64,000 nucleotides of DNA from Gammaproteobacteria bacterium. Its GTDB lineage: Bacteria > Pseudomonadota > Gammaproteobacteria > Pseudomonadales > Pseudohongiellaceae. Of the stretch, positions 1 through 64,000 are shown one piece after another. The position numbers and the translations under genes were made by a program. The stretch spans positions 62,001-126,000 of the forward strand of contig JAQWQD010000027.1 in the NCBI GenBank assembly GCA_029244985.1, in the 5' to 3' direction. The notes under the pieces are model-generated. The model did no database searches and was not told the origin of the DNA. It was given only the letters and a program-made list of their open reading frames with translations. Position 1 is the first letter of the stretch. Each line of letters begins with the position of its first letter.

Positions 1-457
1 CTACATTGTGCGCTTGTGATTCGGATAAGATTGAAGTTGGCGATTCCCCCTCAATAGCAGGAGAGGGGGATCTATCCAGATACACGTTTCCTTGAGTTTG
101 TGCTGCTCCCCGCAGCCAAGCGCCATCGGTGAAGTGCCAAGCAGGGCGATTGAAGCGCGACCTCTCCGTCCCTGAAAAGCCTCTGGCTATGTCAGGCCAG
201 TAAGCAGCTTGACCTAATAACCAAGAGGAGAGTTCTTGTCTGTTTGACTGATCTACGAATTCTGGAATTTGATTGAGGAAATCTTGTTGGTAGCGGGGAT
301 GCAAGGCCAGAATTTCTATTAATGTGTCTCCCTTCTCTTTGCTAAGAAATTGGAGGGCAACAGCGCTAGTGATTCTATGCCCAATCCTATCCCAGGCGTG
401 CGTAGGAGCAGCAAAAATTAAAAGAAGTAGCGGAACTAGAATTCGGGTAGTAATCAT
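1..457 (-). CDS. S1/P1 nuclease family protein (3' part outside window)
   Basis: Partial gene: 152 codons are visible and the frame runs off the left edge without a stop. A signal peptide (about residues 1-21, ending THA) precedes the mature N-terminus WDRIGHRITSAVA. In S1/P1 nucleases the first mature Trp and the following His bind the zinc cluster, so cleavage just before Trp22 fits the family. WPDIAR near residue 87 and WHFTDGAWL near 107 match further metal-ligand blocks. Family members are secreted or periplasmic zinc enzymes that cut single-stranded DNA and RNA and remove 3'-phosphates. The start is the ATG that gives a complete signal peptide. Divergent from arfB, with a gap of about 95 bases between them. 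Confidence 0.85.
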   Translation of the reverse strand, partial: MITTRILVPLLLLIFAAPTHAWDRIGHRITSAVALQFLSKEKGDTLIEILALHPRYQQDFLNQIPEFVDQSNRQELSSWLLGQAAYWPDIARGFSGTERSRFNRPAWHFTDGAWLRGAAQTQGNVYLDRSPSPAIEGESPTSILSESQAHNV

Positions 458-552
458 GTAAGCACCTACTGAGACGCATTTTGTAGCGTAGCATGTAATA
501 ATTAAGGACATAATGGCAGTACGGTAAATTAGTTTTCATCATTGGTCTGGAC

Positions 553-960
553 ATGTCTAAGAATACTCTTTCCAGCACAGAATTCGAATTCCAGACCATA
601 AGAGCTAGTGGTCCAGGTGGACAACATGTAAACAAAGTTGAGACAGCAGTTTTGCTTCGATTCGATATTGACAAGTCTAGTCTTTCGGCGCTTGCTAAAA
701 AAAGACTATTAGGATTGAGAGATAATAGAATTACTAAAGATGGAATAGTTTTAATTAAAGCGCAAAGGTTTAGAAGTCAGGAGAAGAACAAACAAGATGC
801 AATTCAAAGACTCAATCTTCTGATTCGCAATGTAACGAAATTGACAAAGAAAAGAATTCCTACAAAGCCCAGTAAAGCTTCTCGTAATCAGCGGATGAAT
901 GAAAAGAAGAAAGCAGGAACTCAGAAGAGCCTAAGGTCTAAACCATCAATTAATGACTAA
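553..960 (+). CDS. arfB: Alternative ribosome-rescue factor / peptidyl-tRNA hydrolase ArfB
   Basis: 135-residue protein with the class I release-factor GGQ block near residues 20-26 (SGPGGQHVNKVET) and a very basic C-terminal tail rich in Lys and Arg, the layout of ArfB (YaeJ). It enters ribosomes stalled on non-stop mRNA, places the basic tail in the empty mRNA channel and hydrolyses peptidyl-tRNA with the GGQ loop. It lacks the codon-recognition domains of RF1/RF2, and the length matches ArfB. The Shine-Dalgarno before the ATG is weak. A VOC-family gene follows after 18 bases on the same strand. Identification is firm. Confidence 0.93.
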   Translation: MSKNTLSSTEFEFQTIRASGPGGQHVNKVETAVLLRFDIDKSSLSALAKKRLLGLRDNRITKDGIVLIKAQRFRSQEKNKQDAIQRLNLLIRNVTKLTKKRIPTKPSKASRNQRMNEKKKAGTQKSLRSKPSIND

Positions 961-978
961 GTTTTTTATGGATCCCTC

Positions 979-1362
979 ATGACAATCCAAGCAATTTCCC
1001 ATCTCACTGTTTATGTTGAGGATCAGGATCAGGCATTAAAATGGTATGTGGATAGGTTGGGAATGGAAGTTGTAATGGATAATAACGATGTTGTTCCCAA
1101 TTTAAGATGGTTAACAGTCGCGCCAATTGAAAACCCAGCCATCCAAATTGTTCTAGTGTTGGCTCTTAGCGCCGATGATAAGTCTCGGGTCGGTAATAAC
1201 TTGATGACTGTTTTACGGACGGATGATTGTGTTGCAGAAATGAAAGCTATGGAAGGTAAGGGCGTTGAAATTGTCGATCCTCCTACTAAAGTATTATGGG
1301 GAATTTCCGGAATCATTCGAGATCTTTATGGAAACCCCTACAATATAGTAGGACCAAAATAA
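979..1362 (+). CDS. VOC (glyoxalase/bleomycin-resistance fold) family protein
   Basis: 127-residue single VOC domain. It begins with the typical first beta strand and helix (ISHLTVYVEDQDQALKWYVDRLG, residues 6-28 in part) and ends with GIIRDLYGNPYNIVGPK, where D-x-x-GN is the usual C-terminal signature. VOC proteins use paired beta-alpha-beta-beta-beta units to bind a metal or ligand; reactions range from glyoxalase to dioxygenase and drug binding. Nothing here fixes the substrate. It lies 18 bases after arfB on the same strand, so co-transcription is likely but need not imply a shared function. Confidence 0.8.
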   Translation: MTIQAISHLTVYVEDQDQALKWYVDRLGMEVVMDNNDVVPNLRWLTVAPIENPAIQIVLVLALSADDKSRVGNNLMTVLRTDDCVAEMKAMEGKGVEIVDPPTKVLWGISGIIRDLYGNPYNIVGPK

Positions 1363-1387
1363 GCTTTAAGAGAGTAGTAATTATACT

Positions 1388-1921
1388 ATGAGAGCTATTC
1401 GATTTAATTTTGCATTTATATTTTTGTTTTTTATAGCAAATGCTTCTAGTGCTCAATCAACCATTGCCGGAGCGGACGCAAGCTTTAGTTATATTGCCTC
1501 AACCTTGCAGTCATTTCGAAACACTGGCCGCTTAGTTAATAATCCTGGAATTGATGGCGCTGATCTGGAAGCGTTCATTGAACTGTTGGATTATTATTAC
1601 GATCAATTTAGTAGCGAATTTAATCATGACTCTCCAATGTGTCAGTTTTATATGAACCCAGAAAATGGGCGGATGACCATTGAAGACAAAGCAGAGCTAA
1701 GTTTCAGTTTTTTGCGTGATTTCGATGATCGCGTAGAATTATATTTATCTGTAGATGAGGAATTTCAGAATCAAGTCGTGGATGAATTTGGCAGCTTTCT
1801 GTTGAACAATATTAATGAAGATAAATTAGTGTCTAGCAACAGCCAAAGGCTGCCTTCATCGGATTTTGATGAGGCAGCCATAATTAGTTTTATCGATTCG
1901 GTGTGTATCCAAGAAATCTAG
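1388..1921 (+). CDS. Exported hypothetical protein
   Basis: 177 residues with a clear signal peptide (residues about 1-22: basic start, long Phe/Ile/Leu core, cleavage near SSAQS). The mature part is acidic, rich in Asp, Glu and aromatic residues, predicted mostly helical, and has two cysteines (in SPMCQFY and SVCIQEI) that could form a disulfide in the periplasm. I recognise no family. It follows the VOC gene by 25 bases on the same strand and its stop codon abuts the stop of the convergent thiolase gene with no bases between, so no separate terminator fits there. Confidence 0.7.
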   Translation: MRAIRFNFAFIFLFFIANASSAQSTIAGADASFSYIASTLQSFRNTGRLVNNPGIDGADLEAFIELLDYYYDQFSSEFNHDSPMCQFYMNPENGRMTIEDKAELSFSFLRDFDDRVELYLSVDEEFQNQVVDEFGSFLLNNINEDKLVSSNSQRLPSSDFDEAAIISFIDSVCIQEI

Positions 1922-3106
1922 TTAGTAGACTTCGAATAGACCAGCGGCACCCATGCCCCCACCTACACACATTGTACAGACTACGTATTTAGCACCACGC
2001 CGTTTACCTTCTATCAAGGCATGCCCTACCATCCGCGCACCGCTCATCCCGTAAGGGTGACCAATCGATATTGCGCCACCATTTACATTTAGTAAGTCAT
2101 TAGGAATGCCAAGCGTGTCGCGGCAATAGATCACTTGCACAGCGAAAGCTTCGTTTAATTCCCAAAGGCCAATATCGTCCATCTTTAGATTATTTCTTTC
2201 TAGAAGTTTTGGTACCGCATAGATTGGCCCAATACCCATTTCGTCTGGGTCCAGGCCTGCGACAGCTACGCCTCGATAAGCACCCAAGGGTTCAAGGCCT
2301 TTTTGTTCGGCAAGTTTGCTATCCATTAACACAGATGCAGACGCGCCATCAGAAAGTTGACTAGCATTACCCGCTGTAATCACACCGCCTTCGAATACAG
2401 GCTTTAATCCTGAAAGCCCTTCTAGTGTGGTAGTGGGACGATTCCCCTCGTCTTTCTTCAGTTCTACATCGTGCACGCTTTGCTGTTTAGTTTCTTTGTC
2501 GACAAATACCATTTTAGAAGCGAGTGGCGCGATTTCGTCATCAAATTTTCCAGCTTCTTGCGCTGCTGCGGTGCGCTGTTGACTCTGCAGTCCATATTCA
2601 TCTTGCTGATCGCGAGAAACGTTATATCGCTTAGAAACTGTTTCCGCTGTTTCTAACATCGACATGTAGGCATCTGCAGATTTTGCAATGACATTAGGAT
2701 CTTGCGCACGATAACCATTGCGATGTTCATTTTGCACCAAGCTAATGGACTCAAGGCCTGCGCCAATAACAATTGGCATTTGATCATTTATAATCTGTTT
2801 GGCAGCAGTAGCGATGGCCATCATGCCTGATGAGCACTGCCTATCCATGCTCATACCAGAAACTGTGTTTGGTAATCCAGCAGCAATGGCGGCTGTGCGA
2901 CCTATATTTTGACCAGATGATCCTTGCTGCATAGCGCAACCCATAATTACATCATCGACTTCTCCAGGTTCAATGCCTGCTTTTTGCACGGCACTCGCAA
3001 TTACATGACCTCCGAGTGTGGGCGCATCAGTATCATTGAACGCACCTCTATAAGCTTTTCCGATAGGTGTACGAGCCGTTGATACAATTACTGCTTCTCT
3101 AGTCAT
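1922..3106 (-). CDS. Acetyl-CoA acyltransferase (thiolase)
   Basis: 394-residue thiolase. The nucleophilic Cys is at residue 91 in [10 protein letters not shown]; the second conserved block is [18 protein letters not shown] and the third [10 protein letters not shown] carries the proton-shuttling Cys. Thiolases cleave 3-ketoacyl-CoA with CoA, or condense two acyl-CoAs; the sequence does not separate a FadA-like from an AtoB-like role. I start at the ATG at 3106, which has GGAG six bases upstream, rather than a TTG four codons earlier. It is the last gene of a minus-strand operon after the UGSC selenoprotein (32-base gap), suggesting the selenoprotein acts near acyl-CoA metabolism, though this is guilt by association. 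Confidence 0.92.
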
Positions 3107-3138
3107 TACTTTCTCCAATTAATGTTTTGAAAATCTGT

Positions 3139-3660
3139 TTAACTGTTTGTGATTAATGCCGCTATTTCTATTATTTTAGATTTTGCTAGCTCTGCCATTT
3201 CGTCATCTGTCCTGTCTTGAATAGGATGAGGAACGAAAACACGGTTGGGCTTAATTCCAAGGGATTTGCCCTGCGCATCGGCAGCCTGTTCAAATTCGCA
3301 AGAGGCTATAAAACCAGAAGGTAAGCCGCGACTCTCAAGATCCATGATGTCATGCAAACTGCACGAGGTACATGAGCCTCAATCAGCTAATCCTTCAATG
3401 ACAGCGTCGCACTCGATGCTAATCTTTTGATTAAGCTCATTTGGAGCTACGCGCGCAAAAGTAGGTTTCATGTAGCGCTTTACAGTCGCGCCCATTTCTA
3501 CAAGATATTTCTCAACCTCATCAAGAAATTCTTTTCCCCGTGGTTTGGAAATGTCGAGTAGACCAACAGTCGCTCCTGCCAGTGATTCTAAACGTGGCAG
3601 TATCTGTTTTTCGACAGGATTTAGCTCTGCCGTTGGATCTAGCATGATTGTATTAGTCAT
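3139..3660 (-). CDS. UGSC-family selenoprotein (UGA read as selenocysteine)
   Basis: A 173-residue reading frame interrupted only by one UGA at 3379-3381 (residue 94). Upstream residues end IEGLAD and the frame continues as GSCTSCSLHD, giving D-U-G-S-C-T-S-C, the motif that names the UGSC family of (seleno)proteins known from marine metagenome selenoproteome surveys. Both halves read as one protein: the C-terminal half (SGFIASCEFEQAAD, VFVPHPIQD) has no ribosome binding site of its own, whereas the ATG at 3660 has AAGGAGG nine bases before it. A SECIS-like hairpin follows the UGA (3347-3373). selC, selB and selA lie in this window. The U-x-x-C pair suggests a redox centre; no reaction is established. 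Twelve bases after the thioredoxin-fused partner gene. Confidence 0.9.
3347..3373 (-). promoter_or_regulatory. Bacterial SECIS hairpin for the UGSC selenoprotein
   Basis: Starting six bases after the UGA the RNA can fold as AUGU/ACAU, a four-base bulge ACCU on the 5' side, then CGUGCA/UGCAUG with apical loop GUU (or CGUGC/GCAUG with loop AGUUU). The apical loop is about 20 bases from the UGA and contains a GU pair of bases, as bacterial SelB-binding hairpins do. The hairpin lies inside the coding sequence, as expected in bacteria. Folded by eye, without energy calculation. Confidence 0.7.
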
Positions 3661-3672
3661 GTTGTCCTCCTT

Positions 3673-5127
3673 TTATTGAATTTTTTGTGAGACGAGTTGG
3701 CTACCCTTTTCGCCTGATGCCACCCAGCCGCTAATGATTGCAGAAAACATGCCTGCCTTGCCTCCGGTCGACGTGATATGTAGGCCATCTTCACGAAACT
3801 TATTCATTGTCTTGTTTTTAAATTTTTCTGGCATGCCTTCTGCAATACCTTGAGCACCACGTATTATATCAGCGCCAGGTGTCATTAAATTCTCTATCAG
3901 TGCTTGTCTTAGATCAGCCTTTGTCCAGCCACCTTGTTTTAATACACGCCGGTGTTCTGGGCAAACAACTAAAATTGCGTCCGCTAATCCGTAGAGTTTC
4001 GAATTGACCACACTCCGTAGACTGTTTGCTATGTTTTTAGCTAAAGACTCAGGATTTCGTGATTGTTGATCGACAATCGGTTGCAATCCTTCTCCGGCAA
4101 AGAGATTGACCACTGAGTCTGATCTTTCGAAGCCACGATCTTGAGCAAGGGTTGCCCAATCTTCATCAGACTCATCTTCAGCGAAACAGTAAGTATATTT
4201 TCCAGGATTACCCATGACGGCACGATCAATACCACCGGGTACGCCTCCACCGACATTGCGAATCAGTAATTGTAAGGCGCGGCCAATAGTAGCATTGGCT
4301 CGATTTCCTTGGCCAAGGGCATTTACGCCACAATTCATACCAATTCTTTTTATTACTGGCCCATTAACAACCATCACTGGCCCTGAGAAGTAGGTAGTAC
4401 ATAGCAGGCCATGCATGCAAAATTTGTCCTGCAGTGCTGCTTCTACTGATGCCAGGACTGTTGGGAAAAATTCCGATTTACACCCAGCCATAACAGCATT
4501 GATTGCCACTTTCTCTATTGTACAAGGTAGGTTGTCGGGAGGAATATTACCTATGATTTCGTCTGGCGCTCTTTTCGTTCCCTTAAGCATCCGCATGACT
4601 CGTAAGCTAGTTGGCGGAACCACCGGTAAACCATCGCTCCAACCTCGATCAAAACAAGCTTCTATCTCATCTTCTGAGTCAGCCAGTTCGATCTTGCGTG
4701 CTGAAAGCTTTTCGCTATCAAAGCGAGCCGCTAACTGTTCTTCCATTCCTGGATCTTGAGATTTGGAACCGCAGCCGGGTTTAAAATCAACCAGGTTAGT
4801 GCCTAAGTTGGAGAGCCCAGTTAATTGTTGCCACTCGGACTTATCCCAACCTACAGTCCGGGCAATTTCTTGTTCAGAATTTGAGCAAATCAGCGTAGGG
4901 ACTATTTCGATTTGGTTTCGATAAGAGAATTCCAATGAGGTATCGTCGATTTTGTTGTTGATACTGGAAGGAAAAGCAGGGTCATCCTGCACATAGACAG
5001 AAATTTTGTCTTGGTAGCTTGCCACCAATTCATTTAGAACAGGTTCAATAAGCAGGCACGTAGGACAGTCTTTCTTAATGACTACCGTGAATTTATTTTT
5101 TGAAGAATTTTTCAATGAATGTCTCAT
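3673..5127 (-). CDS. UGSC-associated protein with N-terminal thioredoxin-like domain
   Basis: 484 residues. Residues about 10-110 look like a thioredoxin/glutaredoxin fold with an active-site CPTC near residue 20 (IKKDCPTCLLIEP). From about residue 150 a second domain begins with FDRGWSDGLPVVPP and contains VAINAVMAGCKSEFFP, VNGPV, NALGQGNRANATIGRALQLL and a C-terminal GGKAGMFSAIISGW. I know this second region as a conserved partner of UGSC proteins, function unknown. No in-frame UGA occurs. It is followed after 12 bases by the UGSC selenoprotein, so a thiol-reducing domain is coupled genetically to a selenocysteine redox protein. No good Shine-Dalgarno precedes the ATG. Confidence 0.75.
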   Translation of the reverse strand: MRHSLKNSSKNKFTVVIKKDCPTCLLIEPVLNELVASYQDKISVYVQDDPAFPSSINNKIDDTSLEFSYRNQIEIVPTLICSNSEQEIARTVGWDKSEWQQLTGLSNLGTNLVDFKPGCGSKSQDPGMEEQLAARFDSEKLSARKIELADSEDEIEACFDRGWSDGLPVVPPTSLRVMRMLKGTKRAPDEIIGNIPPDNLPCTIEKVAINAVMAGCKSEFFPTVLASVEAALQDKFCMHGLLCTTYFSGPVMVVNGPVIKRIGMNCGVNALGQGNRANATIGRALQLLIRNVGGGVPGGIDRAVMGNPGKYTYCFAEDESDEDWATLAQDRGFERSDSVVNLFAGEGLQPIVDQQSRNPESLAKNIANSLRSVVNSKLYGLADAILVVCPEHRRVLKQGGWTKADLRQALIENLMTPGADIIRGAQGIAEGMPEKFKNKTMNKFREDGLHITSTGGKAGMFSAIISGWVASGEKGSQLVSQKIQ

Positions 5128-5181
5128 TTTTTGGGCGAATTAGTTTAGCGTAATACAGGAATGCCTATCTAGTCAGTAGTC

Positions 5182-5526
5182 TCAATAAATAAATCCGAGT
5201 GTGCTTATTCCTACGAGTATATTAGTAATCATAAAAATAGAAGACGTTCGAGACATTACTTTCCAGAGCTGCGGTCCTTTGTAGGCGGAGCGGATACCGG
5301 TCAGCAGTAATCCGGTATAGCTAAGTTGAGCAGTAACCATAATGAAATAGGATACCCACAGCTCTGCGTCTACAGCACGGCTGCCGAAAATGAAATACAA
5401 AGAGCCGCCAAGAAAAAACAAAGCCCAGTAGGTAATTGCCAGTCCGAATTCACCAGCTATTAGTCGCTGAATGAAAGACCTATCATCAACACTTCTGGGT
5501 TCTGGGGGTTGATCGACTTCAGTCAT
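5182..5526 (-). CDS. Small integral membrane protein of the selenoprotein operon
   Basis: 114 residues with three likely membrane segments (about 31-50 LAITYWALFFLGGSLYFIFG, 55-80 and 95-112) and an acidic, proline-containing cytoplasmic N-terminus. I recognise no family. It is the first gene of the minus-strand run that continues with the thioredoxin-fused protein (54-base gap), the UGSC selenoprotein and the thiolase, so it may anchor or supply that system; this rests only on position. A 778-base gene-free gap lies upstream and presumably holds the operon promoter. Confidence 0.6.
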   Translation of the reverse strand: MTEVDQPPEPRSVDDRSFIQRLIAGEFGLAITYWALFFLGGSLYFIFGSRAVDAELWVSYFIMVTAQLSYTGLLLTGIRSAYKGPQLWKVMSRTSSIFMITNILVGISTLGFIY

Positions 5527-6304
5527 AGGAATTTTCCATTTGCTAAGTGTAACCTACGAGCAGACCTCTGAAAATGCGCATAAATTAGTGCTTGGCAGCT
5601 TGGCCGAAAATTAATTCAACTTCAATTCTACGCGTTCATCCTCATTAAGTTACCAAGAAAACTACCTCGGCTTTTAGTCAGTAATTCTAACTAGGTTTAT
5701 TTGTTGTGGCTTTGCATTTGCGACTTCACAAACAATTTGTGTCATTCCGTAAACACAGACACATTTATATGTGTGACTGCTAATGCAACTACACAATCGT
5801 CAATTTAGCACAAATTTGGATACTAGCCATGGGAGGTAATTCCTAGTTTCCAATTTGTGTAGGCAAATTCAATAAAGACTATAGTGGTCAGCGCGAATTT
5901 TTGTTTGGGAGTCCTATAAAAAGGATCGGCAGTAGGCTTATAGTATCTTTAAGGAAAAGAAGGGAGATGAAAGGCCTAACAGGTGCTTATTCTCTTATCT
6001 TTGTAGCTAAAACTTGTTTAGATAGCACGCATCAAAAAAGCCCGTGTGTTAGCCATCTATTTATCACTAAATGAGCGTTCACTAGTGGGTGGTTGTTAGG
6101 TAATGCTAGGAATCTTGATGAACCTCTTATAATAATCCGCTCAAGATGGCTATTTAGTGGAAGGATTGGGAGAAATTTGTTTCTGAAAAGGTCTTGGTAG
6201 GCAGGTACTTTGGTTTGGTGTGAGCTAATTTTGTTCACAGTCTGCTTGAAGATTACTAATACTGTACGCTGCTTTTAAAGAATGTATCTACTTGGAGAAA
6301 GGAA
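5527..6304. other. 778-base intergenic region with short inverted repeats
   Basis: No convincing gene. Between 5727 and 5860 several short palindromes share a TTTGTG/CACAAA core: CACAAACAATTTGTG (5727-5741), CACATTTATATGTG (5760-5773) and a longer pair ACAAATTTGG...CCAATTTGTG (about 5810-5860). They could be operator half-sites for either the minus-strand selenoprotein operon or the plus-strand ABA4-like gene. A 35-codon ORF at about 5967 follows GGGAG but has no recognisable features. Confidence 0.35.
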
Positions 6305-6754
6305 ATGTCTGCTGATTTAATTTTTGCTATTTGTAATTTTGTAGTGCTACCAGGTTGGATACTACTAATTGTGTTACCAAAGTGGAAATGGACATTGGCT
6401 TTGATTTCGACCGTAATTATCCCCTTTGTTCTGGGCCTGGTTTATGTTGGCTTGTTTGCTTCGCAGTTAGGAGAGTTTCCTGAAGGTGGAGGCCTTGGGT
6501 CAACTCAATCACTTATGGTCACTTTTAGCAATTCCTATATTCTGACGGCAGCATGGATTCATTATTTGGCTTTTGATTTATTTGTCGGTGCTTGGGAAGT
6601 AGGGGACGCGCAAAAGCAGAAAATTTCCCATTGGTTAGTAATTCCCTGTTTGGTCCTCACTTTTATAGCAGGACCAACTGGGCTGATGCTTTATTTTGTT
6701 TGTCGTTTTGTTGTAACTAAGAATATTCCACTGGTAACACCAGTAAGAAATTGA
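6305..6754 (+). CDS. ABA4-like family membrane protein (DUF4281)
   Basis: 149 residues with four membrane segments (about 5-24, 32-54, 75-95, 112-135). The block AWIHYLAFDLFVGAWEV followed by HWLVIPCLVLTF and GPTGLMLYF is the signature of the ABA4-like family. The plant founder acts in neoxanthin formation; the role of bacterial members is not established and may concern lipids or isoprenoids. A good GGAGAAAGG ribosome site lies just before the ATG. Convergent with the SPFH gene, separated by a hairpin that can serve as a terminator for both. Confidence 0.8.
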   Translation: MSADLIFAICNFVVLPGWILLIVLPKWKWTLALISTVIIPFVLGLVYVGLFASQLGEFPEGGGLGSTQSLMVTFSNSYILTAAWIHYLAFDLFVGAWEVGDAQKQKISHWLVIPCLVLTFIAGPTGLMLYFVCRFVVTKNIPLVTPVRN

Positions 6755-6782
6755 CAGAAAAATAATGATCAAATAAAAAATA

Positions 6783-6819
6783 CGAAAATAAAAGGACATT
6801 AGCTACCTTTATATTTTCG
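6783..6819. terminator. Hairpin between convergent genes, likely bidirectional terminator
   Basis: CGAAAATAAAAGG (6783-6795) pairs with CCTTTATATTTTCG (6806-6819), a stem of about 13 pairs with one extra base and a 10-base loop. It sits between the stops of two convergent genes, with A-rich sequence before it and T-rich sequence in the stem, the usual layout of a two-way intrinsic terminator. Confidence 0.6.
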
Positions 6820-6833
6820 CGAAAATGATTTCC

Positions 6834-7694
6834 TTACTTCTTGCCCATCATTCCTTGTATTGCAGCAGGTATGTCAGCAGGAAAGACGACAAATTTAGTA
6901 TTGTCAGATTCTGAAAGATTTTGTAACGAAGAAATATATTTCTCGCCGAGCAAATAAACCACTGGCATTTCCTTTTCTCCAATTGCTTCGGTGACTTTGG
7001 TAATGGCTCGTTTACTTGCTTCAGCTAAAATAACCTGGGCTTCAGCTTCGCGCTTTGAGGCTTCTAATTCACCTTCAGCTTGCAATATAGCTGCTTGTTT
7101 GTCGCCGTCCGCTCTGGTAACGGTAGCACGACGCCCACGCTCTGCGGCAGCTTGTTCTTCCATAGCCTTTTGCATCGTGCCTGAGGGATTAATGTCTTGG
7201 ATTTCCACAGTTTTTAGTGTGATGCCCCAATCAGATATGTCATCGGAAATGGCCGCTTTTAGTTTTGCCTTAATGTGATCTCTTGATGAGAGTGCATCGT
7301 CAAGACTCATTTCTCCAACAATTGAACGCAGAGAAGTTTGAACCAAAGTTTGTATCGCTATCACATAATCTTCTACACCATATACCGCCTTTTCAGGTGA
7401 AACGATATTAATGTAGGCAACAGCATTGGTAATTAATACCGCGTTGTCTTTGGTTATTACTTCTTGTGAAGGAATGTCAAGCACTATGTCTTTAGTAGTG
7501 ACCTTAAATTCAACCACATCAATATAAGGTATTATGAAATTAAGGCCTGGATTAAGTGTAGAATTATATTTTCCAAGTCGCTGTACTACCCATTTAAACC
7601 CTTGAGGTACTTGGCGCACTCCCTTTGCTACGGTAACTAATAGAAGTATAAATGCGGCTATTGCCAATATCATTTCTGGATTCATTTGATTCAT
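6834..7694 (-). CDS. SPFH/Band 7 (stomatin-like) membrane protein
   Basis: 286 residues: one N-terminal membrane segment (about 8-26), then an SPFH domain (QGFKWVVQRLGKYNSTLNPGLN to about residue 180) with the family blocks IPSQEVITKDNAV and WGITLKTVEIQDI, then an Ala/Glu-rich coiled coil (AAAERGRRATV onward). It resembles the QmcA/paraslipin group that forms oligomers in membrane microdomains. It follows an NfeD gene by 32 bases, the standard operon pairing; NfeD proteins are thought to work with their SPFH partner in membrane quality control. Confidence 0.9.
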   Translation of the reverse strand: MNQMNPEMILAIAAFILLLVTVAKGVRQVPQGFKWVVQRLGKYNSTLNPGLNFIIPYIDVVEFKVTTKDIVLDIPSQEVITKDNAVLITNAVAYINIVSPEKAVYGVEDYVIAIQTLVQTSLRSIVGEMSLDDALSSRDHIKAKLKAAISDDISDWGITLKTVEIQDINPSGTMQKAMEEQAAAERGRRATVTRADGDKQAAILQAEGELEASKREAEAQVILAEASKRAITKVTEAIGEKEMPVVYLLGEKYISSLQNLSESDNTKFVVFPADIPAAIQGMMGKK

Positions 7695-7726
7695 TGTAGT
7701 ACCCCTTTAAGTAACGCCAGAATTAG

Positions 7727-8179
7727 TTAGGCTTTCTTGACGATTAACGCGTTACCAGATAAATCAGTAACACTGACCCTGTCGCCAATATCTAATTCCT
7801 CTTGTGAAATTATTAGCCATTCATCTGAACCCAATACTGGTGCTGGAAATCTTACTTTTCCCCTTTGCTCGCCATTGGGTACGCGCAATACCTGACCAAT
7901 TTCTCCTAATAAGGCTTCTTTGGACAAACCGGCTTTGGTCTTATCGGTATTTAGAGGTTTGATTAGTTTAAACCATGCGAATGCAAATGCGGTCGATGAG
8001 ATTGCCCAAATTAGTACTTGGGCAATAACAGACATAGCTGGTAGAGGTACCATGAGTATACCTACGACGATGGCAGCCGCACCAAACCACAAAATAAAAA
8101 ATGAGCCTAGAAAGATTTCCAAAAGCATCAAGCCGATGCCAAATACAATCCAGTGCCAATAGAGAAGGGCAAAATCCAC
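7727..8179 (-). CDS. NfeD family membrane protein
   Basis: 150 residues: three closely spaced membrane segments in the first 75 residues, then a soluble C-terminal OB-fold domain (about 85-150; LGEIGQVLRVPNGEQRGKVRF, LDIGDRVSVTDLSGNALIVKKA). This is the short NfeD type lacking the ClpP-like protease domain. The OB-fold is taken to bind the SPFH partner encoded directly downstream. Start at ATG 8179 with GGAGACG just before. Short NfeD plus SPFH is a very common bacterial pair. Confidence 0.9.
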   Translation of the reverse strand: MDFALLYWHWIVFGIGLMLLEIFLGSFFILWFGAAAIVVGILMVPLPAMSVIAQVLIWAISSTAFAFAWFKLIKPLNTDKTKAGLSKEALLGEIGQVLRVPNGEQRGKVRFPAPVLGSDEWLIISQEELDIGDRVSVTDLSGNALIVKKA

Positions 8180-8387
8180 AATTCGTCTCCTGTTTAGCAG
8201 TAAGCCATTATTGAACTGTTTTGGCTGCCTAGTAAACCTGTTTATAGAGACACTTTAAAAAACCAGTTATAGCTGCAGTGCCTAGACTAAAAGCTTATTA
8301 GTATCGGCTTGCTGGTTGTGGTTTGGAACTCACCGACAAAGGGTTAACTATATTGACCTTTTTTTAGCTACTTTGGGGTGATATCCA

Positions 8388-10823
8388 TTAAAAAGTATTT
8401 ATTGCTAATGGAGTTGAGCCCTGCTCATCGTTATTGGCGAAATTAACAATCATATCCGGTGTCACTGGAACTCGATTAAATGAGTGACCTAACGCATCAG
8501 CGATGGCTGAAGTAACCGCCGCAACAGCACTTCCCTGGGATGGTTCGCCTACGCCACGACCGCCCGCAGGATTGTATGGATCTGCAATGTCGACCGCCCC
8601 ACTTTCCATGTTACTCGGTACATCCAAAATTGTAGGTAGCTTTGCTTGGTAAAAGCCGATGTTTGCCGGCAAGGCATTTTGTGGATCATAAACATGGCGT
8701 TCACTACCTGCCATACCAAATCCCCACACCGCACCGCCATTAATTTGCTGCGCTAGACCCTGTGGATGAATTATCGTTCCACAATCAGCAATGCCAATAT
8801 AATCAATTACCTCGTATTTTCCGGTGTCGAGATCAATTTCTACTTCGGCCATGCTAATCATCAAGCCTGGTGCGATACCTCGTTTGGGTAGATTGTCTTT
8901 GGCGACACCAACTAAACCTGATCCGGCGATGCCTTGCACGGCCCGTTGAGTAATAGAATGAATATCATCTGGATATTCTTCCCCACTAAAGCGACCACCA
9001 AGCTCAATAGCTTTTGCTGCTGCCTCGCCGTAGCTGAATCCCTGGTTTGAATCTTTAGTTTTAAATACACGTTCGTTCTCGATACTGTAGTCTTCCGCAT
9101 CGCCGCCAAATTCGATTGCTGCAATTTCTTTGAGTTTCACCACAGCGTCTTCTGCGGCCACCCAATTGCTTCGAGTATGGGTAAAAATGGTATTTGATCC
9201 ACCCTGTGTAGAGGCGTGAGGCAAATGGCTATCGGTGCTGCCGCGAGGAATTTCACAACTTTCCCAGCGACATTTGAGAACTTCAGCTGCTGCTCGTGCG
9301 GTACCAGCATAAGAATATGTTCCCAGATTACCTACGCCGCTATGCAAATGAATGCGACCGTCTGGTGTTATTCTGACTAGGCCGTCATAACCATTACCGC
9401 CTGCTGAGTGATAGCCCAAGCCAATTCCTAAGCCGCGTACTTTTCTACCGTTTTTTTGGCGCGGCGCAGCTTCACGCTCAGCCCAGTTAAACATCTCTGA
9501 GGCTTTATCAATTGCTTCTGTCATGAACGCACTTGTTATTGGGCCCTGGTTTTCATACACAGGTGACTCACTATGGGGCGCATTCACTCGTCGAAATTGC
9601 GCGCGATCCATGCCTAACTGGCGTGCGGCTTTATCCATTATGGGTGCAATGGCGGCTGACATCTCGTTTTGGCCTGGCCCCCGCTGAGCGCCTCTTGGCG
9701 CGGTATTTGTAAACACTGGAATATTGCGAAGGCGCATGGCGCTGGGAGTGTATACGACCGAGAGATGTTGCGCTGAGGAAGAGGCACTATTTCGTCCAGT
9801 CGGTCCGCCATCGCTGATAATAATTACATCAACTGCGGCTACGCTTCCGTCCGCGCGCACACCAGTTTTTACCCAGCCTTGCATGCCGGGTCTACCAACA
9901 CCGAGGTAATATTCTTCTTCGCGGGTAATGCGAAGTTGTACTGGTCTGTTCAATAACTGTGAAAATTTACCAGTGATAGCCATAGTGGGGTAGACACGAC
10001 CCTTGGAGCCAAATCCACCGCCAGTATTTTCGGAAATCATACAAACGTTTTCCGGAGCTATTCCCAGCAAATCTGCTAGTGGTTCAACCACTGCACTTTG
10101 GCTCTGAGTCGATGCATAGAAATAGCATTTTCCATTTTGCCAATAAGCCATGCTGCTGCGCGGTTCCATGCAGTGGTGCGGAGTGCCAGCGGTGACGAAG
10201 GATTCTTCCACAATAACGGTGCTCTCAGAGAACGCAGTATCTAAATCACCATAAGTCCAGCCATCAGCAAAATCGACGCCGATCGGTTCTTGACCATTTC
10301 TAAATTTTTCAATTTCTGTCGCTGGCCATTTAATTTCGGCAATGCCACCCCGAATTGTCGCATTCTCATCTTCTAATGAATTCGATTGTCTTAAGACGTT
10401 GCCATCTGGATAAGCGTTGGGTCCAAATTGAACAAGGCTCTCTAAGGGATCTGTAACAAAGCTTCGGCGTTCAAACTCTATTTTGATTCGATCAATAGCA
10501 TTTTCTGCAATCGCATCAGAGATCGCAGCAATAGCTACAATTGGTTGGCCGATATAAGTTACATCGTCGGAAGCCAAAACTGGATCATCCGGTGCGGAGG
10601 AAGGTGGTAAGTCATCGGCGGTGATTACACCAAGTACACCATCCATGCGAAGCGCCTCGGAAGCATCGATACTAGTGACACGACCACTCGGCAGAGGACT
10701 GGTAAGCAAGCGTGCGTATACCAAGCCTTCAGGTTTAAAATCCTCTACGTATTTTGCATCGCCGGTTACTTTGCCTTCAACGTCTGGTGGAACGAAATCT
10801 TTTCCAATATGAATAAACGTCAT
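8388..10823 (-). CDS. Molybdopterin-binding large subunit, xanthine dehydrogenase/isoquinoline oxidoreductase family
   Basis: 811 residues. The N-terminal ald/xan hammerhead domain starts GKDFVPPDVEGKVTGDAKY; the cofactor part has GGGFGSKG, APRGAQRGPGQ and, near the C-terminus, RGVGEPSQG with the catalytic Glu of this family. These enzymes hydroxylate a heteroaromatic ring or aldehyde using water as oxygen source at a Mo-cytosine-dinucleotide centre. Its start overlaps the stop of the Tat-exported 2Fe-2S subunit (ATGA). No FAD subunit is adjacent, so the pair resembles two-subunit periplasmic enzymes that pass electrons to a cytochrome. The substrate cannot be read from sequence. Confidence 0.9.
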   Translation of the reverse strand: MTFIHIGKDFVPPDVEGKVTGDAKYVEDFKPEGLVYARLLTSPLPSGRVTSIDASEALRMDGVLGVITADDLPPSSAPDDPVLASDDVTYIGQPIVAIAAISDAIAENAIDRIKIEFERRSFVTDPLESLVQFGPNAYPDGNVLRQSNSLEDENATIRGGIAEIKWPATEIEKFRNGQEPIGVDFADGWTYGDLDTAFSESTVIVEESFVTAGTPHHCMEPRSSMAYWQNGKCYFYASTQSQSAVVEPLADLLGIAPENVCMISENTGGGFGSKGRVYPTMAITGKFSQLLNRPVQLRITREEEYYLGVGRPGMQGWVKTGVRADGSVAAVDVIIISDGGPTGRNSASSSAQHLSVVYTPSAMRLRNIPVFTNTAPRGAQRGPGQNEMSAAIAPIMDKAARQLGMDRAQFRRVNAPHSESPVYENQGPITSAFMTEAIDKASEMFNWAEREAAPRQKNGRKVRGLGIGLGYHSAGGNGYDGLVRITPDGRIHLHSGVGNLGTYSYAGTARAAAEVLKCRWESCEIPRGSTDSHLPHASTQGGSNTIFTHTRSNWVAAEDAVVKLKEIAAIEFGGDAEDYSIENERVFKTKDSNQGFSYGEAAAKAIELGGRFSGEEYPDDIHSITQRAVQGIAGSGLVGVAKDNLPKRGIAPGLMISMAEVEIDLDTGKYEVIDYIGIADCGTIIHPQGLAQQINGGAVWGFGMAGSERHVYDPQNALPANIGFYQAKLPTILDVPSNMESGAVDIADPYNPAGGRGVGEPSQGSAVAAVTSAIADALGHSFNRVPVTPDMIVNFANNDEQGSTPLAINTF

Positions 10824-11407
10824 GACAATAACTCCGCGGCGCGCATTACGCCATTTAAGTAGTGATCATAGGCACCACAACGGCAAAGATTGCCCGCCAA
10901 AGCCTGTCTGGCTTCTTCTCGACTAGGGTTGGAGTTTGCTGTTAATAAAGCGGTAGCCGCCATAACTTGACCAGGTGTGCAAAAACCACATTGAGGGGCT
11001 AGCTCTTCTATAAATGCTTGTTGGACAGCGCTCAAGCGACCATCAACTGATCGTAAGCCTTCGACTGTAGTAATGGCCCGCTGTTTGATCGTGTGAGTAA
11101 GTAATGAGCAACTGTAGTTTGAGATATTGTCTAGTAAGACAGTACAAGCGCCGCATTCGCCGCGATTACATGCGACTTTTAAACCGGTTAGACCTAATTT
11201 GTTGCGTAGGGTAAATGCTAGAGTTTCTGTAGGTGCTACATCGACCAAACGAGTTTGTCCATTTATGTTTAAGGAGAGCAGCCGCTCAACAACAGCATTG
11301 GAGTTGACCTGAGCAGTTGCCAGGTAGTAGCCAGCTCCAGCAGATGCAGCCGCACTTGAATAAATTACGCCCTTAATAAATCGTCGACGGGACAGTTTGG
11401 GGTTCAC
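10820..11407 (-). CDS. Tat-exported 2Fe-2S small subunit of the molybdenum hydroxylase
   Basis: 195 residues. A twin-arginine signal (SRRRFIKG, residues 5-12) and hydrophobic stretch are followed by a plant-type 2Fe-2S domain (CNRGECGACTVLL plus a later Cys) and an all-helical second 2Fe-2S domain with CGFCTPG and CRCG. This is the XdhC/IorA-type electron-transfer subunit. The Tat signal implies that the folded complex, large subunit included, is carried across the inner membrane together. Its last bases overlap the start of the large subunit, so translation is coupled. Confidence 0.9.
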   Translation of the reverse strand: MNPKLSRRRFIKGVIYSSAAASAGAGYYLATAQVNSNAVVERLLSLNINGQTRLVDVAPTETLAFTLRNKLGLTGLKVACNRGECGACTVLLDNISNYSCSLLTHTIKQRAITTVEGLRSVDGRLSAVQQAFIEELAPQCGFCTPGQVMAATALLTANSNPSREEARQALAGNLCRCGAYDHYLNGVMRAAELLS

Positions 11408-11540
11408 TATTTGTCACTCCCTCACAGTTTTGCACGAAAGTTTGAGTTTTAAATACATGGTAAAGCGCAGTGCTACAGTACCTTTGGAACAATTAAAAAT
11501 CAATCCGGTGTTTCCTGAGGCAGGAGTCTGTAAACGAAAA

Positions 11541-12767
11541 TTATTCGTAGCGAAGTGCATCTATGGGGTCAAGATTTGCTGCTTTTGCTGCTGGTAGAAT
11601 CCCGAATAATACTCCTACGAAAGCCGAAAAGCCGAGAGCTAAACCTGCTGCCCAAAGCGGGACGCTTGCCGAAGGAAAATCTGGAATGTTATTGGCTATG
11701 AGCATGCCCAGACCATAGCCTGTCGCCAACCCAACTAGTCCGCCTAGAAGGGAAAGTAATAATGCTTCAATCAAAAATTGCATAAGAATATGATGGCTTT
11801 TTGCACCTATCGCTTTGCAGATCCCAATCTCCCGTGTGCGTTCTGTTACAGAAACTAACATTATATTCATAATGCCTATGCCGCCCACGAGTAACGAGAT
11901 GCTGACTATACCGCCAATGACCATAGTCAATGTCCCAAGAATTTGGTCGAATTGTTCCATTAACTGTTCTGCAGTTTGGATTCGAAAATCATCGTCTTCA
12001 CTGCTGCTTAAGTCATGTGCGTTGCGTAATAGTGTTGTTAATTGCGAAATTACAGCGTCTGGCTCAGCCGTTGGGGTGAGGCTGAGTTGTATGCCGATAT
12101 CAGTCCGTGCTTGGTTTCCTAGAATGCTAACCATAGTGGCATATGGGACGAGTACAAGATTATCACGACTCTGCCCCATAATATCGCCCATCGGCTCAAG
12201 CAAACCGACTATCTTGAACCACTCTCCGCTAAATTCGACGTACTCATTAATTGGGTTTTCAGGGAGATTGAGGTTTTCTCTAACGTCTTCTCCTATTACT
12301 GCGATGCGTCGCCGAGTCTGGTTATCAGATTGGGCAAGGAATCGGCCGACTTCTGTATAGGTTTGCGATACGTCCTGGTAGGTGTAAGTAGTCCCCATGA
12401 TTTCGCTATAAGCGGTTTGCGAACCATATTTAATTTGGCTTGATCTATTCGCAGCAAGAATGGGAGTAATTGATGCGATTCCTTCGCCGCGTTTTTCGAT
12501 TAATTCTAAATCTGCTGGGGTAAGACGAGATCGGATTCCCTTCATTAGATCTTCAAAGGGAGTGTACGACTGGATGGTTAAGCTATTAGCTCCTAGCGAA
12601 GCGAAAGAATCACCTATAAAAGCACTCATGCCTCCGGTTACGGAAACAACTGCAATAACACTTGCAACACCTATGATGATGCCTAAGGTTGTAAGAAAAC
12701 TGCGCAGCCGATTTGCAAAAATTGCCGCAAGTGCCGAACGAGAGCTTTCTAGAAACGCAAAAAACAT
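11541..12767 (-). CDS. MacB/FtsX-type ABC transporter permease
   Basis: 408 residues: N-terminal membrane helix (about 18-42, LGIIIGVASVIAVVSVTGG), a long periplasmic MacB core domain, and three C-terminal helices (about 282-305, 325-350, 370-392) of the FtsX family, with ERTREIGICKAIGAK before them. MacB-type permeases do not carry substrate through the membrane; they move an adaptor and outer-membrane channel mechanically to expel peptides, toxins or lipoproteins. The ATPase domain is a separate gene immediately upstream, and its stop and this start share a base. Confidence 0.9.
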   Translation of the reverse strand: MFFAFLESSRSALAAIFANRLRSFLTTLGIIIGVASVIAVVSVTGGMSAFIGDSFASLGANSLTIQSYTPFEDLMKGIRSRLTPADLELIEKRGEGIASITPILAANRSSQIKYGSQTAYSEIMGTTYTYQDVSQTYTEVGRFLAQSDNQTRRRIAVIGEDVRENLNLPENPINEYVEFSGEWFKIVGLLEPMGDIMGQSRDNLVLVPYATMVSILGNQARTDIGIQLSLTPTAEPDAVISQLTTLLRNAHDLSSSEDDDFRIQTAEQLMEQFDQILGTLTMVIGGIVSISLLVGGIGIMNIMLVSVTERTREIGICKAIGAKSHHILMQFLIEALLLSLLGGLVGLATGYGLGMLIANNIPDFPSASVPLWAAGLALGFSAFVGVLFGILPAAKAANLDPIDALRYE

Positions 12768-13474
12768 TAGACAGCTACTCCTAAAGAAGCTTTTTCAGTC
12801 GCGCTGTCATTGAATATCCTGCCATCTTTCATCTCCACAATTCGATGACAATGCTGAGCTATTTCATTTTCATGAGTTACGACAATTAAAGTGTGCCCTT
12901 CTTTATGTAGTTCATCGAATAGCTGCATAATTTCTATTGTAGTCTTGGAGTCCAGATTCCCAGTCGGCTCATCCGCTAACAAAATAGAAGGATGGGTAAC
13001 AAGAGCTCTTGCTATTGCAACGCGCTGTCGTTGGCCGCCAGAAAGTTGGTTTGGCAGATGATCGACTCTGTCTCCGAGTCCGACTCTAGATAATGCGTCC
13101 ATTGCCATTTCTTTACGCTGACGAAATCCAATGTTTCTATATATCAGTGGTTGCATGACATTATTAAGGGCATTTGCGCGGGGTAGCAAATTGAAGCTTT
13201 GAAATATAAATCCAATTTCCAAGTTTCGGATTTCCGAGAGTTCATTTTGATCAAGTATCTCAACGTTTTTACCATTAAGATGATATTGGCCCGAAGTTGG
13301 TTTATCGAGACAGCCAAGGATATTTAGCATCGTCGACTTTCCAGAACCGGAGGAGCCAATAAAGGCGAGATAGTCATTCTTACTGACACTGATATCGATG
13401 CCATCAAGGGCTTTTACAACTTGAGAGCCCATTTCGTAATGTTTGGTGATACCTGTGAGATTAATGAGTGACAT
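12767..13474 (-). CDS. MacB-type ABC transporter ATP-binding protein
   Basis: 235 residues from the ATG at 13474 (a GTG four codons upstream is an alternative; neither has a clear Shine-Dalgarno). Walker [11 protein letters not shown]-loop [10 protein letters not shown], signature [15 protein letters not shown], Walker [13 protein letters not shown] and the switch His in VVTHE are all intact. It belongs to the LolD/MacB/FtsE ATPase group that drives FtsX-type permeases. Second gene of an adaptor-ATPase-permease operon, 25 bases after the adaptor. Confidence 0.93.
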
Positions 13475-13499
13475 ATGACGTTTCACTAATACAGAAGCT

Positions 13500-14750
13500 T
13501 TAATTGCCGAATCGTGAGAAAATCACATTGTTTTCAAAATCGTCTGGTCGTTGTTGTGATGCAGCTTCACTGCCGCTCCGTTTTGGATTGATTAGGTCCC
13601 CGTCGACTAAATTTCGTAGTTCTCTGTTTGGTCCAACAATAACCTCTACATCATTGTCTATGTTACTAACTAGTTCTTGATATTCGTCATCGGAAAGTCC
13701 AACTTCGACCTTGGTCTTTCTTGCCGTGCCGTCATCATTAACGAATATGAAATATTCGCTGCGAAGTTCTGCTCGATCCTCTTCGAATATGACGGCCTCG
13801 ACGGGAATTGCCGCTACACGTTGTTCTTGTTGGGTGAATATTTCAGCCCGGCAGGACATGCCTGGGCGAAGCGTCACACTGCCTGGGTCTGTAATATCAA
13901 TCTTTACAACGAAGCTTAAGCCAGTTCTTCCTGTTGCGATCTTTGCGGTGTTCGCAATGAATCGAACCACTCCTTGCATAGGCTGGTCCGGGTACGCGAT
14001 TGCAACGATTTCTGCGCTTTGTCCTACTTCAATGTTTGCTATGTCTGCTTCATCAACGAGCACTTCAGTATAAATACTTGCTGGATTGGCGATGGTCATT
14101 AGCGAAGATCCAGGAATATTTGTAGAACTCGCAATTGCGGTTTCCCCGACCTTTATGTCAAGGCTTGTGACTACTCCATCAATAGGGGAAATGATTTGGG
14201 TTTTTGAAAGATTGTCCAGTACTTGGTCGAGTTGAGCCTCAGCTTGCGTAAGGCTTTCTTTGGAAGACAAAAAATCTATTCTGGCTAGGTCGAGCTGATT
14301 AAGTAGTGATTCATATTCTTGCTCGCCGATAAGACCCTGTTCATAAAGGCTCTTACTTCGTTCATATTGGCGTTCTAGATTTTGTATCCGAACTTCTTGT
14401 CGTTCGATGTCTATCGTATTGATTCTCACCGCGGCCTCTGACTGTTCAAGTCCAGCCAAAAAGTTTTTATCATCTACACGCAAAACTAAATCACCGATTT
14501 TTACGGAATCACCTTCTTCTATCATCAACTCAGCGACTTTTCCGATTACCTCTGAACTGAGCATGACTTCTTCTTCATGAGCCAAAAAGCCAGATGCCAA
14601 GATCGAGGGACTAATAATCCGTTGCGAAACCGTATCAACATCAACTTCAATGGTATCCGGCCCAAAAAAAGCCTGTAAAGTCTGTATTGTAAAAGGAAGG
14701 GCCGCCACTCCTCCTATAAATAGCAAGACGATTAGTTTTTTAATATTCAT
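13500..14750 (-). CDS. MacA/HlyD-type periplasmic adaptor subunit
   Basis: 416 residues: N-terminal membrane anchor (about 5-27), a lipoyl half (EVMLSSEVIGKVAELMIEEGD), a coiled-coil hairpin (about 100-180), the second lipoyl half (TQIISPIDGVVTSLDIKVGETA), then beta-barrel and membrane-proximal domains. This is the periplasmic adaptor that links an inner-membrane ABC permease to an outer-membrane channel. It starts the operon with the ATPase and permease downstream. No TolC-like gene is near, so the channel must be encoded elsewhere. Confidence 0.88.
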   Translation of the reverse strand: MNIKKLIVLLFIGGVAALPFTIQTLQAFFGPDTIEVDVDTVSQRIISPSILASGFLAHEEEVMLSSEVIGKVAELMIEEGDSVKIGDLVLRVDDKNFLAGLEQSEAAVRINTIDIERQEVRIQNLERQYERSKSLYEQGLIGEQEYESLLNQLDLARIDFLSSKESLTQAEAQLDQVLDNLSKTQIISPIDGVVTSLDIKVGETAIASSTNIPGSSLMTIANPASIYTEVLVDEADIANIEVGQSAEIVAIAYPDQPMQGVVRFIANTAKIATGRTGLSFVVKIDITDPGSVTLRPGMSCRAEIFTQQEQRVAAIPVEAVIFEEDRAELRSEYFIFVNDDGTARKTKVEVGLSDDEYQELVSNIDNDVEVIVGPNRELRNLVDGDLINPKRSGSEAASQQRPDDFENNVIFSRFGN

Positions 14751-14909
14751 ATTCCTTTTTCTTAAGAGCAGAATTTGGTTGGCGTCAACTGGAGTAGGTC
14801 GCTGTTCTAGCGGAGGGTGAGGCTACCACGTTATTGTTTAGGAGAAAGGAAAATAAGTCGAAACTATGTAGATTGGGGGATGAGATGTTCAAAATTAGGC
14901 GCTTGATTA

Positions 14910-16241
14910 ATGAAAGCTGATTATTCGGTGACTTACACTCACCTATTCGATAAAGCGTGGCCCATTATTCTTGCTAACGCGTCAGTGCCGTTGCTGGGAT
15001 TTGTTGATACGGCTGTCATTGGTAATTTTGGGGTAACTGAGGATTTGGGAGCGATTGCTTTTGGGGCTCTGATCTTTTCCTTTATTTATTGGGGATTCGG
15101 TTTTCTTCGAATGGGAACCACAGGTTTTGCTGCACAAGCTAGAGGGTCTGGGAATGAAAAGGAAGTAAGAGCCGTGCTTGGGCGGGCATTGCTGCTTGCA
15201 GCAGTCCTAGGCTCGCTATTAATTATTGCCCAAATTCCAATTCAGCTCGCTGCTTTTGCACTTTTAGAAGGGAGTCCGAATGTTGAAACCGTAGCGCAGT
15301 CCTATTTCTCGATTCGAATTTGGGGCGCGCCGGCCACCCTGGCTACTTTCGCCTTAATGGGATTGCTTATTGGTTTGGGTAACAGCAAGCAATTACTATT
15401 TCTTCAATTATTTCTGAATGGCTTGAATATTATTTTGGATCTTTTGTTTGCTGGTTATTTGGGATTGGGGGCTATTGGTATCGCTCTTGGTACTGTGTTA
15501 GCTGAATTAACAACAGTAATAGTTGCAGGAATATTGATAGTAACGAATCTGATAAAATCAAAAAAGTCAGATGAATCATTTTGGACGAAAAAATCTATTT
15601 TTAATCGAGCTGCTATCTTTAAAACAATTTCTTCGAATTTTAATATTATGATCAGAACTTTGTTGCTGGTCTTTTCCTTTGCTTATTTCACTAATCAAAG
15701 TGCGCAATTTGGAGATATAACTCTTGCTGCAAATCATATTTTATTACAGTTAGTTTCATTCGCTGCTTTTTTTCTTGATGGGTTTGCATTTGTGGCTGAA
15801 GCGCTCGTCGGTAAAACTATAGGAGAAAAGTTTAAAGCTGGATTTGACGACAGCGTAGCTAAGACATCGGTCCTTGCGGGTATAACAGCAATCATTCTTG
15901 CTCTCGTTATTATTATTTTTGGTGAGTTAATGATTAGTGCGTTAACCGACATTCAAGCAATTAGAGAAGAGGCGAGTAATAGCCTAATTCTTATTGCAAT
16001 TTATATTCTTCTCTCTGTGGCAGCTTTTCAATTGGATGGAATTTTTATTGGCGCTTCTTTCACAGCACAAATGCGGGATGCTGCGATAATTTCACTCCTA
16101 GTATTCTTGTTCGCATGCTGGATACTGGTGCCAAGTTATCAAATAGAAGGGCTATGGTGGGCGATGATAGTTTACGTAATAGCTAGAGCAGGAGCATTGT
16201 TAATCTTCTATCCAAGCCTTAGGCGATCTCTTAATTCGTAG
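14910..16241 (+). CDS. MATE family efflux transporter (DinF-like)
   Basis: 443 residues, about 12 membrane segments in two similar halves. The N-terminus (FDKAWPIILANASVPLLGFVDTAVIG) and GFLRMGTTGFAAQARG match the DinF branch of the MATE family, cation-driven exporters of organic cations and metabolites. The substrate is unknown. It stands alone, divergent from the MacAB-like operon (159-base gap) and convergent with the DUF3301 gene. Confidence 0.9.
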   Translation: MKADYSVTYTHLFDKAWPIILANASVPLLGFVDTAVIGNFGVTEDLGAIAFGALIFSFIYWGFGFLRMGTTGFAAQARGSGNEKEVRAVLGRALLLAAVLGSLLIIAQIPIQLAAFALLEGSPNVETVAQSYFSIRIWGAPATLATFALMGLLIGLGNSKQLLFLQLFLNGLNIILDLLFAGYLGLGAIGIALGTVLAELTTVIVAGILIVTNLIKSKKSDESFWTKKSIFNRAAIFKTISSNFNIMIRTLLLVFSFAYFTNQSAQFGDITLAANHILLQLVSFAAFFLDGFAFVAEALVGKTIGEKFKAGFDDSVAKTSVLAGITAIILALVIIIFGELMISALTDIQAIREEASNSLILIAIYILLSVAAFQLDGIFIGASFTAQMRDAAIISLLVFLFACWILVPSYQIEGLWWAMIVYVIARAGALLIFYPSLRRSLNS

Positions 16242-16287
16242 TTAGACAATGAAGCTCGACAAAAAGTCAAAAATAGAGTGTTAGAAT

Positions 16288-16626
16288 TCAATGAACATTT
16301 TCTTCATCTTCAGGCAGCAAATGGGCTTCTATTTCTAGTCTATTGATTTGCCTGCCAATGAGTTCAATAATCCCTTTACTGCGCATTGCTCCGGTCGATG
16401 TGAATTCGAAATGGTAACGACGACGCAGGCCTAATGAGCCATCACCACTGCGCATCGGCCATAAACCTCTAAGTACCATTGTTTGATCAAGTAGTTGTAG
16501 GTTTCTCTCTTTGCAATAGCGAAAAATATGTTCCATCGCATATGATTTAACTTTGTCGCTTTGCCACCAAAATGCAATGAAAGCAAAGACAACTGTCGAC
16601 CAAAAAATAAAGGAAAGAGATAACAA
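16288..16626 (-). CDS. DUF3301 domain-containing membrane protein
   Basis: 112 residues from the TTG at 16626, which has GGTAG a few bases before it. The frame stays open upstream to a TTG at 16743, but the family is normally about 100 residues and starts right at the membrane helix, so the shorter form is preferred. One N-terminal helix (about 5-22, ending FWWQSDKVK) is followed by the conserved soluble part HIFRYCKERNLQLLDQT, LRRRYHFEFTSTG and INRLEIEAHLLPE. Widespread in gammaproteobacteria with no known function. The start remains uncertain. Confidence 0.75.
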   Translation of the reverse strand: MLSLSFIFWSTVVFAFIAFWWQSDKVKSYAMEHIFRYCKERNLQLLDQTMVLRGLWPMRSGDGSLGLRRRYHFEFTSTGAMRSKGIIELIGRQINRLEIEAHLLPEDEENVH

Positions 16627-16808
16627 TTTTCTACCGTTGCTGTGTGCGGATACCAATCTTAAGATGTAATAAATTTTGAGCTGTTTGGTCGATGCTTCAG
16701 TATAAGTCTCAGGTTTCGAATATAATAGCGAATTGGCGGCCAATCAAGGTGGTCGATTGACTTGAAAAATTGGATTGAGGGAAAAATTTAGACCGAAAGA
16801 AACTGTTC

Positions 16809-17897
16809 TTACGCTGATGTGTTTGCTCGATCAGCATATCGCTTAATTTGAGCTTCGATAATCTCTAATGCCGTTTGTTCGCATGGTGGTAAATCAGCAT
16901 CAGTTTCATTGAGGGGCTTTACTCGGCTTCCCCAACGAATTAGTCCAGCGCCCCAGGTGAGTCCAGCGCCAAAAGTTGCCATTAGTAGATGGTCTCCAGG
17001 CTTCACTTGCTCCTCTTCAAGCGCTTCCGTCAGTGCTACGGGAATAGTACCCGCCGATGTATTGCCATATTTGTGCACATTGATGAAGACTTTGTCCTCT
17101 TTGATACCTACGCGCTTGGCAAGTGCATCTAGGATGCGCTTATTCGCTTGATGCGGGATTACCAGATTCACATCGGATGTTGTTAATCCATTCTGGCTCA
17201 ATACGTCTTCACAGCCTTGGGCCATGGTTTTAACTGCTCGCTTAAAGACTTCCCGTCCCTCAAAATTCCAATCGACATAGAGAAAATCATCGGTCATACG
17301 GGAATAGGCTGAACCTAAGTTAGTAATTTGGATTGCGTATTTAGCATCGGATTCACAACCAATTTTTGCCGAGAGCAAACCTACTTCGTCTCTAGACTCC
17401 TCTATCACTACAGCACCACAGGCATCACCAAACAATACTGCAACGTCCCTTCGATTCCAGTTCATATAATGTGAGATAAACTCGCCACCAATCACTAGTA
17501 CTTTTTTGTGAGCGCCTGTCCGAATCAAATTAGTACCAATATGCAGTCCGTAGAGGAATCCAGTGCAAGCAGAATTGATATCGATAGCAGCGGCATTGCG
17601 CGCACCAATAGCATCGGCAATGATTGAGGCTGTATTTGGGCAATAGCTATCATTAGTAAGACTGCCTAAGAGGATCAAATCTATTTCAGCAGGGTCTAGA
17701 TCTGCAGCGGCTATGGCACGTTGCGATGCGACAATAGCCATGTCAGAAAAATTACAGTGACAGATCCGCCGTTCTCGAATACCTGTACGAGAAGTAATCC
17801 ATTCATCGGTAGTTTCCATGAATGTCATCAGATCCTTATTACTTAGCACAGCAGGGGGAACACACTTGCCCCAGCCAGTAATTTCTGCATGCAACAT
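16809..17897 (-). CDS. 3-oxoacyl-ACP synthase III (KAS III/FabH-like) family protein
   Basis: 362 residues with the KAS III triad: Cys111 in NSACTGFLYG, His in PHQANKRIL and Asn in YGNTSAGTIP. These enzymes condense an acyl-CoA starter with malonyl-ACP, or make other carbon-carbon or ester links in specialised metabolism. It is about 40 residues longer than housekeeping FabH because of an acidic, Pro/Cys-containing tail (DADLPPCEQTALEIIEAQIKR), and it is not beside other fab genes, so a second FabH or a beta-ketoacyl synthase-like enzyme is more likely than the main initiator. Alone on the minus strand, divergent from the DUF547 gene. Confidence 0.85.
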   Translation of the reverse strand: MLHAEITGWGKCVPPAVLSNKDLMTFMETTDEWITSRTGIRERRICHCNFSDMAIVASQRAIAAADLDPAEIDLILLGSLTNDSYCPNTASIIADAIGARNAAAIDINSACTGFLYGLHIGTNLIRTGAHKKVLVIGGEFISHYMNWNRRDVAVLFGDACGAVVIEESRDEVGLLSAKIGCESDAKYAIQITNLGSAYSRMTDDFLYVDWNFEGREVFKRAVKTMAQGCEDVLSQNGLTTSDVNLVIPHQANKRILDALAKRVGIKEDKVFINVHKYGNTSAGTIPVALTEALEEEQVKPGDHLLMATFGAGLTWGAGLIRWGSRVKPLNETDADLPPCEQTALEIIEAQIKRYADRANTSA

Positions 17898-18130
17898 GAG
17901 AAAACTCCAATTTAGTGGAAATACTTCTGCGAAATACCGGTTCTACCTTCTGCTGAGTCACTCGCTAAGAAATGTTATCGCGGCTATGGTGTAATATTGA
18001 CCGGTAGATCTTAACCTTGGCTCATCTCTCCCAATAATTTTTCTTGGAGAGCAGAGGCAGATGCTGTAAATAGCTAATTCCTATAGAAGAATACTGTATT
18101 TTGTTAATACTGGATAGCCTCAATGATTAT

Positions 18131-18982
18131 ATGAATATGCCTAAGCGCTATTCACAAGGGCTTGTTAAGCCCTCGCTGTTCTGGCGGTACAGAAGGGCAC
18201 TAACTTTTTCCGTCCTCTTAATAATATTACCTCTTGGTGTGAATGCAGAATTTGACCACACAAGCTGGAATGAGCTTTTGAAAAAGCATGTTGTTGTTTT
18301 GGCAGATGGACAAGCAACACAAGTCAATTATGAGGCTATGTTGAAAGATCGAATTGCCATCACTCAGTATTTAGAAGAACTCGCAAGCATTTCACGTGGT
18401 GAATTTGATGCTTGGTCCAGCTCAGAGCAGCTAGCTTTCCTCATTAATGCCTACAATGCATGGACTGTTGAGCTGATCTTAAGTGAATATTCTGACCTGA
18501 GGTCGATAAGGCAAATTGGTTTACTCCCTTTTTCAGCATGGCGACGAAAAATTGTAAGGTTGTTCGACGAACAGCATTCCCTCGATGAAGTTGAACATGG
18601 GATGATTCGAGGTTGGGGAATTTACAACGAACCTAGAATTCATTTTGCCGTTAATTGTGCAGCAATTGGCTGCCCGGCATTGCGGGCAGAAGCTTATTTA
18701 GGAAAATCTCTCGATCAACAATTAGAGGAAAATACCAAGTTATTTTTGTCTGATCGTACTCGTAATTATTACTTGGATGGTCAACTCTATGTGTCGAGTA
18801 TATTTGATTGGTATGAAGAGGATTTTGAGCAGGGCTGGCATGGAATTAATTCTGTTTCCGAGTTTTTATTAAATTATGTAACTGAATTAGGCTTAGATGC
18901 AGATAGCATTTTATTTTTGGAGCAAGAGCGTATTCGGATAGAGTATCTTCGCTATGACTGGGATTTAAACAAGGTCCAGTAA
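18131..18982 (+). CDS. DUF547 domain-containing exported protein
   Basis: About 283 residues. A basic N-terminus and hydrophobic segment (ALTFSVLLIILPLGVNA) form a signal peptide, followed by a DUF547 domain: AFLINAYNAWTVELIL, EVEHGMIRGWG, PRIHFAVNCAAIGCPALRAEAY and FDWYEEDF. DUF547 proteins are widespread; some are predicted cysteine or glutamine amidotransferase-like enzymes because of the conserved NCAxxGCP block, but no reaction is established. Three starts are possible (TTG 18101, ATG 18131, ATG 18137); none has a strong ribosome site. It precedes selC by about 100 bases on the same strand. Confidence 0.8.
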   Translation: MNMPKRYSQGLVKPSLFWRYRRALTFSVLLIILPLGVNAEFDHTSWNELLKKHVVVLADGQATQVNYEAMLKDRIAITQYLEELASISRGEFDAWSSSEQLAFLINAYNAWTVELILSEYSDLRSIRQIGLLPFSAWRRKIVRLFDEQHSLDEVEHGMIRGWGIYNEPRIHFAVNCAAIGCPALRAEAYLGKSLDQQLEENTKLFLSDRTRNYYLDGQLYVSSIFDWYEEDFEQGWHGINSVSEFLLNYVTELGLDADSILFLEQERIRIEYLRYDWDLNKVQ

Positions 18983-19071
18983 CTATTTCTGCTGCGGTCG
19001 TTATTGCCAAGCTTAGAAATTTTCTTGCTTATACTTAACTGTCCAGTAACAACTCATTGGTTTCTTTATGT

Positions 19072-19077
19072 TATGCT
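19072..19077 (+). promoter_or_regulatory. Possible extended -10 element of selC
   Basis: TGTTATGCT at 19069-19077 reads as an extended -10 (TGnTATGCT). Transcription would start near 19084, just before the mature tRNA end. The -35 region is poor, as allowed with an extended -10. Weak prediction. Confidence 0.3.
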
Positions 19078-19084
19078 CGCTGGC

Positions 19085-19180
19085 GGAAGAGTATCATCCC
19101 CGGTGGGGTGCCCGGATTTCAAACCCGGTGAAGTTTGTTAATGACAGGCTTGGTGGGTTCAACTCCTGCCTCTTCCGCCA
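19085..19180 (+). tRNA. selC: tRNA-Sec (UCA anticodon)
   Basis: 96 bases including an encoded GCCA end. Acceptor GGAAGAG pairs with CTCTTCC; the anticodon loop TTTCAAA at 19117-19123 gives anticodon UCA (19119-19121), reading UGA. A long variable arm and the T loop GTTCAAC follow, the plan of bacterial selenocysteine tRNA. The flanking TGGC (19081-19084) is complementary to the terminal GCCA, so the precursor stem extends to 11 pairs. The anticodon stem has one A-C mismatch next to the loop. It is charged with Ser by SerRS, converted by SelA and delivered by SelB; both genes lie downstream in this window. Confidence 0.95.
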
Positions 19181-19254
19181 GATTCTCAATAGTCCCACCC
19201 AACTACTTTCCACCCAGAGCCTCTAAAAACTGTCGAGCTTCTGGTATATAAACA

Positions 19255-19289
19255 CAGGAGGGGGCATGGTCTTCTGCGCCCCCCCCCTG
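19255..19289. repeat. GC-rich hairpin with a nine-C run after selC
   Basis: CAGGAGGGGGC (19255-19265) faces GCCCCCCCCCTG (19278-19289) across a 12-base loop. It can act as a terminator for selC, though no T run follows. It is strikingly GC-rich against its surroundings and marks the left edge of the accessory region. Confidence 0.45.
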
Positions 19290-19310
19290 AAGCTCCTAAT
19301 CAAGGAATAG

Positions 19311-19529
19311 CGAACAAAGTATTTCGCCTCTAAAGACCCTGAGAAACTGTCTGAGTTCTCGGGAGCATTAGATGATGAGCATAGGAATCAAGCTGCTGCC
19401 CAGAAATTACTTCTGGATAGGATGCTGCCTATCTCTGTTTGTGATAAAAATGCCGATATTAGAGAGAAGATAACTATCAATATTAATTCTGTTGAAATAC
19501 CTGAATGCGAAGAGGAGGTTATCAATTAG
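19311..19529 (+). pseudogene. 5'-truncated gene remnant (72 codons, no start)
   Basis: An open stretch from just after a TAG (19308) to a TAG at 19527, with no plausible start. The product (KDPEKLSEFSGALDDEHRN then QAAAQKLLLDRMLPIS, ending EIPECEEEVIN) looks like the C-terminal end of a small helical protein; QAAAQKLLLDR-type helices occur in phage-related small proteins, but I cannot name a family. Its last 16-30 bases are imperfectly repeated at 19767-19815 (shared TGTTGAAATACCTGAA), which brackets the GDCCVxC gene and suggests a duplication or insertion event there. Confidence 0.45.
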
Positions 19530-19732
19530 TGCAGTTATTAAGTGTCATTAGATGCCCAAAATGTGAGTTCAAAAAAGAAGAAACGATGCCTCTGAAATCA
19601 TGCCAGTGGTATTACGAATGTAACAATTGCAGGGCAATGCTTCGCCCCAAAAAAGGAGATTGTTGTGTATTCTGTTCTTTCGGGACAGTTCCTTGCCCTC
19701 CTCTACAAGATAACGGGAAAACAACATGCTGA
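19529..19732 (+). CDS. GDCCVxC domain-containing protein (all-cysteine form)
   Basis: 67 residues from the GTG at 19529, which has AGGAGG ten bases upstream; an ATG eight codons earlier is in frame but gives an unusual extension. The protein has CPKCEFKKEETMPLKSC, YECNNC, LRPKKGDCCVFCSFGTVPCPP: about ten cysteines in paired motifs, matching the GDCCVxC (seleno)protein family, a small metal- or redox-active protein of unknown function. Here every family position is Cys and there is no UGA, so it is not a selenoprotein. It sits in the accessory region 350 bases after selC, between two copies of a short repeat. Confidence 0.75.
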   Translation: MQLLSVIRCPKCEFKKEETMPLKSCQWYYECNNCRAMLRPKKGDCCVFCSFGTVPCPPLQDNGKTTC

Positions 19733-19811
19733 AACGGCATTTAGAACAGCGACGCATTGATATTGATTCTAGATGTTGAAATACCTGAACTGGAACAAAG
19801 GTTGTTAACTA

Positions 19812-20291
19812 ATGGAAAGAATTAAAGTCAGCTTTGATACGTGGATACAGTTGCTAGGTATGTTGAGCGTGCTTGCAGGGCTAGTCTTTGTTGGTCTGGA
19901 GATGAGACAGTCACAACAAATAGCGTTAGCTGCTCAACAACAGGCCCGAACAGAAATTTTTACAGGAATAGTTAACTCGGTAAATGAGTCAAGCGAGGTA
20001 AGCCTCTATCAAATTTTGGTGAAGGTAACCGACAATGCGCCACTCACAGCATCTGAAGAGAAAATCGCTGAGAATTATGCCCTCCAGACAGTTTGGATTT
20101 TTGAAAATGATTTCATTCAATATCAAGCTGGTCTTATAGACGAAAACGTTTGGCTAGCTAAATTGTTTTCTATACGTACGATAGCCAGCATGTGCCACTT
20201 TAGAGATGCTGTAGAATATTTACTGCAGTTTACTAGCGTTGAACTAATCAACCTTGTAGAAATCACGCCTAAATCAAACTGCGAAGAATAG
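19812..20291 (+). CDS. Single-pass membrane protein, local paralogous family, copy A (intact)
   Basis: 159 residues. Residues 1-10 are a short amphipathic start (MERIKVSFDT), followed by WIQLLGMLSVLAGLVFVGLEM, a single membrane segment, then RQSQQIALAAQQQAR and a helical, acidic soluble domain with paired aromatic positions (WIFENDFIQYQAGLIDENVW). The same block order recurs in the copies at 20665-21144 and 25273-25767 and in fragments at 20304, 20661 and 22507. I know the family only as uncharacterised proteins; there is no catalytic motif. Unlike three of the minus-strand copies it has no leader ORF. Confidence 0.7.
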   Translation: MERIKVSFDTWIQLLGMLSVLAGLVFVGLEMRQSQQIALAAQQQARTEIFTGIVNSVNESSEVSLYQILVKVTDNAPLTASEEKIAENYALQTVWIFENDFIQYQAGLIDENVWLAKLFSIRTIASMCHFRDAVEYLLQFTSVELINLVEITPKSNCEE

Positions 20292-20303
20292 GTAATTTAG
20301 CTA

Positions 20304-20506
20304 ATGGAAAAAATTAAAGTTAGTTTTGATACTTGGATACAGTTGCTAGGCATGACTGGAGTATTAGGCGGATTGGTTTTTGTTGGTCTGTAAATGCAAC
20401 AATCTCAAAGGATAGCTGTTGCTGGACAAATACAAGCTAGAAATGATGTCTTTTTTGCAAACTCCTTTAGAGGGCAATGCTATATCCTTTGACAATGCAA
20501 GCTCCC
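20304..20506 (+). pseudogene. Paralogous family copy B, broken by a TAA
   Basis: Begins 12 bases after copy A with MEKIKVSFDTWIQLLG, nearly identical to copy A, then VLGGLVFVGL followed by TAA (20391-20393) where relatives have GAG, then MQQSQRIAVAGQIQAR in the same frame. The frame ends in a TGA at 20504-20506 without the C-terminal domain. TAA is not a recoding codon here, so it is a degenerating tandem duplicate. Confidence 0.75.
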
Positions 20507-20661
20507 TTTGAGCTTCTTGGATTTCCGATATTGTTGTTTGGTATGCGCTGGCTTGAGATAGCCTTTGTGATTGATTCAGTTCGATTACTACGGCCACCAA
20601 ACTTCCTAATACGCTCAGCATACCCAGCAGTTGTATCCAGGCTAACCTCTACTTTTTTCAT
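20470..20661 (-). pseudogene. Paralogous family copy C, frameshifted and truncated
   Basis: Starts MKKVEVSLDT at 20661, but the continuation WIQLLGMLSVLGSLVAVVIEL lies in another frame. The missing eight bases fit loss of one of two adjacent TGGATACA units, a slip deletion at the DTWIQ codons. The copy then fades into the 3' end of convergent copy B, so both lost their soluble domains. Confidence 0.7.
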
Positions 20662-20664
20662 AAC

Positions 20665-21144
20665 TTACTCAGAGCATTCATCGGGAAGGTTATTGATAAT
20701 TTCTACAAATCTAGTTGGAAACCAATTTTTCCTATAATCCATCAGGTCTCGCATATCGCACTGGTTATAAAAGAACGATAGCGCTACTAGCTTCGCATCC
20801 CATACGCTTTGCGGCATTAATCCCTGGGAATACTGAAAATAGTCATTTTCATAAGTAAATAAATGAGCATGATAGTTATTGCGGCGAACAATTTCCGGTA
20901 AAGTAAATTTTTCACCATATTCCGAATTCGCTTCATAAACTGTAGATTGCCAATCCACGCCAGCCTCACTATTTGCGCCAAGTAGACCAAAAAATGACGC
21001 TGTTCTATCCTGCTGTTGTCCCGCTTGCGCGATTCTTTGAGATTGTCGCAATTCTAAGCCAACAAATATTAACGAACCTATAATGCCTAGCATGGCTAAG
21101 AGCTGGATAAGAGCGTCAATCATTGCTGAATCAATTTTTTTCAT
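20665..21144 (-). CDS. Single-pass membrane protein, paralogous family, copy D (intact)
   Basis: 159 residues: ALIQLLAMLGIIGSLIFVGLEL membrane segment at about 11-32, then RQSQRIAQAGQQQDR and a helical domain with FTYENDYFQYSQGLMPQSVWDAKLVALSFF, matching the ENDyxQYxxGL...W block of copies A and F. No known family function. Its ATG overlaps the TGA of a 22-codon leader ORF (ATGA), and that leader in turn overlaps the stop of the upstream DUF1801 gene, so translation of all three is probably coupled. Confidence 0.72.
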   Translation of the reverse strand: MKKIDSAMIDALIQLLAMLGIIGSLIFVGLELRQSQRIAQAGQQQDRTASFFGLLGANSEAGVDWQSTVYEANSEYGEKFTLPEIVRRNNYHAHLFTYENDYFQYSQGLMPQSVWDAKLVALSFFYNQCDMRDLMDYRKNWFPTRFVEIINNLPDECSE

Positions 21145-21209
21145 AATAAATCCGCATTAGCAGCAACAGAAAAGCAGAGTAGGGTTATTGTTGTTAGTAG
21201 TTTGTTCAT
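21141..21209 (-). CDS. 22-residue signal-peptide-like leader ORF, copy 1
   Basis: ATG at 21209 to TGA at 21141-21143. The product MNKLLTTITLLCFSVAANA plus DLL is a textbook signal peptide with an AxA cleavage site but no mature protein. Its start overlaps the TAA of the DUF1801 gene (TAATG) and its stop overlaps the start of copy D (ATGA). Near-identical copies lie before 22507 and 25767. Conservation of frame and of both overlaps argues that it is translated, either as a coupling leader or as a fossil signal peptide. Confidence 0.55.
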   Translation of the reverse strand: MNKLLTTITLLCFSVAANADLL

Positions 21210-21619
21210 TACGATTCGATTAGCCTAAGCTTTAAATCTTTATATGATTCTTCAATTAGTGTTTCCAATACGTTTCCTTCAATTTCCGAACCTAGTTTTA
21301 GCTTAACGTGGCGCATTCTTTTACCAGTTCCAATTAGGAGTCTTTCAGGATCAGGTAAAAACGCTCCATAGTAAAAACCGATATTGACATGTGATTTAAA
21401 AGAATCAACATAAGCAAAGGGGAACTTACCAATGCATGCAGCAGGAAACCCATCATGTAAGGTCTCTCTTATCTCAGGTGAACACCTTTTCATCTTCTGG
21501 AACCATTTTTTTGCTAGAGCAGATAAACAACGAGGTTTAATTTCCCACCATTTTGCAATTTCTGGGTCAATTTTGTGAGAATTGATTAGCTCGAATAATG
21601 CGATTTGCATATAGATCAC
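21209..21619 (-). CDS. DUF1801 domain-containing protein
   Basis: 136 residues. The block HVNIGFYYGAFLPDPERLLIG then GTGKRMRHVKL is the DUF1801 (YdhG/iron-chaperone-like fold) signature; the N-terminal part is helical (ELINSHKIDPEIAKWWEI). The founding members resemble frataxin-fold proteins and are found across bacteria without a firm function. The start at 21619 lies two codons before another ATG. Its stop shares a base with the start of the leader ORF for copy D. It lies in the accessory region. Confidence 0.75.
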   Translation of the reverse strand: MIYMQIALFELINSHKIDPEIAKWWEIKPRCLSALAKKWFQKMKRCSPEIRETLHDGFPAACIGKFPFAYVDSFKSHVNIGFYYGAFLPDPERLLIGTGKRMRHVKLKLGSEIEGNVLETLIEESYKDLKLRLIES

Positions 21620-21637
21620 GCAAAGAGGATAAAGGTG

Positions 21638-21856
21638 TTATCTTTGTTTAATTTTTTCGTGCAAGGTTTTAATTCCGTACATAAACCATGTCGCTACAAA
21701 TCCCCACCATAAAGCAAAAAACCAATCATTTTTTGTTGTTCCATTCCAGGCTAGGTATTCAAATACTATGCCTTCCATAAACAAGTCAAAAGAAAATAAA
21801 GCGAAGAATCCAAAAATCCAGATTAGGAAAAAATTAAATAATTTTAGATTTTGCAT
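21638..21856 (-). CDS. Small two-helix membrane protein
   Basis: 72 residues with two membrane segments (about 5-28, FFLIWIFGFFALFSFDLFM, and 47-62, FALWWGFVATWFMYGI) and a basic C-terminus (KTLHEKIKQR). I do not recognise it. It lies 18 bases before the DUF1801 gene and 39 bases after another membrane protein on the same strand, so a run of small accessory genes appears to share one transcript. Confidence 0.55.
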   Translation of the reverse strand: MQNLKLFNFFLIWIFGFFALFSFDLFMEGIVFEYLAWNGTTKNDWFFALWWGFVATWFMYGIKTLHEKIKQR

Positions 21857-21895
21857 TCAGCTGTCAATCGCTGGTTTTAATTCCCCAATGAAAAA

Positions 21896-22306
21896 TTAAA
21901 TCATACGAGCCCAGTTAGTACCGAAAAATGCGGCTGCCGGTAATACCGTCAAATTTAAAATCCAAAACCAAAAGGGATAAGGTAACAAGGTCATGTTAAA
22001 CACAGCCATGGACAATAGCAACAAACCGACACTGTAACCATGTAAAGGATTTCGATTATGACCGAACCGGGTATCGATAAATGTGCTAAAAAGCATGGTT
22101 GTTCCCCAGCCCATTCCGCCTAAGAAGGCTAAGGCCCCGGTAGGATAGTTTTGAACCTGTAAAATAATTTCTTCAGGCGTACCTGAAAAATCTTCAGGCC
22201 ATGGGTGGAGAATTAAGCTCAAGCCTTCCACTCCTACTATCAGTCCGAAGGCTAAGATAAGACTCAGAAAAACAGCTCCAAGACTTTTGATTATTGGGTG
22301 TGGCAA
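21896..22306 (-). CDS. Four-helix membrane protein, unknown function
   Basis: 136 residues with four hydrophobic segments (about 8-30, 55-75, 88-106, 110-130). Conserved-looking polar parts are HPWPEDFSGTPEEI in the first loop and DTRFGHNRNPLHGYSVG in the second. I do not assign a family. It lies between the truncated paralog at 22325 and the small membrane gene at 21638, all on the minus strand with short gaps. Confidence 0.55.
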   Translation of the reverse strand: MPHPIIKSLGAVFLSLILAFGLIVGVEGLSLILHPWPEDFSGTPEEIILQVQNYPTGALAFLGGMGWGTTMLFSTFIDTRFGHNRNPLHGYSVGLLLLSMAVFNMTLLPYPFWFWILNLTVLPAAAFFGTNWARMI

Positions 22307-22324
22307 AACTATAGTTCCAGATAG

Positions 22325-22507
22325 TTATTCAATACTTTGTGTCACTAATGCAGTTTCGTTGTTATCGTCGCCGCTTATTTCGATACGAATCTCAGCTATC
22401 GCTATAGTTTTTGATTGTCTCATTTCTAAACCAACAAAAAGCAATCCTAACACTACGCTTAGCATGCCTATTAATTGAATCCAAACCTCTAATTTAAATT
22501 TCTTCAT
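22325..22507 (-). CDS. Truncated member of the paralogous family, copy E
   Basis: 60 residues: MKKFKLEVWIQLIGMLSVV then LGLLFVGLEMRQSKTIAIAE match the start and membrane segment of the family, but the soluble domain is replaced by ISGDDNNETALVTQSIE and a stop. It keeps the ATGA overlap with a leader ORF at its start. It may be a remnant, or a short protein reduced to the membrane anchor; the intact overlap favours continued translation. Confidence 0.55.
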   Translation of the reverse strand: MKKFKLEVWIQLIGMLSVVLGLLFVGLEMRQSKTIAIAEIRIEISGDDNNETALVTQSIE

Positions 22508-22566
22508 GATTCATTAGCAGCAACAGAAAAGTAGAGTAGGGTTATTGTTGTTAGTAGTTTGTTCAA
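22504..22566 (-). CDS. Signal-peptide-like leader ORF, copy 2
   Basis: 20 codons. The start has become TTG and one Cys has become Tyr, otherwise NKLLTTITLLYFSVAAN matches copy 1 base for base over about 45 positions. The TGA overlaps the ATG of copy E by ATGA. The changed start suggests weaker translation or early decay. Confidence 0.45.
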   Translation of the reverse strand: MNKLLTTITLLYFSVAANES

Positions 22567-22594
22567 AATAATCTCTTCGCTTCGCTTGCTCTTA

Positions 22595-23101
22595 TCATTT
22601 CAATTGAATGTCATCAGGCCTGAGGATGGCTTCAGTGACTAATCTGACAAACGCGATACAGGATTGAATAAATAAATAAAAAACGCCTAAAAAATATATT
22701 CCTAAATTAGCCGTTACTAAGCCAAATAAAGCAGCAAATTGAACTGATGTGGCAGAAATTGCTAAGAATGACACTCCAAAGGAAACGTACTTATTAAGAT
22801 TTCGCCTTGCAAGTATGAAGGATCTGATTATATAAGCAGAAAACCCAAATAAATAGAAGCCAAGCAGGCCGATGTTCCATGTCCAGTCAATTTGATTTGA
22901 ATTCAAGAGGAATACAAATGGCATAAGAGACGCTACGATTGCTGATAAGCTACTGAATATCATCAGACGAAAACGATTTAAATTGCCCTTATCCCAGCCT
23001 TTTGGGTTATTTGAAACTACGGCAGTGATAATTCCTGCAAAACCGGCAAAGGCAACTGAAATTTCCGCTACAGACAACAATACGTCTAGATTCTCATTCA
23101 C
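22595..23101 (-). CDS. Four-helix membrane protein, unknown function
   Basis: 168 residues with four membrane segments (about 8-28 LSVAEISVAFAGFAGIITAVV, 45-66, 75-95, 107-150 as two). The first helix resembles uncharacterised bacterial proteins that begin with a Glu-Ile-Ser-Val-Ala-Phe-Ala-Gly-Phe motif, which I have seen annotated only as hypothetical. No soluble catalytic domain. Same strand as the leader and copy E downstream (28-base gap), so probably in that transcript. Confidence 0.6.
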   Translation of the reverse strand: MNENLDVLLSVAEISVAFAGFAGIITAVVSNNPKGWDKGNLNRFRLMIFSSLSAIVASLMPFVFLLNSNQIDWTWNIGLLGFYLFGFSAYIIRSFILARRNLNKYVSFGVSFLAISATSVQFAALFGLVTANLGIYFLGVFYLFIQSCIAFVRLVTEAILRPDDIQLK

Positions 23102-23248
23102 AATAAATCACATTATGTTAAGTTTCAAAATTTGCTTAGTTTCTTCATATTCATACTTGAACGATACTACAAATATCAGCTTTCTGGGATACCAAAACAG
23201 GTGATTTCAGGGCATTACACTGGGTGCATGTCACACGCCCACCGAGAG

Positions 23249-23380
23249 TTAGAAAATTACCGCTAGGTTTAGGCATAGTAACACTGCAAGGGATAACCAA
23301 ATTAATTTAATATTTATCCAAATATCAGAGGCTGATGTGCCTAGTAAATCTTGACTTGAGAATCTCTCTTCTTCAGACAT
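23249..23380 (-). CDS. 43-residue single-pass membrane protein
   Basis: ATG at 23380 with AGGAG eight bases upstream; stop TAA at 23249-23251. The product is an acidic 20-residue head (MSEEERFSSQDLLGTSASD) and one hydrophobic helix (IKLIWLSLAVLLCLNLAVIF) ending at the C-terminus, i.e. a tail-anchored microprotein. It starts 24 bases after the exported 88-residue protein on the same strand. No family recognised; the good ribosome site and coherent composition support it as a real gene. Confidence 0.5.
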   Translation of the reverse strand: MSEEERFSSQDLLGTSASDIWINIKLIWLSLAVLLCLNLAVIF

Positions 23381-23403
23381 TGTTATTCTCCTGATTGGTA
23401 AGC

Positions 23404-23670
23404 TTAATCATCTATATCAACTTCTTCGCAACGGGGGTTACCGTCGTCGTTAATGTAGCAATACAAAACATCATCATTTCCCGAGCCGGAATCAAAATAC
23501 CAAACCGATTTGTCTGGAAATGCTGCTATCGTTCTAAGGGCATTCTGACTACCTCCGACAGCAACCTCAACACCACCATCAGTCTCAATCTCAATTTGAA
23601 CTTCCTGCTCTTCTTTCTGCGCAAAGACAGGTGAAGCAAACAGCACTATCAATAGATATATTTTTTTCAT
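23404..23670 (-). CDS. Small exported protein, unknown function
   Basis: 88 residues: signal peptide MKKIYLLIVLFASPVFAQ, then an acidic region (KEEQEVQIEIETDGGVEVAVGG) and a C-terminal part with two cysteines (VLYCYINDDGNPRCEEVDIDD) able to form one disulfide. Strongly negative overall. I recognise no family. It is followed by the 43-residue membrane protein, so the two may be produced together. In the accessory region after selC. Confidence 0.6.
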   Translation of the reverse strand: MKKIYLLIVLFASPVFAQKEEQEVQIEIETDGGVEVAVGGSQNALRTIAAFPDKSVWYFDSGSGNDDVLYCYINDDGNPRCEEVDIDD

Positions 23671-24039
23671 TGTTATTCACCCCACAAAAAACCAATTGTT
23701 AATTTATTGTTCAGATTTTTTTTGAAATTCGACTTTAGTAAATCTGCGTTGGTACTATAACAATAGATAGACGCGAAAGAGCCTCCCCGGTGCTAATTAT
23801 CAGGGCCAACCTATAATTTTTCGGGGGGCTAAATTGGTTAGAATCAAGGCTGAAAACAATAGGGTGCGTCTAGGGAATGTATAGTACTGTGTTTGGTACT
23901 GCGCTAAGGTAAGTATAAGGTATTGGATAATAAAGTATCACTGGGTTCAGCAAGAAGCAACAGAAGAGATAAATCAGACCATGTCAGACTTTCTCACCGA
24001 TCCGAATATAATACCCTAACAAGAACTGGAGAATGTAAT
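23671..24039. other. Divergent intergenic region with one large hairpin
   Basis: Separates the minus-strand exported protein from the plus-strand cytochrome. AGCCTCCCCGG (about 23779-23789) can pair with TTCGGGGGGCT (about 23821-23831) across a 30-base loop. No T run follows it on either strand, so a terminator is not obvious. An in-frame 39-codon extension of the cytochrome gene (from 23923) has no signal or family features and is not counted as coding. Confidence 0.35.
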
Positions 24040-25173
24040 ATGAAAATTCGATTATTCAATAGTGCTCGGTTTTGTTTTTTAGCAAGCTTAACGATTGTTA
24101 GCTCGTTCGCGTTACCAATAAAAGCACTTGATCCTCAAATAGAAATCGAATCTTCAGTTGAGCAGCGAACAACCGTCCAATGGAACGCTTGTATGCCAGA
24201 TAACAATAATTACGGAATTAAATCGACTCCCATAGAATATGCGCAAATGATAGAGCCGGAGTTGGGTGTAATACCTGTGGTTGACTGTGGTGCTGGCGTG
24301 GAAATTCCTATTTATATCGATGGACAAAAAACAATCGGCAATCCGGGATTGCACAATTGTGATAATCCAAGCTTACAAATTGGAGACTGTATGTCGGGCT
24401 CAAGCCTGCAGCGTTATCAGGGCAAGACGGCCGAGGGCAAATCATTGCCACATGTAGTATGGGTGAGCTTTTGTCGCCATGATGGTCGCGATACGGAATC
24501 CTTTGATATGCCCAATTCGGTACAACTTATTGGCTATAACCTGCTCACTGGTGCAACCGCTTTTTTTGAAAGTGGTGACAATTCACCTTGGACTTATGCT
24601 GACCCCGTGACCAACAGATTGTTAGGTACTTTGCCAGGTACTGAAAATCCGGATGCGTTTAATGCCGCGTACACCGCCCCGCAAGATACTCAGTGTGTAC
24701 AGTGCCATCAAAGCGACCCGTTTATTCACAATCCCTTTATAGATGCTGCGAAGCTGCCCTTTTCTCCAACTCAAACCGTTGTGCCGATGCTGACCGGCCA
24801 GGATTTTCCTTATTTTCAGATAGGCGGTAGCGAATGGGATATGCGCACTATCCATATTGAAGGTAATACCTGTCTGAACTGTCATCGTATAGGAATGAAA
24901 ACGGTGGAAGAATTTATGGGTGATGGCTGGCATCCGAATGATTATATGCCACCCCATGCACCAGGCAGTCAGGCAGAGGGGTTCGCAGAACTACTAGCAT
25001 GTTGGAATAATGGGCCAGAGAATACCGCCGGCTGTGAATGGCTTATTCCGGCAGCAGGTCAATGCCAGAGTCAGATTGTGGGTGAGGAATACCCATTTAA
25101 AGCAAATTTCAATCAACCTAACCTGATTGAACAAACGGATCGTCGAGAAGAGCGGCTACAATTATTAGAATAG
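24040..25173 (+). CDS. Exported diheme c-type cytochrome-like protein
   Basis: 377 residues from the ATG at 24040, which has GGAG ten bases upstream and starts a signal peptide (FCFLASLTIVSSFALPIKA). Two CxxCH haem-attachment motifs are CVQCHQSDPF and CLNCHRIGMK, about 70 residues apart in the second half. The N-terminal half is a beta-rich domain with four or more cysteines (WNACMPDNNNYG, LHNCDNPSLQIGDCMSG). It is likely periplasmic, with two covalently bound haems; the overall family is not one I can name, and peroxidase or thiosulfate-type enzymes have different motif spacing. Monocistronic, between two accessory gene groups. Confidence 0.7.
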   Translation: MKIRLFNSARFCFLASLTIVSSFALPIKALDPQIEIESSVEQRTTVQWNACMPDNNNYGIKSTPIEYAQMIEPELGVIPVVDCGAGVEIPIYIDGQKTIGNPGLHNCDNPSLQIGDCMSGSSLQRYQGKTAEGKSLPHVVWVSFCRHDGRDTESFDMPNSVQLIGYNLLTGATAFFESGDNSPWTYADPVTNRLLGTLPGTENPDAFNAAYTAPQDTQCVQCHQSDPFIHNPFIDAAKLPFSPTQTVVPMLTGQDFPYFQIGGSEWDMRTIHIEGNTCLNCHRIGMKTVEEFMGDGWHPNDYMPPHAPGSQAEGFAELLACWNNGPENTAGCEWLIPAAGQCQSQIVGEEYPFKANFNQPNLIEQTDRREERLQLLE

Positions 25174-25272
25174 ATAACGTTTTAGAAAAGGGCAGTTAGA
25201 ACACTATGTCAATATCGTGCAGAAAATTCATTGAAATGAGGTCAGAGTAAAAATACAGTAGTTTGAGCTCGC

Positions 25273-25767
25273 TCAATCGTCATCATTGGCTCCAGAGGAG
25301 TCGTCATTTTCAGAAGTGTCTGAATTGACTATCAGAGTTAATAGCTCCTCGCTGGAAAAGGATAATGCTCTCTCAGTGACGTCCTTAAATTGATATCGAT
25401 TGTACATATTTTTCATGGATGATAATTTCGCCTGCCAAATTTCCTCATCCATTAAGCCAAGTTCGTATTGGAGGTAATCATTTTCGTATACCATCCACAT
25501 ACGATAAACAAAGTTATCTGCTATAGCTCTTGTGTCTGGATCAGAAACATCAATATTTGCATCTAAATAATCCACCATACTTATTGGGGGGTCAGCCTCT
25601 GAAAATGTTCCGATTATCTCTGTTACTAGTGATGCTCTTGCTTGTTGTTGGCTCGCCAAAGCTATTTGTTGAGACTGTCGCATTTCAAATCCGACAAAAA
25701 TCAAACCTGCTACAACACTCAATAGACCAACTAGTTGAACCCACACATCCAAACTAACTTTCTTCAT
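25273..25767 (-). CDS. Single-pass membrane protein, paralogous family, copy F (intact)
   Basis: 164 residues: MKKVSLDVWVQLVGLLSVV then AGLIFVGFEMRQSQQIALAS, a helical domain with MVYENDYLQYELGLMDEEIWQAKLSSM, and an acidic tail (SDTSENDDSSGANDDD). It aligns with copies A and D over the whole length. The tail differs from the others, so the C-termini are diverging. Its ATG overlaps the TGA of leader copy 3. An SgcJ/SnoaL-like gene lies upstream on the same strand. Confidence 0.7.
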   Translation of the reverse strand: MKKVSLDVWVQLVGLLSVVAGLIFVGFEMRQSQQIALASQQQARASLVTEIIGTFSEADPPISMVDYLDANIDVSDPDTRAIADNFVYRMWMVYENDYLQYELGLMDEEIWQAKLSSMKNMYNRYQFKDVTERALSFSSEELLTLIVNSDTSENDDSSGANDDD

Positions 25768-25832
25768 AAAAAATTCGCATTAGCCCCAACAGAAAAGCAG
25801 AGCAGGGTTATTGTTGTTAGTAGTTTGTTCAT
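25764..25832 (-). CDS. Signal-peptide-like leader ORF, copy 3
   Basis: 22 codons: MNKLLTTITLLCFSVGANA plus NFL, differing from copy 1 at a few bases. ATG at 25832, 13 bases after the stop of the SgcJ-like gene; TGA overlaps the start of copy F. The SgcJ-like protein itself begins MNKLITTVFLMSLASVSWG, so this leader may descend from the signal peptide of a similar exported protein. Confidence 0.55.
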   Translation of the reverse strand: MNKLLTTITLLCFSVGANANFL

Positions 25833-25845
25833 AACTACAGAGCCG

Positions 25846-26295
25846 CTATTCAGGCATTCTTGAGTTATGAAATTGTACTATTTTCCACAGCCCATCTCGC
25901 AATGAAATAGCCATACTGAGGCGAAAAAAAGTGTCATTAGCCTGACCTTCGATCGCGACTTGCCAAACACCGGAAACTAGAATGCTATCCTTTGATAATT
26001 CAAGTATCGATAAATCTTTAGTGCTTGCAAATCTTTGCCCAACTGGTCGCTGACTTATTTGGGAAAAATATTGAAGAATTTCTTCTGTATCTTCACCTAA
26101 GGTTTTTGATCCCGTGCCCCAAAAAATCGCATCCTCTGAAAAAAGATTTACTATTCCTTCGGCGTCTGATTGGTTATACGCGAGTAAAAATTCTTGGAAC
26201 ACAGATGCAGCTTCTCGTTTTTCTTCAGGTTGCCCCCAAGAAACGCTCGCTAACGACATTAAAAAGACTGTAGTTATGAGTTTGTTCATATTCAT
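25846..26295 (-). CDS. Exported SnoaL/SgcJ-like (NTF2 fold) protein
   Basis: 149 residues: signal peptide (MNMNKLITTVFLMSLASVSWG) and a single NTF2-fold domain, EAASVFQEFLLAYNQSDAEGI then VNLFSEDAIFWG and a C-terminal RLSMAISLRDGLWKIVQFHNS, the pattern of the SgcJ/EcaC and DUF4440 families. These small cone-shaped domains bind ligands or catalyse simple reactions; this one acts in the periplasm and its ligand is unknown. The leader ORF and copy F follow on the same strand. Confidence 0.7.
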   Translation of the reverse strand: MNMNKLITTVFLMSLASVSWGQPEEKREAASVFQEFLLAYNQSDAEGIVNLFSEDAIFWGTGSKTLGEDTEEILQYFSQISQRPVGQRFASTKDLSILELSKDSILVSGVWQVAIEGQANDTFFRLSMAISLRDGLWKIVQFHNSRMPE

Positions 26296-26400
26296 ACTTA
26301 AGGGAATTTATTTGCTAGTTTGCGCAGTTCATTGCAAGACTTTTGGCACTTGGAAGCCGTAAGGTCTATTCAGTTTCCGACAGAGAAGCAGAGCGGGCTT

Positions 26401-27648
26401 TTACGGTACATCGGAAAAAGTAACATATCCATTCTTCCAGTAAGCATGAAGTATTTCTCGTAATGACTCAAAAGATAAATTTTTATCAATTCCATGCTTA
26501 AGAAAGAGTTCATTTGATTTACCTTGCACATCAAGAATTTCGCCGCCTAGATTATCCCAAATTATTCTTTCTATAACATTCAGCTTTACTCGCAACTTAT
26601 TATATCCTATGACTCCTCCGCAATTAGAAGCTATATCAGAGGGCTCAACATCAGTTAAGCGGTATGCGTGAGCATACGTTGTAGGCAACACATCAAGAAT
26701 ATTAAAAAAGCGATGCTCATATTCTTTTTGTTTTCTCAAGATAAACGCAAATTTTCCGGTGTTCGGCGACATTTTCTGTGTGAAATCAGCTAATTGCCAC
26801 GGATCAAGAGCATTAAAGCTCTGAATCAATCCCCCAGTTTTAGGAAAATTAAATAATGACCTGTAAAACCAAGCGTTATCGTCCCAGCATTGGAAGTATG
26901 CTCCTGCATTATCAATTAATTCCTTTAGTTCAAAAATATCATAAGCCTTATCTCTCGCGTTAAAGAAAGTATCTACAAAGCCTGCATCAAATGATAGGTC
27001 CTTGGTCCCAGTAGTATTAGTTATGGCTTTAATATAGTTATGGGCATAATGATTTTTTGGCGACAATTCAATCAATTTTTTAGCCGCTTCGATACCTTTC
27101 TTATCTGGTTTTAAATCTAAGTACCTAAAGGCATCCTGTAAATAATAGACGCCTATCCGCAGGTAAGAGGCGTAAACCATAATAAATAGTGCGCCATCAT
27201 TTTTTGATGTCTGTAATAATTTAGAGAGGCTTTCTTGAGGCTTTTTAGTGTGGTGAATGACTCCGGTTGAAATAACATAATCGAATTCATTGTCGTGTGT
27301 TAAATCGACTATATCTTTTTTTTCTATTTCCAAGTTCTTGATATCATATGCCTTAATCATATTTGCTACGTGGCGTAATGACTTATCACTAACATCAATC
27401 GCATAATGTTGCGAATTAGGGAACATTAAAGCGTGGTAGATCGCTTGATTAGTGCCGCAGCCGGCTATTAAAACATTCAAATTATCCTTATAGGGTTTCT
27501 CAGGAAATAGCTTGTTCCAGATTAAATCAGGAGAAGATCCTTGCTGATATCCTAATTGAATTCGCTCCCGCATATTGGAAATGGGCGCCGGATAAGGATA
27601 TTGCATGTATTGAGACTCTATACCGTCTCTATCATTTAAATTAGTCAA
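26401..27648 (-). CDS. SAM-dependent class I methyltransferase with C-terminal extension
   Basis: 415 residues. A Rossmann methyltransferase domain occupies about 50-190: motif I VLIAGCGTNQAIYHAL, acidic loop HYAIDVSDKSLRHV, and the post-I block DYVISTGVIHHTKKPQ. The substrate and second domain (about 200-415; FNARDKAYDIFELKELIDNAGAYF, and a C-terminal part with no clear family) are not identified. GVIHHTKKP-type methyltransferases modify a wide range of small molecules and glycans. Upstream is a 126-base gap before the PanE-like gene. A short sequence resembling the leader ORF lies just past its stop (26372-26400). Confidence 0.75.
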   Translation of the reverse strand: MTNLNDRDGIESQYMQYPYPAPISNMRERIQLGYQQGSSPDLIWNKLFPEKPYKDNLNVLIAGCGTNQAIYHALMFPNSQHYAIDVSDKSLRHVANMIKAYDIKNLEIEKKDIVDLTHDNEFDYVISTGVIHHTKKPQESLSKLLQTSKNDGALFIMVYASYLRIGVYYLQDAFRYLDLKPDKKGIEAAKKLIELSPKNHYAHNYIKAITNTTGTKDLSFDAGFVDTFFNARDKAYDIFELKELIDNAGAYFQCWDDNAWFYRSLFNFPKTGGLIQSFNALDPWQLADFTQKMSPNTGKFAFILRKQKEYEHRFFNILDVLPTTYAHAYRLTDVEPSDIASNCGGVIGYNKLRVKLNVIERIIWDNLGGEILDVQGKSNELFLKHGIDKNLSFESLREILHAYWKNGYVTFSDVP

Positions 27649-27774
27649 AAGTAGAACCTGTTATTTCAATCAAATTAAATTTGCTTACCTAGATTATATA
27701 AGAATATATACCTAGGACAATTCGCTATTGCCATTCCCACTGCGATAGCCATGATTATCGAATTAAATTCAAAA

Positions 27775-28710
27775 TTACTCATAGCGGGTCCGCTCAAGGG
27801 ATTTAACTAAATTAGTTAATGTACTATTAACTGGAGCCGAACTACCGACTTTTTCAGCCTCAATAGGTACGGCACCGTTAATCACATCTATTTCGCTGGG
27901 ACGACCTGCTTCAATGTCTAATAATACCGATGGTTTAGCGTTTGGCATGCGTTCTCCAAAATTCCGAACTTCCTTGACCGGATCATCGAAACTCAATGGG
28001 ATATTTTGATCACGGGCGATTTCCCAAGCTTCGACCGCGGCAGCACGACTGATTTTGCTAATATACTCATTGCGGAGAACCTCTCCGAGGGTCATTCCTG
28101 TGAGCGCACAAAGAGCGCTGTATGCTACGTTGCAAATGAGCTTTTCCCATTGAGCCACACGAATATCTCGTTCTGTATATGTCTCAAAACCAGCATTTTG
28201 CCAAATACTGGTTAGATCTTTTAGCAGATGACCTAACCTATTGCCTTCAGGGGCCGGTTGAAAGCGGCCGATTCGAATTGCTTTCATATCGCTGTGATGA
28301 ATCAATCCCGGTTTTGGCATAGATGCACCAAACCCTTGAGCAACACCGACAAAAATTTTACGATGTTTGATGGTTCTAACAAGCTCTTCGGCCGCGCCCA
28401 GGCCATTTTGTATAGTCACCAGCATAGTTTCAGGGGTAATAAGTGCGCGTATAGCAGGAATCGCCGATGCTAGGTGCATCGCCTTTACTGCGACTACCAA
28501 AAGTTCAGCTTTTCTTGGCGGTACCGCAGTATAGGCTTGAAATTTGATTACACGCTCGCCACTGGCCCCGGTAATTTTTAGTCCGCTTCGTTTTATCGCC
28601 TCAACATGAGCTATATTGGTGTCGACAACAAAAACATTGTGACCACTTTCTGCAAACAGTGCCGCATAGATTGACCCCATTGCGCCACAACCAACCACGC
28701 CTATTTCCAA
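27775..28710 (-). CDS. Ketopantoate reductase (PanE/ApbA) family protein
   Basis: 311 residues: N-terminal NADP-binding Rossmann motif GVVGCGAMGSIYAALFAESG, the central block IQNGLGAAEEL, and a C-terminal helical domain with the catalytic Lys region WEKLICNVAYSALCALTG and PSVLLDIEAGRPSEIDVING. The family reduces 2-dehydropantoate to pantoate; many members act on other 2-keto acids. As last gene after an enolase-superfamily dehydratase it could be a catabolic 2-keto-acid reductase rather than a vitamin B5 enzyme, especially because panB and panC lie 27 kb away. Confidence 0.85.
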   Translation of the reverse strand: MEIGVVGCGAMGSIYAALFAESGHNVFVVDTNIAHVEAIKRSGLKITGASGERVIKFQAYTAVPPRKAELLVVAVKAMHLASAIPAIRALITPETMLVTIQNGLGAAEELVRTIKHRKIFVGVAQGFGASMPKPGLIHHSDMKAIRIGRFQPAPEGNRLGHLLKDLTSIWQNAGFETYTERDIRVAQWEKLICNVAYSALCALTGMTLGEVLRNEYISKISRAAAVEAWEIARDQNIPLSFDDPVKEVRNFGERMPNAKPSVLLDIEAGRPSEIDVINGAVPIEAEKVGSSAPVNSTLTNLVKSLERTRYE

Positions 28711-28727
28711 ATCAACACACCTAACAA

Positions 28728-29894
28728 TTAGTTGACTAGATCACACAATAACGGATACAGATTCTCTTTCTGTTCCAACCCAAAACCAGGGGCATCTGAC
28801 GGTGCTATTTTCCCATCTTCCAAGCGACATTGATCTGAATAGCCTCCCACCGGTTGAAAAACCTCGGGATATGCTTCACATCCACCGAGGCCCAACCCTA
28901 GCGCTATATGGAGATTAATCAAGTGTCCTCCGTGGGGATAGCATTGCTTACGGCGGTGCCCAAACTCTTCTAGAGATTTCAATATTCGATGATACTCAGT
29001 AATGCCGTAACATAGCCCCGGATCCATCTGAAAAACATCTTTATCTATTCGCATACCACCAAAACGCATTAGATTTATGGCTTCCATTAGACTGAAGAGG
29101 TTTTCTCCGGTCGCTATACTCCCATTGTAGTTTTCGGTTAAGTCTCGGTTGAGATCGAAATCGAGCGGGTCTCCCGGTTCCTCAAACCAACGCAATTCAA
29201 AGGGATCAATAGCTACAGCCATTTCCAAAGCTTTTTGATGATCAAAGCACCCATTGGCATCAATTGCCACTCTACTACCTTTTCCGGCGACGGCGACAGC
29301 TGCCTCAATTCGCAACATATCTTCACGTAATGCCTCGCCACCCACTTTTATCTTAAAAGAGTTATAACCCTTTCCTTGATAGTCCAACAATTCATCAGAT
29401 AATCTTTTTGCCGAGTCATTGGGATAATAATAACCTCCGGCTGCATATACAGGCAGCGAGTCAGCCAAGTCTGCAACTCCAAAAGAGTTCCTTATTGTTT
29501 TATATGCTGGTTCGTCTAGTAACTTTGCATTCAAGTCCCAAGTCGCTAATTCTAGTGCCGCAACAGCTCCGGATCGATCACCATGGCCGCCAGGTTTTTC
29601 ATCTTTCATTGCAATGTTAGCAATTATTTCCGCTTCAAAGCCGGCTCCATTTTTACTTAGTAGTTCCTCTGGGGCAGCTTCAGCTAAGCGCGGTAGCATC
29701 CGCTCTCGCAAAATCCCACTTTGAGCAAAACGTCCAATTGAATTAAATCCAAACCCTACAATAGGCTTCCCTTCGCTAACCTGGTCACTTATTAAGGCCA
29801 CCAAAGAAACTGTATGCTTAGTGAAATTAACTAAAGAATTGGCAATTCGGCCATTTAGTTTGATTGCGATTTCGCGAACATCAATTATTCGCAT
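28728..29894 (-). CDS. Mandelate racemase/muconate lactonizing family dehydratase (D-tartrate dehydratase-like)
   Basis: 388 residues. The barrel has the KxK motif in FKIKVGG, metal ligands in VAIDANGCFD, WFEEPGDP and ATGENL, and a His in YPHGGHLI on the barrel side that in acid-sugar dehydratases acts as general base. The HGGH block and overall layout resemble D-tartrate dehydratase. The family abstracts a proton alpha to a carboxylate and eliminates water, giving a 2-keto acid. A PanE-like reductase lies 17 bases downstream and an ABM-domain gene three bases upstream, so the product may be reduced by the former. Confidence 0.82.
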   Translation of the reverse strand: MRIIDVREIAIKLNGRIANSLVNFTKHTVSLVALISDQVSEGKPIVGFGFNSIGRFAQSGILRERMLPRLAEAAPEELLSKNGAGFEAEIIANIAMKDEKPGGHGDRSGAVAALELATWDLNAKLLDEPAYKTIRNSFGVADLADSLPVYAAGGYYYPNDSAKRLSDELLDYQGKGYNSFKIKVGGEALREDMLRIEAAVAVAGKGSRVAIDANGCFDHQKALEMAVAIDPFELRWFEEPGDPLDFDLNRDLTENYNGSIATGENLFSLMEAINLMRFGGMRIDKDVFQMDPGLCYGITEYHRILKSLEEFGHRRKQCYPHGGHLINLHIALGLGLGGCEAYPEVFQPVGGYSDQCRLEDGKIAPSDAPGFGLEQKENLYPLLCDLVN

Positions 29895-29896
29895 AA

Positions 29897-30205
29897 TTAG
29901 GCTGAGGTAAATTTACGTAGTACTTGATAACCAGAAGCTCTTGGTTTGTACACCATTAACTTCGGTAGATCCGGATGTGAACGAGCCTTTTCAGCCGCCG
30001 CCAAAAAGTCTGATTCACTCGACCACTCTGCATAATGAACAAGTCCATAGCCATCAGTGTTGACATGTAATCGACTAGCAATGAATCCAGACTGGCAACT
30101 GAGGAAGCTCTCAATATAGTCTCCCACTTCTTGAATAGCTCGATTTTGATTTTCCTTGTCAGTAGTGAAATGCACTATCACAATATGTTGCTCTTTAGAT
30201 GTCAT
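29897..30205 (-). CDS. Antibiotic biosynthesis monooxygenase (ABM) domain protein
   Basis: 102 residues forming one ferredoxin-like ABM domain: VIVHFTTDKENQNRAIQEV, FLSCQSGFIASRLHV and LVHYAEWSSESDFLAAAEKA. Small dimeric ABM proteins include quinol monooxygenases and haem-degrading enzymes; the active-site residues are too variable to choose. It lies three bases before the dehydratase, 64 bases after the alpha/beta hydrolase, all on the minus strand, so it belongs to the same transcript. Confidence 0.75.
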   Translation of the reverse strand: MTSKEQHIVIVHFTTDKENQNRAIQEVGDYIESFLSCQSGFIASRLHVNTDGYGLVHYAEWSSESDFLAAAEKARSHPDLPKLMVYKPRASGYQVLRKFTSA

Positions 30206-30269
30206 AAAGATTTTGGTCCCGACTAATTAGTCTAAATTAACCGAAAGGTAAATAATCTAGAGATCTCGT

Positions 30270-31382
30270 TCATGCGCTACTTAACCATTCAGCAATCAAA
30301 TTTGCCACTCTATCTCTTGCTGTCTCAGGCGTCTGTAGATAATGGTCACCACCTACCATTTCTAACTTTTTCTTCTCCGAACCCAACGCATCGAAAATGG
30401 CGCGGGCATCACTAGGGAATACCCCGTTATCAGAATCACTCTGAATCACTAAAGCTGGTTGAGTGATTCGCTGCAAATGAGGAGCGCCCCGACAGTGAGA
30501 ATCTTTCAAACTCCACATAGACAACCATGTACGTAAAGTATTAGTTAGACCAATACCCCGAGGATTAAAATTCGCGACTCTAGGATCTCCTATATAACAT
30601 TTACCTACCTCACGATTTGAAGGGTCAATATTGCCATCCATTAGGCGCAAATCAGCCCAGGTTCGGTAAAGGTTAAAAGCTCTATCACTTAGCCCAGTGG
30701 CCTGTAGGCGATTAAATTCGCTATGGCACCAATCGGTAATGCGGTGGTTTCTCATTACCTGAGCCTGTCGATAACGGCTAATAAACTCATTTGAATAAGG
30801 AGGGCCATTCTTGGATTCATACATATTTAGTTTTGGGTCAACGCTCAAGGGGTCGGTTTCATCAGTTATTGATGGGTCAAACCAAGAGGTTAGTACTTCA
30901 GGGCGCCCTAAATGAGCGCAGAGAGAGATGTATAGATCTGTTTCAATCAGGTCATATATTGCGTCTGGCAAATCCAATCCTGGAGTAGGCTTCATGGTTA
31001 CTCCTTGCGATTGAGACTGATAAGCGGCCATTAATGATCCACCACCAGAATTACCCAATATTACAACCCTCTCAACTCCGGCTTCTTCTTTAAGCCATTT
31101 AACACCGGCACCAATATCAATCAATGCATGCTCCAATAAAAAGAAAGCCTCATTGCCTCGAAAACGAGTGTTCCAACCTAGAAAACCATACCCTCGTTCA
31201 GCCATGTACTTCCCAAGATAATGTTCGCTAAAATCTACATTATAGTGGGCAGCTATTAATGCTGTTCTCGGAATATCATTAGTTGGAGAGTAATAAAGGC
31301 CCTGGCAAGGGAAAAATCCTGCACCATTGCGGGTGCTCGTAGGTGAAGCTATGGAAACAAATTTACGTTGCCAGTCTCTCAT
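30270..31382 (-). CDS. Alpha/beta hydrolase
   Basis: 370 residues. The nucleophile elbow is LGNSGGGSLMAAY (Ser near residue 110), the acid lies near SDSDNGVFPSDARA and the catalytic His in VGGDHYLQTPE close to the C-terminus, a standard triad order. A large cap insertion lies between. It probably hydrolyses an ester, thioester or carbon-carbon bond; the position at the head of the dehydratase operon and back-to-back with an acyl-CoA ligase gene suggests a role in degrading a bulky hydrophobic acid. Confidence 0.78.
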   Translation of the reverse strand: MRDWQRKFVSIASPTSTRNGAGFFPCQGLYYSPTNDIPRTALIAAHYNVDFSEHYLGKYMAERGYGFLGWNTRFRGNEAFFLLEHALIDIGAGVKWLKEEAGVERVVILGNSGGGSLMAAYQSQSQGVTMKPTPGLDLPDAIYDLIETDLYISLCAHLGRPEVLTSWFDPSITDETDPLSVDPKLNMYESKNGPPYSNEFISRYRQAQVMRNHRITDWCHSEFNRLQATGLSDRAFNLYRTWADLRLMDGNIDPSNREVGKCYIGDPRVANFNPRGIGLTNTLRTWLSMWSLKDSHCRGAPHLQRITQPALVIQSDSDNGVFPSDARAIFDALGSEKKKLEMVGGDHYLQTPETARDRVANLIAEWLSSA

Positions 31383-31527
31383 TAATTCTCCGATTAAAAG
31401 CTGATGTTCATATGACTACTTGATTCTGAGAGTGATTAATGGGAAAAAGCTAAAAAATAACTGATGAAAGAATCAAATATAATTCAAACTCGGTGTAGGG
31501 AAGGGTTTTTGTGCCACGGAGCAAGTA

Positions 31528-33072
31528 ATGAAGAATAATATAGGACTCCTTTTAAGCAAGCGAGCATTAATTAATCCTGAGCGTGAAGCCTTTGTAGATT
31601 CCAAATCAGGTTTAAGACTTACTTTTGGGCAACTGAATAGTCGCTGTAATAGCTTAGCGAATGGTTTGGTCAAGCTCGGTATTGAGCCTGGGGATCGAGT
31701 CGCTTTGTCTTTGATGAATAGTGTGGAATTTCTTGAGGCTTATTTTGCTGTAGCAAAAATTGGAGGCATTGTGGTGCCACTTAACTGGCGCCTTGTATCA
31801 GACGAACTCGAATTCATATTAAAAGATAGTGGTGCTGAAACACTTATATTTGGTGAAGAATTTGTTGATGTAGTTGCAGATCTCCATGGCCGAGGGGGCA
31901 AAACCGATGTTAAAAACTGGTTGCAGGTATCTGTTGACAACGGCAACAGTGATTTCGCGAAAGATTATGAAAGATTCAGAGACAAAGAAAGTAACACTGA
32001 ACCTGATATTAGAGCAGAAGAAGACGATTTACTCTACATCATGTATACGTCTGGTACTACCGGTCTGCCAAAAGGTGTTGTTCATTCTCACAACACTTCG
32101 ATCTGGGCTTTAACAACTTTTATAGCCTCAACTGACCTGCGGGGAGGAGATCGTTATCTCGTCGCGTTACCTTTGTTCCACGTCGGTTCACTAATACCAG
32201 TTACTCTTAATATTTATTGGGGGGTGACCAGTGTAATTATGCGAGAGTTTGATCCAATTCGAGCCTGGGGTTTAATTCAAGAAGAGAAAATTACTAATTC
32301 TCTACTGGTTCCAGCTATGCTTAATTTCATGTCTCAAGTGCCAGATATCACTCGATATAATTATTCGAGTCTTCGATGGATCCAAAGTGGGGCTGCCCCC
32401 TTGCCAGTAAATATAATTCAAAAGTATGCAGATTTTGGTATCGAAGTACATCAAATCTATGGTTTAACTGAGTGTTGCGGTCCTGCCTGTGTGATCTCTG
32501 CTGAAAATGCTTTGAGAAAAATTGGATCAACTGGCAGGCCATTCTTCCACACTGAAGGAAAAGTAGTCGATGATAATGGCGTCGTCTGTCCACCCGGGGA
32601 GCAAGGTGAAGTTTGGCTTAAGGGTAAACATATTATGTTGGAATATTGGAACCGACCAGATGCAACCGCCGAGACGATCACAGCAGATGGGTGGCTGCGA
32701 ACTGGTGACGTAGCAGCAATAGACGAAGAAGGATTCGTTTACATTCAGGATCGAATTAAAGACATGATTATTTCTGGTGGTGAAAATGTATACCCTGCTG
32801 AAATCGAAAATGTGATTTTGGCGCTCACCGGCGTGACGGAGGTCGCTGTGATCGGTCAGCCCAGTGAAAAGTGGGGAGAATCACCTTTTGCTATTGTGGT
32901 TAAAAATGACAATGCGCTGACAGAGATAGATGTTCTAGAACATTGCGATGGAAAATTAGCGCGATTCAAGCTACCTAAAGGTGCAGCGTTCATAGAGGTA
33001 ATACCGCGGAATGCGAACGGCAAAGTATTAAAGCGCGAGTTGCGGCTCCAATTTCCTGGACCGGCAGATTAG
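31528..33072 (+). CDS. Acyl-CoA synthetase (long-chain fatty acid/aryl CoA ligase type)
   Basis: 514 residues of the ANL superfamily. AMP-binding loop YTSGTTGLPKGVVHSH near residue 172, GLTECCGPACV, the hinge WLRTGDVAAIDEEGFVYIQDR and the catalytic Lys in NANGKVLKRELR near the C-terminus are intact. The enzyme adenylates a carboxylic acid and transfers it to CoA. A good GGAG lies before the ATG. It is divergent from the hydrolase operon across 145 bases, a likely shared promoter region, and precedes a ferredoxin and P450 on the same strand. Confidence 0.88.
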   Translation: MKNNIGLLLSKRALINPEREAFVDSKSGLRLTFGQLNSRCNSLANGLVKLGIEPGDRVALSLMNSVEFLEAYFAVAKIGGIVVPLNWRLVSDELEFILKDSGAETLIFGEEFVDVVADLHGRGGKTDVKNWLQVSVDNGNSDFAKDYERFRDKESNTEPDIRAEEDDLLYIMYTSGTTGLPKGVVHSHNTSIWALTTFIASTDLRGGDRYLVALPLFHVGSLIPVTLNIYWGVTSVIMREFDPIRAWGLIQEEKITNSLLVPAMLNFMSQVPDITRYNYSSLRWIQSGAAPLPVNIIQKYADFGIEVHQIYGLTECCGPACVISAENALRKIGSTGRPFFHTEGKVVDDNGVVCPPGEQGEVWLKGKHIMLEYWNRPDATAETITADGWLRTGDVAAIDEEGFVYIQDRIKDMIISGGENVYPAEIENVILALTGVTEVAVIGQPSEKWGESPFAIVVKNDNALTEIDVLEHCDGKLARFKLPKGAAFIEVIPRNANGKVLKRELRLQFPGPAD

Positions 33073-33235
33073 TATGTGTAAAAACAGCCTTATTGATTAA
33101 GCTTTTTAGATTTATATCTGGCGACCTTCCTGTGAAGTGGTAAGAAAGCTGAAATCTGGGCAAAATCTGCTTTTTATCACTTCCTCAACTTGATAAAGTT
33201 GCGCCTTCGATTTTTGTAGTTGGGGCAAGTAATAC

Positions 33236-33556
33236 ATGGCGCAAATTACCTTTATTGAGCACGATGGGACAGAGCACTCTGTCGATGCGAAGCTTGGTAG
33301 CTCATTAATGTTGGCAGCAGTATCCAATGGAATTCCAGGAATCGATGCAGACTGCGGAGGTTCTTGTTCTTGTGCAACCTGCCATGTATTCGTTCACTCC
33401 GAATGGCAGGATAGAGTCGGTGAAATGAATCTTACGGAAGAGGCGATGTTAAGTCTTAGTCCCGATAGAAAAGAGAACTCTCGGTTGTCTTGTCAAATAC
33501 AAGTCACGGAAGAGCTTGATGGACTCATCGTGGAGACACCAGAATTTCAGTTTTAG
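33236..33556 (+). CDS. 2Fe-2S ferredoxin (putidaredoxin type)
   Basis: 106 residues with the vertebrate-type 2Fe-2S pattern: Cys40, Cys46 and Cys49 in CGGSCSCATC and a fourth Cys near residue 87 (RLSCQIQ). An extra Cys44 is present in the loop. MAQITFIEHDGTEHSVDAKLG and DRVGEMNLTEEAMLS match the electron carriers of bacterial P450 systems. It lies 43 bases before a cytochrome P450 and is very likely its reductant; no ferredoxin reductase gene is in the window. Confidence 0.92.
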   Translation: MAQITFIEHDGTEHSVDAKLGSSLMLAAVSNGIPGIDADCGGSCSCATCHVFVHSEWQDRVGEMNLTEEAMLSLSPDRKENSRLSCQIQVTEELDGLIVETPEFQF

Positions 33557-33599
33557 AATTGCTTAGCATTCGTCGAGCTCAGTAATGGGGAGATCAACA

Positions 33600-34865
33600 A
33601 TGAGTGAAGTTATTGCTCAGGAACACAAACAAAGTAAGTGGAGCATGGTAGGGAAGGACCCTTATTCTATGCCAATCGAAGAGATAGACCTGTCTCACCC
33701 TGGCATCTGGCAAGCTAACCAATTTCTTCCTTTCTTGGAGCGGTTGCGAAAAGAAGATCCTGTGCATTTTTGTAGAGAATCTGCTGTAGGGCCTTATTGG
33801 TCTGTCATGAAATACAAAGACATCATGGAGGTGGATACTACTCCTGATATTTATTCCTCTGAGCCAACGATAGGTATCGTAGACACCTTTGAAGAGTTTA
33901 CTCTACCTTCATTTATTGCGATGGACAGACCGAAGCATGATGAGCAGAGACGCATAGCTCAGCCAGTAGTGGCTCCAGTAAACTTAAAAAATCTGGAAGA
34001 ACTTATTCGTAAAAGAGTATGTCGAATATTGGATAACTTGCCACTCGAAAAAGAATTTGATTGGGTAAAAAATGTATCTGTAGAATTAACAACACAAATG
34101 TTAGCTACGTTATTCGATTTCCCATTTAAAGATAGGTACAAGCTAACCTACTGGTCCGATATGGCTACTGCAATTCCAGGTGGTGGTTTAGCAAAATCTC
34201 AAGCGGAGAGATGGGAAGCTATTGAAGAATGTCTGGCTTATTTCACTCGGCTTTGGAATAAGCGCATAAAAGAGGATCCTGGTTTTGATTTAGTCTCTAT
34301 GCTTGCTCATGGTGAGGCGACGAGGCAGATGCCACCGGAAGAATATTTGGGTAATATTATTCTACTGATAGTGGGCGGCAATGATACAACTCGCAATTCT
34401 ATTACGGGCGGTGTTGTGGCTTTAAATGAATTTCCAGAACAGTATGAAAAACTTCGCGCAAATCATGAGCATATTCCAAACATGGTCTCAGAAATAATTC
34501 GTTGGCAAACGCCGCTAGCTTATATGCGCAGAACAGCTACTAAAGATACTGAGTTACGTGGCAAAGAGATCAAGGCGGGCGACAAAGTCGTCATGTGGTA
34601 CGTTTCCGGGAATCGGGATGAAGAGACAATAGTACGAGCCGATGAATTCATTATCGATCGCCCCAATGCTAGAAAACATCTATCTTTTGGCTTTGGCATT
34701 CACCGCTGCATGGGCAATCGATTAGCGGAAATGCAACTGCGCATTCTGTGGGAAGAGGTAATGAACCGATTTCACACTGTGGAAGTCGTTGGGGCGCCGG
34801 AGCGAGTCTATTCAAGCTTCATAAAAGGCTATACTCGATTACCAGTCAAACTGCATTCGTTGTAG
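33600..34865 (+). CDS. Cytochrome P450
   Basis: 421 residues from the ATG at 33600, preceded by GGGGAG eight bases upstream; an ATG five codons earlier is less well placed. I-helix VGGNDTTRNSITGG (oxygen-binding Asp-Thr pair), ExxR in VSEIIRW, and haem-binding FGFGIHRCMGNRLAE are all present. It is a soluble bacterial class I P450, fed electrons by the ferredoxin encoded upstream. With an acyl-CoA ligase and hydrolase nearby, a terpenoid, steroid or fatty-acid substrate is plausible, but the sequence does not say which. Confidence 0.93.
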   Translation: MSEVIAQEHKQSKWSMVGKDPYSMPIEEIDLSHPGIWQANQFLPFLERLRKEDPVHFCRESAVGPYWSVMKYKDIMEVDTTPDIYSSEPTIGIVDTFEEFTLPSFIAMDRPKHDEQRRIAQPVVAPVNLKNLEELIRKRVCRILDNLPLEKEFDWVKNVSVELTTQMLATLFDFPFKDRYKLTYWSDMATAIPGGGLAKSQAERWEAIEECLAYFTRLWNKRIKEDPGFDLVSMLAHGEATRQMPPEEYLGNIILLIVGGNDTTRNSITGGVVALNEFPEQYEKLRANHEHIPNMVSEIIRWQTPLAYMRRTATKDTELRGKEIKAGDKVVMWYVSGNRDEETIVRADEFIIDRPNARKHLSFGFGIHRCMGNRLAEMQLRILWEEVMNRFHTVEVVGAPERVYSSFIKGYTRLPVKLHSL

Positions 34866-35033
34866 TAAAAACTTCTTATTTATGAGGCGGCGCAAATACC
34901 GGATGAACTAATTTGGTGATCTTTCTCTAGCCAGAGATATAAGTAGTTAGCATATAATACAATACCGATTATCGGTTCATACAGATTAACAACCTCAAAA
35001 CGACTGACCAATTGAACTTTACCAGATAGCCTG

Positions 35034-36995
35034 CTAAGCACCAAAAACATTTTCTTTGTCGGTGCGCAGAAATCTTGCATTACCATCACGTCGCGTGAAG
35101 CCAACTCGATCGAAATATTCGAGTATCTCAATACATAGATTTCTTCCTATCCCTGAGGCATCGCGAAATTGTATTACAGAGAAGCTCTCATTATTAGACT
35201 GGTCATCCACTAACTGTTCTGTGAACCCGGCTAATGTCATAATAGTTTCAGGCAAATAGTATCGATTGTCAGCAACACGAATCAGGCTGCCAGCCTTGGT
35301 AGTCTGATTTAATATTCTTTCTAAAGGTTTTAAAGGAATGCCAGTGAGCTCTACTAATTCTCTCGTACGAGGAGACACATTCCCAGCCTTGATAAGTAGT
35401 GGTCTTATTTTCGCTAAAAACTCTTTTTCCTCTTCACTCAAAGAGGTTTGGTGATCTGGAATATGTAGCAATGTGCCCGTCCGAATCACGAACTTGCTAT
35501 CAACTAGGCATTGCAACAGTGCATGAAATAGAAAATGTGATCCTGAAAATATTATAGCTCTGCTAAGAATGGGCTCACTAATACCTTGCTGTGATGGATT
35601 GGACTTATGAAATTCTTTTATTTTGCTGAGAATTTGATTTGCGTATTCATCGAAGAAATCTTTATGAAGTAAAATATTATCCTCGTTAGTTTTTAATTTT
35701 AATTGGATTAGCTCGATATCGCGATTTTGAAGGGAGCTAATTATTGCATCGATTTTAGCTTTTTTTAAATTTCTATTAATTGAAAACTGTTCAAGGTTTG
35801 CCCCTTCAGGAGATAGTTCAACTAAAGATTGAAGTGCAAATTCATTATCGTTCTGCAATACGTTTAGTACCTTTAATCGATGCTCGCTACTTCTTTTTTT
35901 GCGAGGAACAAAGGTATCTATAACCATTCCTCCGCCTAAGGTATGTTGAGATGCAGGGTCCCTGATGATAAATCGATCTCCATAGTGAGCGATCACGGGA
36001 TCAGAGGATTTAACTTGAATTAACAGGTTTTCCTTTGAGCCTAGATAGCGCATTGTAGCGATGTGATGGGAGGCACCCAAAAACAAGTGATATTCAGCGC
36101 TAGGCTTGAGAGTGTTAGTTGGGTCTAAGAGCTTAATGCTCGCATCGAAGCGAGTAATTGGGTGATGTATTCGAGGTTCGATTAACCAATCACCACGTTT
36201 TACGTGGTCGAGTTTGGTATCGATGTTTATCGCGGCCCTTTCTCCTGTGTTTAAGATTTCGATTGAGTTTGTGTCCAAGCGCATTGCTCGGATTCGTGCC
36301 GCAGCACCATTATTTGATGTTATTAATTGAGCATTACTTCCGGCATAGCCAGCGCGGGCAATACCTGTAACTAAAGTTCCAATTCCTTTTACAGTAAATG
36401 CTCGATCGATTAAGAAGCGAAAACTCTTGTTATCGTCACTAGAGTTTTTTTCAGAGTGATGGATTACCTTATTTTTTAGGTATCCCTTTAATTGATCGAT
36501 GCCGGTTCCAGTTGTGTTTGAAAGTGGGAAAATAGGCGTATTTGTAAAATCTGAATCTTTAAGCAGATTGCCTAATTCTTTTTGAACCTCTTCGACACGG
36601 TTTTCATCAACCCGATCGATTTTAGTAAGAGCAATTGCCCCTTGCTGAATCCCTAATAATTCTAGAATAGAGAGATGTTCTTTTGTTTGGGGCATGACAC
36701 CATCATCAGCAGCTATTACTAAAAGAGCAAAATCAACCGCACTAACGCCAGCAAGCATATTATTAATAAAATCAATATGCCCTGGAACATCAACAAACCC
36801 AAGAGTATAGTTTTCGGAGCTATTTTCTGCAGCGCCTTCGAAATGGTGATAGGCATAACCAAGGTTGATAGTTAGACCTCTTTGTTTTTCTTCATTAAGA
36901 GTGTCTGTATCAACACCAGTTAGGCGCTTAACTAATGAAGATTTACCATGATCGACATGACCGGCAGTAGCAATGATGAGAGTTTTTGATTGCAT
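35034..36995 (-). CDS. selB: Selenocysteine-specific elongation factor SelB
   Basis: 653 residues. G1 AGHVDHGKSSLVKRLTG, effector region EEKQRGLTINLGY and G3 DVPGHIDFINNM are followed by NKxD-type TKIDR, translation-factor beta barrels, then winged-helix repeats at the C-terminus (about 400-650; FRDASGIGRNLCIEILEYFDRVGF is the last), which in SelB bind the SECIS hairpin. It carries Sec-tRNA to ribosomes stalled at UGA. The C-terminal end is close to normal length. Convergent with the P450 gene. Together with selC and selA it completes the decoding set needed by the UGSC selenoprotein; selD is not in the window. Confidence 0.96.
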   Translation of the reverse strand: MQSKTLIIATAGHVDHGKSSLVKRLTGVDTDTLNEEKQRGLTINLGYAYHHFEGAAENSSENYTLGFVDVPGHIDFINNMLAGVSAVDFALLVIAADDGVMPQTKEHLSILELLGIQQGAIALTKIDRVDENRVEEVQKELGNLLKDSDFTNTPIFPLSNTTGTGIDQLKGYLKNKVIHHSEKNSSDDNKSFRFLIDRAFTVKGIGTLVTGIARAGYAGSNAQLITSNNGAAARIRAMRLDTNSIEILNTGERAAINIDTKLDHVKRGDWLIEPRIHHPITRFDASIKLLDPTNTLKPSAEYHLFLGASHHIATMRYLGSKENLLIQVKSSDPVIAHYGDRFIIRDPASQHTLGGGMVIDTFVPRKKRSSEHRLKVLNVLQNDNEFALQSLVELSPEGANLEQFSINRNLKKAKIDAIISSLQNRDIELIQLKLKTNEDNILLHKDFFDEYANQILSKIKEFHKSNPSQQGISEPILSRAIIFSGSHFLFHALLQCLVDSKFVIRTGTLLHIPDHQTSLSEEEKEFLAKIRPLLIKAGNVSPRTRELVELTGIPLKPLERILNQTTKAGSLIRVADNRYYLPETIMTLAGFTEQLVDDQSNNESFSVIQFRDASGIGRNLCIEILEYFDRVGFTRRDGNARFLRTDKENVFGA

Positions 36996-37123
36996 GAAAG
37001 AACTCGTTGGCTTACTTCAGCTATGGCAACGATTAGTCTTAGAATTATTCGAAACTAGTATGAGACATAATTAGACTTTTTCTAACAATGTGAGAGCGCT
37101 ATGTATCTAATGCCGTTCCAGTA

Positions 37124-38908
37124 TTAGGGCACCGAGCTGCGATTGTATTTGAAAATAAAGTACACCATTGTTGCGACAATCGCTGCAGCAATAATAAAAC
37201 CAAGGTTAAAAATCCCATCGCTAATATTTACGATACCATAGCCAAGAGAACCGGTAATGAGGGCGTAGTAACAGAAAGGTAGCAAAGTTTTTCTGATTAC
37301 GGCGCCTTCTTTTCCGATAAGTCCAGCAACAGCTGAAGCGGCCACCACATTATGGACACAAATAATATTTCCTGATGCCCCTCCAACCGCTTGTAGAGCA
37401 ACTATCCAGGTGGGGTCCGCAAGAATTCTTTCTCCAACACCGAATTGGAATAATGAAAACATCATATTGCTGACGGTGTTACTACCAGCTACAAAGGCGC
37501 CAAGTCCGCCTATAAAAGTAGAGAAGAAAGGCCACGCAGAACCCGCAATATTTGCTACGCCTTCCGCTAAAGCAATTGGCATTTGCTCGTAACCCGCGGC
37601 TCCGCCACTCGAATTAATGAATACTTGTACCATCGGTACGGTAAATACGAGTGCTGTAGAGGCGGGAACTAAGGTTTTTAACGAATTCCCAAAAGCGATT
37701 TTATACTCAGAACCTCTGATTCCATGAAGTACTATAGTAATTAGCGAAACAACAATAAATATAGTTCCGGGAGACCAAAGGGGCTGAAAGGAGGCACTTA
37801 TGTCGCTGCCAAAAATTTGTGGCCAAGTCCAAGTAATTAATGGATTATCGCTACGTAGGTATGCTTCCATATTGATCGCACGGAGGCGAGTTAGTACTAA
37901 TAAGCCTGCGACAAAAAAATAGGGAGACCAGGCTCGCATTAAGCTCATAGCGGGTTTTGCATCAATAGCGACATCTGCGGTTTGTAGAGAGCCAGTCCAT
38001 TCTTCATCCCAATTTTTCTTATCGTCGAAATCCCAAGGCGCTCCTTTTGGCATGAGGAAACCGGCTTTGGCGGCAGTTACTACAATTGCTAGGCCGATCA
38101 TACCGCCAAACATGGAAGGAAATTCTGGTCCTAGAAAAGTAGCGACAAGGAGATAAGGAATCGTCATTGAGAATGCAGCAAAGATGGCAAACTTCCAAAC
38201 TTTGAAGCCGTCTTCAAATGAGCGCTTGGCGCCAAAAAAGCGAGTCATAATTGCTGTAACCAGCAGTGGTATAAAGGTGCCAGCAGCAGCGTGTATTATG
38301 GCAACCTTGGCACCTATAAATGCGAGGAAGTCTTCCCATTCCGCGTAACCAAGTTCTTGTGCATAAGCCAGCATTTCTGGGTCTGCAGATAAACCAGTAT
38401 TTACACCAACAAGAATTGGCGTGCCCATTGCTCCAAAAGAAACAGGAGTGCTTTGAATTATCATGCCGGCAACTACAGCTGCCATGGCTGGAAAGCCCAG
38501 GCCTACCATTAAGGGCACTGCGACTGCCGCTGGCGTTCCGAAACCAGCAGAACCTTCAATAAATGTTCCAAATAACCAGGCGATAATGATGACCTGAATT
38601 CGTCTATCTGGGGTAATGTCTGAAAATCCCTGTCTAATGGTATTGATTGCCCCACTTTGCTGTAAGGTGTTTAGCAGCAATATTGCTCCAAAGATTATGT
38701 ATATTAGTGTGCCAGCTACAATTAGTCCGTTAATTGAAGCCGCGAGCACATTCGATAGTGATATTTGCCAGACAAACAAAGCTAGCCCGGCCGCGACTAG
38801 ATAGGCTATAGGCATAGCTCTGCTCGCAGGCCAGCGCAGCATTACCAGAAAGATTGCAACAGAAATAATGGGTAACAAAGAAAGAAGGGCGAGAATTCCA
38901 ATGCTCAT
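37124..38908 (-). CDS. lctP: L-lactate permease
   Basis: 594 residues with about 13 membrane segments. [32 protein letters not shown] and [21 protein letters not shown] are hallmark blocks of the LctP/LldP family, which import lactate with a proton. Start at ATG 38908. There is no Shine-Dalgarno; instead an AAN-repeat tract lies at 38915-38944, reported separately. Neighbours are selB and ppdK, the latter turning pyruvate into PEP, so lactate uptake could feed gluconeogenesis through PpdK. Confidence 0.93.
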
Positions 38909-38914
38909 AATAGA

Positions 38915-38944
38915 TATTCTTATGTTTGTTTATTTATTGTTATT
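38915..38944 (-). promoter_or_regulatory. A-rich AAN-repeat tract in the lactate permease leader (candidate Hfq site)
   Basis: On the mRNA strand the 30 bases from 36 to 7 before the start codon read AATAACAATAAATAAACA then AACATAAGAATA, i.e. repeated AAN triplets without G or a Shine-Dalgarno. Such tracts at the ribosome site are what Hfq (with Crc in Pseudomonas) binds to block translation of catabolic mRNAs. The small RNA at 58292-58564 has the same kind of tract. Confidence 0.5.
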
Positions 38945-39026
38945 GAGCGAACCAGGTGAGCTTAGCAGATGGAATTATTAAGGGCTATAGGTGCTGCTAT
39001 CGATAGCTCTGTGCAGCGACTTTCAA

Positions 39027-41780
39027 TTAGTCGTTGCGAAGTTGTGCCTGCGCTGCTGCTAGACGCGCGACGGGTACCCTTGGCGGCGAGCAGCTAACAT
39101 AATTTAGATCGGCTCGGTGGCAAAAATCGATTGAGGATGGGTCTCCAGCATGCTCACCGCAGATTCCGAGTTTCAGTTCGGGTTTTTCCTCGCGCCCCTT
39201 CCGGGCAGCATAGTTTATGAGTTTGCCTACACCAGTTTGATCAAGGCTGGCAAAAGGGTTTTTGATATAAATTTCTTTGCGCTGATATTCGTCATAGAAC
39301 AAACCCATATCGTCGCGACTTAAGCCCAGGGTTGTTTGTGTTAAATCATTCGTGCCGAAACTGAAAAAATCGGCATCCTGTGCTATCTCGTCTGCAGTAA
39401 TTGCGGCACGCGGTACTTCGATCATTGTGCCAACAATATAATTAATGCGAACTTTTCTAGCTTGCATTACTTCTTTGGCAACGCGATGCACTGTACCCAG
39501 CTGATCTACGAGCTCTTCCTTGAAGCCAACAAGTGGGATCATGATTTCCGGATTAACTTTTATGCGTTTTTTGCTTTTTAGGATTTGAGCGGCGGCTTCA
39601 AAAATCGCTCGTGTTTGCATCTCTGTTATTTCTGGATACAAAATACCAAGACGACAACCGCGACAACCTAGCATAGGGTTTTCTTCATGCAGTGCTTTTA
39701 TTCGGTCGATGACAAAATCAAAAGGTACATCCAGCTTTTCTGCGAGCTGTCTTCTAACCACATCATCGTGAGGTAAAAATTCGTGCAGAGGGGGATCGAG
39801 CAAGCGAATCGTTACGGGTCTGCCATTCATCGCTTTGAACAAACCGACAAAATCTTTTTTCTGAAAAGGAAGTAATTTTTTTAATGCAGCCCGGCGCTGA
39901 ACCTCGTCGACCGCGAGAATCATTTGGCGCATGTAGTCAATACGATCACCGTCGAAGAACATGTGCTCTGTTCGACAAAGACCTATTCCCTCTGCACCGA
40001 AGGCTACGGCTTGTTGCGCCATTGCGGGGGTGTCGGCGTTGGTTCTAATTTTGAGTTTCCGATGTTTATCAGCCCATTTCATAACGGTTTGAAATAGTCC
40101 GAAGGTATAGCTGCCGGATTGTTTTAACCCACCTTCCAGTACGCGTTTTACTTCAGAGTCGGCACTCTCAATTAATCCTTGGTAGATCGCTCCTGTGGAT
40201 CCATCGATAGAGATGTAATCCCCCTCTTTCAATACTACCTTTCCAGCAGTTAAAGTGCGCTTCTCATAGTTTATGGAGACGTCACTTGCTCCGCAGATGC
40301 AGACTTTGCCCAATTGTCTGGCCACCAGTGCTGCGTGCGAAGAAACACCGCCGCGAGACGTAAGAATACCCTGGGAAAGCAGCATGCCTTTTAAATCATC
40401 AGGAGAAGTTTCTGTGCGGCAAAGGACAACTTTGTTGCCTTTTCGGGTTTCTATTTCAGCAGTTGCCGCAGTAAAAGCTATTCGGCCTGTTGCTGCGCCA
40501 GGTCCTGCTGGTAAGCCATGGCCGATAACTGCGGCGGCTTTTAATGCTTTGGGGTCAAATACGGGCACTAACAGAGAATCAATAGACTCTGCGGGTATCT
40601 TCAAAAGGGCGGCCTTTTGATTCATTAATCGTTCTCGCTGCATTTCTACTGCAATTCGGACAGCGGCTAGCCCGGTACGCTTTCCGTTTCGAGTTTGAAG
40701 AATAAATAGACGTCCATTTTCTATGGTGAACTCGAAATCCTGCATATCCTTGAAATGTCGCTCAAGCTTATTTCGAACTCTCTCCAAATCTTTAAAGCTC
40801 TTCGGCATTGTTTCAGACATCTGCTGTATGGGGGCTGGAGTACGAACTCCGGCGACGACGTCTTCACCTTGGGCATTAATTAGATATTCACCATAGAAGA
40901 CCTTCTCGCCATTGGCTGGGTCTCGGGTAAAGGCGACTCCTGTGCCGCTATCGTCACCGGCATTGCCGAAAACCATCGCTTGTATCGTTACTGCAGTGCC
41001 CCATTCGGCAGGAATTCCATACTGCTGGCGATAGAGAATTGCCCGTTCATTCTTCCATGACCCAAATACAGCGCTGGTTGCGCCCCATAATTGCTGCATG
41101 ACGTCTTGAGGAAATGTTGAACGCGTTCGTTTGGCTATGAGCGCTTTATACCGTTTGACCAGTTCCTTCAGGTTGTCAGTACTTAAGTCTGTGTCTGAGG
41201 TGGCTCCGAGATTCTTCTTTAATTTATCCAGTATTTCGTGAAAGGGTTCCTGTTCTTCCTCGGTGCGTGCTTGAACACCCATAACTACGTCGCCATACAT
41301 CTGAATAAATCGACGGTAGCAGTCCCAAGCAAATCTTGGATTATTAGATGCGTCAGCTAAGCCTTCAACAGTTTCATCGTTCAGGCCGAGATTGAGAATC
41401 GTATCCATCATTCCTGGCATGGAATCCCGAGCGCCAGAACGCACTGAGACTAGCAGCGGATTTTTGCGTGCGCCAAATTTTTTACCTAACTGTTTCTCGA
41501 TATTGCGTACCGCCGCATTTACATCCTTTTTTAAGGCAGAGGGAAAACGCTGTTCGTGATTATAGTAATAGCCGCAAACTTCAGTACTGATAGTGAATCC
41601 CGGTGGCACTGGCAATCCGATTGAGGCCATCTCTGCCAAATTCGCTCCTTTGCCTCCGAGTAGTTCGCGCATCTTAGCGTTACCATCGGTTTTGGCACCA
41701 AAGGCATAGACATATTGCTTGGCTTTCCGGGCGGGTTTCTTGGTTGATGAGGAAGATCTTTTTGTTTGAGATTTTCTCAT
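39027..41780 (-). CDS. ppdK: Pyruvate, phosphate dikinase
   Basis: 917 residues from the ATG at 41780 (a GTG 12 codons upstream is also in frame; neither has a clear ribosome site). A basic Ser/Lys-rich N-terminus precedes the ATP-grasp domain ([33 protein letters not shown]), the phosphohistidine domain ([20 protein letters not shown], with the catalytic His) and the PEP/pyruvate barrel ([21 protein letters not shown], ending with ICGEHAGDP). It interconverts pyruvate, ATP and phosphate with PEP, AMP and pyrophosphate. Probably gluconeogenic here, next to lactate permease. Confidence 0.95.
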
Positions 41781-42152
41781 AAAGCTTGTTTGTACCTTAT
41801 TGTAGCTTCTTTCCACTTTGCAAATTGCCGCTTATGGAGGGCGACGATGATAATACCGGATTGTTTTTCGCAAATCACAACTCCGGATTCTAGGGTGCTC
41901 ATTTCCAAACCACCCACCCGATTTTGTGCAAAATTTGAGCGATAGTATTGCTCCCAGCGCGGGCTGTGAGGATAAATCACCTGTCATGCAAAATCCAGCT
42001 TTGAATAGGGTCGACTTTATCTGAGTCCTTCCTATCATTATTTCTTTCTTGAAATTGTTTTTTCTGGTCCTGAATTTAAAAGGTCGAATTTCTAGATGAA
42101 TTAGGACATTGAGACAAAATACGTCTAGTGCTAGTTATTTGAGTAAATATTA
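41781..42152. other. Intergenic region upstream of ppdK
   Basis: About 370 bases between the ppdK start and the stop of the CPXCG gene on the same strand. It should hold the ppdK promoter. I see no tRNA, clear hairpin or conserved gene in it. Confidence 0.3.
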
Positions 42153-42350
42153 CTAATCGGTTTCGCTTTGCACCTGGACGTCGGGTATACCCTCTTCATT
42201 AACATTCGCCAGTATCTGCATTGGCCTACAGCAAACTTGGCAGTCCTCGATATATTCTTGGTGAGGAACTGAACAGTCCACTAATAATTGAATGCTTTCG
42301 CCGCAATAGGGACAAAAACTTTCGATGATTTCTTGTAAGTGTATATTCAT
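42153..42350 (-). CDS. CPXCG motif-containing cysteine-rich protein
   Basis: 65 residues with two paired-Cys units, FCPYCGESIQLLVDC and DCQVCCRPMQI, and an acidic C-terminus (VQVQSETD). This matches the small CPXCG family seen in many gammaproteobacteria, presumed zinc ribbons of unknown function. It stands alone on the minus strand, back to back with selA across 315-360 bases. Confidence 0.85.
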   Translation of the reverse strand: MNIHLQEIIESFCPYCGESIQLLVDCSVPHQEYIEDCQVCCRPMQILANVNEEGIPDVQVQSETD

Positions 42351-42710
42351 ACTTGTTTTGACTATTGTATTGTGTCTCTAACAAATTTTCCTAAAATCAT
42401 TAGCTAGCTTTGCTTGTGTCCTTTAGATATTCAGTCGATTTACGTTAATATTTTTTCGATTCAGGCTCCAAATTGTTATAGGAATTGACACTAAATGTGT
42501 TCTTTAGTTCGGGCTGTTGATCGCAATGTTGATACTATTTAAAAGCGTAGATTCTGATTTCTATTGCTATTTCCCATGAATAACTAGTCAAAATTGGTTA
42601 TTTCAATAGCTTTTTGATCGTTAGCAAGTTGAACATTTGCTGAAAATTCCGTAGATTGCTCCTGCTTGTCTCGAAAGCGTCCTATTATAGCCGTGAGCTA
42701 TGGATCTACT
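42351..42710. other. Divergent intergenic region between CPXCG gene and selA
   Basis: AT-rich. TTGACA at about 42485 is a good -35 but no matching -10 follows at 16-18 bases; TTGATC with TAAAAG 17 bases later (about 42519-42547) is a weaker pair. No hairpin or RNA gene seen. Confidence 0.25.
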
Positions 42711-44138
42711 GTGAACTCTCATAAAGAAGCATTTAAAGCCCTACCTAGTGTCGATAAGGCACTAAAGTCAGAATCTTTGAAATCTTTGGTCAAAGATTAT
42801 GGCCACGAAGCAGTAAAACAAGTCGTTCGCGCGCGGCTGGAACTGGCACGAACCTCCATTGCTGAGGGCGACAAAGGTATTTCGCAATCTATCAGTAGGG
42901 ATGATTTTTTTGTAGATTTTTGCAATGAAACAGCGCTAGCTGTTTTAGCTTCTTTTTCGGGCACTTTGGTGCCCGTCATAAATCTTACCGGTACAGTAGT
43001 GCACACTAATCTGGGTCGAGCGCGGCTTCCGATGGAATCTGTGGCTGCAATTAGAAAGGTGGCTACTCAAACTACCAATCTTGAGTTTGATTTAGCCACA
43101 GGTAAAAGAGGAGATCGAGACTCGCATATTGAGAAAAGCATTTGTGAGATTACAGGTGCTGAGGCGGCAACGATTGTTAACAATAACGCCGCTGCGGTTC
43201 TACTGGTGCTCAACACTTTGGCATTGAATAAGGAAGTTGTCATTTCTAGGGGCGAGTTAGTTGAGATTGGGGGTGCATTTCGTATACCTGATGTAATGGC
43301 AAGTGCAAACTGTAAGTTGAAAGAGGTGGGAACTACCAACCGTACGCATTTGCGAGATTATCAAGCCGCCATAGGTTCGGATACGGCGATACTTATGAAA
43401 GTGCATACAAGTAACTATGAGATAAGAGGGTTCACTAATTCTGTATCTGAAGAAAGCTTAAGCCAGCTCTCTAAAGAGGAGGAACTTTGCTTTGTTTCTG
43501 ATCTTGGTAGCGGGACTTTGGTTGATTTAAGTCAGTTTGGTTTACCTCACGAACCGACAGTGACTGAGACCTTAGATTTTGGAGCAGATATTGTAACGTT
43601 TAGTGGGGATAAATTACTTGGCGGACCACAAGCTGGAATAATTGTTGGTAAAAAAGAGCTTATACAAAAAATAAAAAGCAATCCGTTAAAGCGTGCCTTA
43701 AGAGTAGATAAGATTACATTAGCTGCACTCGCCGAGGTTATTAACCTCTATCGTGATCCTCACCGATTAACAAAGCGAATTCCGCTCCTCGCAGATCTGG
43801 CTAGGCCTGTCAGTGAAATAAATTTATTAGCAGAGCGTATTCTGCCGACTTTCCAAGATAAACTTTCCGCGCGCGCTGCTGTTACGATCGAAGATTGCAA
43901 AAGCCAGATTGGTAGCGGGGCGTTACCACTCGATCTGCTGGCGAGCAAAGCAATGGTTCTAAAGCCTTTGACTGAAAAAGGTAAATCTGATGCGGCTCTG
44001 CAAAAACTGGCTAGAGATTTTCGCCGATTACCAATTCCTGTTTTAGGTCGGATTAATGATGGGAAATTAATTTTCGATCTGCGTTGTTTGGAAAATGAAT
44101 CCCAGTTTCTATCTCAACTAAGTGAGCTTCCTCAGTAA
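42711..44138 (+). CDS. selA: L-seryl-tRNA(Sec) selenium transferase SelA
   Basis: 475 residues if the GTG at 42711 is used; the frame is open to a TTG at 42666. The GTG start aligns best because EAFKALPSVDKAL then corresponds to the first conserved block of known SelA. The PLP Lys lies in VTFSGDKLLGGPQAGIIVG; NLTGTVVHTNLGRARLP and NNNAAAVLLVLNTLA are further signatures. SelA is a decamer that converts Ser-tRNA(Sec) to Sec-tRNA with selenophosphate. SelB, usually adjacent, is 6 kb away on the other strand here. Convergent with the Bcr/CflA transporter. Confidence 0.94.
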   Translation: MNSHKEAFKALPSVDKALKSESLKSLVKDYGHEAVKQVVRARLELARTSIAEGDKGISQSISRDDFFVDFCNETALAVLASFSGTLVPVINLTGTVVHTNLGRARLPMESVAAIRKVATQTTNLEFDLATGKRGDRDSHIEKSICEITGAEAATIVNNNAAAVLLVLNTLALNKEVVISRGELVEIGGAFRIPDVMASANCKLKEVGTTNRTHLRDYQAAIGSDTAILMKVHTSNYEIRGFTNSVSEESLSQLSKEEELCFVSDLGSGTLVDLSQFGLPHEPTVTETLDFGADIVTFSGDKLLGGPQAGIIVGKKELIQKIKSNPLKRALRVDKITLAALAEVINLYRDPHRLTKRIPLLADLARPVSEINLLAERILPTFQDKLSARAAVTIEDCKSQIGSGALPLDLLASKAMVLKPLTEKGKSDAALQKLARDFRRLPIPVLGRINDGKLIFDLRCLENESQFLSQLSELPQ

Positions 44139-44203
44139 TTTTTTACCCTTGGCTATTTCTACCTTATCCAACCCTTTTCTGCTTAAATTTGATCTGCCCA
44201 AGG

Positions 44204-45397
44204 TTAGGTTTTACTAGCACTGCCTATTCCCCAATTAAATAAGCATAGAGAGATTATTGCGGCTGCTAACATTAGAAAAAGAAGTGGATAAACCGTCCCA
44301 TTGAATATCAACGCGACGAGCTGTGCAGCTATCGCTGAAACAGACATCTGTAAGAACCCGGTAAGACCTGAAGCGCTGCCGGCATATTGCGGAAATTCGT
44401 TTATAGCGGCGGCTTGTGCATTAGGAAGAGTAATCCCATTTCCGAATGTAGCAATAGCGATAGGAGCGAACAGTGCAAGGGGGTCATGTATTCCAGCGAG
44501 TTGTAGTGCAATTGCGAAACTTATTCCAATGACGGTAGCAGTGGCGCCTATCCTGATCATTTTATCGATAGACATTTTTCTGCCAAAATGCCGGGCAACA
44601 TAGTTACCTGCCATAAATCCGGCGGGGATCATTATGAAATAGTAACCGTATTCAGTCGGAGGTCGATTGAGAACTGACACCATTATTTCTGGAGCCGCAG
44701 AAATAAAGCTAAAAAATACGACAGAGACGAACGTGACACAGAATGCATAACCACAAAAGGCCCTCGATTCGAAAAGGCTAAGGAAAGTTTTAAGCATTGA
44801 CCCAATGCCTTCGAAAGGCACCGGATCATTTAGAGTTTCAGGTAAGCCTGGAATAAGAAACACAAAAATTATGACGCTGGCAATTGCAACTACTACGAAT
44901 GCAGATTCCCAGCCAAAGCGAGCTAGTAATTCACCACCTAAAGCTGGTGAAAGCATTGGGACTACAACCATGACCATTACAAGCGTAGCTATTACTCTGG
45001 CAGCCTCTTCAGCTCCATAGACGTCTCTCACAATGGCGCGTGCTAAAACCAGTCCAACAGCGCCACCGAAGGCTTGAATAAAGCGTCCGACAATTAGCCA
45101 GGTTATTGAATCTGCGAGCCAACAGAAAATAGAACCTATTATAGTAATAGCGATGCCAACAAACATGATTGGTCTGCGACCATACTTGTCCGATAGAGGC
45201 CCATAGACAAGTGTGCCAAACGCGATAGCCAGCATTGAGAGGCTCAAAGTAAGCTGGGCTATGTCGTTGCTGACCTCAAATGTCTCTTTGATCACTGGCA
45301 CTGCTGGTAGCAAAATTTGCATACCTGCCGGGCCTAATGCGGAAGCGGCTGCTAACAACACTATTAGCTGATTAGAAAGCGAACTAATCTTTGACAA
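44204..45397 (-). CDS. Bcr/CflA family MFS efflux transporter
   Basis: 397 residues and 12 membrane segments. MFS loop 2-3 motif YGPLSDKYGRRPIMFVG and the Bcr/CflA block RAIVRDVYGAEEAARVIATLV are present. The family exports drugs such as bicyclomycin, sulfonamides or chloramphenicol, and Cys-type metabolites, driven by protons; the true substrate is not readable. Single gene, convergent with selA and next to the TPR-ended operon on the same strand. Confidence 0.88.
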   Translation of the reverse strand: MSKISSLSNQLIVLLAAASALGPAGMQILLPAVPVIKETFEVSNDIAQLTLSLSMLAIAFGTLVYGPLSDKYGRRPIMFVGIAITIIGSIFCWLADSITWLIVGRFIQAFGGAVGLVLARAIVRDVYGAEEAARVIATLVMVMVVVPMLSPALGGELLARFGWESAFVVVAIASVIIFVFLIPGLPETLNDPVPFEGIGSMLKTFLSLFESRAFCGYAFCVTFVSVVFFSFISAAPEIMVSVLNRPPTEYGYYFIMIPAGFMAGNYVARHFGRKMSIDKMIRIGATATVIGISFAIALQLAGIHDPLALFAPIAIATFGNGITLPNAQAAAINEFPQYAGSASGLTGFLQMSVSAIAAQLVALIFNGTVYPLLFLMLAAAIISLCLFNWGIGSASKT

Positions 45398-45446
45398 AAT
45401 TATTGTCCAAGTATTTTTTAAATAGATTAATGATAACGGCGATGAC

Positions 45447-47528
45447 TTAGCGAACCATGAATGCGTCTCTTGAATTACGCAAATTACTATTGGTTTGAGA
45501 GCTAAGTATTACGCTTGAACCGAGCAGAATAGAGCGTTGGACTATACTAATATCGAATCCTAGTCCGAACGCATTGGAGTGAAACAATCGAATTAACTCT
45601 TGAGCATTCCGTTTGCTACTTTGATTTTCGGCTGCGGCCCTAGTGTAACACGATAACACGCTACCTGTTCTCGATTTCAGGCAAATTGAGAGGTCGGGGT
45701 TGGATGCAATTTCAAGTGGAATACCATTGCTATCTTCGTTAAATCGAGGGGACCGAGAGAGCAAATCAGCTGCTTGGTTTGCAAATTGCGAATTATCTCC
45801 AATGATTGAAACTGGTATTTCTAATGCCAATCTTCGAAAAATACTGGGGTCTTGCTGGTAGGCCATTTCATAGAAGGCTAACGCATCAGAATAACTACTA
45901 TTTCGCCAACTTGCGTCTGCCAATCTGGCGGCAACTCGGGCTCTCAATAGGACTTCTTGTTGAGGTAACTGTGTTAAGGCCTGGCGGCCAGCTTCTATAA
46001 CAAGTTCTGTATTGTTTTCTATTGCAGCTATTTCAGCCAAATAAGAATAGTAATAGCCTTCATTAAGTTGAAAAGCACCATTTGCTAATGCTTGATCAAG
46101 AATATTTTTCATTACTCCTGAACCAATTAGTTGAATAATCTCAGGTTCAACCCATTCTGGAATGTGCACATCAAGAGGGGCATAAGGCCGCAACCTATTC
46201 TGCAATACTTCAAAATTTGCAAACAATGATGCAGCTCGGCGTTCCGCGCGCCAGGCGCGCAAGCGCAGACTATTGGCTTTAATTCGCGCAACGATCGAGT
46301 CGGCAAAGTCAAGCGTTGATAAGGATTCGAGCTGAACCTGGTATTCAGTCCTGTTTGCCATCATGTTTAGCAGGGCTGCAAAAGAATCCTTTTGTGCATC
46401 ATCAGCACTGTAAGAGCCATTTCTGTCAGGTTGATTCAAAGCTGTTTGCGTCAAATTTGCTGCATCTTCAGCATAACCAGCAACCATAAGAAAACTAGCA
46501 CTTACTAAAAAATGTTCAGCTCGATTCATTACACTTACGACTGGCTCTTGTTGCTCTCTCCAAATAAGCATGCGATCAAGCGCCGATCGTGCATCATCAA
46601 AACGTCCTTGATTTAGCGTTAAAAATAATTTGTAGATCCAGGGGTCTGCAACACTTTGGGGATTTAAATAACGAGTCGCACGATCTATGTATTCTTCAGC
46701 CTGCTCCATTTGTAAAAGACTTAAAGCTACTTCCGACGCGTTGGTTAGATAGACAGTGTCATAATCATTGGCAGTATTAGTGATGTCTTCATCTTCATCA
46801 ATTGCCCGGTCGCAGGCGGACATCGATTCAATTGGGGCGAGACTAGCCAGTTCTGCAGCACAGAGGGTATTCCAAGCTCTAGCACGCTCACGATCATTGA
46901 CACTATTTTCTAAGACTAGGTTGGCTGACTCTCGAGCGGCATCATATAGTTTTAGTTTAATTAGTGGCCAGCCACGAAAAGATTCCATATCTTGACCGTA
47001 TACTTGGGAGATTTTATCCAAATATTCAAGTGATTGTAGCTGATTACCCATTAACTGATGGATATAGGATAATTGGCTAAGAGTTAAGTAGTGCCATTGA
47101 ACGTTACCTGAGTTGTAAGCCTCTTCTAGTGAATTGTAATTGGTAAATTCTTCGGCTCTGTTTAGATGAAATAGAGCCCTTGGTAAATTTCCTTCCACAT
47201 TGAATAGGACTTCGGCCAAAGCAAACTGTGCTGCAGGTGACTCAGGTTCAGCTCGAATCCATTGTTCACTAAGCTCCCTGGCTTTCACATTCTCATCCAA
47301 TTCAAGTGCATCGCAGATTGCTAATGCATTTCGAATTTCTATATCGCTAAATCCAAAGCAAAGAGGCAGTCTCGCTTCTGGAATTTCAATTGCTTCCAGG
47401 TCAAGCAGAAGATCATCTTGAGCAAAAATATTTGGCGCGTATAAAAAGGGAAAAAGCAGTGGAAAAAATGAGAGACAAAAAATTTGAAATAACTTCATTC
47501 GTCTGAATGGTGCTCCAATATAAAACAT
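45447..47528 (-). CDS. Exported TPR-repeat protein of the MoxR operon
   Basis: 693 residues; the start shares a base with the MoxR stop (TAATG), and a second ATG at 47498 begins the better signal peptide MKLFQIFCLSFFPLLFPFLY. The rest is mostly antiparallel helices with degenerate TPR units (for example SPAAQFALAEVLFNVEGNLPR near 80 and SYSDALAFYEMAYQQDPSIF near 575) and a small C-terminal part with two conserved-looking cysteines (LSICLKSRTGSVLSCY). Probably a periplasmic scaffold. Last gene of the DUF58-transglutaminase-MoxR operon, a common arrangement in which the last gene is variable. Confidence 0.7.
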   Translation of the reverse strand: MFYIGAPFRRMKLFQIFCLSFFPLLFPFLYAPNIFAQDDLLLDLEAIEIPEARLPLCFGFSDIEIRNALAICDALELDENVKARELSEQWIRAEPESPAAQFALAEVLFNVEGNLPRALFHLNRAEEFTNYNSLEEAYNSGNVQWHYLTLSQLSYIHQLMGNQLQSLEYLDKISQVYGQDMESFRGWPLIKLKLYDAARESANLVLENSVNDRERARAWNTLCAAELASLAPIESMSACDRAIDEDEDITNTANDYDTVYLTNASEVALSLLQMEQAEEYIDRATRYLNPQSVADPWIYKLFLTLNQGRFDDARSALDRMLIWREQQEPVVSVMNRAEHFLVSASFLMVAGYAEDAANLTQTALNQPDRNGSYSADDAQKDSFAALLNMMANRTEYQVQLESLSTLDFADSIVARIKANSLRLRAWRAERRAASLFANFEVLQNRLRPYAPLDVHIPEWVEPEIIQLIGSGVMKNILDQALANGAFQLNEGYYYSYLAEIAAIENNTELVIEAGRQALTQLPQQEVLLRARVAARLADASWRNSSYSDALAFYEMAYQQDPSIFRRLALEIPVSIIGDNSQFANQAADLLSRSPRFNEDSNGIPLEIASNPDLSICLKSRTGSVLSCYTRAAAENQSSKRNAQELIRLFHSNAFGLGFDISIVQRSILLGSSVILSSQTNSNLRNSRDAFMVR

Positions 47529-48568
47529 TAGCTGAAAGTGCTCTTTGCTAATTGCTCCATGGGCTGTCTCATATTATCGAGGAGAACTTTTTGCAAGTCA
47601 GAAACTCCTGGTGCAAGTTCGATACGATGACCTAAGACTCTTGGGATCAATATTTCAATGTCCTCTGCAGACACATAGTCTCGATCACGCAGTGCTGCAG
47701 ACACTTGCAGAGCCGGCAAAAGTAGCACCATGGAACGAGTAGAGTTGCCCTGCAATACTCTGTCATCTTCACGCAAATTTCTGGATATATCTACGAGGGC
47801 GATTTTTATCGCAGGATTTATGTTTACTTCTGTATCAATAGTTTGTCGGGCGTGCAGCACTTGATCCCGTGTGACAGTATTTAACTGCCCGGTGAGATCT
47901 CTGCGATTCTTGTAAGTTTCTAATACGTCCAATTCTGCCTCACGATCAATGTGTTCCATAGTGATCTTGAACAAAAATCGATCAAGCTGCGGCGTAGGAA
48001 GAGGGTAGGTACCGACGAGGTCTAGTGGATTCTGTGTTGCGATGACGAAAAACAAGTCATCAAGTGCATAAGTTACATTGTCGGTGGTAACTTGTTTTTC
48101 ACCCATTGCTTCTAACATAGCAGATTGCACTTTTGGTGACGTTCGATTGATTTCATCTGCAAGAACAATATGAGCAAATAGCGGGCCGTGACGAAAATGA
48201 AAGGCATTGCTATTGCTATCAAATACAGGTACGCCCGTTACATCAGAGGGAAGTAAATCAGGGGTAAATTGTATGCGCCTGAATGGAACAATAGACTCAT
48301 TAATACTGCTACCAATTATAATGGCTTCACCTAACGCTTTCGCGAGTGTGGTTTTTCCGGATCCAGGGAAATCCTCTAGCAGAACATGACCATCAGCTAT
48401 CAGAGCGATGATTACCAACTCAATAACATCATCACGCCCTAACACTTGCTGCTGGACAGTTGATTTTAAGGTGTTAAGTACATCAACAGCTTCTGCGAGT
48501 GCGGCACTGGGGTTTTCAGACAAGGCAGTTGTCAGTTCTTGCGCTTCGGCAACGTTGTCTGAGTTCAT
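47528..48568 (-). CDS. MoxR-type AAA+ ATPase
   Basis: 346 residues: Walker A EDFPGSGKTTLAKALG, Walker B VLADEINRTSPKVQSAMLEAM, sensor 1 VIATQNPLDLVGTYPLP, and a C-terminal lid with the MoxR signature RASMVLLL-like NSTRSMVLLLPALQVSAA. MoxR proteins are chaperone-like ATPases that mature or activate partner complexes, usually with DUF58 or VWA proteins. Its neighbours here are a DUF58 and a transglutaminase protein upstream, an established combination. Confidence 0.92.
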   Translation of the reverse strand: MNSDNVAEAQELTTALSENPSAALAEAVDVLNTLKSTVQQQVLGRDDVIELVIIALIADGHVLLEDFPGSGKTTLAKALGEAIIIGSSINESIVPFRRIQFTPDLLPSDVTGVPVFDSNSNAFHFRHGPLFAHIVLADEINRTSPKVQSAMLEAMGEKQVTTDNVTYALDDLFFVIATQNPLDLVGTYPLPTPQLDRFLFKITMEHIDREAELDVLETYKNRRDLTGQLNTVTRDQVLHARQTIDTEVNINPAIKIALVDISRNLREDDRVLQGNSTRSMVLLLPALQVSAALRDRDYVSAEDIEILIPRVLGHRIELAPGVSDLQKVLLDNMRQPMEQLAKSTFS

Positions 48569-48605
48569 TGATTACTCCGATAGAGACTTTAAGATAGTAA
48601 GGTTC

Positions 48606-50750
48606 TTATTTTGTAAGAAGCCACGAGAAAGGATTTAGAACTGCTGATATTTTGCGCCAAGCCACAATATTCGAATTAATTTCCTTTCGAACACTTTGGC
48701 CCAGCAGTGTCCATTCTTGCTGGTCTTGTGCTTCATGGTTGGTGCTACCAAGAGCGATAGCGAGATGTGTATCGGTTATAGGCCTAATTGACGGGGCAGT
48801 AATGCTTGCACGATCAGCAAAACCTTCTCGGCTTTCACCGAAATTTCTAGACAAGCCAACAGCAGACAACCGGTCAAGCACCGCGCGATAACAAAGGCGA
48901 TACTGATTTTCGTTGGAGGCAAAAGAAGGTATCCAGAGTCTATATAGTTTAATCAAATACGCTGTAATCAAAACGAGTGCAGTTAGTGTGTACAGAATAG
49001 ATAAAATTGTTTGCAACTGAACGAATGAAGATTGTTGCGAGCCGAGGAAATCTTCAAAGGATGCATCATCTCTCAACATGTCTCCGAGTAATTGCTGCAA
49101 GCTATCTTGAGGATCAGTTGTCATGTCTACCAAGGTCTGTTGGGGAGCAGGGTCGATAATTACCCATCCAATATCTTTGAAATAAACTTCGGGCCAAGCA
49201 TGGCCATGAATAGCTTGGATTAAAAGAGCAGAGCCACCTGCTCGGTTAGAGGCTGGCACCGAGTAGCCAATTCCTACACGGGCAGGTATGCCAATGCTGC
49301 GAAATAAGTAAGTAGCTGCGAAAGAGAAATGCATACAGTAACCAGTTAGATCGCCAAATAGAAAAGATCCAGCCGGGTCACCTTCGTAGGCGTGCTCGTT
49401 TTTGAGACTATAAATTCCATTTTCATCAAGATAAGTCTTGATTGCCCATGCTTTTGCAAAAGGGTCGTCAGTATACTCAGGGCGTAGATTAGTTATCAGC
49501 TTTTCTGCTAAAGTTTTGTAACGCGCGTCATCGGGGAGAGTTAAATATTCCTGCCAAATTTCATCTGACCAATCTTCCCGGCCTGTTTCTTGCCCGATGA
49601 GATATTCGAAATCATATTCCGGTGCTAGAGAGTAGGTATCGTAAGTGCGTTTAAAACGCAAATTGTTTGGATTTGCGGTGTTTTCATAGGCAATCGGACT
49701 CTCCAGCCCGAAAGGACTTCGATGGGGTACTAGCATCCCAATACTAGTACGCACGGCTTTGCGTTCTTCCTCTGCGCCAGGAAGTTGCCCGGATTCTTCT
49801 CGACTATTGGTGAAGTGTTCAATTAAATCACGGTCCATTTCGTCTTGTGTTGTGAAGTCCAACATTACTCCATTGAATTCGGAATAAGCAGATTCTCTAA
49901 AATAATAAGAACCGTTTAGAGGTTCATAGTCATCTCTAAAAACAACAATAGCTACGGGTGCTTCTTTGTCATTATTTTCGTTTTCACCATCACGAAATGG
50001 ATTGTCTCTTTGAGAATTGGATCCGTTTTGCTCTTGCCCTGTTAATCCAAGGTCATCGGTGGTTTGTGGAGTTGGGATGCCGAATAAACGGACATAAACT
50101 ATGAGTGAGAAACAGAGCAGTCCTAATACAGCAAAGTGATAGGGTAATCGTTTCTGATTGTTTTCCGTCATCAGTAGGGCGGAAAGAGAAAGCACTGCTC
50201 CGCAGCCGAAAGCCATTAAAATGGCTGAAGGATCAATTCCTCTAGTCAGAGCAAAATCGCCAATAAAAAAGGGGCGATGAATCATGCCGTTGCGATGAGC
50301 AGCGAGGGTAATGACAAACGCAGTTGCAACGAACAAAATTTCAACAACCGCTCCGTAACTAGTGCGATGAGCTAAAGTTCGTAAACTCAATGTCATAGAT
50401 GTAGAAATTCCTAACCATTTTGCAGATTCGCTTAGATTGAATGCGATTAAGGGCGAAGAGGTGTTTGCTATAAATTCCGTACTTACAACTAACTCGGCGA
50501 ATAGTAGAGTAAGCAACCAGCACAAAAAGCCTAGAATAATGACTGTCGAAGTTCTTAGACTGCTGAGGGGGTGCTTATATAAACGGAGATCTATTAAGTA
50601 GCAAGCAATTAAACACCCAGCAAAAGCCGCTATAGAGCCGCTAACCACTGTCATTGGTAAGCTCAGGATCCAAAAGCTGCTGGCGATAATCGCAGCTCTC
50701 AAACTCGTTTGGAGAAAATGTTGGGAAGAGTGGTTTGCTTGAATGGTCAT
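48606..50750 (-). CDS. TgpA-like membrane transglutaminase (DUF3488 plus transglutaminase core)
   Basis: 714 residues. Six or so membrane helices fill the first 220 residues, a periplasmic region follows, then a transglutaminase core with the triad Cys in LTGYCMHFSFAATYLFRS, His in HGHAWPEVYFKD and Asp in WVIIDPAP, then one more membrane helix near 590 and a cytoplasmic C-terminus. This is the layout of TgpA in Pseudomonas aeruginosa, an essential inner-membrane protein. Second gene of the operon between the DUF58 protein and the MoxR ATPase. Confidence 0.85.
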   Translation of the reverse strand: MTIQANHSSQHFLQTSLRAAIIASSFWILSLPMTVVSGSIAAFAGCLIACYLIDLRLYKHPLSSLRTSTVIILGFLCWLLTLLFAELVVSTEFIANTSSPLIAFNLSESAKWLGISTSMTLSLRTLAHRTSYGAVVEILFVATAFVITLAAHRNGMIHRPFFIGDFALTRGIDPSAILMAFGCGAVLSLSALLMTENNQKRLPYHFAVLGLLCFSLIVYVRLFGIPTPQTTDDLGLTGQEQNGSNSQRDNPFRDGENENNDKEAPVAIVVFRDDYEPLNGSYYFRESAYSEFNGVMLDFTTQDEMDRDLIEHFTNSREESGQLPGAEEERKAVRTSIGMLVPHRSPFGLESPIAYENTANPNNLRFKRTYDTYSLAPEYDFEYLIGQETGREDWSDEIWQEYLTLPDDARYKTLAEKLITNLRPEYTDDPFAKAWAIKTYLDENGIYSLKNEHAYEGDPAGSFLFGDLTGYCMHFSFAATYLFRSIGIPARVGIGYSVPASNRAGGSALLIQAIHGHAWPEVYFKDIGWVIIDPAPQQTLVDMTTDPQDSLQQLLGDMLRDDASFEDFLGSQQSSFVQLQTILSILYTLTALVLITAYLIKLYRLWIPSFASNENQYRLCYRAVLDRLSAVGLSRNFGESREGFADRASITAPSIRPITDTHLAIALGSTNHEAQDQQEWTLLGQSVRKEINSNIVAWRKISAVLNPFSWLLTK

Positions 50751-50789
50751 TTACTCAATTCTAATTTAATTCTGCCCAAAATGAAGGCG

Positions 50790-52109
50790 TTATACCTTTC
50801 TAAGACTCTTATCAAAACTCAGGCCTGTTTTCCTATCCACAACCAAGGTGGATTCTACTAGTTGTCCAAGCTCGGTCAATAATTTGAGCAACTCATCCCT
50901 AGAACTCCCTGTTTTCGGGGCTTCAGTTGATTTTTGAAACAGTAATTTTCGCCAGAAAATGACATTTTCTAGATCAAGAAATCCATCTGTTGCTAGCACG
51001 AGAGAGAATTGACCTGAGAAGCGACCAATTGTTCTCTTTAACAGTGGAAGCCATGCCACAGTTTCTGCCGCGGCAAAAACGATACAATGAGCTCCGGATT
51101 GTCCTACTGCATGATTAAGAAATCTGTCCAATCCATAACTATAGGGAGCCGCTAGGGCCCTTGAGCGAGCAACTGCTTCTAATGCGCTAGCTAAATTTTC
51201 ACAAGATTTTTCTGTCCCGTCGGCCGCAAATGACCAATTTTCTCCAAGAGCTCCAGTTTCTAACGCCATTCGAGCTACTGCAGCGGCAGCTTCATCGTTT
51301 TTGCTGCTAAGCAAATAAGCAACTGTTCTCTTGCTGTGGAATACACTTTTCTCAGCTAAGCGGACATTAAGCTGTCGGTTTCGCGCATAAACTTTCCACA
51401 TTATATTACGTACAGAATCCCCTGGAGCATAAGGTCGAATTTCCATTCGGTCACCTTCTGGGTCTCCGGAAGGGTTGGGAATCCCATCTTCGGCAGTTAA
51501 GGAGCGTAGTAGGGGTAAAGATTTAACGGTATTTGTTCTAGGGAGAGCCATAGAGCAAACTTCTTGTTTTTGTAACCAGGAGTAGCGACAAAACCCTAAG
51601 ACATCTGACACAGTAAACTGACGAATGACATGATCGGTATAAAAGCGCTTATTGGGAATAATTTCTTCGAGTATCTGATTGCTGGAATCTAAACGTGTTC
51701 TTGTTTTGATAAAGTCTGGAAAAATCACTGTCCAACTTATTTTGACCAGTGGTAGTAGATTTAGAGCTGGTAATGTAAATCCAGTCTCATTCGGATATTC
51801 AGCTTCTACTTTGATGGTTTCCGCAGGACTTTTTGATTTGCTAATTATTCGCTGAATCTTGCGTTGGACGAAAACACCACTGATTATGGAACAAAATAAA
51901 CAAAAAACTAGAATTGTTAATGCACATATGGCTAATGAGAATACAACAAGGTCCATTGCCCCGTAGCCAAAAATGCTTAGGCAGAATGCAGTGATCAGTA
52001 AGGTGATTAATCCTTGCAAAGTTAAAGGGAATAGACCAATTCCGACCATTAATACCTTTACAGCTATAGATCGTCTAGCATTGAAAATGTATTTATTGGT
52101 TGTATTCAT
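50790..52109 (-). CDS. DUF58 domain-containing membrane protein
   Basis: 439 residues: two membrane helices near 15-80 (LTLQGLITLLITAFCLSIFGY and the next), a beta domain, and the DUF58 block DSVRNIMWKVYARNRQLNVRL near 250, followed by a von Willebrand-like C-terminal part. DUF58 proteins nearly always occur with MoxR ATPases and are thought to be their clients or partners. First gene of the four-gene operon; the start is 139 bases after the acs stop. Confidence 0.82.
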   Translation of the reverse strand: MNTTNKYIFNARRSIAVKVLMVGIGLFPLTLQGLITLLITAFCLSIFGYGAMDLVVFSLAICALTILVFCLFCSIISGVFVQRKIQRIISKSKSPAETIKVEAEYPNETGFTLPALNLLPLVKISWTVIFPDFIKTRTRLDSSNQILEEIIPNKRFYTDHVIRQFTVSDVLGFCRYSWLQKQEVCSMALPRTNTVKSLPLLRSLTAEDGIPNPSGDPEGDRMEIRPYAPGDSVRNIMWKVYARNRQLNVRLAEKSVFHSKRTVAYLLSSKNDEAAAAVARMALETGALGENWSFAADGTEKSCENLASALEAVARSRALAAPYSYGLDRFLNHAVGQSGAHCIVFAAAETVAWLPLLKRTIGRFSGQFSLVLATDGFLDLENVIFWRKLLFQKSTEAPKTGSSRDELLKLLTELGQLVESTLVVDRKTGLSFDKSLRKV

Positions 52110-52247
52110 GATGAAGAAATATGTAAAGATAATTTCTAGCGCTAATTGAAGTACTTATTATTTTAGGCGGTAAAGATAGCCACGACACTAGTTAATTATA
52201 GTCATATAACTAGAGATGACGCTTATATGGCTAAAATAGAAAAATGA

Positions 52248-54185
52248 TTATTTGTTAGCTCTGTTGTCGATTAACTGATCGACAACTACTGGGTCAGCTA
52301 ATGTAGTAATGTCACCTAGGTTTTCTAGTTCATTGGCGGCAATTTTCCGCAGAATACGTCGCATAATTTTGCCGGAGCGGGTTTTCGGTAGGCCTGGCGC
52401 GAATTGAATAATTTCAGGTTTGGCAAACGCGCCAATTTCTTTGCTCACAAACTTTACTAATTCTATGTTTAATTCTTTAGTTACTTCTATCCCGGTCATA
52501 AGCGTAACGTAAGCATAAATCGCCTGACCCTTGATGTCATGGGGGTAACCGACTACTGCGGCTTCAGCAACCTTGCTATGGAGAACCAAGGCGCTTTCAA
52601 TTTCAGCGGTGCCTAAACGATGTCCCGATACATTGATAACATCGTCGACCCGCCCCGTTACCCAGTAAAAACCATCGCCATCGCGACGAGAGCTATCACC
52701 AGTAAAATAGTATCCTGGATAAGTTTTAAAATAGGTGTCTATGCAGCGTTGGTGATCGCCATAAACGGATCGAATCTGACTGGGCCAGCTTTGGGTGATG
52801 ACTAAATTACCTGTCGCGGCTCCTTCAATTTCATTCCCGTCTGCGTCCATCAATGCTGGCTTGACGCCAAAAAAAGGTTTGGTGGCTGAGCCTGGTTTTA
52901 AGTCAGTAACACCAGGAATAGGGGTGATCATGATAGAGCCAGTCTCTGTTTGCCACCATGTATCTACTATAGGGGAGCGAGAATCACCAACAACATGGTA
53001 GTACCATTCCCAAGCTTCGGGGTTAATAGGTTCACCAACAGATCCCAATAACCTAAGCGAACTACGTGAAGTGCTTTTTACAGGACCGTCGCCAGCTGAC
53101 ATTAGCGCACGAATGGCTGTAGGAGCCGTATAAAAAATATTGACCTGATGTTTGTCGATGACTTGCCAGAATCTAGATGCATCTGGGTAGGTGGGTACGC
53201 CCTCAAACATAAGTGTTATGGCGCCATTGGTCAGTGGGCCATAGACTATATAAGAATGACCAGTCACCCATCCGACATCTGCGGTGCACCAGTAAATATC
53301 ACCTTCGTGATAATCGAATACATACTTGTGCGTAATGCTCGCGCCGAGTAAATAACCAGCAGTGGTGTGTAGGACACCTTTGGGTTTACCTGTGGACCCG
53401 GACGTATAGAGAATAAAGAGAGGATCTTCAGCATCCATTAGTTCTGGTTCGCATTCAGAGCTAGCAGCCTCAGTGGCTTTGTAATAACAAACATCTCGAG
53501 TCTCATTCCAGCCAACGTCAGCTCTAGTTCTGCGTACAACAAATACGCTGTGCACATTTGGACATTCCTCGAGTGCTGCGTCTACATTAGTTTTTAGAGG
53601 AATTGTTCGTCCACCTCTTACACCTTCATCTGCAGTGATGACAGTTTGGCAATCAGAATCTAAAATTCGGTCTTTTAATGATTCTGGTGAGAAGCCGCCG
53701 AAAACAACAGAATGTATTGCGCCAATACGAGTGCAAGCGAGCATGGCATAGGCCGCTTCCGGGATCATCGGCATGTAAATGCAAACCCTATCCCCTTTGC
53801 TGACCCCCCGTGTTTTTAGAGCATTTGACAATCTGCAAACGTGATTATGTAGTTGTCGATAAGTTATTCTTTTGTCATCGGAGGGCTCATCTCCCTCCCA
53901 TATAATGGCTGTTTGTTCCGCGCGTTTTTCCAAATGTCTATCGATGCAGTTATAAGCAACATTTAGCTTTCCACCAGTGAACCAACTTGCTTCAGCTTTT
54001 TTAAACTCGCTGTGCATGACAGTTTTCCATGGTTCATGCCAGTGCAGTAATTCACCAGCTTGCTCAGCCCAAAACTCTTCAGGAGCGTTAATAGATTGCT
54101 GATATAACTCTTCGTAACGCTCTGGATTAAGGTGGCTACGATTCTTGGTATCATCGCTAACTGGATAGATTTTGGTTTCGGACAT
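52248..54185 (-). CDS. acs: Acetyl-CoA synthetase
   Basis: 645 residues. The AMP-binding P-loop [32 protein letters not shown], the hinge [20 protein letters not shown] and the acetylatable Lys in [16 protein letters not shown] are intact; the N-terminal Acs extension ([20 protein letters not shown]) and [13 protein letters not shown] separate it from propionate or other ligases. It makes acetyl-CoA from acetate, ATP and CoA. It is the last gene on this strand after panC, with a weak terminator between. In Pseudomonas acs-type genes are under CbrAB and RpoN-linked control; no sigma-54 site is visible here. Confidence 0.95.
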
Positions 54186-54225
54186 TGGGTGTTCCTATTA
54201 GTCTTTCTAACGGGGATCGTATTAC

Positions 54226-54264
54226 TGTAAAAACTCTTAGCACAATTTCTAATTAATACTGTGC
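54226..54264 (-). terminator. Possible intrinsic terminator between panC and acs
   Basis: On the minus strand GCACAG (54264-54259) faces TTGTGC (54245-54240) across 13 bases, followed by TAAGAGTTTTTA. The stem is only about five pairs, so termination would be partial. Confidence 0.35.
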
Positions 54265-54333
54265 AGCAATACAGAGCGACTCAGAAGTATGCCTTAAAGA
54301 CAGAAGCTACTCAATTACTAGGAATCAGCAGAT

Positions 54334-55203
54334 TTATTGATCTGTATTTACGAGAAGATTATCAATTAGTCGCGTAGAACCGACATATGCAGCGGCAAGT
54401 ACTACTAATTGAGTATCATCTTCATTGGCAGGCAAGAGGGAATGTGACTCACAGATTGCAAAGTAGTCAGGTCTCAAACCCGCGTTGCTTAGCTGCGCTT
54501 TAGCCCAAATTTCGATCTTTCTGAAATCTCGATTTTTGTCCCTTATTTTTCCAGCAGTCTCTTGCAAGCAACGATAGATATTTGAAGCCTTAACTATATC
54601 GTCATTTGATAAATAATTATTCCGAGAGCTTAAAGCAAGTCCATTACTATCTCTTACGATCTCCACTCCTCTAATATCAACATTAAGAGCGAGATCGCTG
54701 ACCAGTTTCTTAATAATGAGGAATTGTTGGTAATCTTTTAGGCCAAAGAATGCCGTATCTGGTCTAACAATATTAAGAAGCTTGCATACTATGGTTGCAA
54801 CACCATCAAAATGACTAGGTCGGCTCCGCCCACAATAATTATCTGACAAGTCAGGAACATGAATTACAGTTTGATAATTTATGTTTTGGCCATAAATTTC
54901 TTTTACGCTCGGCGCAAACAAGTAATCACACTTTGCTTTTTTTAGCTTTGATTTATCTTCTTCAATTGTTTTGGGATAGTTTTGTAAGTCTTCGTTGGGC
55001 TCAAATTGAAGAGGGTTGACAAAGATAGTACTGATCACGCAATCATTTTCAGATAAGGCTTCTTTGAGTAGTGCTAAATGGCCTGCATGAAGATTACCCA
55101 TTGTTGGAACGAGACCAATAGATTTTTTGGCAAGCCGGATACTTTCTAATTCCAGATGCAGTTCAGCAATAGAGTTGAAAACTTTCACAGGATAGGGGCT
55201 CAA
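54334..55203 (-). CDS. panC: Pantothenate synthetase
   Basis: 289 residues with PTMGNLHAGHLALLKEA (HxGH motif), VSTIFVNPLQF-type TIFVNPLQFEPNEDLQNYP, and SSRNNYLS. It joins pantoate and beta-alanine with ATP to give pantothenate, precursor of CoA. It follows panB by seven bases. The family's PVREADGLALSSRN block is changed to IVRDSNGLALSSRN, still close to consensus. Normal length, no anomalies. Confidence 0.95.
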   Translation of the reverse strand: MSPYPVKVFNSIAELHLELESIRLAKKSIGLVPTMGNLHAGHLALLKEALSENDCVISTIFVNPLQFEPNEDLQNYPKTIEEDKSKLKKAKCDYLFAPSVKEIYGQNINYQTVIHVPDLSDNYCGRSRPSHFDGVATIVCKLLNIVRPDTAFFGLKDYQQFLIIKKLVSDLALNVDIRGVEIVRDSNGLALSSRNNYLSNDDIVKASNIYRCLQETAGKIRDKNRDFRKIEIWAKAQLSNAGLRPDYFAICESHSLLPANEDDTQLVVLAAAYVGSTRLIDNLLVNTDQ

Positions 55204-55210
55204 CGATTAT

Positions 55211-56023
55211 TTAGTTGAAGCTATGCTCTTGGGCTGGAAATACTTTGGTTTTTACTGCCTTAACGTATGCTTCAATAGCGCCAGGTATGCCGTTACTTGA
55301 TTCGATCAAAAAATTTTTTACAAATTTTGGGGTGATAGGTGATACGCCGAGCACATCGTGAAGAACCATAATCTGGCCTGTAGTTTCCGGCCCAGCACCG
55401 ATTCCGATTACCGGAATTTCCAGAATGTCCGTTATAGTTTTAGCTAACGATTTTGGAACACATTCCAGTAATAATATATTTGCGCCTGCGCCCTGCAATA
55501 GCTGAGCTTCCTCGATAATTAATTGTGCCTGACCCGTATCACGTCCTTGGACGTGAAACCCTCCTATTCGATTAACGCTCTGAGGTGTAAGACCCATATG
55601 CGCGCATACGGGGATTCCTCGCTCAGCAAGTAATTTGGTCGTATTGGCTATCCACGCGCCACCTTCGAGTTTTACCATATGAGCGCCCGCACGCATCAGG
55701 GCAGCTGCGTTTTCCAGGGTTTGAGTTTCAGATGAATAGCTCATGAAAGGCAGGTCTGACATGACTAGTGCGCCCTTGTTTCCCCGTTTGACACATTGTG
55801 TGTGATAAATCATATCTTCCATTGTTACAGGCAAAGTACTGTCGTGACCTTGTAGAACCATGCCAAGGGAATCTCCAACTAAAAGTACTTCTACGCCAGC
55901 TTCACTCAAAATGGATGCGAAACAGGCATCGTAGGCTGTTAAACAGGCAAATTTTTCTCCCTGCTGCTTTATTTGTTGCAGAGTAGTTAAGGAGACATTT
56001 GTTGATTTCTTACGTGCGCTCAT
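55211..56023 (-). CDS. panB: 3-methyl-2-oxobutanoate hydroxymethyltransferase
   Basis: 270 residues. [40 protein letters not shown] with the Mg-binding Asp pair, MVKLEGG, and [11 protein letters not shown] with the catalytic Glu are all present. It makes ketopantoate from 2-ketoisovalerate with methylene-tetrahydrofolate. Upstream of panC with seven bases between, the standard order. The PanE-like gene at 27.8 kb or IlvC elsewhere would supply the next step. Confidence 0.96.
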
Positions 56024-56102
56024 GGGTTGCGAAGTCTAATAGAAATATTTATGGAAAGATATGTGGTGAAAAGCGAATGTATAGCGCTCAAAATTATTGG
56101 AT

Positions 56103-56771
56103 CTATACCAAAGAAGGCCCGGGATTAAAATAATTAGTCCCTGTAGGATGAGATAGGATGTAGTCCACTAATTGCTGATAATCACCGTCATTGCTCACTA
56201 AATCGATCTCGGCGCTATTTACAATCAGTAACGGAGATTTGTGGTAGTAATGAAAAAATTCAGTATAAGCAAGGTTTAAGTTTTCTAAATACCCTAGCTC
56301 TATGAATTGTTCAGCCTTTACTCCCCTTTTTTGAATTCGGTCTAGCAATATGTTGGTAGGTGCTTGTAAATAGATGACTAGGTCCGGTGTGGGTGCTTCA
56401 ATAATAAGATGTTTGTAAACCTTTAAATATAATTCATACTCATCCGCATCTAAATTTTGTAGCGCGAATAAGTGATCTTTATCGATCAAGAAGTCAGCAA
56501 CTCTTACTGGCTCAAATAAATCTTCTTGGCGCAGCTCCTGAATTTGCTGGGCCCGTTGAAATAGGAAAAACAATTGCGTTGATAATGCATGCTGACGAGA
56601 GTTTTCGTAAAACCGATCGAGAAAAGGATTCTCCTCACTTCTTTCTAAAAGTAACTCGTAATTGAAAGATTCGGCTAATCGCTTTGTAAGGCTAGTTTTG
56701 CCAACTCCTATTGGTCCTTCGATCGCAATATAGCGTGGAATATTTCTCGACAGGTCGAATCTTTGCGTCAC
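56103..56771 (-). CDS. Deoxynucleoside kinase family protein
   Basis: 222 residues with P-loop IEGPIGVGKTSLTKRL, the substrate Glu in LLERSEENPFLDRFYE, the DRF/DRx block VRVADFLIDKDHLFA and lid region DRIQKRGVKAEQF. This matches the dCK/dGK-like family that phosphorylates deoxyadenosine, deoxyguanosine or deoxycytidine in salvage. It occupies the place where many gammaproteobacteria have folK between pcnB and panB; folK itself is not here. Its start overlaps the pcnB stop by four bases, so they are translated together. Confidence 0.88.
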   Translation of the reverse strand: MTQRFDLSRNIPRYIAIEGPIGVGKTSLTKRLAESFNYELLLERSEENPFLDRFYENSRQHALSTQLFFLFQRAQQIQELRQEDLFEPVRVADFLIDKDHLFALQNLDADEYELYLKVYKHLIIEAPTPDLVIYLQAPTNILLDRIQKRGVKAEQFIELGYLENLNLAYTEFFHYYHKSPLLIVNSAEIDLVSNDGDYQQLVDYILSHPTGTNYFNPGPSLV

Positions 56772-58123
56772 TCGGAATCACCTGTTCGTTTGCGTTTACT
56801 GCGTCGACGGCGTAGATTTTTTACTCTTGGTACCGCCCCGCTCAATTCTGTTTTTTTCTTCTGATCACCGTTTTGAAAATCCGTCCACCATTGTCCCAGG
56901 CCGTCAAGATCTTCTCCAGCTTGCTCCCTAAGTAATAAAAAATCATAGGCTGCCCGGAAGCGGGGGTGCTTGACTGTACTCTCAATGCTACGCTTATTCC
57001 GGCGTTGTAATCGGCCTTGAAGATCCCAGATTTCGCGACATGCGACAGTAAATCGTTTTGGAATAGCGGTATAGTCGAGTTGCTCCATTAGGGCGGATTG
57101 TGCAGCCTGCTCGAATGCTTGCTGGGGTGCTAGGTCAAGATTCTTAGATTGGGCTAGCTTGAGCTTCAAAACTGGCCAGAGAAGGGCGGAAAAGAGGAAT
57201 GCTGGAGTCACAGATTTTTCCGCGGCTATCCGCGAATCAGTATTGCTCAGGGCCAAGTCCACAAGTTTTGCAGACACGCTATCACCCTGTTCTATTGCAT
57301 CGATAGTGGGTGCAAACAAATAGCTGCCCAATTGATACTGACTTAGTAATTCAAAAGTTCGTTGAGCAAATCCGCCAGTCATGAGTTTTAGGGTCTCATC
57401 GAATAAGCGAGCGGAAGAAATAGAGTCGAGCAAATAGGAAAGGTCATCGATAGGCTTCTTGGTATTCTCCTCAATCTCAAAACCCAATTTTGCAGAAAAG
57501 CGAATCGCTCTTAACATGCGCACTGGGTCTTCTTTATAGCGCGCGGCAGGATCGCCGATCATTCGAATCTCTTTGTTTTGCAAGTCATCAAGACCACCAC
57601 AAAAATCTAATAAGAGAAAATTTCGGGTTGTGTAATAAAGCGCATTTACCGTGAAGTCGCGCCTAAAAGCGTCTTCATCAATGTTTCCATAGACATTATC
57701 TCTAAGAATCATACCTGCTTTTGAGTGAGCTGAATCCAATCCTTTGATTTGACGCCTAGATATATCGTCAGCTATTTGATTTTTGGGGTCGTGATTGGCT
57801 CTAAAGGTAGTGACTTCAATTATTTCACGCCCAAATCTAATATGAACTATTTTAAAGCGGCGACCTATTATTCGAGCATTCTTGAATAATTTCCGTAGTT
57901 CTTCCGGGGAAGCATCAGTCGCAACATCAAAATCCTTGGGTTTTGTGCCTAACAAGAGGTCTCTGACGCCACCTCCAACAAGGTAAGCATGAAAACCAGC
58001 ACTAGATAATCGATACAGTACTTTCAGTGCATTAGGAGAAATTTGTTTACGGGAAATTGAATGATTATCACGTTCAATAACCGTAGCTTTTTCTAATCCA
58101 ACTAATTCGATTTCAGGGTTCAT
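56768..58123 (-). CDS. pcnB: Poly(A) polymerase I
   Basis: 451 residues. The nucleotidyltransferase head has LVGGGVRDLLLGTKPKDFDVATDASPEEL in part, with catalytic DFD; RIIGRRFKIVHIRFG and FRRDFTVNALYY are poly(A)-polymerase markers that set it apart from CCA-adding enzymes. The very basic C-terminus (RRRRSKRKRTG) binds RNA. PcnB adds 3' tails that promote RNA decay. In Pseudomonas pcnB follows cbrB with crcZ in the gap between; the same gap here holds the small RNA described separately. Confidence 0.94.
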   Translation of the reverse strand: MNPEIELVGLEKATVIERDNHSISRKQISPNALKVLYRLSSAGFHAYLVGGGVRDLLLGTKPKDFDVATDASPEELRKLFKNARIIGRRFKIVHIRFGREIIEVTTFRANHDPKNQIADDISRRQIKGLDSAHSKAGMILRDNVYGNIDEDAFRRDFTVNALYYTTRNFLLLDFCGGLDDLQNKEIRMIGDPAARYKEDPVRMLRAIRFSAKLGFEIEENTKKPIDDLSYLLDSISSARLFDETLKLMTGGFAQRTFELLSQYQLGSYLFAPTIDAIEQGDSVSAKLVDLALSNTDSRIAAEKSVTPAFLFSALLWPVLKLKLAQSKNLDLAPQQAFEQAAQSALMEQLDYTAIPKRFTVACREIWDLQGRLQRRNKRSIESTVKHPRFRAAYDFLLLREQAGEDLDGLGQWWTDFQNGDQKKKTELSGAVPRVKNLRRRRSKRKRTGDSE

Positions 58124-58291
58124 TAATAAAACGAGAATATGGTGTCTGGATTCATAGGGACTTTAATGATCTGCCAGGAGATAAACAAAAGACGAGTTAT
58201 TATGATACAACGGTAGCTGGAAAATAGAACGCTCTCTCAAAGGAGAATCTTGGTTTGTATAGGGATAATCAGGCGAATAAGTCTGAAGTAA

Positions 58292-58564
58292 ACAAAAATG
58301 GGAATGAAATCATCCCCATTTTGAAGTAATAGTTATTATTATTATTGCTATTGGTTTACTAATTATTATTTTTATTACTTGGGAGCCAAGCATAGCGCCA
58401 CATAAGCAAGAGGCGGTAATTTTGTGGCGAGATAACAATTCATTACCCTTGGGCCACAAACCCAGCCTTTTTATTATTTAATGCACTAACCTTAGTTATT
58501 TAACTCAGTAATGCTATTTTTGTTTTTATTGGGGTTTATTATTATTATTTATTGTTATTATCGT
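58292..58564 (-). ncRNA. Candidate CrcZ-like Hfq-sequestering small RNA
   Basis: Transcript predicted from 12 bases after a sigma-54 element (about 58564) to the terminator T run (about 58292), roughly 270 bases, on the strand of cbrB and pcnB. It has five A-rich AAN-repeat tracts: 58513-58560 (TAATAACAATAAATAATAAT and on), 58467-58480, 58360-58380, 58328-58352, and a short one near 58500. Between them GC-richer parts can pair, for example TTTGTGGC with GCCACAAA and TGTGGCG with CGCCACA. No open frame of note. In Pseudomonas CrcZ is a sigma-54/CbrB-driven RNA in this same cbrB-pcnB gap that titrates Hfq by AAN motifs. Position, promoter type, motifs and terminator all agree; overall sequence similarity could not be tested. 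Confidence 0.72.
58295..58322 (-). terminator. Intrinsic terminator of the candidate small RNA
   Basis: AAAATGGGGATGA pairs with TCATTCCCATTTT (13 pairs with one G-T) across a two-base loop, followed on the minus strand by TGTTT so the 3' end reads TTTTTGTTT. A strong intrinsic terminator; it also separates the small RNA from pcnB about 170 bases on. Confidence 0.8.
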
Positions 58565-58574
58565 TATTAATTAA

Positions 58575-58590
58575 CGCATTTACTGTGCCA
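58575..58590 (-). promoter_or_regulatory. Sigma-54 promoter (-24/-12) of the candidate small RNA
   Basis: TGGCACAGTAAATGCG on the minus strand matches the sigma-54 consensus TGGCACG-N4-TTGC with two mismatches; the invariant GG and GC are exactly 10 bases apart. The NtrC-type activator CbrB is encoded about 240 bases upstream and would be the natural partner. Confidence 0.72.
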
Positions 58591-58663
58591 GTTCATTAAT
58601 ATCCTTAATTATCAATAAGTTACTATTTTAACGATCAGTATTTGATTCTTCTTTTAGGGGTAT

Positions 58664-58709
58664 TGTTACCAATCGCCACTGAAATTTGAGTAAAAGGGTA
58701 GCGGTAACA
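58664..58709. promoter_or_regulatory. Inverted repeat, candidate activator (CbrB) binding site
   Basis: TGTTACC (58664-58670) and GGTAACA (58703-58709) form a perfect seven-base inverted repeat 32 bases apart, 100-145 bases before the predicted small-RNA start. NtrC-family activators bind such dyads at this range. Confidence 0.45.
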
Positions 58710-58812
58710 GAAACGCTATTTAGCTAGTGCTCTACGAGAACTTGACGTTTTAGCGAATCCAATGACTTTAAGGAAACAGCTTTAGGCGTACATTAGAGGA
58801 ATGAAAGCAGCT

Positions 58813-60201
58813 TTAAACAGCTAGTTTCTTCTTTCTGGGAATTCCAAATCGCTGCCTGCGCTCCCAAAGACATTTGCGAGAGATGCCAAGCTTTTTGGCT
58901 AATTGGGTTTCGTTCATTGAGCCCTGATGTTCGACCACAAATCGCTGAAAATAGTCCTCCAAGGACAGTTCTTCTATGGGCTCTGCTAGGATGGGCTCTG
59001 CTAGGATGCGCGTAGCTTGCTGTCTTGAGTCTAGCTCTGCTTCAGCGATCTCATCTTCGATAGCAAGTAATTCTTCTCCAATTTTGTCCCCTTCGGCCAA
59101 GACAACCGCTCGCTCAATCGCATTTTCCAATTCTCGTACATTACCTGGCCAAGTGTACTTAGCAATAGCTCGACTTGCTCCATCTGAAAAACTTCGCATT
59201 GTTGTTTTTAGTCTAGTACAGGTTCGTTGCAAAATGGTGTCGGCTAGTTCTAGTATATCGTTGCCTCTATCTCGCAGAGGAGGAATTATAAGCGTCATGA
59301 CATTGATACGGTAATACAAATCTTCCCGAAAATATCCATCAATTACGAGTTGCTTCAAATCGCGATGTGTCGCGGCGACCAATCGTACGTCTACTTTTTT
59401 TGACTGCACAGAGCCAACCTTTCTTATTTCGTTTTCTTGCAGTACTCGAAGCAGTCTTGCCTGGGCTTCAAGAGGGAGTTCTCCGATTTCATCCAAAAAC
59501 AAAGTGCTGCTACTTGCGGCTTCAACCAATCCTGTTCTTGTAGCGGTTGCCCCAGTAAAAGCTCCTTTTTCATGACCGAATAATTCTGATTCGATTAGAT
59601 TTTCAGGAATAGCTGCACAATTCACAGATATCATTTCCTGGCTTTCTCTAGAACTCAGGTTATGAATGGCTCGAGCAACCAGTTCTTTGCCAGTGCCAGA
59701 TTCACCATTTATTAAGACCGTTGAATTAGTTTGCGCCACTTTTCTTGTTCTACGAAATAGTTCCATCATTTGTGGGCAACTGCCAATCATTCCGTGGACT
59801 GGAGGTTCGTGTTCATTATCATTTGATGCAGGCTTGGGGTCTCTGCCGCGCTCACGAATAATTTTTGCAACAGTTTCTATTATTTCATTGTGCTCAAAAG
59901 GTTTGGCAATATAATCCACGGCTCCCATCTTCATCGAATCAATGGCTGACCGGATGCTGGAATAGCTTGTCATAATAAGGACTGGAGTGTTGGTTGCTTT
60001 TATAAGGTCAGTGCCTGGTGCGCCCGGAAGCCTTAGGTCACTTATAATGACATCGAAATTATCAATGTCATATTTTTCCATCGATTCTTTGACAGTGCCT
60101 GCTTCAGAAACTTCATAGTTATGTCGCTCTAAAAGACGTCTTAATGAAGTGCGAATTACTTCTTCGTCTTCTACTACTAAAACTTGGTTTGTTGATATCA
60201 T
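58813..60201 (-). CDS. cbrB: Sigma-54-dependent response regulator, CbrB type
   Basis: 462 residues from the ATG at 60201 (an upstream TTG overlaps the kinase gene). Receiver domain 1-120 with phospho-Asp in VIISDLRLPG, Thr in VLIMTSYSS and Lys in YIAKPF; AAA+ domain about 145-380 with Walker A NGESGTGKE, GHEKGAFTGAT (sigma-54 contact) and Walker B LFLDEIGELP; C-terminal Fis-type helix-turn-helix NETQLAKKLGISRKCLWERR. A perfect 15-base tandem repeat (58976-59005) encodes ILAEP twice in the linker. It follows the kinase by five bases. Assignment to CbrB rests on the symporter-kinase partner and the gluQ/pcnB neighbours. Confidence 0.87.
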   Translation of the reverse strand: MISTNQVLVVEDEEVIRTSLRRLLERHNYEVSEAGTVKESMEKYDIDNFDVIISDLRLPGAPGTDLIKATNTPVLIMTSYSSIRSAIDSMKMGAVDYIAKPFEHNEIIETVAKIIRERGRDPKPASNDNEHEPPVHGMIGSCPQMMELFRRTRKVAQTNSTVLINGESGTGKELVARAIHNLSSRESQEMISVNCAAIPENLIESELFGHEKGAFTGATATRTGLVEAASSSTLFLDEIGELPLEAQARLLRVLQENEIRKVGSVQSKKVDVRLVAATHRDLKQLVIDGYFREDLYYRINVMTLIIPPLRDRGNDILELADTILQRTCTRLKTTMRSFSDGASRAIAKYTWPGNVRELENAIERAVVLAEGDKIGEELLAIEDEIAEAELDSRQQATRILAEPILAEPIEELSLEDYFQRFVVEHQGSMNETQLAKKLGISRKCLWERRQRFGIPRKKKLAV

Positions 60202-60206
60202 AAATC

Positions 60207-63182
60207 TTAACAATCAGGTTGCTGTAATTTGTCATCCAGTGCTAGCTGATCGCTACTCACTGCATGGTCTTCTTCGAGCCGAGGAAAGCGAATTACAACT
60301 TGTGTTCCTGTACCTTTGTTCGTATCAATGGGGCTGATTATATCAATAACTCCACTTAAATCCTCTACAATACTAAAAACTAGCGATAAGCCAAGCCCGG
60401 TGCCCTTTCCAGCCTCCTTAGTAGTAAAAAATGGGTCGAAAATCCGATCCCGTATCTGGGGTTGTATGCCCATTCCTTGGTCAGTTACCTCAATTTTGAC
60501 ATAGTCCCCGTCAATGCTGCCGACCAAAGATATCTTATTGTTTTGTTGGCTTGCATCTCTTGCATTATTAATTAAATTTACTAATACCTGCAGTAGTCGT
60601 TGAGAATCGCCTAGGATTGCTGCTTTAGGATCACAGTTAATCTCATATTTTAGATTCTTGTTTTTTTTGTCCAATGAAATCAGAATGCTAGCTTCTTGCA
60701 TGCATTTCTCTATTAAAACGACTTCATTTTTAGAGTGCGCTTTGTTGGTTCCTGCGTGAGCAAAGTTAACAAGTGAATATACAATTTTAGAAGTTCGATT
60801 AGTTTGTTCAATTATCTGCTCTGCCAAATTATTCAATTCCTCGCCGTCATACTCATCCCGAATAGTTTGGGCTAGGCAGGCGATTCCAGTGATTGGGTTG
60901 CCAATCTCATGAGCTACGCCTGCTGCTAAGCGGCCGATTGAAGCGAGACGTTCGCTATGGGATAGGCTTGCTGCTAGTAACTCTGTTTCAGTAATATCTT
61001 CAATTAGAATTATCACGCCTTCATGGCTAGTACTATTTTTGTTTGACTCTTCAATAAGCGCTTTGTGTAAATTGACCGATTTTTTTACTCCATTTAACTG
61101 AAAATTATGTTTAAACGAATGATTAGCATCTTCTTTCAAAAAATATTTTAATAAAGAAGACCATGGTTCTTCAATATCAGCAAGCTGGGAACCAACTACG
61201 CTGTTCGAGTCGATCTTAGTAAACTCTTCTAATGCATGATTCCACATTATTATTTCGTTGTCATAAGAGAGAGAGCATACGCCAAGGGGCAGGTCTAATA
61301 ATATTTGTCGATGATAGCGACGCAAACTATCAAGATCTGCAGCCATACCTGATAAATTTGATCGATAAGACTCTATTCTATTTTCTATGACATTCAAATC
61401 AGAACTACCGTGTTCAGAAATAACACTGTAGGGAAGATGGTTGTCGATTAATTCTCTCGCGATCGAGGGCCCCAATAATCCCGAAAGATTGGCTTCCGTT
61501 CTTGCCCTCAACAAGCGCATTGAATATGGCCTTCTATCATCGCTGCTCAAATTTAAATCTTGCAGTGCCTGGTTCACTTCTCGGGTGGCGGTTTTATTCC
61601 CAAGGGGCTTGCTTAAGCTTCTTATGAATTCTCCAGCCGACTTCGCAACTAGCCCACTGCGTTTGCGTCTTTGAATGGTATCCAAAGCACAAATATCTGC
61701 AGAGCTTCTCTCTTCGTCACTGGTCCTAGTGAGTAGGGAGATAATGACAAATAGGAAAGTATTACCAATTAGTGATATTGAAGAAATTTCTTGCCAATTT
61801 AATGACACTAATGAAAGAGAAGTTGCTGTCATTTCGAAAAACAATGGGAGCATTAAGAATACAAACCAAACAAGAAATGCCGCACTTAACCCTGCAATGA
61901 ACCCCTTCTTGTTGCCCTGAGGCCAGTAGAGAATAGCAACAATTCCCGGCAGGAATTGTAGTGAAGCAGAAAAAGCAACTGTTCCAATCACTTGAATACT
62001 AATGGTTGGTTTTTCCAAATAATAAAAAAGAAAGCCTGCCCAAATTAATGCAGTTATCAGTAGTCGACGGTACCAGAGTAACCAGCGATAAATATCTTGC
62101 TTTGCGCTGGGCTGATAGATTGGAAGAATAATATGATTTAGACACATGTTTGATAGTGCCAGAGTAATCACAATAATTAATCCGCTTGCAGCACTTAAAC
62201 CGCCAAGGTAACCAATAAGAGTTATAATTGGACTGCCATACGCTGCACCGATTGCTACCGGTAGATATTCCACTTGAACTAGAGTTGCCGATTGTAGGCC
62301 AGCCCAAAGTATGGGCAAGACTGGCAGGCTAAGGATTAGAAAATAGAGAGGCAATCCCCAGCTTGCATAGGATAGAGAGCGTTGCCCATTAGATTCATTA
62401 AAGGTCGCATAAAACATATGTGGCATAGCGATAGAGGCGGTAAAAAATAGTAATGCTATGACATGAAATGAGCTAAGATAATCTGTGTCTTTCAGACTTT
62501 CTAATAATTCAGGTTGCTGGTTTAGCCATTCATTAAGCTCCCCCAAGCTTCCAAAAGCACCAAATATTGCAAAAGCTCCTACAATTAAAAAAGCGACCAG
62601 TTTTACGAGAGATTCGAACGCAATTGCCATGACCAATCCGTCGTGGCGAGTTCTGCCTGCTCGTCTCGATGTGCCAAATAAAATTGCAAACAATGTTATT
62701 AGAATACAGAAGCCAATCGCTATGGCTCCTTGAGTGGGTTCTGCTGAAATAATGTCGGCGGTGTCCTCAACGGCTCTAATCTGCAGTGCGATTAAAGGAA
62801 TAACTCCAATTAAAATCACGATGGTTGTTATGGTGCCAGCCCATGGTGATCGATACCGAAATGCCATGAGGTCTGCAAGTGAGCTTAGCTGGTAAGTTCT
62901 GGTAAGCTCCAAGATTGGCTTTAAGAGTAAAGGAGATAATAGAAAAGCGAGTGATATGCCGATTGAATGGGCTAGATATCCAAATCCATCACGCAGCGCA
63001 TTACCAACAGAGGTGTAGTATGCCCAAATGCTAGCAAACACTCCCAGTGACAGCACATAAATTATAGGGTGTCGAATTAGGCGCTGAGGTATCCAGCCTT
63101 TATCAGTGATGAAGGCGACTCCAAAAAGTAAGACTAAATAGCAGCTTCCCAGCAGAAAAAGGGTAGTTAACTCATAATTCAT
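60207..63182 (-). CDS. cbrA: Sodium/solute symporter-histidine kinase fusion, CbrA type
   Basis: 991 residues from the ATG at 63182, which has AGGA eight bases upstream. Residues about 1-490 are a 13-helix SSS transporter domain; a short linker with a PAS-like domain (about 630-750, LDLPLGVCSLSYDNEIIMWNHALEEF) follows; then the kinase core with H-box GVAHEIGNPITGIACLAQTI, N-box LVNLINNARDAS, and G boxes VTDQGMGIQ and GKGTGLGLSLVFSIVE. CbrA senses carbon/nitrogen state and in P. putida transports histidine. The upstream small gene overlaps its start by 11 bases, and cbrB follows immediately. Confidence 0.88.
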   Translation of the reverse strand: MNYELTTLFLLGSCYLVLLFGVAFITDKGWIPQRLIRHPIIYVLSLGVFASIWAYYTSVGNALRDGFGYLAHSIGISLAFLLSPLLLKPILELTRTYQLSSLADLMAFRYRSPWAGTITTIVILIGVIPLIALQIRAVEDTADIISAEPTQGAIAIGFCILITLFAILFGTSRRAGRTRHDGLVMAIAFESLVKLVAFLIVGAFAIFGAFGSLGELNEWLNQQPELLESLKDTDYLSSFHVIALLFFTASIAMPHMFYATFNESNGQRSLSYASWGLPLYFLILSLPVLPILWAGLQSATLVQVEYLPVAIGAAYGSPIITLIGYLGGLSAASGLIIVITLALSNMCLNHIILPIYQPSAKQDIYRWLLWYRRLLITALIWAGFLFYYLEKPTISIQVIGTVAFSASLQFLPGIVAILYWPQGNKKGFIAGLSAAFLVWFVFLMLPLFFEMTATSLSLVSLNWQEISSISLIGNTFLFVIISLLTRTSDEERSSADICALDTIQRRKRSGLVAKSAGEFIRSLSKPLGNKTATREVNQALQDLNLSSDDRRPYSMRLLRARTEANLSGLLGPSIARELIDNHLPYSVISEHGSSDLNVIENRIESYRSNLSGMAADLDSLRRYHRQILLDLPLGVCSLSYDNEIIMWNHALEEFTKIDSNSVVGSQLADIEEPWSSLLKYFLKEDANHSFKHNFQLNGVKKSVNLHKALIEESNKNSTSHEGVIILIEDITETELLAASLSHSERLASIGRLAAGVAHEIGNPITGIACLAQTIRDEYDGEELNNLAEQIIEQTNRTSKIVYSLVNFAHAGTNKAHSKNEVVLIEKCMQEASILISLDKKNKNLKYEINCDPKAAILGDSQRLLQVLVNLINNARDASQQNNKISLVGSIDGDYVKIEVTDQGMGIQPQIRDRIFDPFFTTKEAGKGTGLGLSLVFSIVEDLSGVIDIISPIDTNKGTGTQVVIRFPRLEEDHAVSSDQLALDDKLQQPDC

Positions 63183-63348
63183 CAGAATCCTGCTCTCTAT
63201 GGGCCCAGCTTGACACAATGATAATCATCAAACCTATTATAAATGGGCGATACCAAGCTCCATTAGGTTGGTTGATCCAGTCAATACTTACTAGGAACAA
63301 CAAATAAATGATTACCAATAGCACTAAGATAGAGCGAGGAATGTACAC
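63172..63348 (-). CDS. 58-residue membrane protein upstream of cbrA (CbrX-like)
   Basis: GTG at 63348 with GGAG eight bases before it, stop TGA at 63172-63174. The product has two hydrophobic helices (ILVLLVIIYLLFLVSID and FIIGLMIIIVSSWA) and a charged tail HREQDSDEL. It starts five bases after the gluQ stop and ends 11 bases inside cbrA (ATGAATTATGA), so its translation should be coupled to cbrA. In Pseudomonas a small membrane gene, cbrX, lies before cbrA with the same coupling; sequence identity cannot be judged here, so the symbol is left blank. Confidence 0.7.
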   Translation of the reverse strand: MYIPRSILVLLVIIYLLFLVSIDWINQPNGAWYRPFIIGLMIIIVSSWAHREQDSDEL

Positions 63349-63352
63349 TGAA

Positions 63353-64000
63353 TTACTCCGCTTTTAGCGAACTCTCGGGGATATTAGCTAACTTGGGCAC
63401 AGCCTGTATATCCCATACAGCAATTCCCCACGCCAATTGTTCTTTTACGGTTGTCTGTTGAATTGTTGCTGGAGGGGAAAGTCCAAGAAATTTCATAGCC
63501 TGGTGAATCAGCTTCGGTCCATGTTCTGTGTCGATAGGAGCTGCAAAATGTTGTTTACTTAGCTTTTGTCCTTGAGCATTGATTATAATTGGGATGTGGC
63601 CATAGGTTGGTGTTTTATAGTTGAGTAATTGTTGTAAATAAATTTGTCTAGGTGTTGAGTCAATCAAATCATTGCCACGAATAATATGAGTAATATTTTG
63701 TAGGGCATCATCCGCGACAACCGCAAGTTGATACGCAAATAATTTATCTTTTCTTACGATTACAAAATCGCCAACTTCTGCTTCCAGATTTTGACGATAG
63801 TTCCCCTGCACCAGGTCGTTAAACTCTATTATGTCATTTTCAGTCCGCAATCGAATTGCATAGTCAGAGCCAGGGTTTGAGATTTTGTTTCGACAATGGC
63901 CGTTATAGATGGATCCCATGGATTTGATTGCTGGTCGAGTACAGTCACATTCATAGCAGAGTTCTTTTTTTACTAGTTGGTGAAGAATTTTATCATAATG
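63353..64000 (-). CDS. gluQ: Glutamyl-Q tRNA(Asp) synthetase (5' part outside window)
   Basis: 216 codons are visible and the frame runs off the right edge with no start. Starting inside the class I Rossmann fold, it has the zinc ligands in LCYECDCTRPAI and GHCR, the GluRS-like blocks FNDLVQGNYRQNL and DYAIRLRTEND, and a KMSKS-like KLSKQHFAAPID. GluQ attaches Glu to queuosine of tRNA(Asp). It lacks the anticodon-binding domain of GluRS, so the short length after KLSKQ is normal. Its stop is five bases before the CbrX-like gene. dksA commonly precedes gluQ and may lie just outside. Confidence 0.93.
   Translation of the reverse strand, partial: HYDKILHQLVKKELCYECDCTRPAIKSMGSIYNGHCRNKISNPGSDYAIRLRTENDIIEFNDLVQGNYRQNLEAEVGDFVIVRKDKLFAYQLAVVADDALQNITHIIRGNDLIDSTPRQIYLQQLLNYKTPTYGHIPIIINAQGQKLSKQHFAAPIDTEHGPKLIHQAMKFLGLSPPATIQQTTVKEQLAWGIAVWDIQAVPKLANIPESSLKAE

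Follow-up and report, generated by a model that had tools for sequence, protein, structure and literature searches.

Whether the small RNA CrcZ, whose gene is followed by pcnB in Pseudomonas, has an equivalent in other lineages is the question raised by the locus studied here. In the window, a stretch of 64,000 nucleotides from a Pseudohongiellaceae genome of 3.2 Mb (76 contigs, 95.7% complete), cbrA, cbrB and pcnB follow each other on the minus strand, and the predicted RNA lies in the gap 3′ of cbrB and ahead of pcnB on the same strand, which is the location of a CrcZ-type RNA. The order cbrA–cbrB–crcZ has been described for Pseudomonas in a 2022 review, according to which CbrAB is unique to Pseudomonadaceae and hosted only by Pseudomonas and Azotobacter (PMC8871633), and CbrAB has also been called exclusive of Pseudomonads (PMC6296734). 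Moreover, titles and abstracts among the matches listed from open-licence literature describe no CrcZ in OM182, Pseudohongiella or Marinobacter. We consider it probable that the cbrB–pcnB gap contains the gene for a CrcZ-type Hfq decoy, driven by CbrB and sigma-54 and working without Crc. A sequence-only reading had proposed a CrcZ equivalent at this place, and this proposal is supported by the locus, the promoter, the A-rich tracts, the terminator, the conservation in relatives and the presence of rpoN and hfq in the genome (Table 1).

Table 1. Genes and predicted elements of the cbrB–pcnB locus, in window coordinates
Feature	Position	Strand	Remark
cbrA-like sensor kinase, long N-terminal half	60207..63218	-	HisKA + HATPase_c
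cbrB-like response regulator	58813..60213	-	receiver + sigma-54 activation domain
TGTTAC, CbrB-type forward subsite (F), candidate	58704..58709	-	119 nt ahead of sigma-54 TGG
GTAACA, CbrB-type reverse subsite (R), candidate	58664..58669	-	79 nt ahead of sigma-54 TGG
Sigma-54 promoter element TGGCACAGTAAATGCG	58575..58590	-	core in 71/76 compared regions
Predicted CrcZ-type RNA, ~278 nt	58287..58564	-	ends inferred from promoter and terminator
A-rich tract 1, AATAACAATAAA	58548..58559	-	conserved in alignment A1
A-rich tract 2, AATAATAATAAA	58535..58546	-	alignment A1
A-rich tract 3, AATAAAAACAAAAAT	58516..58530	-	alignment A1
Hairpin 1 (GCAUUA...UAGUGC), between tracts 3 and 4	58483..58514	-	A1 helices 1-2
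A-rich tract 4, AATAATAAAAAG	58467..58478	-	alignment A1
Hairpin 2, covarying	58426..58455	-	A1 helices 3-4: both-side changes in 7/7 pairs
Hairpin 3, covarying	58385..58396	-	A1 helix 5: both-side changes in 2/3 pairs
A-rich tract 5, AATAAAAATAATAAT	58362..58376	-	alignment A1
A-rich tract 6, AATAATAATAATAAC	58332..58346	-	alignment A1
3′ hairpin, terminator-like, T-rich tail	58295..58322	-	A1 helix 6: both-side changes in 6/9 pairs
pcnB, poly(A) polymerase, downstream neighbour	56768..58123	-	TIGR01942, 498.6 bits

The sigma-54 element has ten bases between GG and GC, exactly as claimed before, and the transcription start placed earlier at 58564 agrees with a +1 set twelve bases past the −12 C; the coordinates likewise bear out that promoter, tracts and hairpin all lie on the cbrB strand. 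In P. putida, CbrB is reported to use TGTTAC (F) and GTAACA (R) subsites 5′ of crcZ, three in total and 20–25 bp apart (PMC6296734). The TGTTAC and GTAACA of the window are identical to these F and R subsites, respectively, and are probably CbrB subsites too. Hence a sigma-54 element is present together with two out of three subsites of the P. putida type, in the same register as in Pseudomonas, whereas the two window subsites are 40 nt apart and the middle subsite (about −102), usual in the loci of family f21, was not seen in the window. When the whole 3.2-Mb genome was scanned with a strict GTAACA-N60-85-sigma54 pattern, this locus was the single match, which gives no evidence for a CrcY-like copy; the backward control pattern likewise gave one match.

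Conservation of this promoter was measured in 76 regions without dereplication: the window and, from 78 named loci, the 75 that remained after exclusion of three lacking a cbrB stop. Loci cut by contig ends were kept as far as they reach. The core TGGCAY-N7-GC was found in 71 of the 76 regions (1.75 in shuffles), GTAACA at the right distance from it in 65 (0 in shuffles) and the full TGTTAC–GTAACA–sigma54 module in 62 (0 in shuffles; 20 rounds in each case), while the pattern used did not match a core in the other five. On the reverse strand of the same 76 regions, one sigma-54 core and no GTAACA–sigma54 pair were found. In the survey by locus, the cbrB stop assigned to L099 and the sigma-54 element picked for L130 are wrong. 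Families and genera of the compared genomes are taken from their labels, and relatives labelled as Gammaproteobacteria MAGs were placed by CbrB identity. Family f20 is taken to be that of Marinobacter, since G204 has match coordinates in common with the genome of L140.

At the level of the order, 16 of the 20 genomes with CbrB outside family f1 were examined, and a sigma-54 core lies in the gap of 12 of these 16 loci from other Pseudomonadales families; L048, L051 and L059 have no such core, and the contig of L046 ends early. Other families of the order therefore hold the module in part. In family f21, which we infer to be Pseudomonadaceae, all 13 loci pass the Rfam CrcZ threshold, with the F subsite at −113 to −125 and the Rfam match beginning 27–28 nt after the sigma-54 TGG. 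In 12 of these 13 loci, one GTAAC stands at −102 to −104 and another at −80 to −82; L141 has it at −88 only.

The proteins of the system are encoded in the window genome as well. RpoN (476 bits) and Hfq (97.6 bits) were found in addition to CbrA and CbrB, so that the genome search proposed earlier for rpoN, hfq and crc succeeded for the first two genes and found no crc. CbrA residues 13–603 match PDB 10ed 'histidine kinase' with 624 bits, and, for the SLC5/SSF transporter domain by which CbrA is recognised at its N terminus, Pfam gave no SSF match at E ≤ 1. Of 58 genomes searched, 54 have a CbrB homologue at E ≤ 1e-100, the window genome counted. By CbrB identity, OM182 bacterium MED-G28 is the nearest named relative (95%), relatives at 71–75% include Pseudohongiella nitratireducens (Pseudohongiellaceae, Pseudomonadales), and identity is 65% to the homologue of G056, a genome with an RNA above the Rfam CrcZ threshold. 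The window-genome Hfq keeps Y25, G29, I30, K31 and Q33, which we take to be residues of its distal face. For Y25 this position has been reported (PMC4063720).

Downstream of the promoter, A-rich tracts were expected from the earlier reading, and they are present, although as six runs of at least four triplets instead of the five counted before; the six are (ARN)n≥4 tracts. The 260 nt past the promoter hold all six AAN runs, against a mean of 0.5 in dinucleotide shuffles (six reached in 0 of 2000), and no run of at least four triplets was found in the 222 nt 5′ of the promoter. Chance A-richness was considered as an explanation and is ruled out by these shuffles and by the fixed positions of the tracts in relatives. 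The use of AAUAAU in place of AACAAC holds for the window, whereas relatives mix AAU, AAC and AAA. The intrinsic terminator is a terminator-like stem at 58322–58295 with 12 pairs, not the 13 given before, and is one of four terminator-like sites on both strands of a 1.2-kb stretch (0.7 ± 0.7 in shuffles). The RNA strand also folds better than its own shuffles (z −2.94, 0 of 200 equally good).

Loss of promoter and tracts in close relatives had been named beforehand as a finding that would speak against a CrcZ equivalent; both are retained, with the sigma-54 core in 71 of 76 regions and A-rich tracts in nearly all relatives that hold it. Two alignments, A1 with 33 sequences and A2 with 18, comprise the window and 50 regions hand-picked from 72. 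In A1, conservation is among the highest in the columns of the first tracts, and the tracts are separated by hairpins. With the RNAalifold structure of this alignment, paired cells amount to 94.8% (88.4 in shuffled alignments), both-side changes occur in 15 of 25 pairs (7.4) and the covariation score is 0.316 (0.196), values that 0 of 500 shuffled alignments reached in each case; since A1 itself was used to derive this structure, the covariation test favours it. The score falls to 0.06–0.11 when partners are slid, and further pair types in A1 are not above shuffles (132 of 500). Hairpin 1 shows little variation, with 98–99% of A1 cells paired. The Pseudohongiella group (A2) has its own version of the RNA with a very conserved 3′ hairpin. 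In this group (L103–L130) the hairpin has an invariant ACCTTCCTTGCGGGGGGG arm followed by AGAGCATTTCC and no T run, and may thus be more than a terminator.

Conserved hairpins would also be expected from a CbrB-controlled, Hfq-associated sRNA that pairs with mRNAs through its hairpin regions and uses the A tracts only to recruit Hfq, and the nearly invariant block GCATTACTGAGTT...TTAGTGCA in A1 agrees with this explanation. We regard it as unlikely, because six separate tracts exceed the need of one recruitment, hairpin sequences vary while tract spacing is kept, and the P. aeruginosa counterpart has been reported as a decoy (PMC4063720). Very unlikely, in our estimate, is a long, structured and A-rich cbrB 3′ untranslated region or pcnB leader with no separate RNA. 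A cbrB–crcZ co-transcript has been reported in Azotobacter (PMC6292655), and five relatives dispense with this stretch: in five genomes of the same genus (L035, L037, L042, L043 and L045) the spacing of cbrB and pcnB is just 5–60 nt, which leaves no room for the RNA, so that it is not universal at the cbrB–pcnB gap within the genus. Nevertheless, promoter and activator sites stand in conserved register in 62 of 76 regions, and a terminator-like hairpin lies ahead of pcnB; both argue for an RNA of its own.

A covariance search with the Rfam CrcZ model (RF01675, gathering threshold 95 bits), suggested with the original proposal, failed to place the window RNA above threshold. The match at 58561–58268 scores 15.3 bits (E 0.055 in 501 nt), which is too weak for use as stand-alone proof; it spans the full model and has the lowest E-value among the 10 matches listed for the stretch. 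In 341 Pseudomonadales genomes, 16 pass the threshold (13 of f21 and three of f2), and 72 reach E ≤ 0.01, a level at which chance would give about three. Five Pseudohongiellaceae genomes of genus g23 reach 35–41 bits, with E from 2e-7 to 4e-9.

A second search covered 38 genomes, namely the window genome and 37 named genomes including Marinobacter pelagius (37 of 80 named loci). CrcZ matches at E ≤ 1 were obtained in 32 of the 38, none above threshold, and 6 of 14 control genomes also matched at this limit. The best genome-wide match falls in the cbrB–pcnB gap in 29 of the 37 named genomes (23 at E ≤ 1e-3); six of the other eight have no match, and two have their best match elsewhere. For the window genome as a whole, the gap is not among the matches listed, and a chance-level match (E 0.186) lies elsewhere. 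Reciprocal nhmmer searches at E ≤ 1 gave 19 matches with the A1 profile and 21 with A2, weak (best 6.5e-6) and all in 43 candidate loci; the 81 background loci gave none. Judged from its sequence, the window RNA is CrcZ-type, homologous by place and promoter; its score does not place it in RF01675. Separately, G043 has Rfam CrcZ matches on two contigs other than that of cbrB (G043:C154 and G043:C113); on the latter (L168), GTAAC precedes a sigma-54 element, and these matches are possible extra CrcZ-like copies.

One departure from Pseudomonas concerns Crc, a nuclease-dead protein of the ExoIII family, which was not found in the 95.7% complete window genome. The only ExoIII-family protein found there (L040) has all eight active-site letters checked intact, and scores 297.7 bits to the exodeoxyribonuclease entry 2jc5 versus 269.6 to Crc. 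Sixteen Crc-like genes, 15 from genomes of other families and one from Marinobacter pelagius, have lost several active-site letters; within the stretch examined, all 16 adjoin pyrE and 13 also adjoin rph. In the window genome, the one Pseudohongiellaceae genome in which this junction was inspected, rph and pyrE are adjacent, with about 30 bp and no crc between them. Hence the mechanism with Hfq and Crc cannot be transferred as it stands to this genome, in which Hfq would repress alone or with another partner.

The active site is intact in all classified ExoIII-like loci of Pseudohongiellaceae, which are 31 from 30 genomes of the window genus, 27 further loci (genomes partly shared) and 13 second copies. 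Fragments or unretrieved matches in G005, G010, G028 and G033 were left unclassified, and G019, G021, G034, G036 and G408 gave no match at the limits used. The second Crc-like matches in Pseudohongiella-type genomes (27–29% identity) were considered as divergent Crc and rejected, as all 13 retrieved have an intact active site; neither pyrE nor rph lies in the stretch examined around them. In a midpoint-rooted tree, a branch (100/99) sets the 16 Crc rows apart, with no Pseudohongiellaceae row among them. G057 has an intact ExoIII-like gene between pyrE and rph (L214, G057:C71:193400-197100), which is the place of Crc in other families, and this hints at where Crc came from.

According to the reading as a Crc-free Hfq decoy, exhaustion of good carbon sources would lead CbrA to activate CbrB, by analogy with Pseudomonas. 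CbrB would then bind the TGTTAC and GTAACA seen here and drive sigma-54 RNA polymerase at 58590–58575, and a non-coding RNA of about 278 nt, observed as sequence and covariation, would be produced. This RNA is predicted to have six single-stranded (ARN)n tracts, hairpins between them and the 3′ hairpin at its end. By analogy, the tracts would bind the distal face of the Hfq hexamer and keep Hfq off A-rich ribosome-binding sites, and mRNAs for poorer carbon sources would be translated upon titration of Hfq, as has been reported for P. aeruginosa CrcZ. The repressor titrated may be Hfq alone, or Hfq with another partner, and without Crc this repressor arm may differ from that of Pseudomonas. The CrcZ RNA of P. 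aeruginosa is reported to contain six (ARN)n≥4 repeats and to titrate Hfq via the distal face, and Hfq without Crc sufficed for repression of amiE in E. coli (PMC4063720); a Crc-free Hfq decoy is hence mechanistically sound. With Crc, Hfq forms defined higher-order assemblies (PMC9890229).

In a scan for Hfq targets, (ARN)n≥5 stood at the start of 0 of 43 window ORFs, against 32 of 5000 random 42-nt windows; the window ORFs thus yielded no target. Least probable of all is a real promoter and RNA for another output, such as nitrogen control, unlinked to Hfq titration, which agrees with these 0 of 43 ORFs, with the missing Crc and with a function read only from sequence, and disagrees with cbrB adjoining the RNA, with the known CbrB subsites and with tracts that fit the ARN rule of the Hfq distal face.

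Decoys of the CsrB/RsmZ type are unlike CrcZ in motif and promoter control, and titrate CsrA/RsmA. They would share with the window RNA the principle of titrating an RNA-binding regulator by means of repeated motifs to which it binds, and CrcZ has been compared with them in this way (PMC4063720). Closer is Pseudomonas CrcZ (RF01675, with the paralogues CrcY and CrcX), which has the same place 3′ of cbrB, six ARN tracts, and tracts near both RNA ends with structure between. It is longer (407 nt in P. aeruginosa versus about 278 nt; PMC4063720), and the window RNA differs further in its sub-threshold Rfam score and in a genome where no Crc was found. CrcZ and CrcY of Azotobacter vinelandii are reported to have the CbrB/sigma-54 control and decoy role proposed here, whereas Azotobacter belongs to Pseudomonadaceae and the decoys there act on Hfq-Crc (PMC6292655). 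Acinetobacter baumannii sRNA99, compared by description only, has three AAN motifs and is CrcZ-like in Hfq RIL-seq, and the passage on it states no link with CbrB (PMC12802169).

The whole module of activator sites and decoy RNA is now seen in a largely uncultured marine group, which suggests that this carbon-control switch is more widespread, and possibly simpler, than thought. It seems to us an evenly balanced proposal that the CbrAB/sigma-54/ARN-decoy module extends across much of Pseudomonadales and that Pseudohongiellaceae run an Hfq-only carbon-repression switch, either as a state before Crc or after its loss, possibly with the intact ExoIII-like relative as substitute. A natural system of Hfq and decoy with no Crc makes the share of Hfq itself in carbon catabolite repression, versus the addition made by Crc, directly testable. 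The module also offers a handle on the ranking of carbon sources by OM182 cells.

Two further genes of the window were noted. A selenocysteine tRNA gene lies at 19085–19176 on the plus strand (RF01852, 61.3 bits). On the minus strand, a gene of the deoxynucleoside-kinase family at 56103–56771 (PF01712, 126 bits) overlaps the pcnB end and lies ahead of panB, in a place that folK occupies in Pseudomonas.
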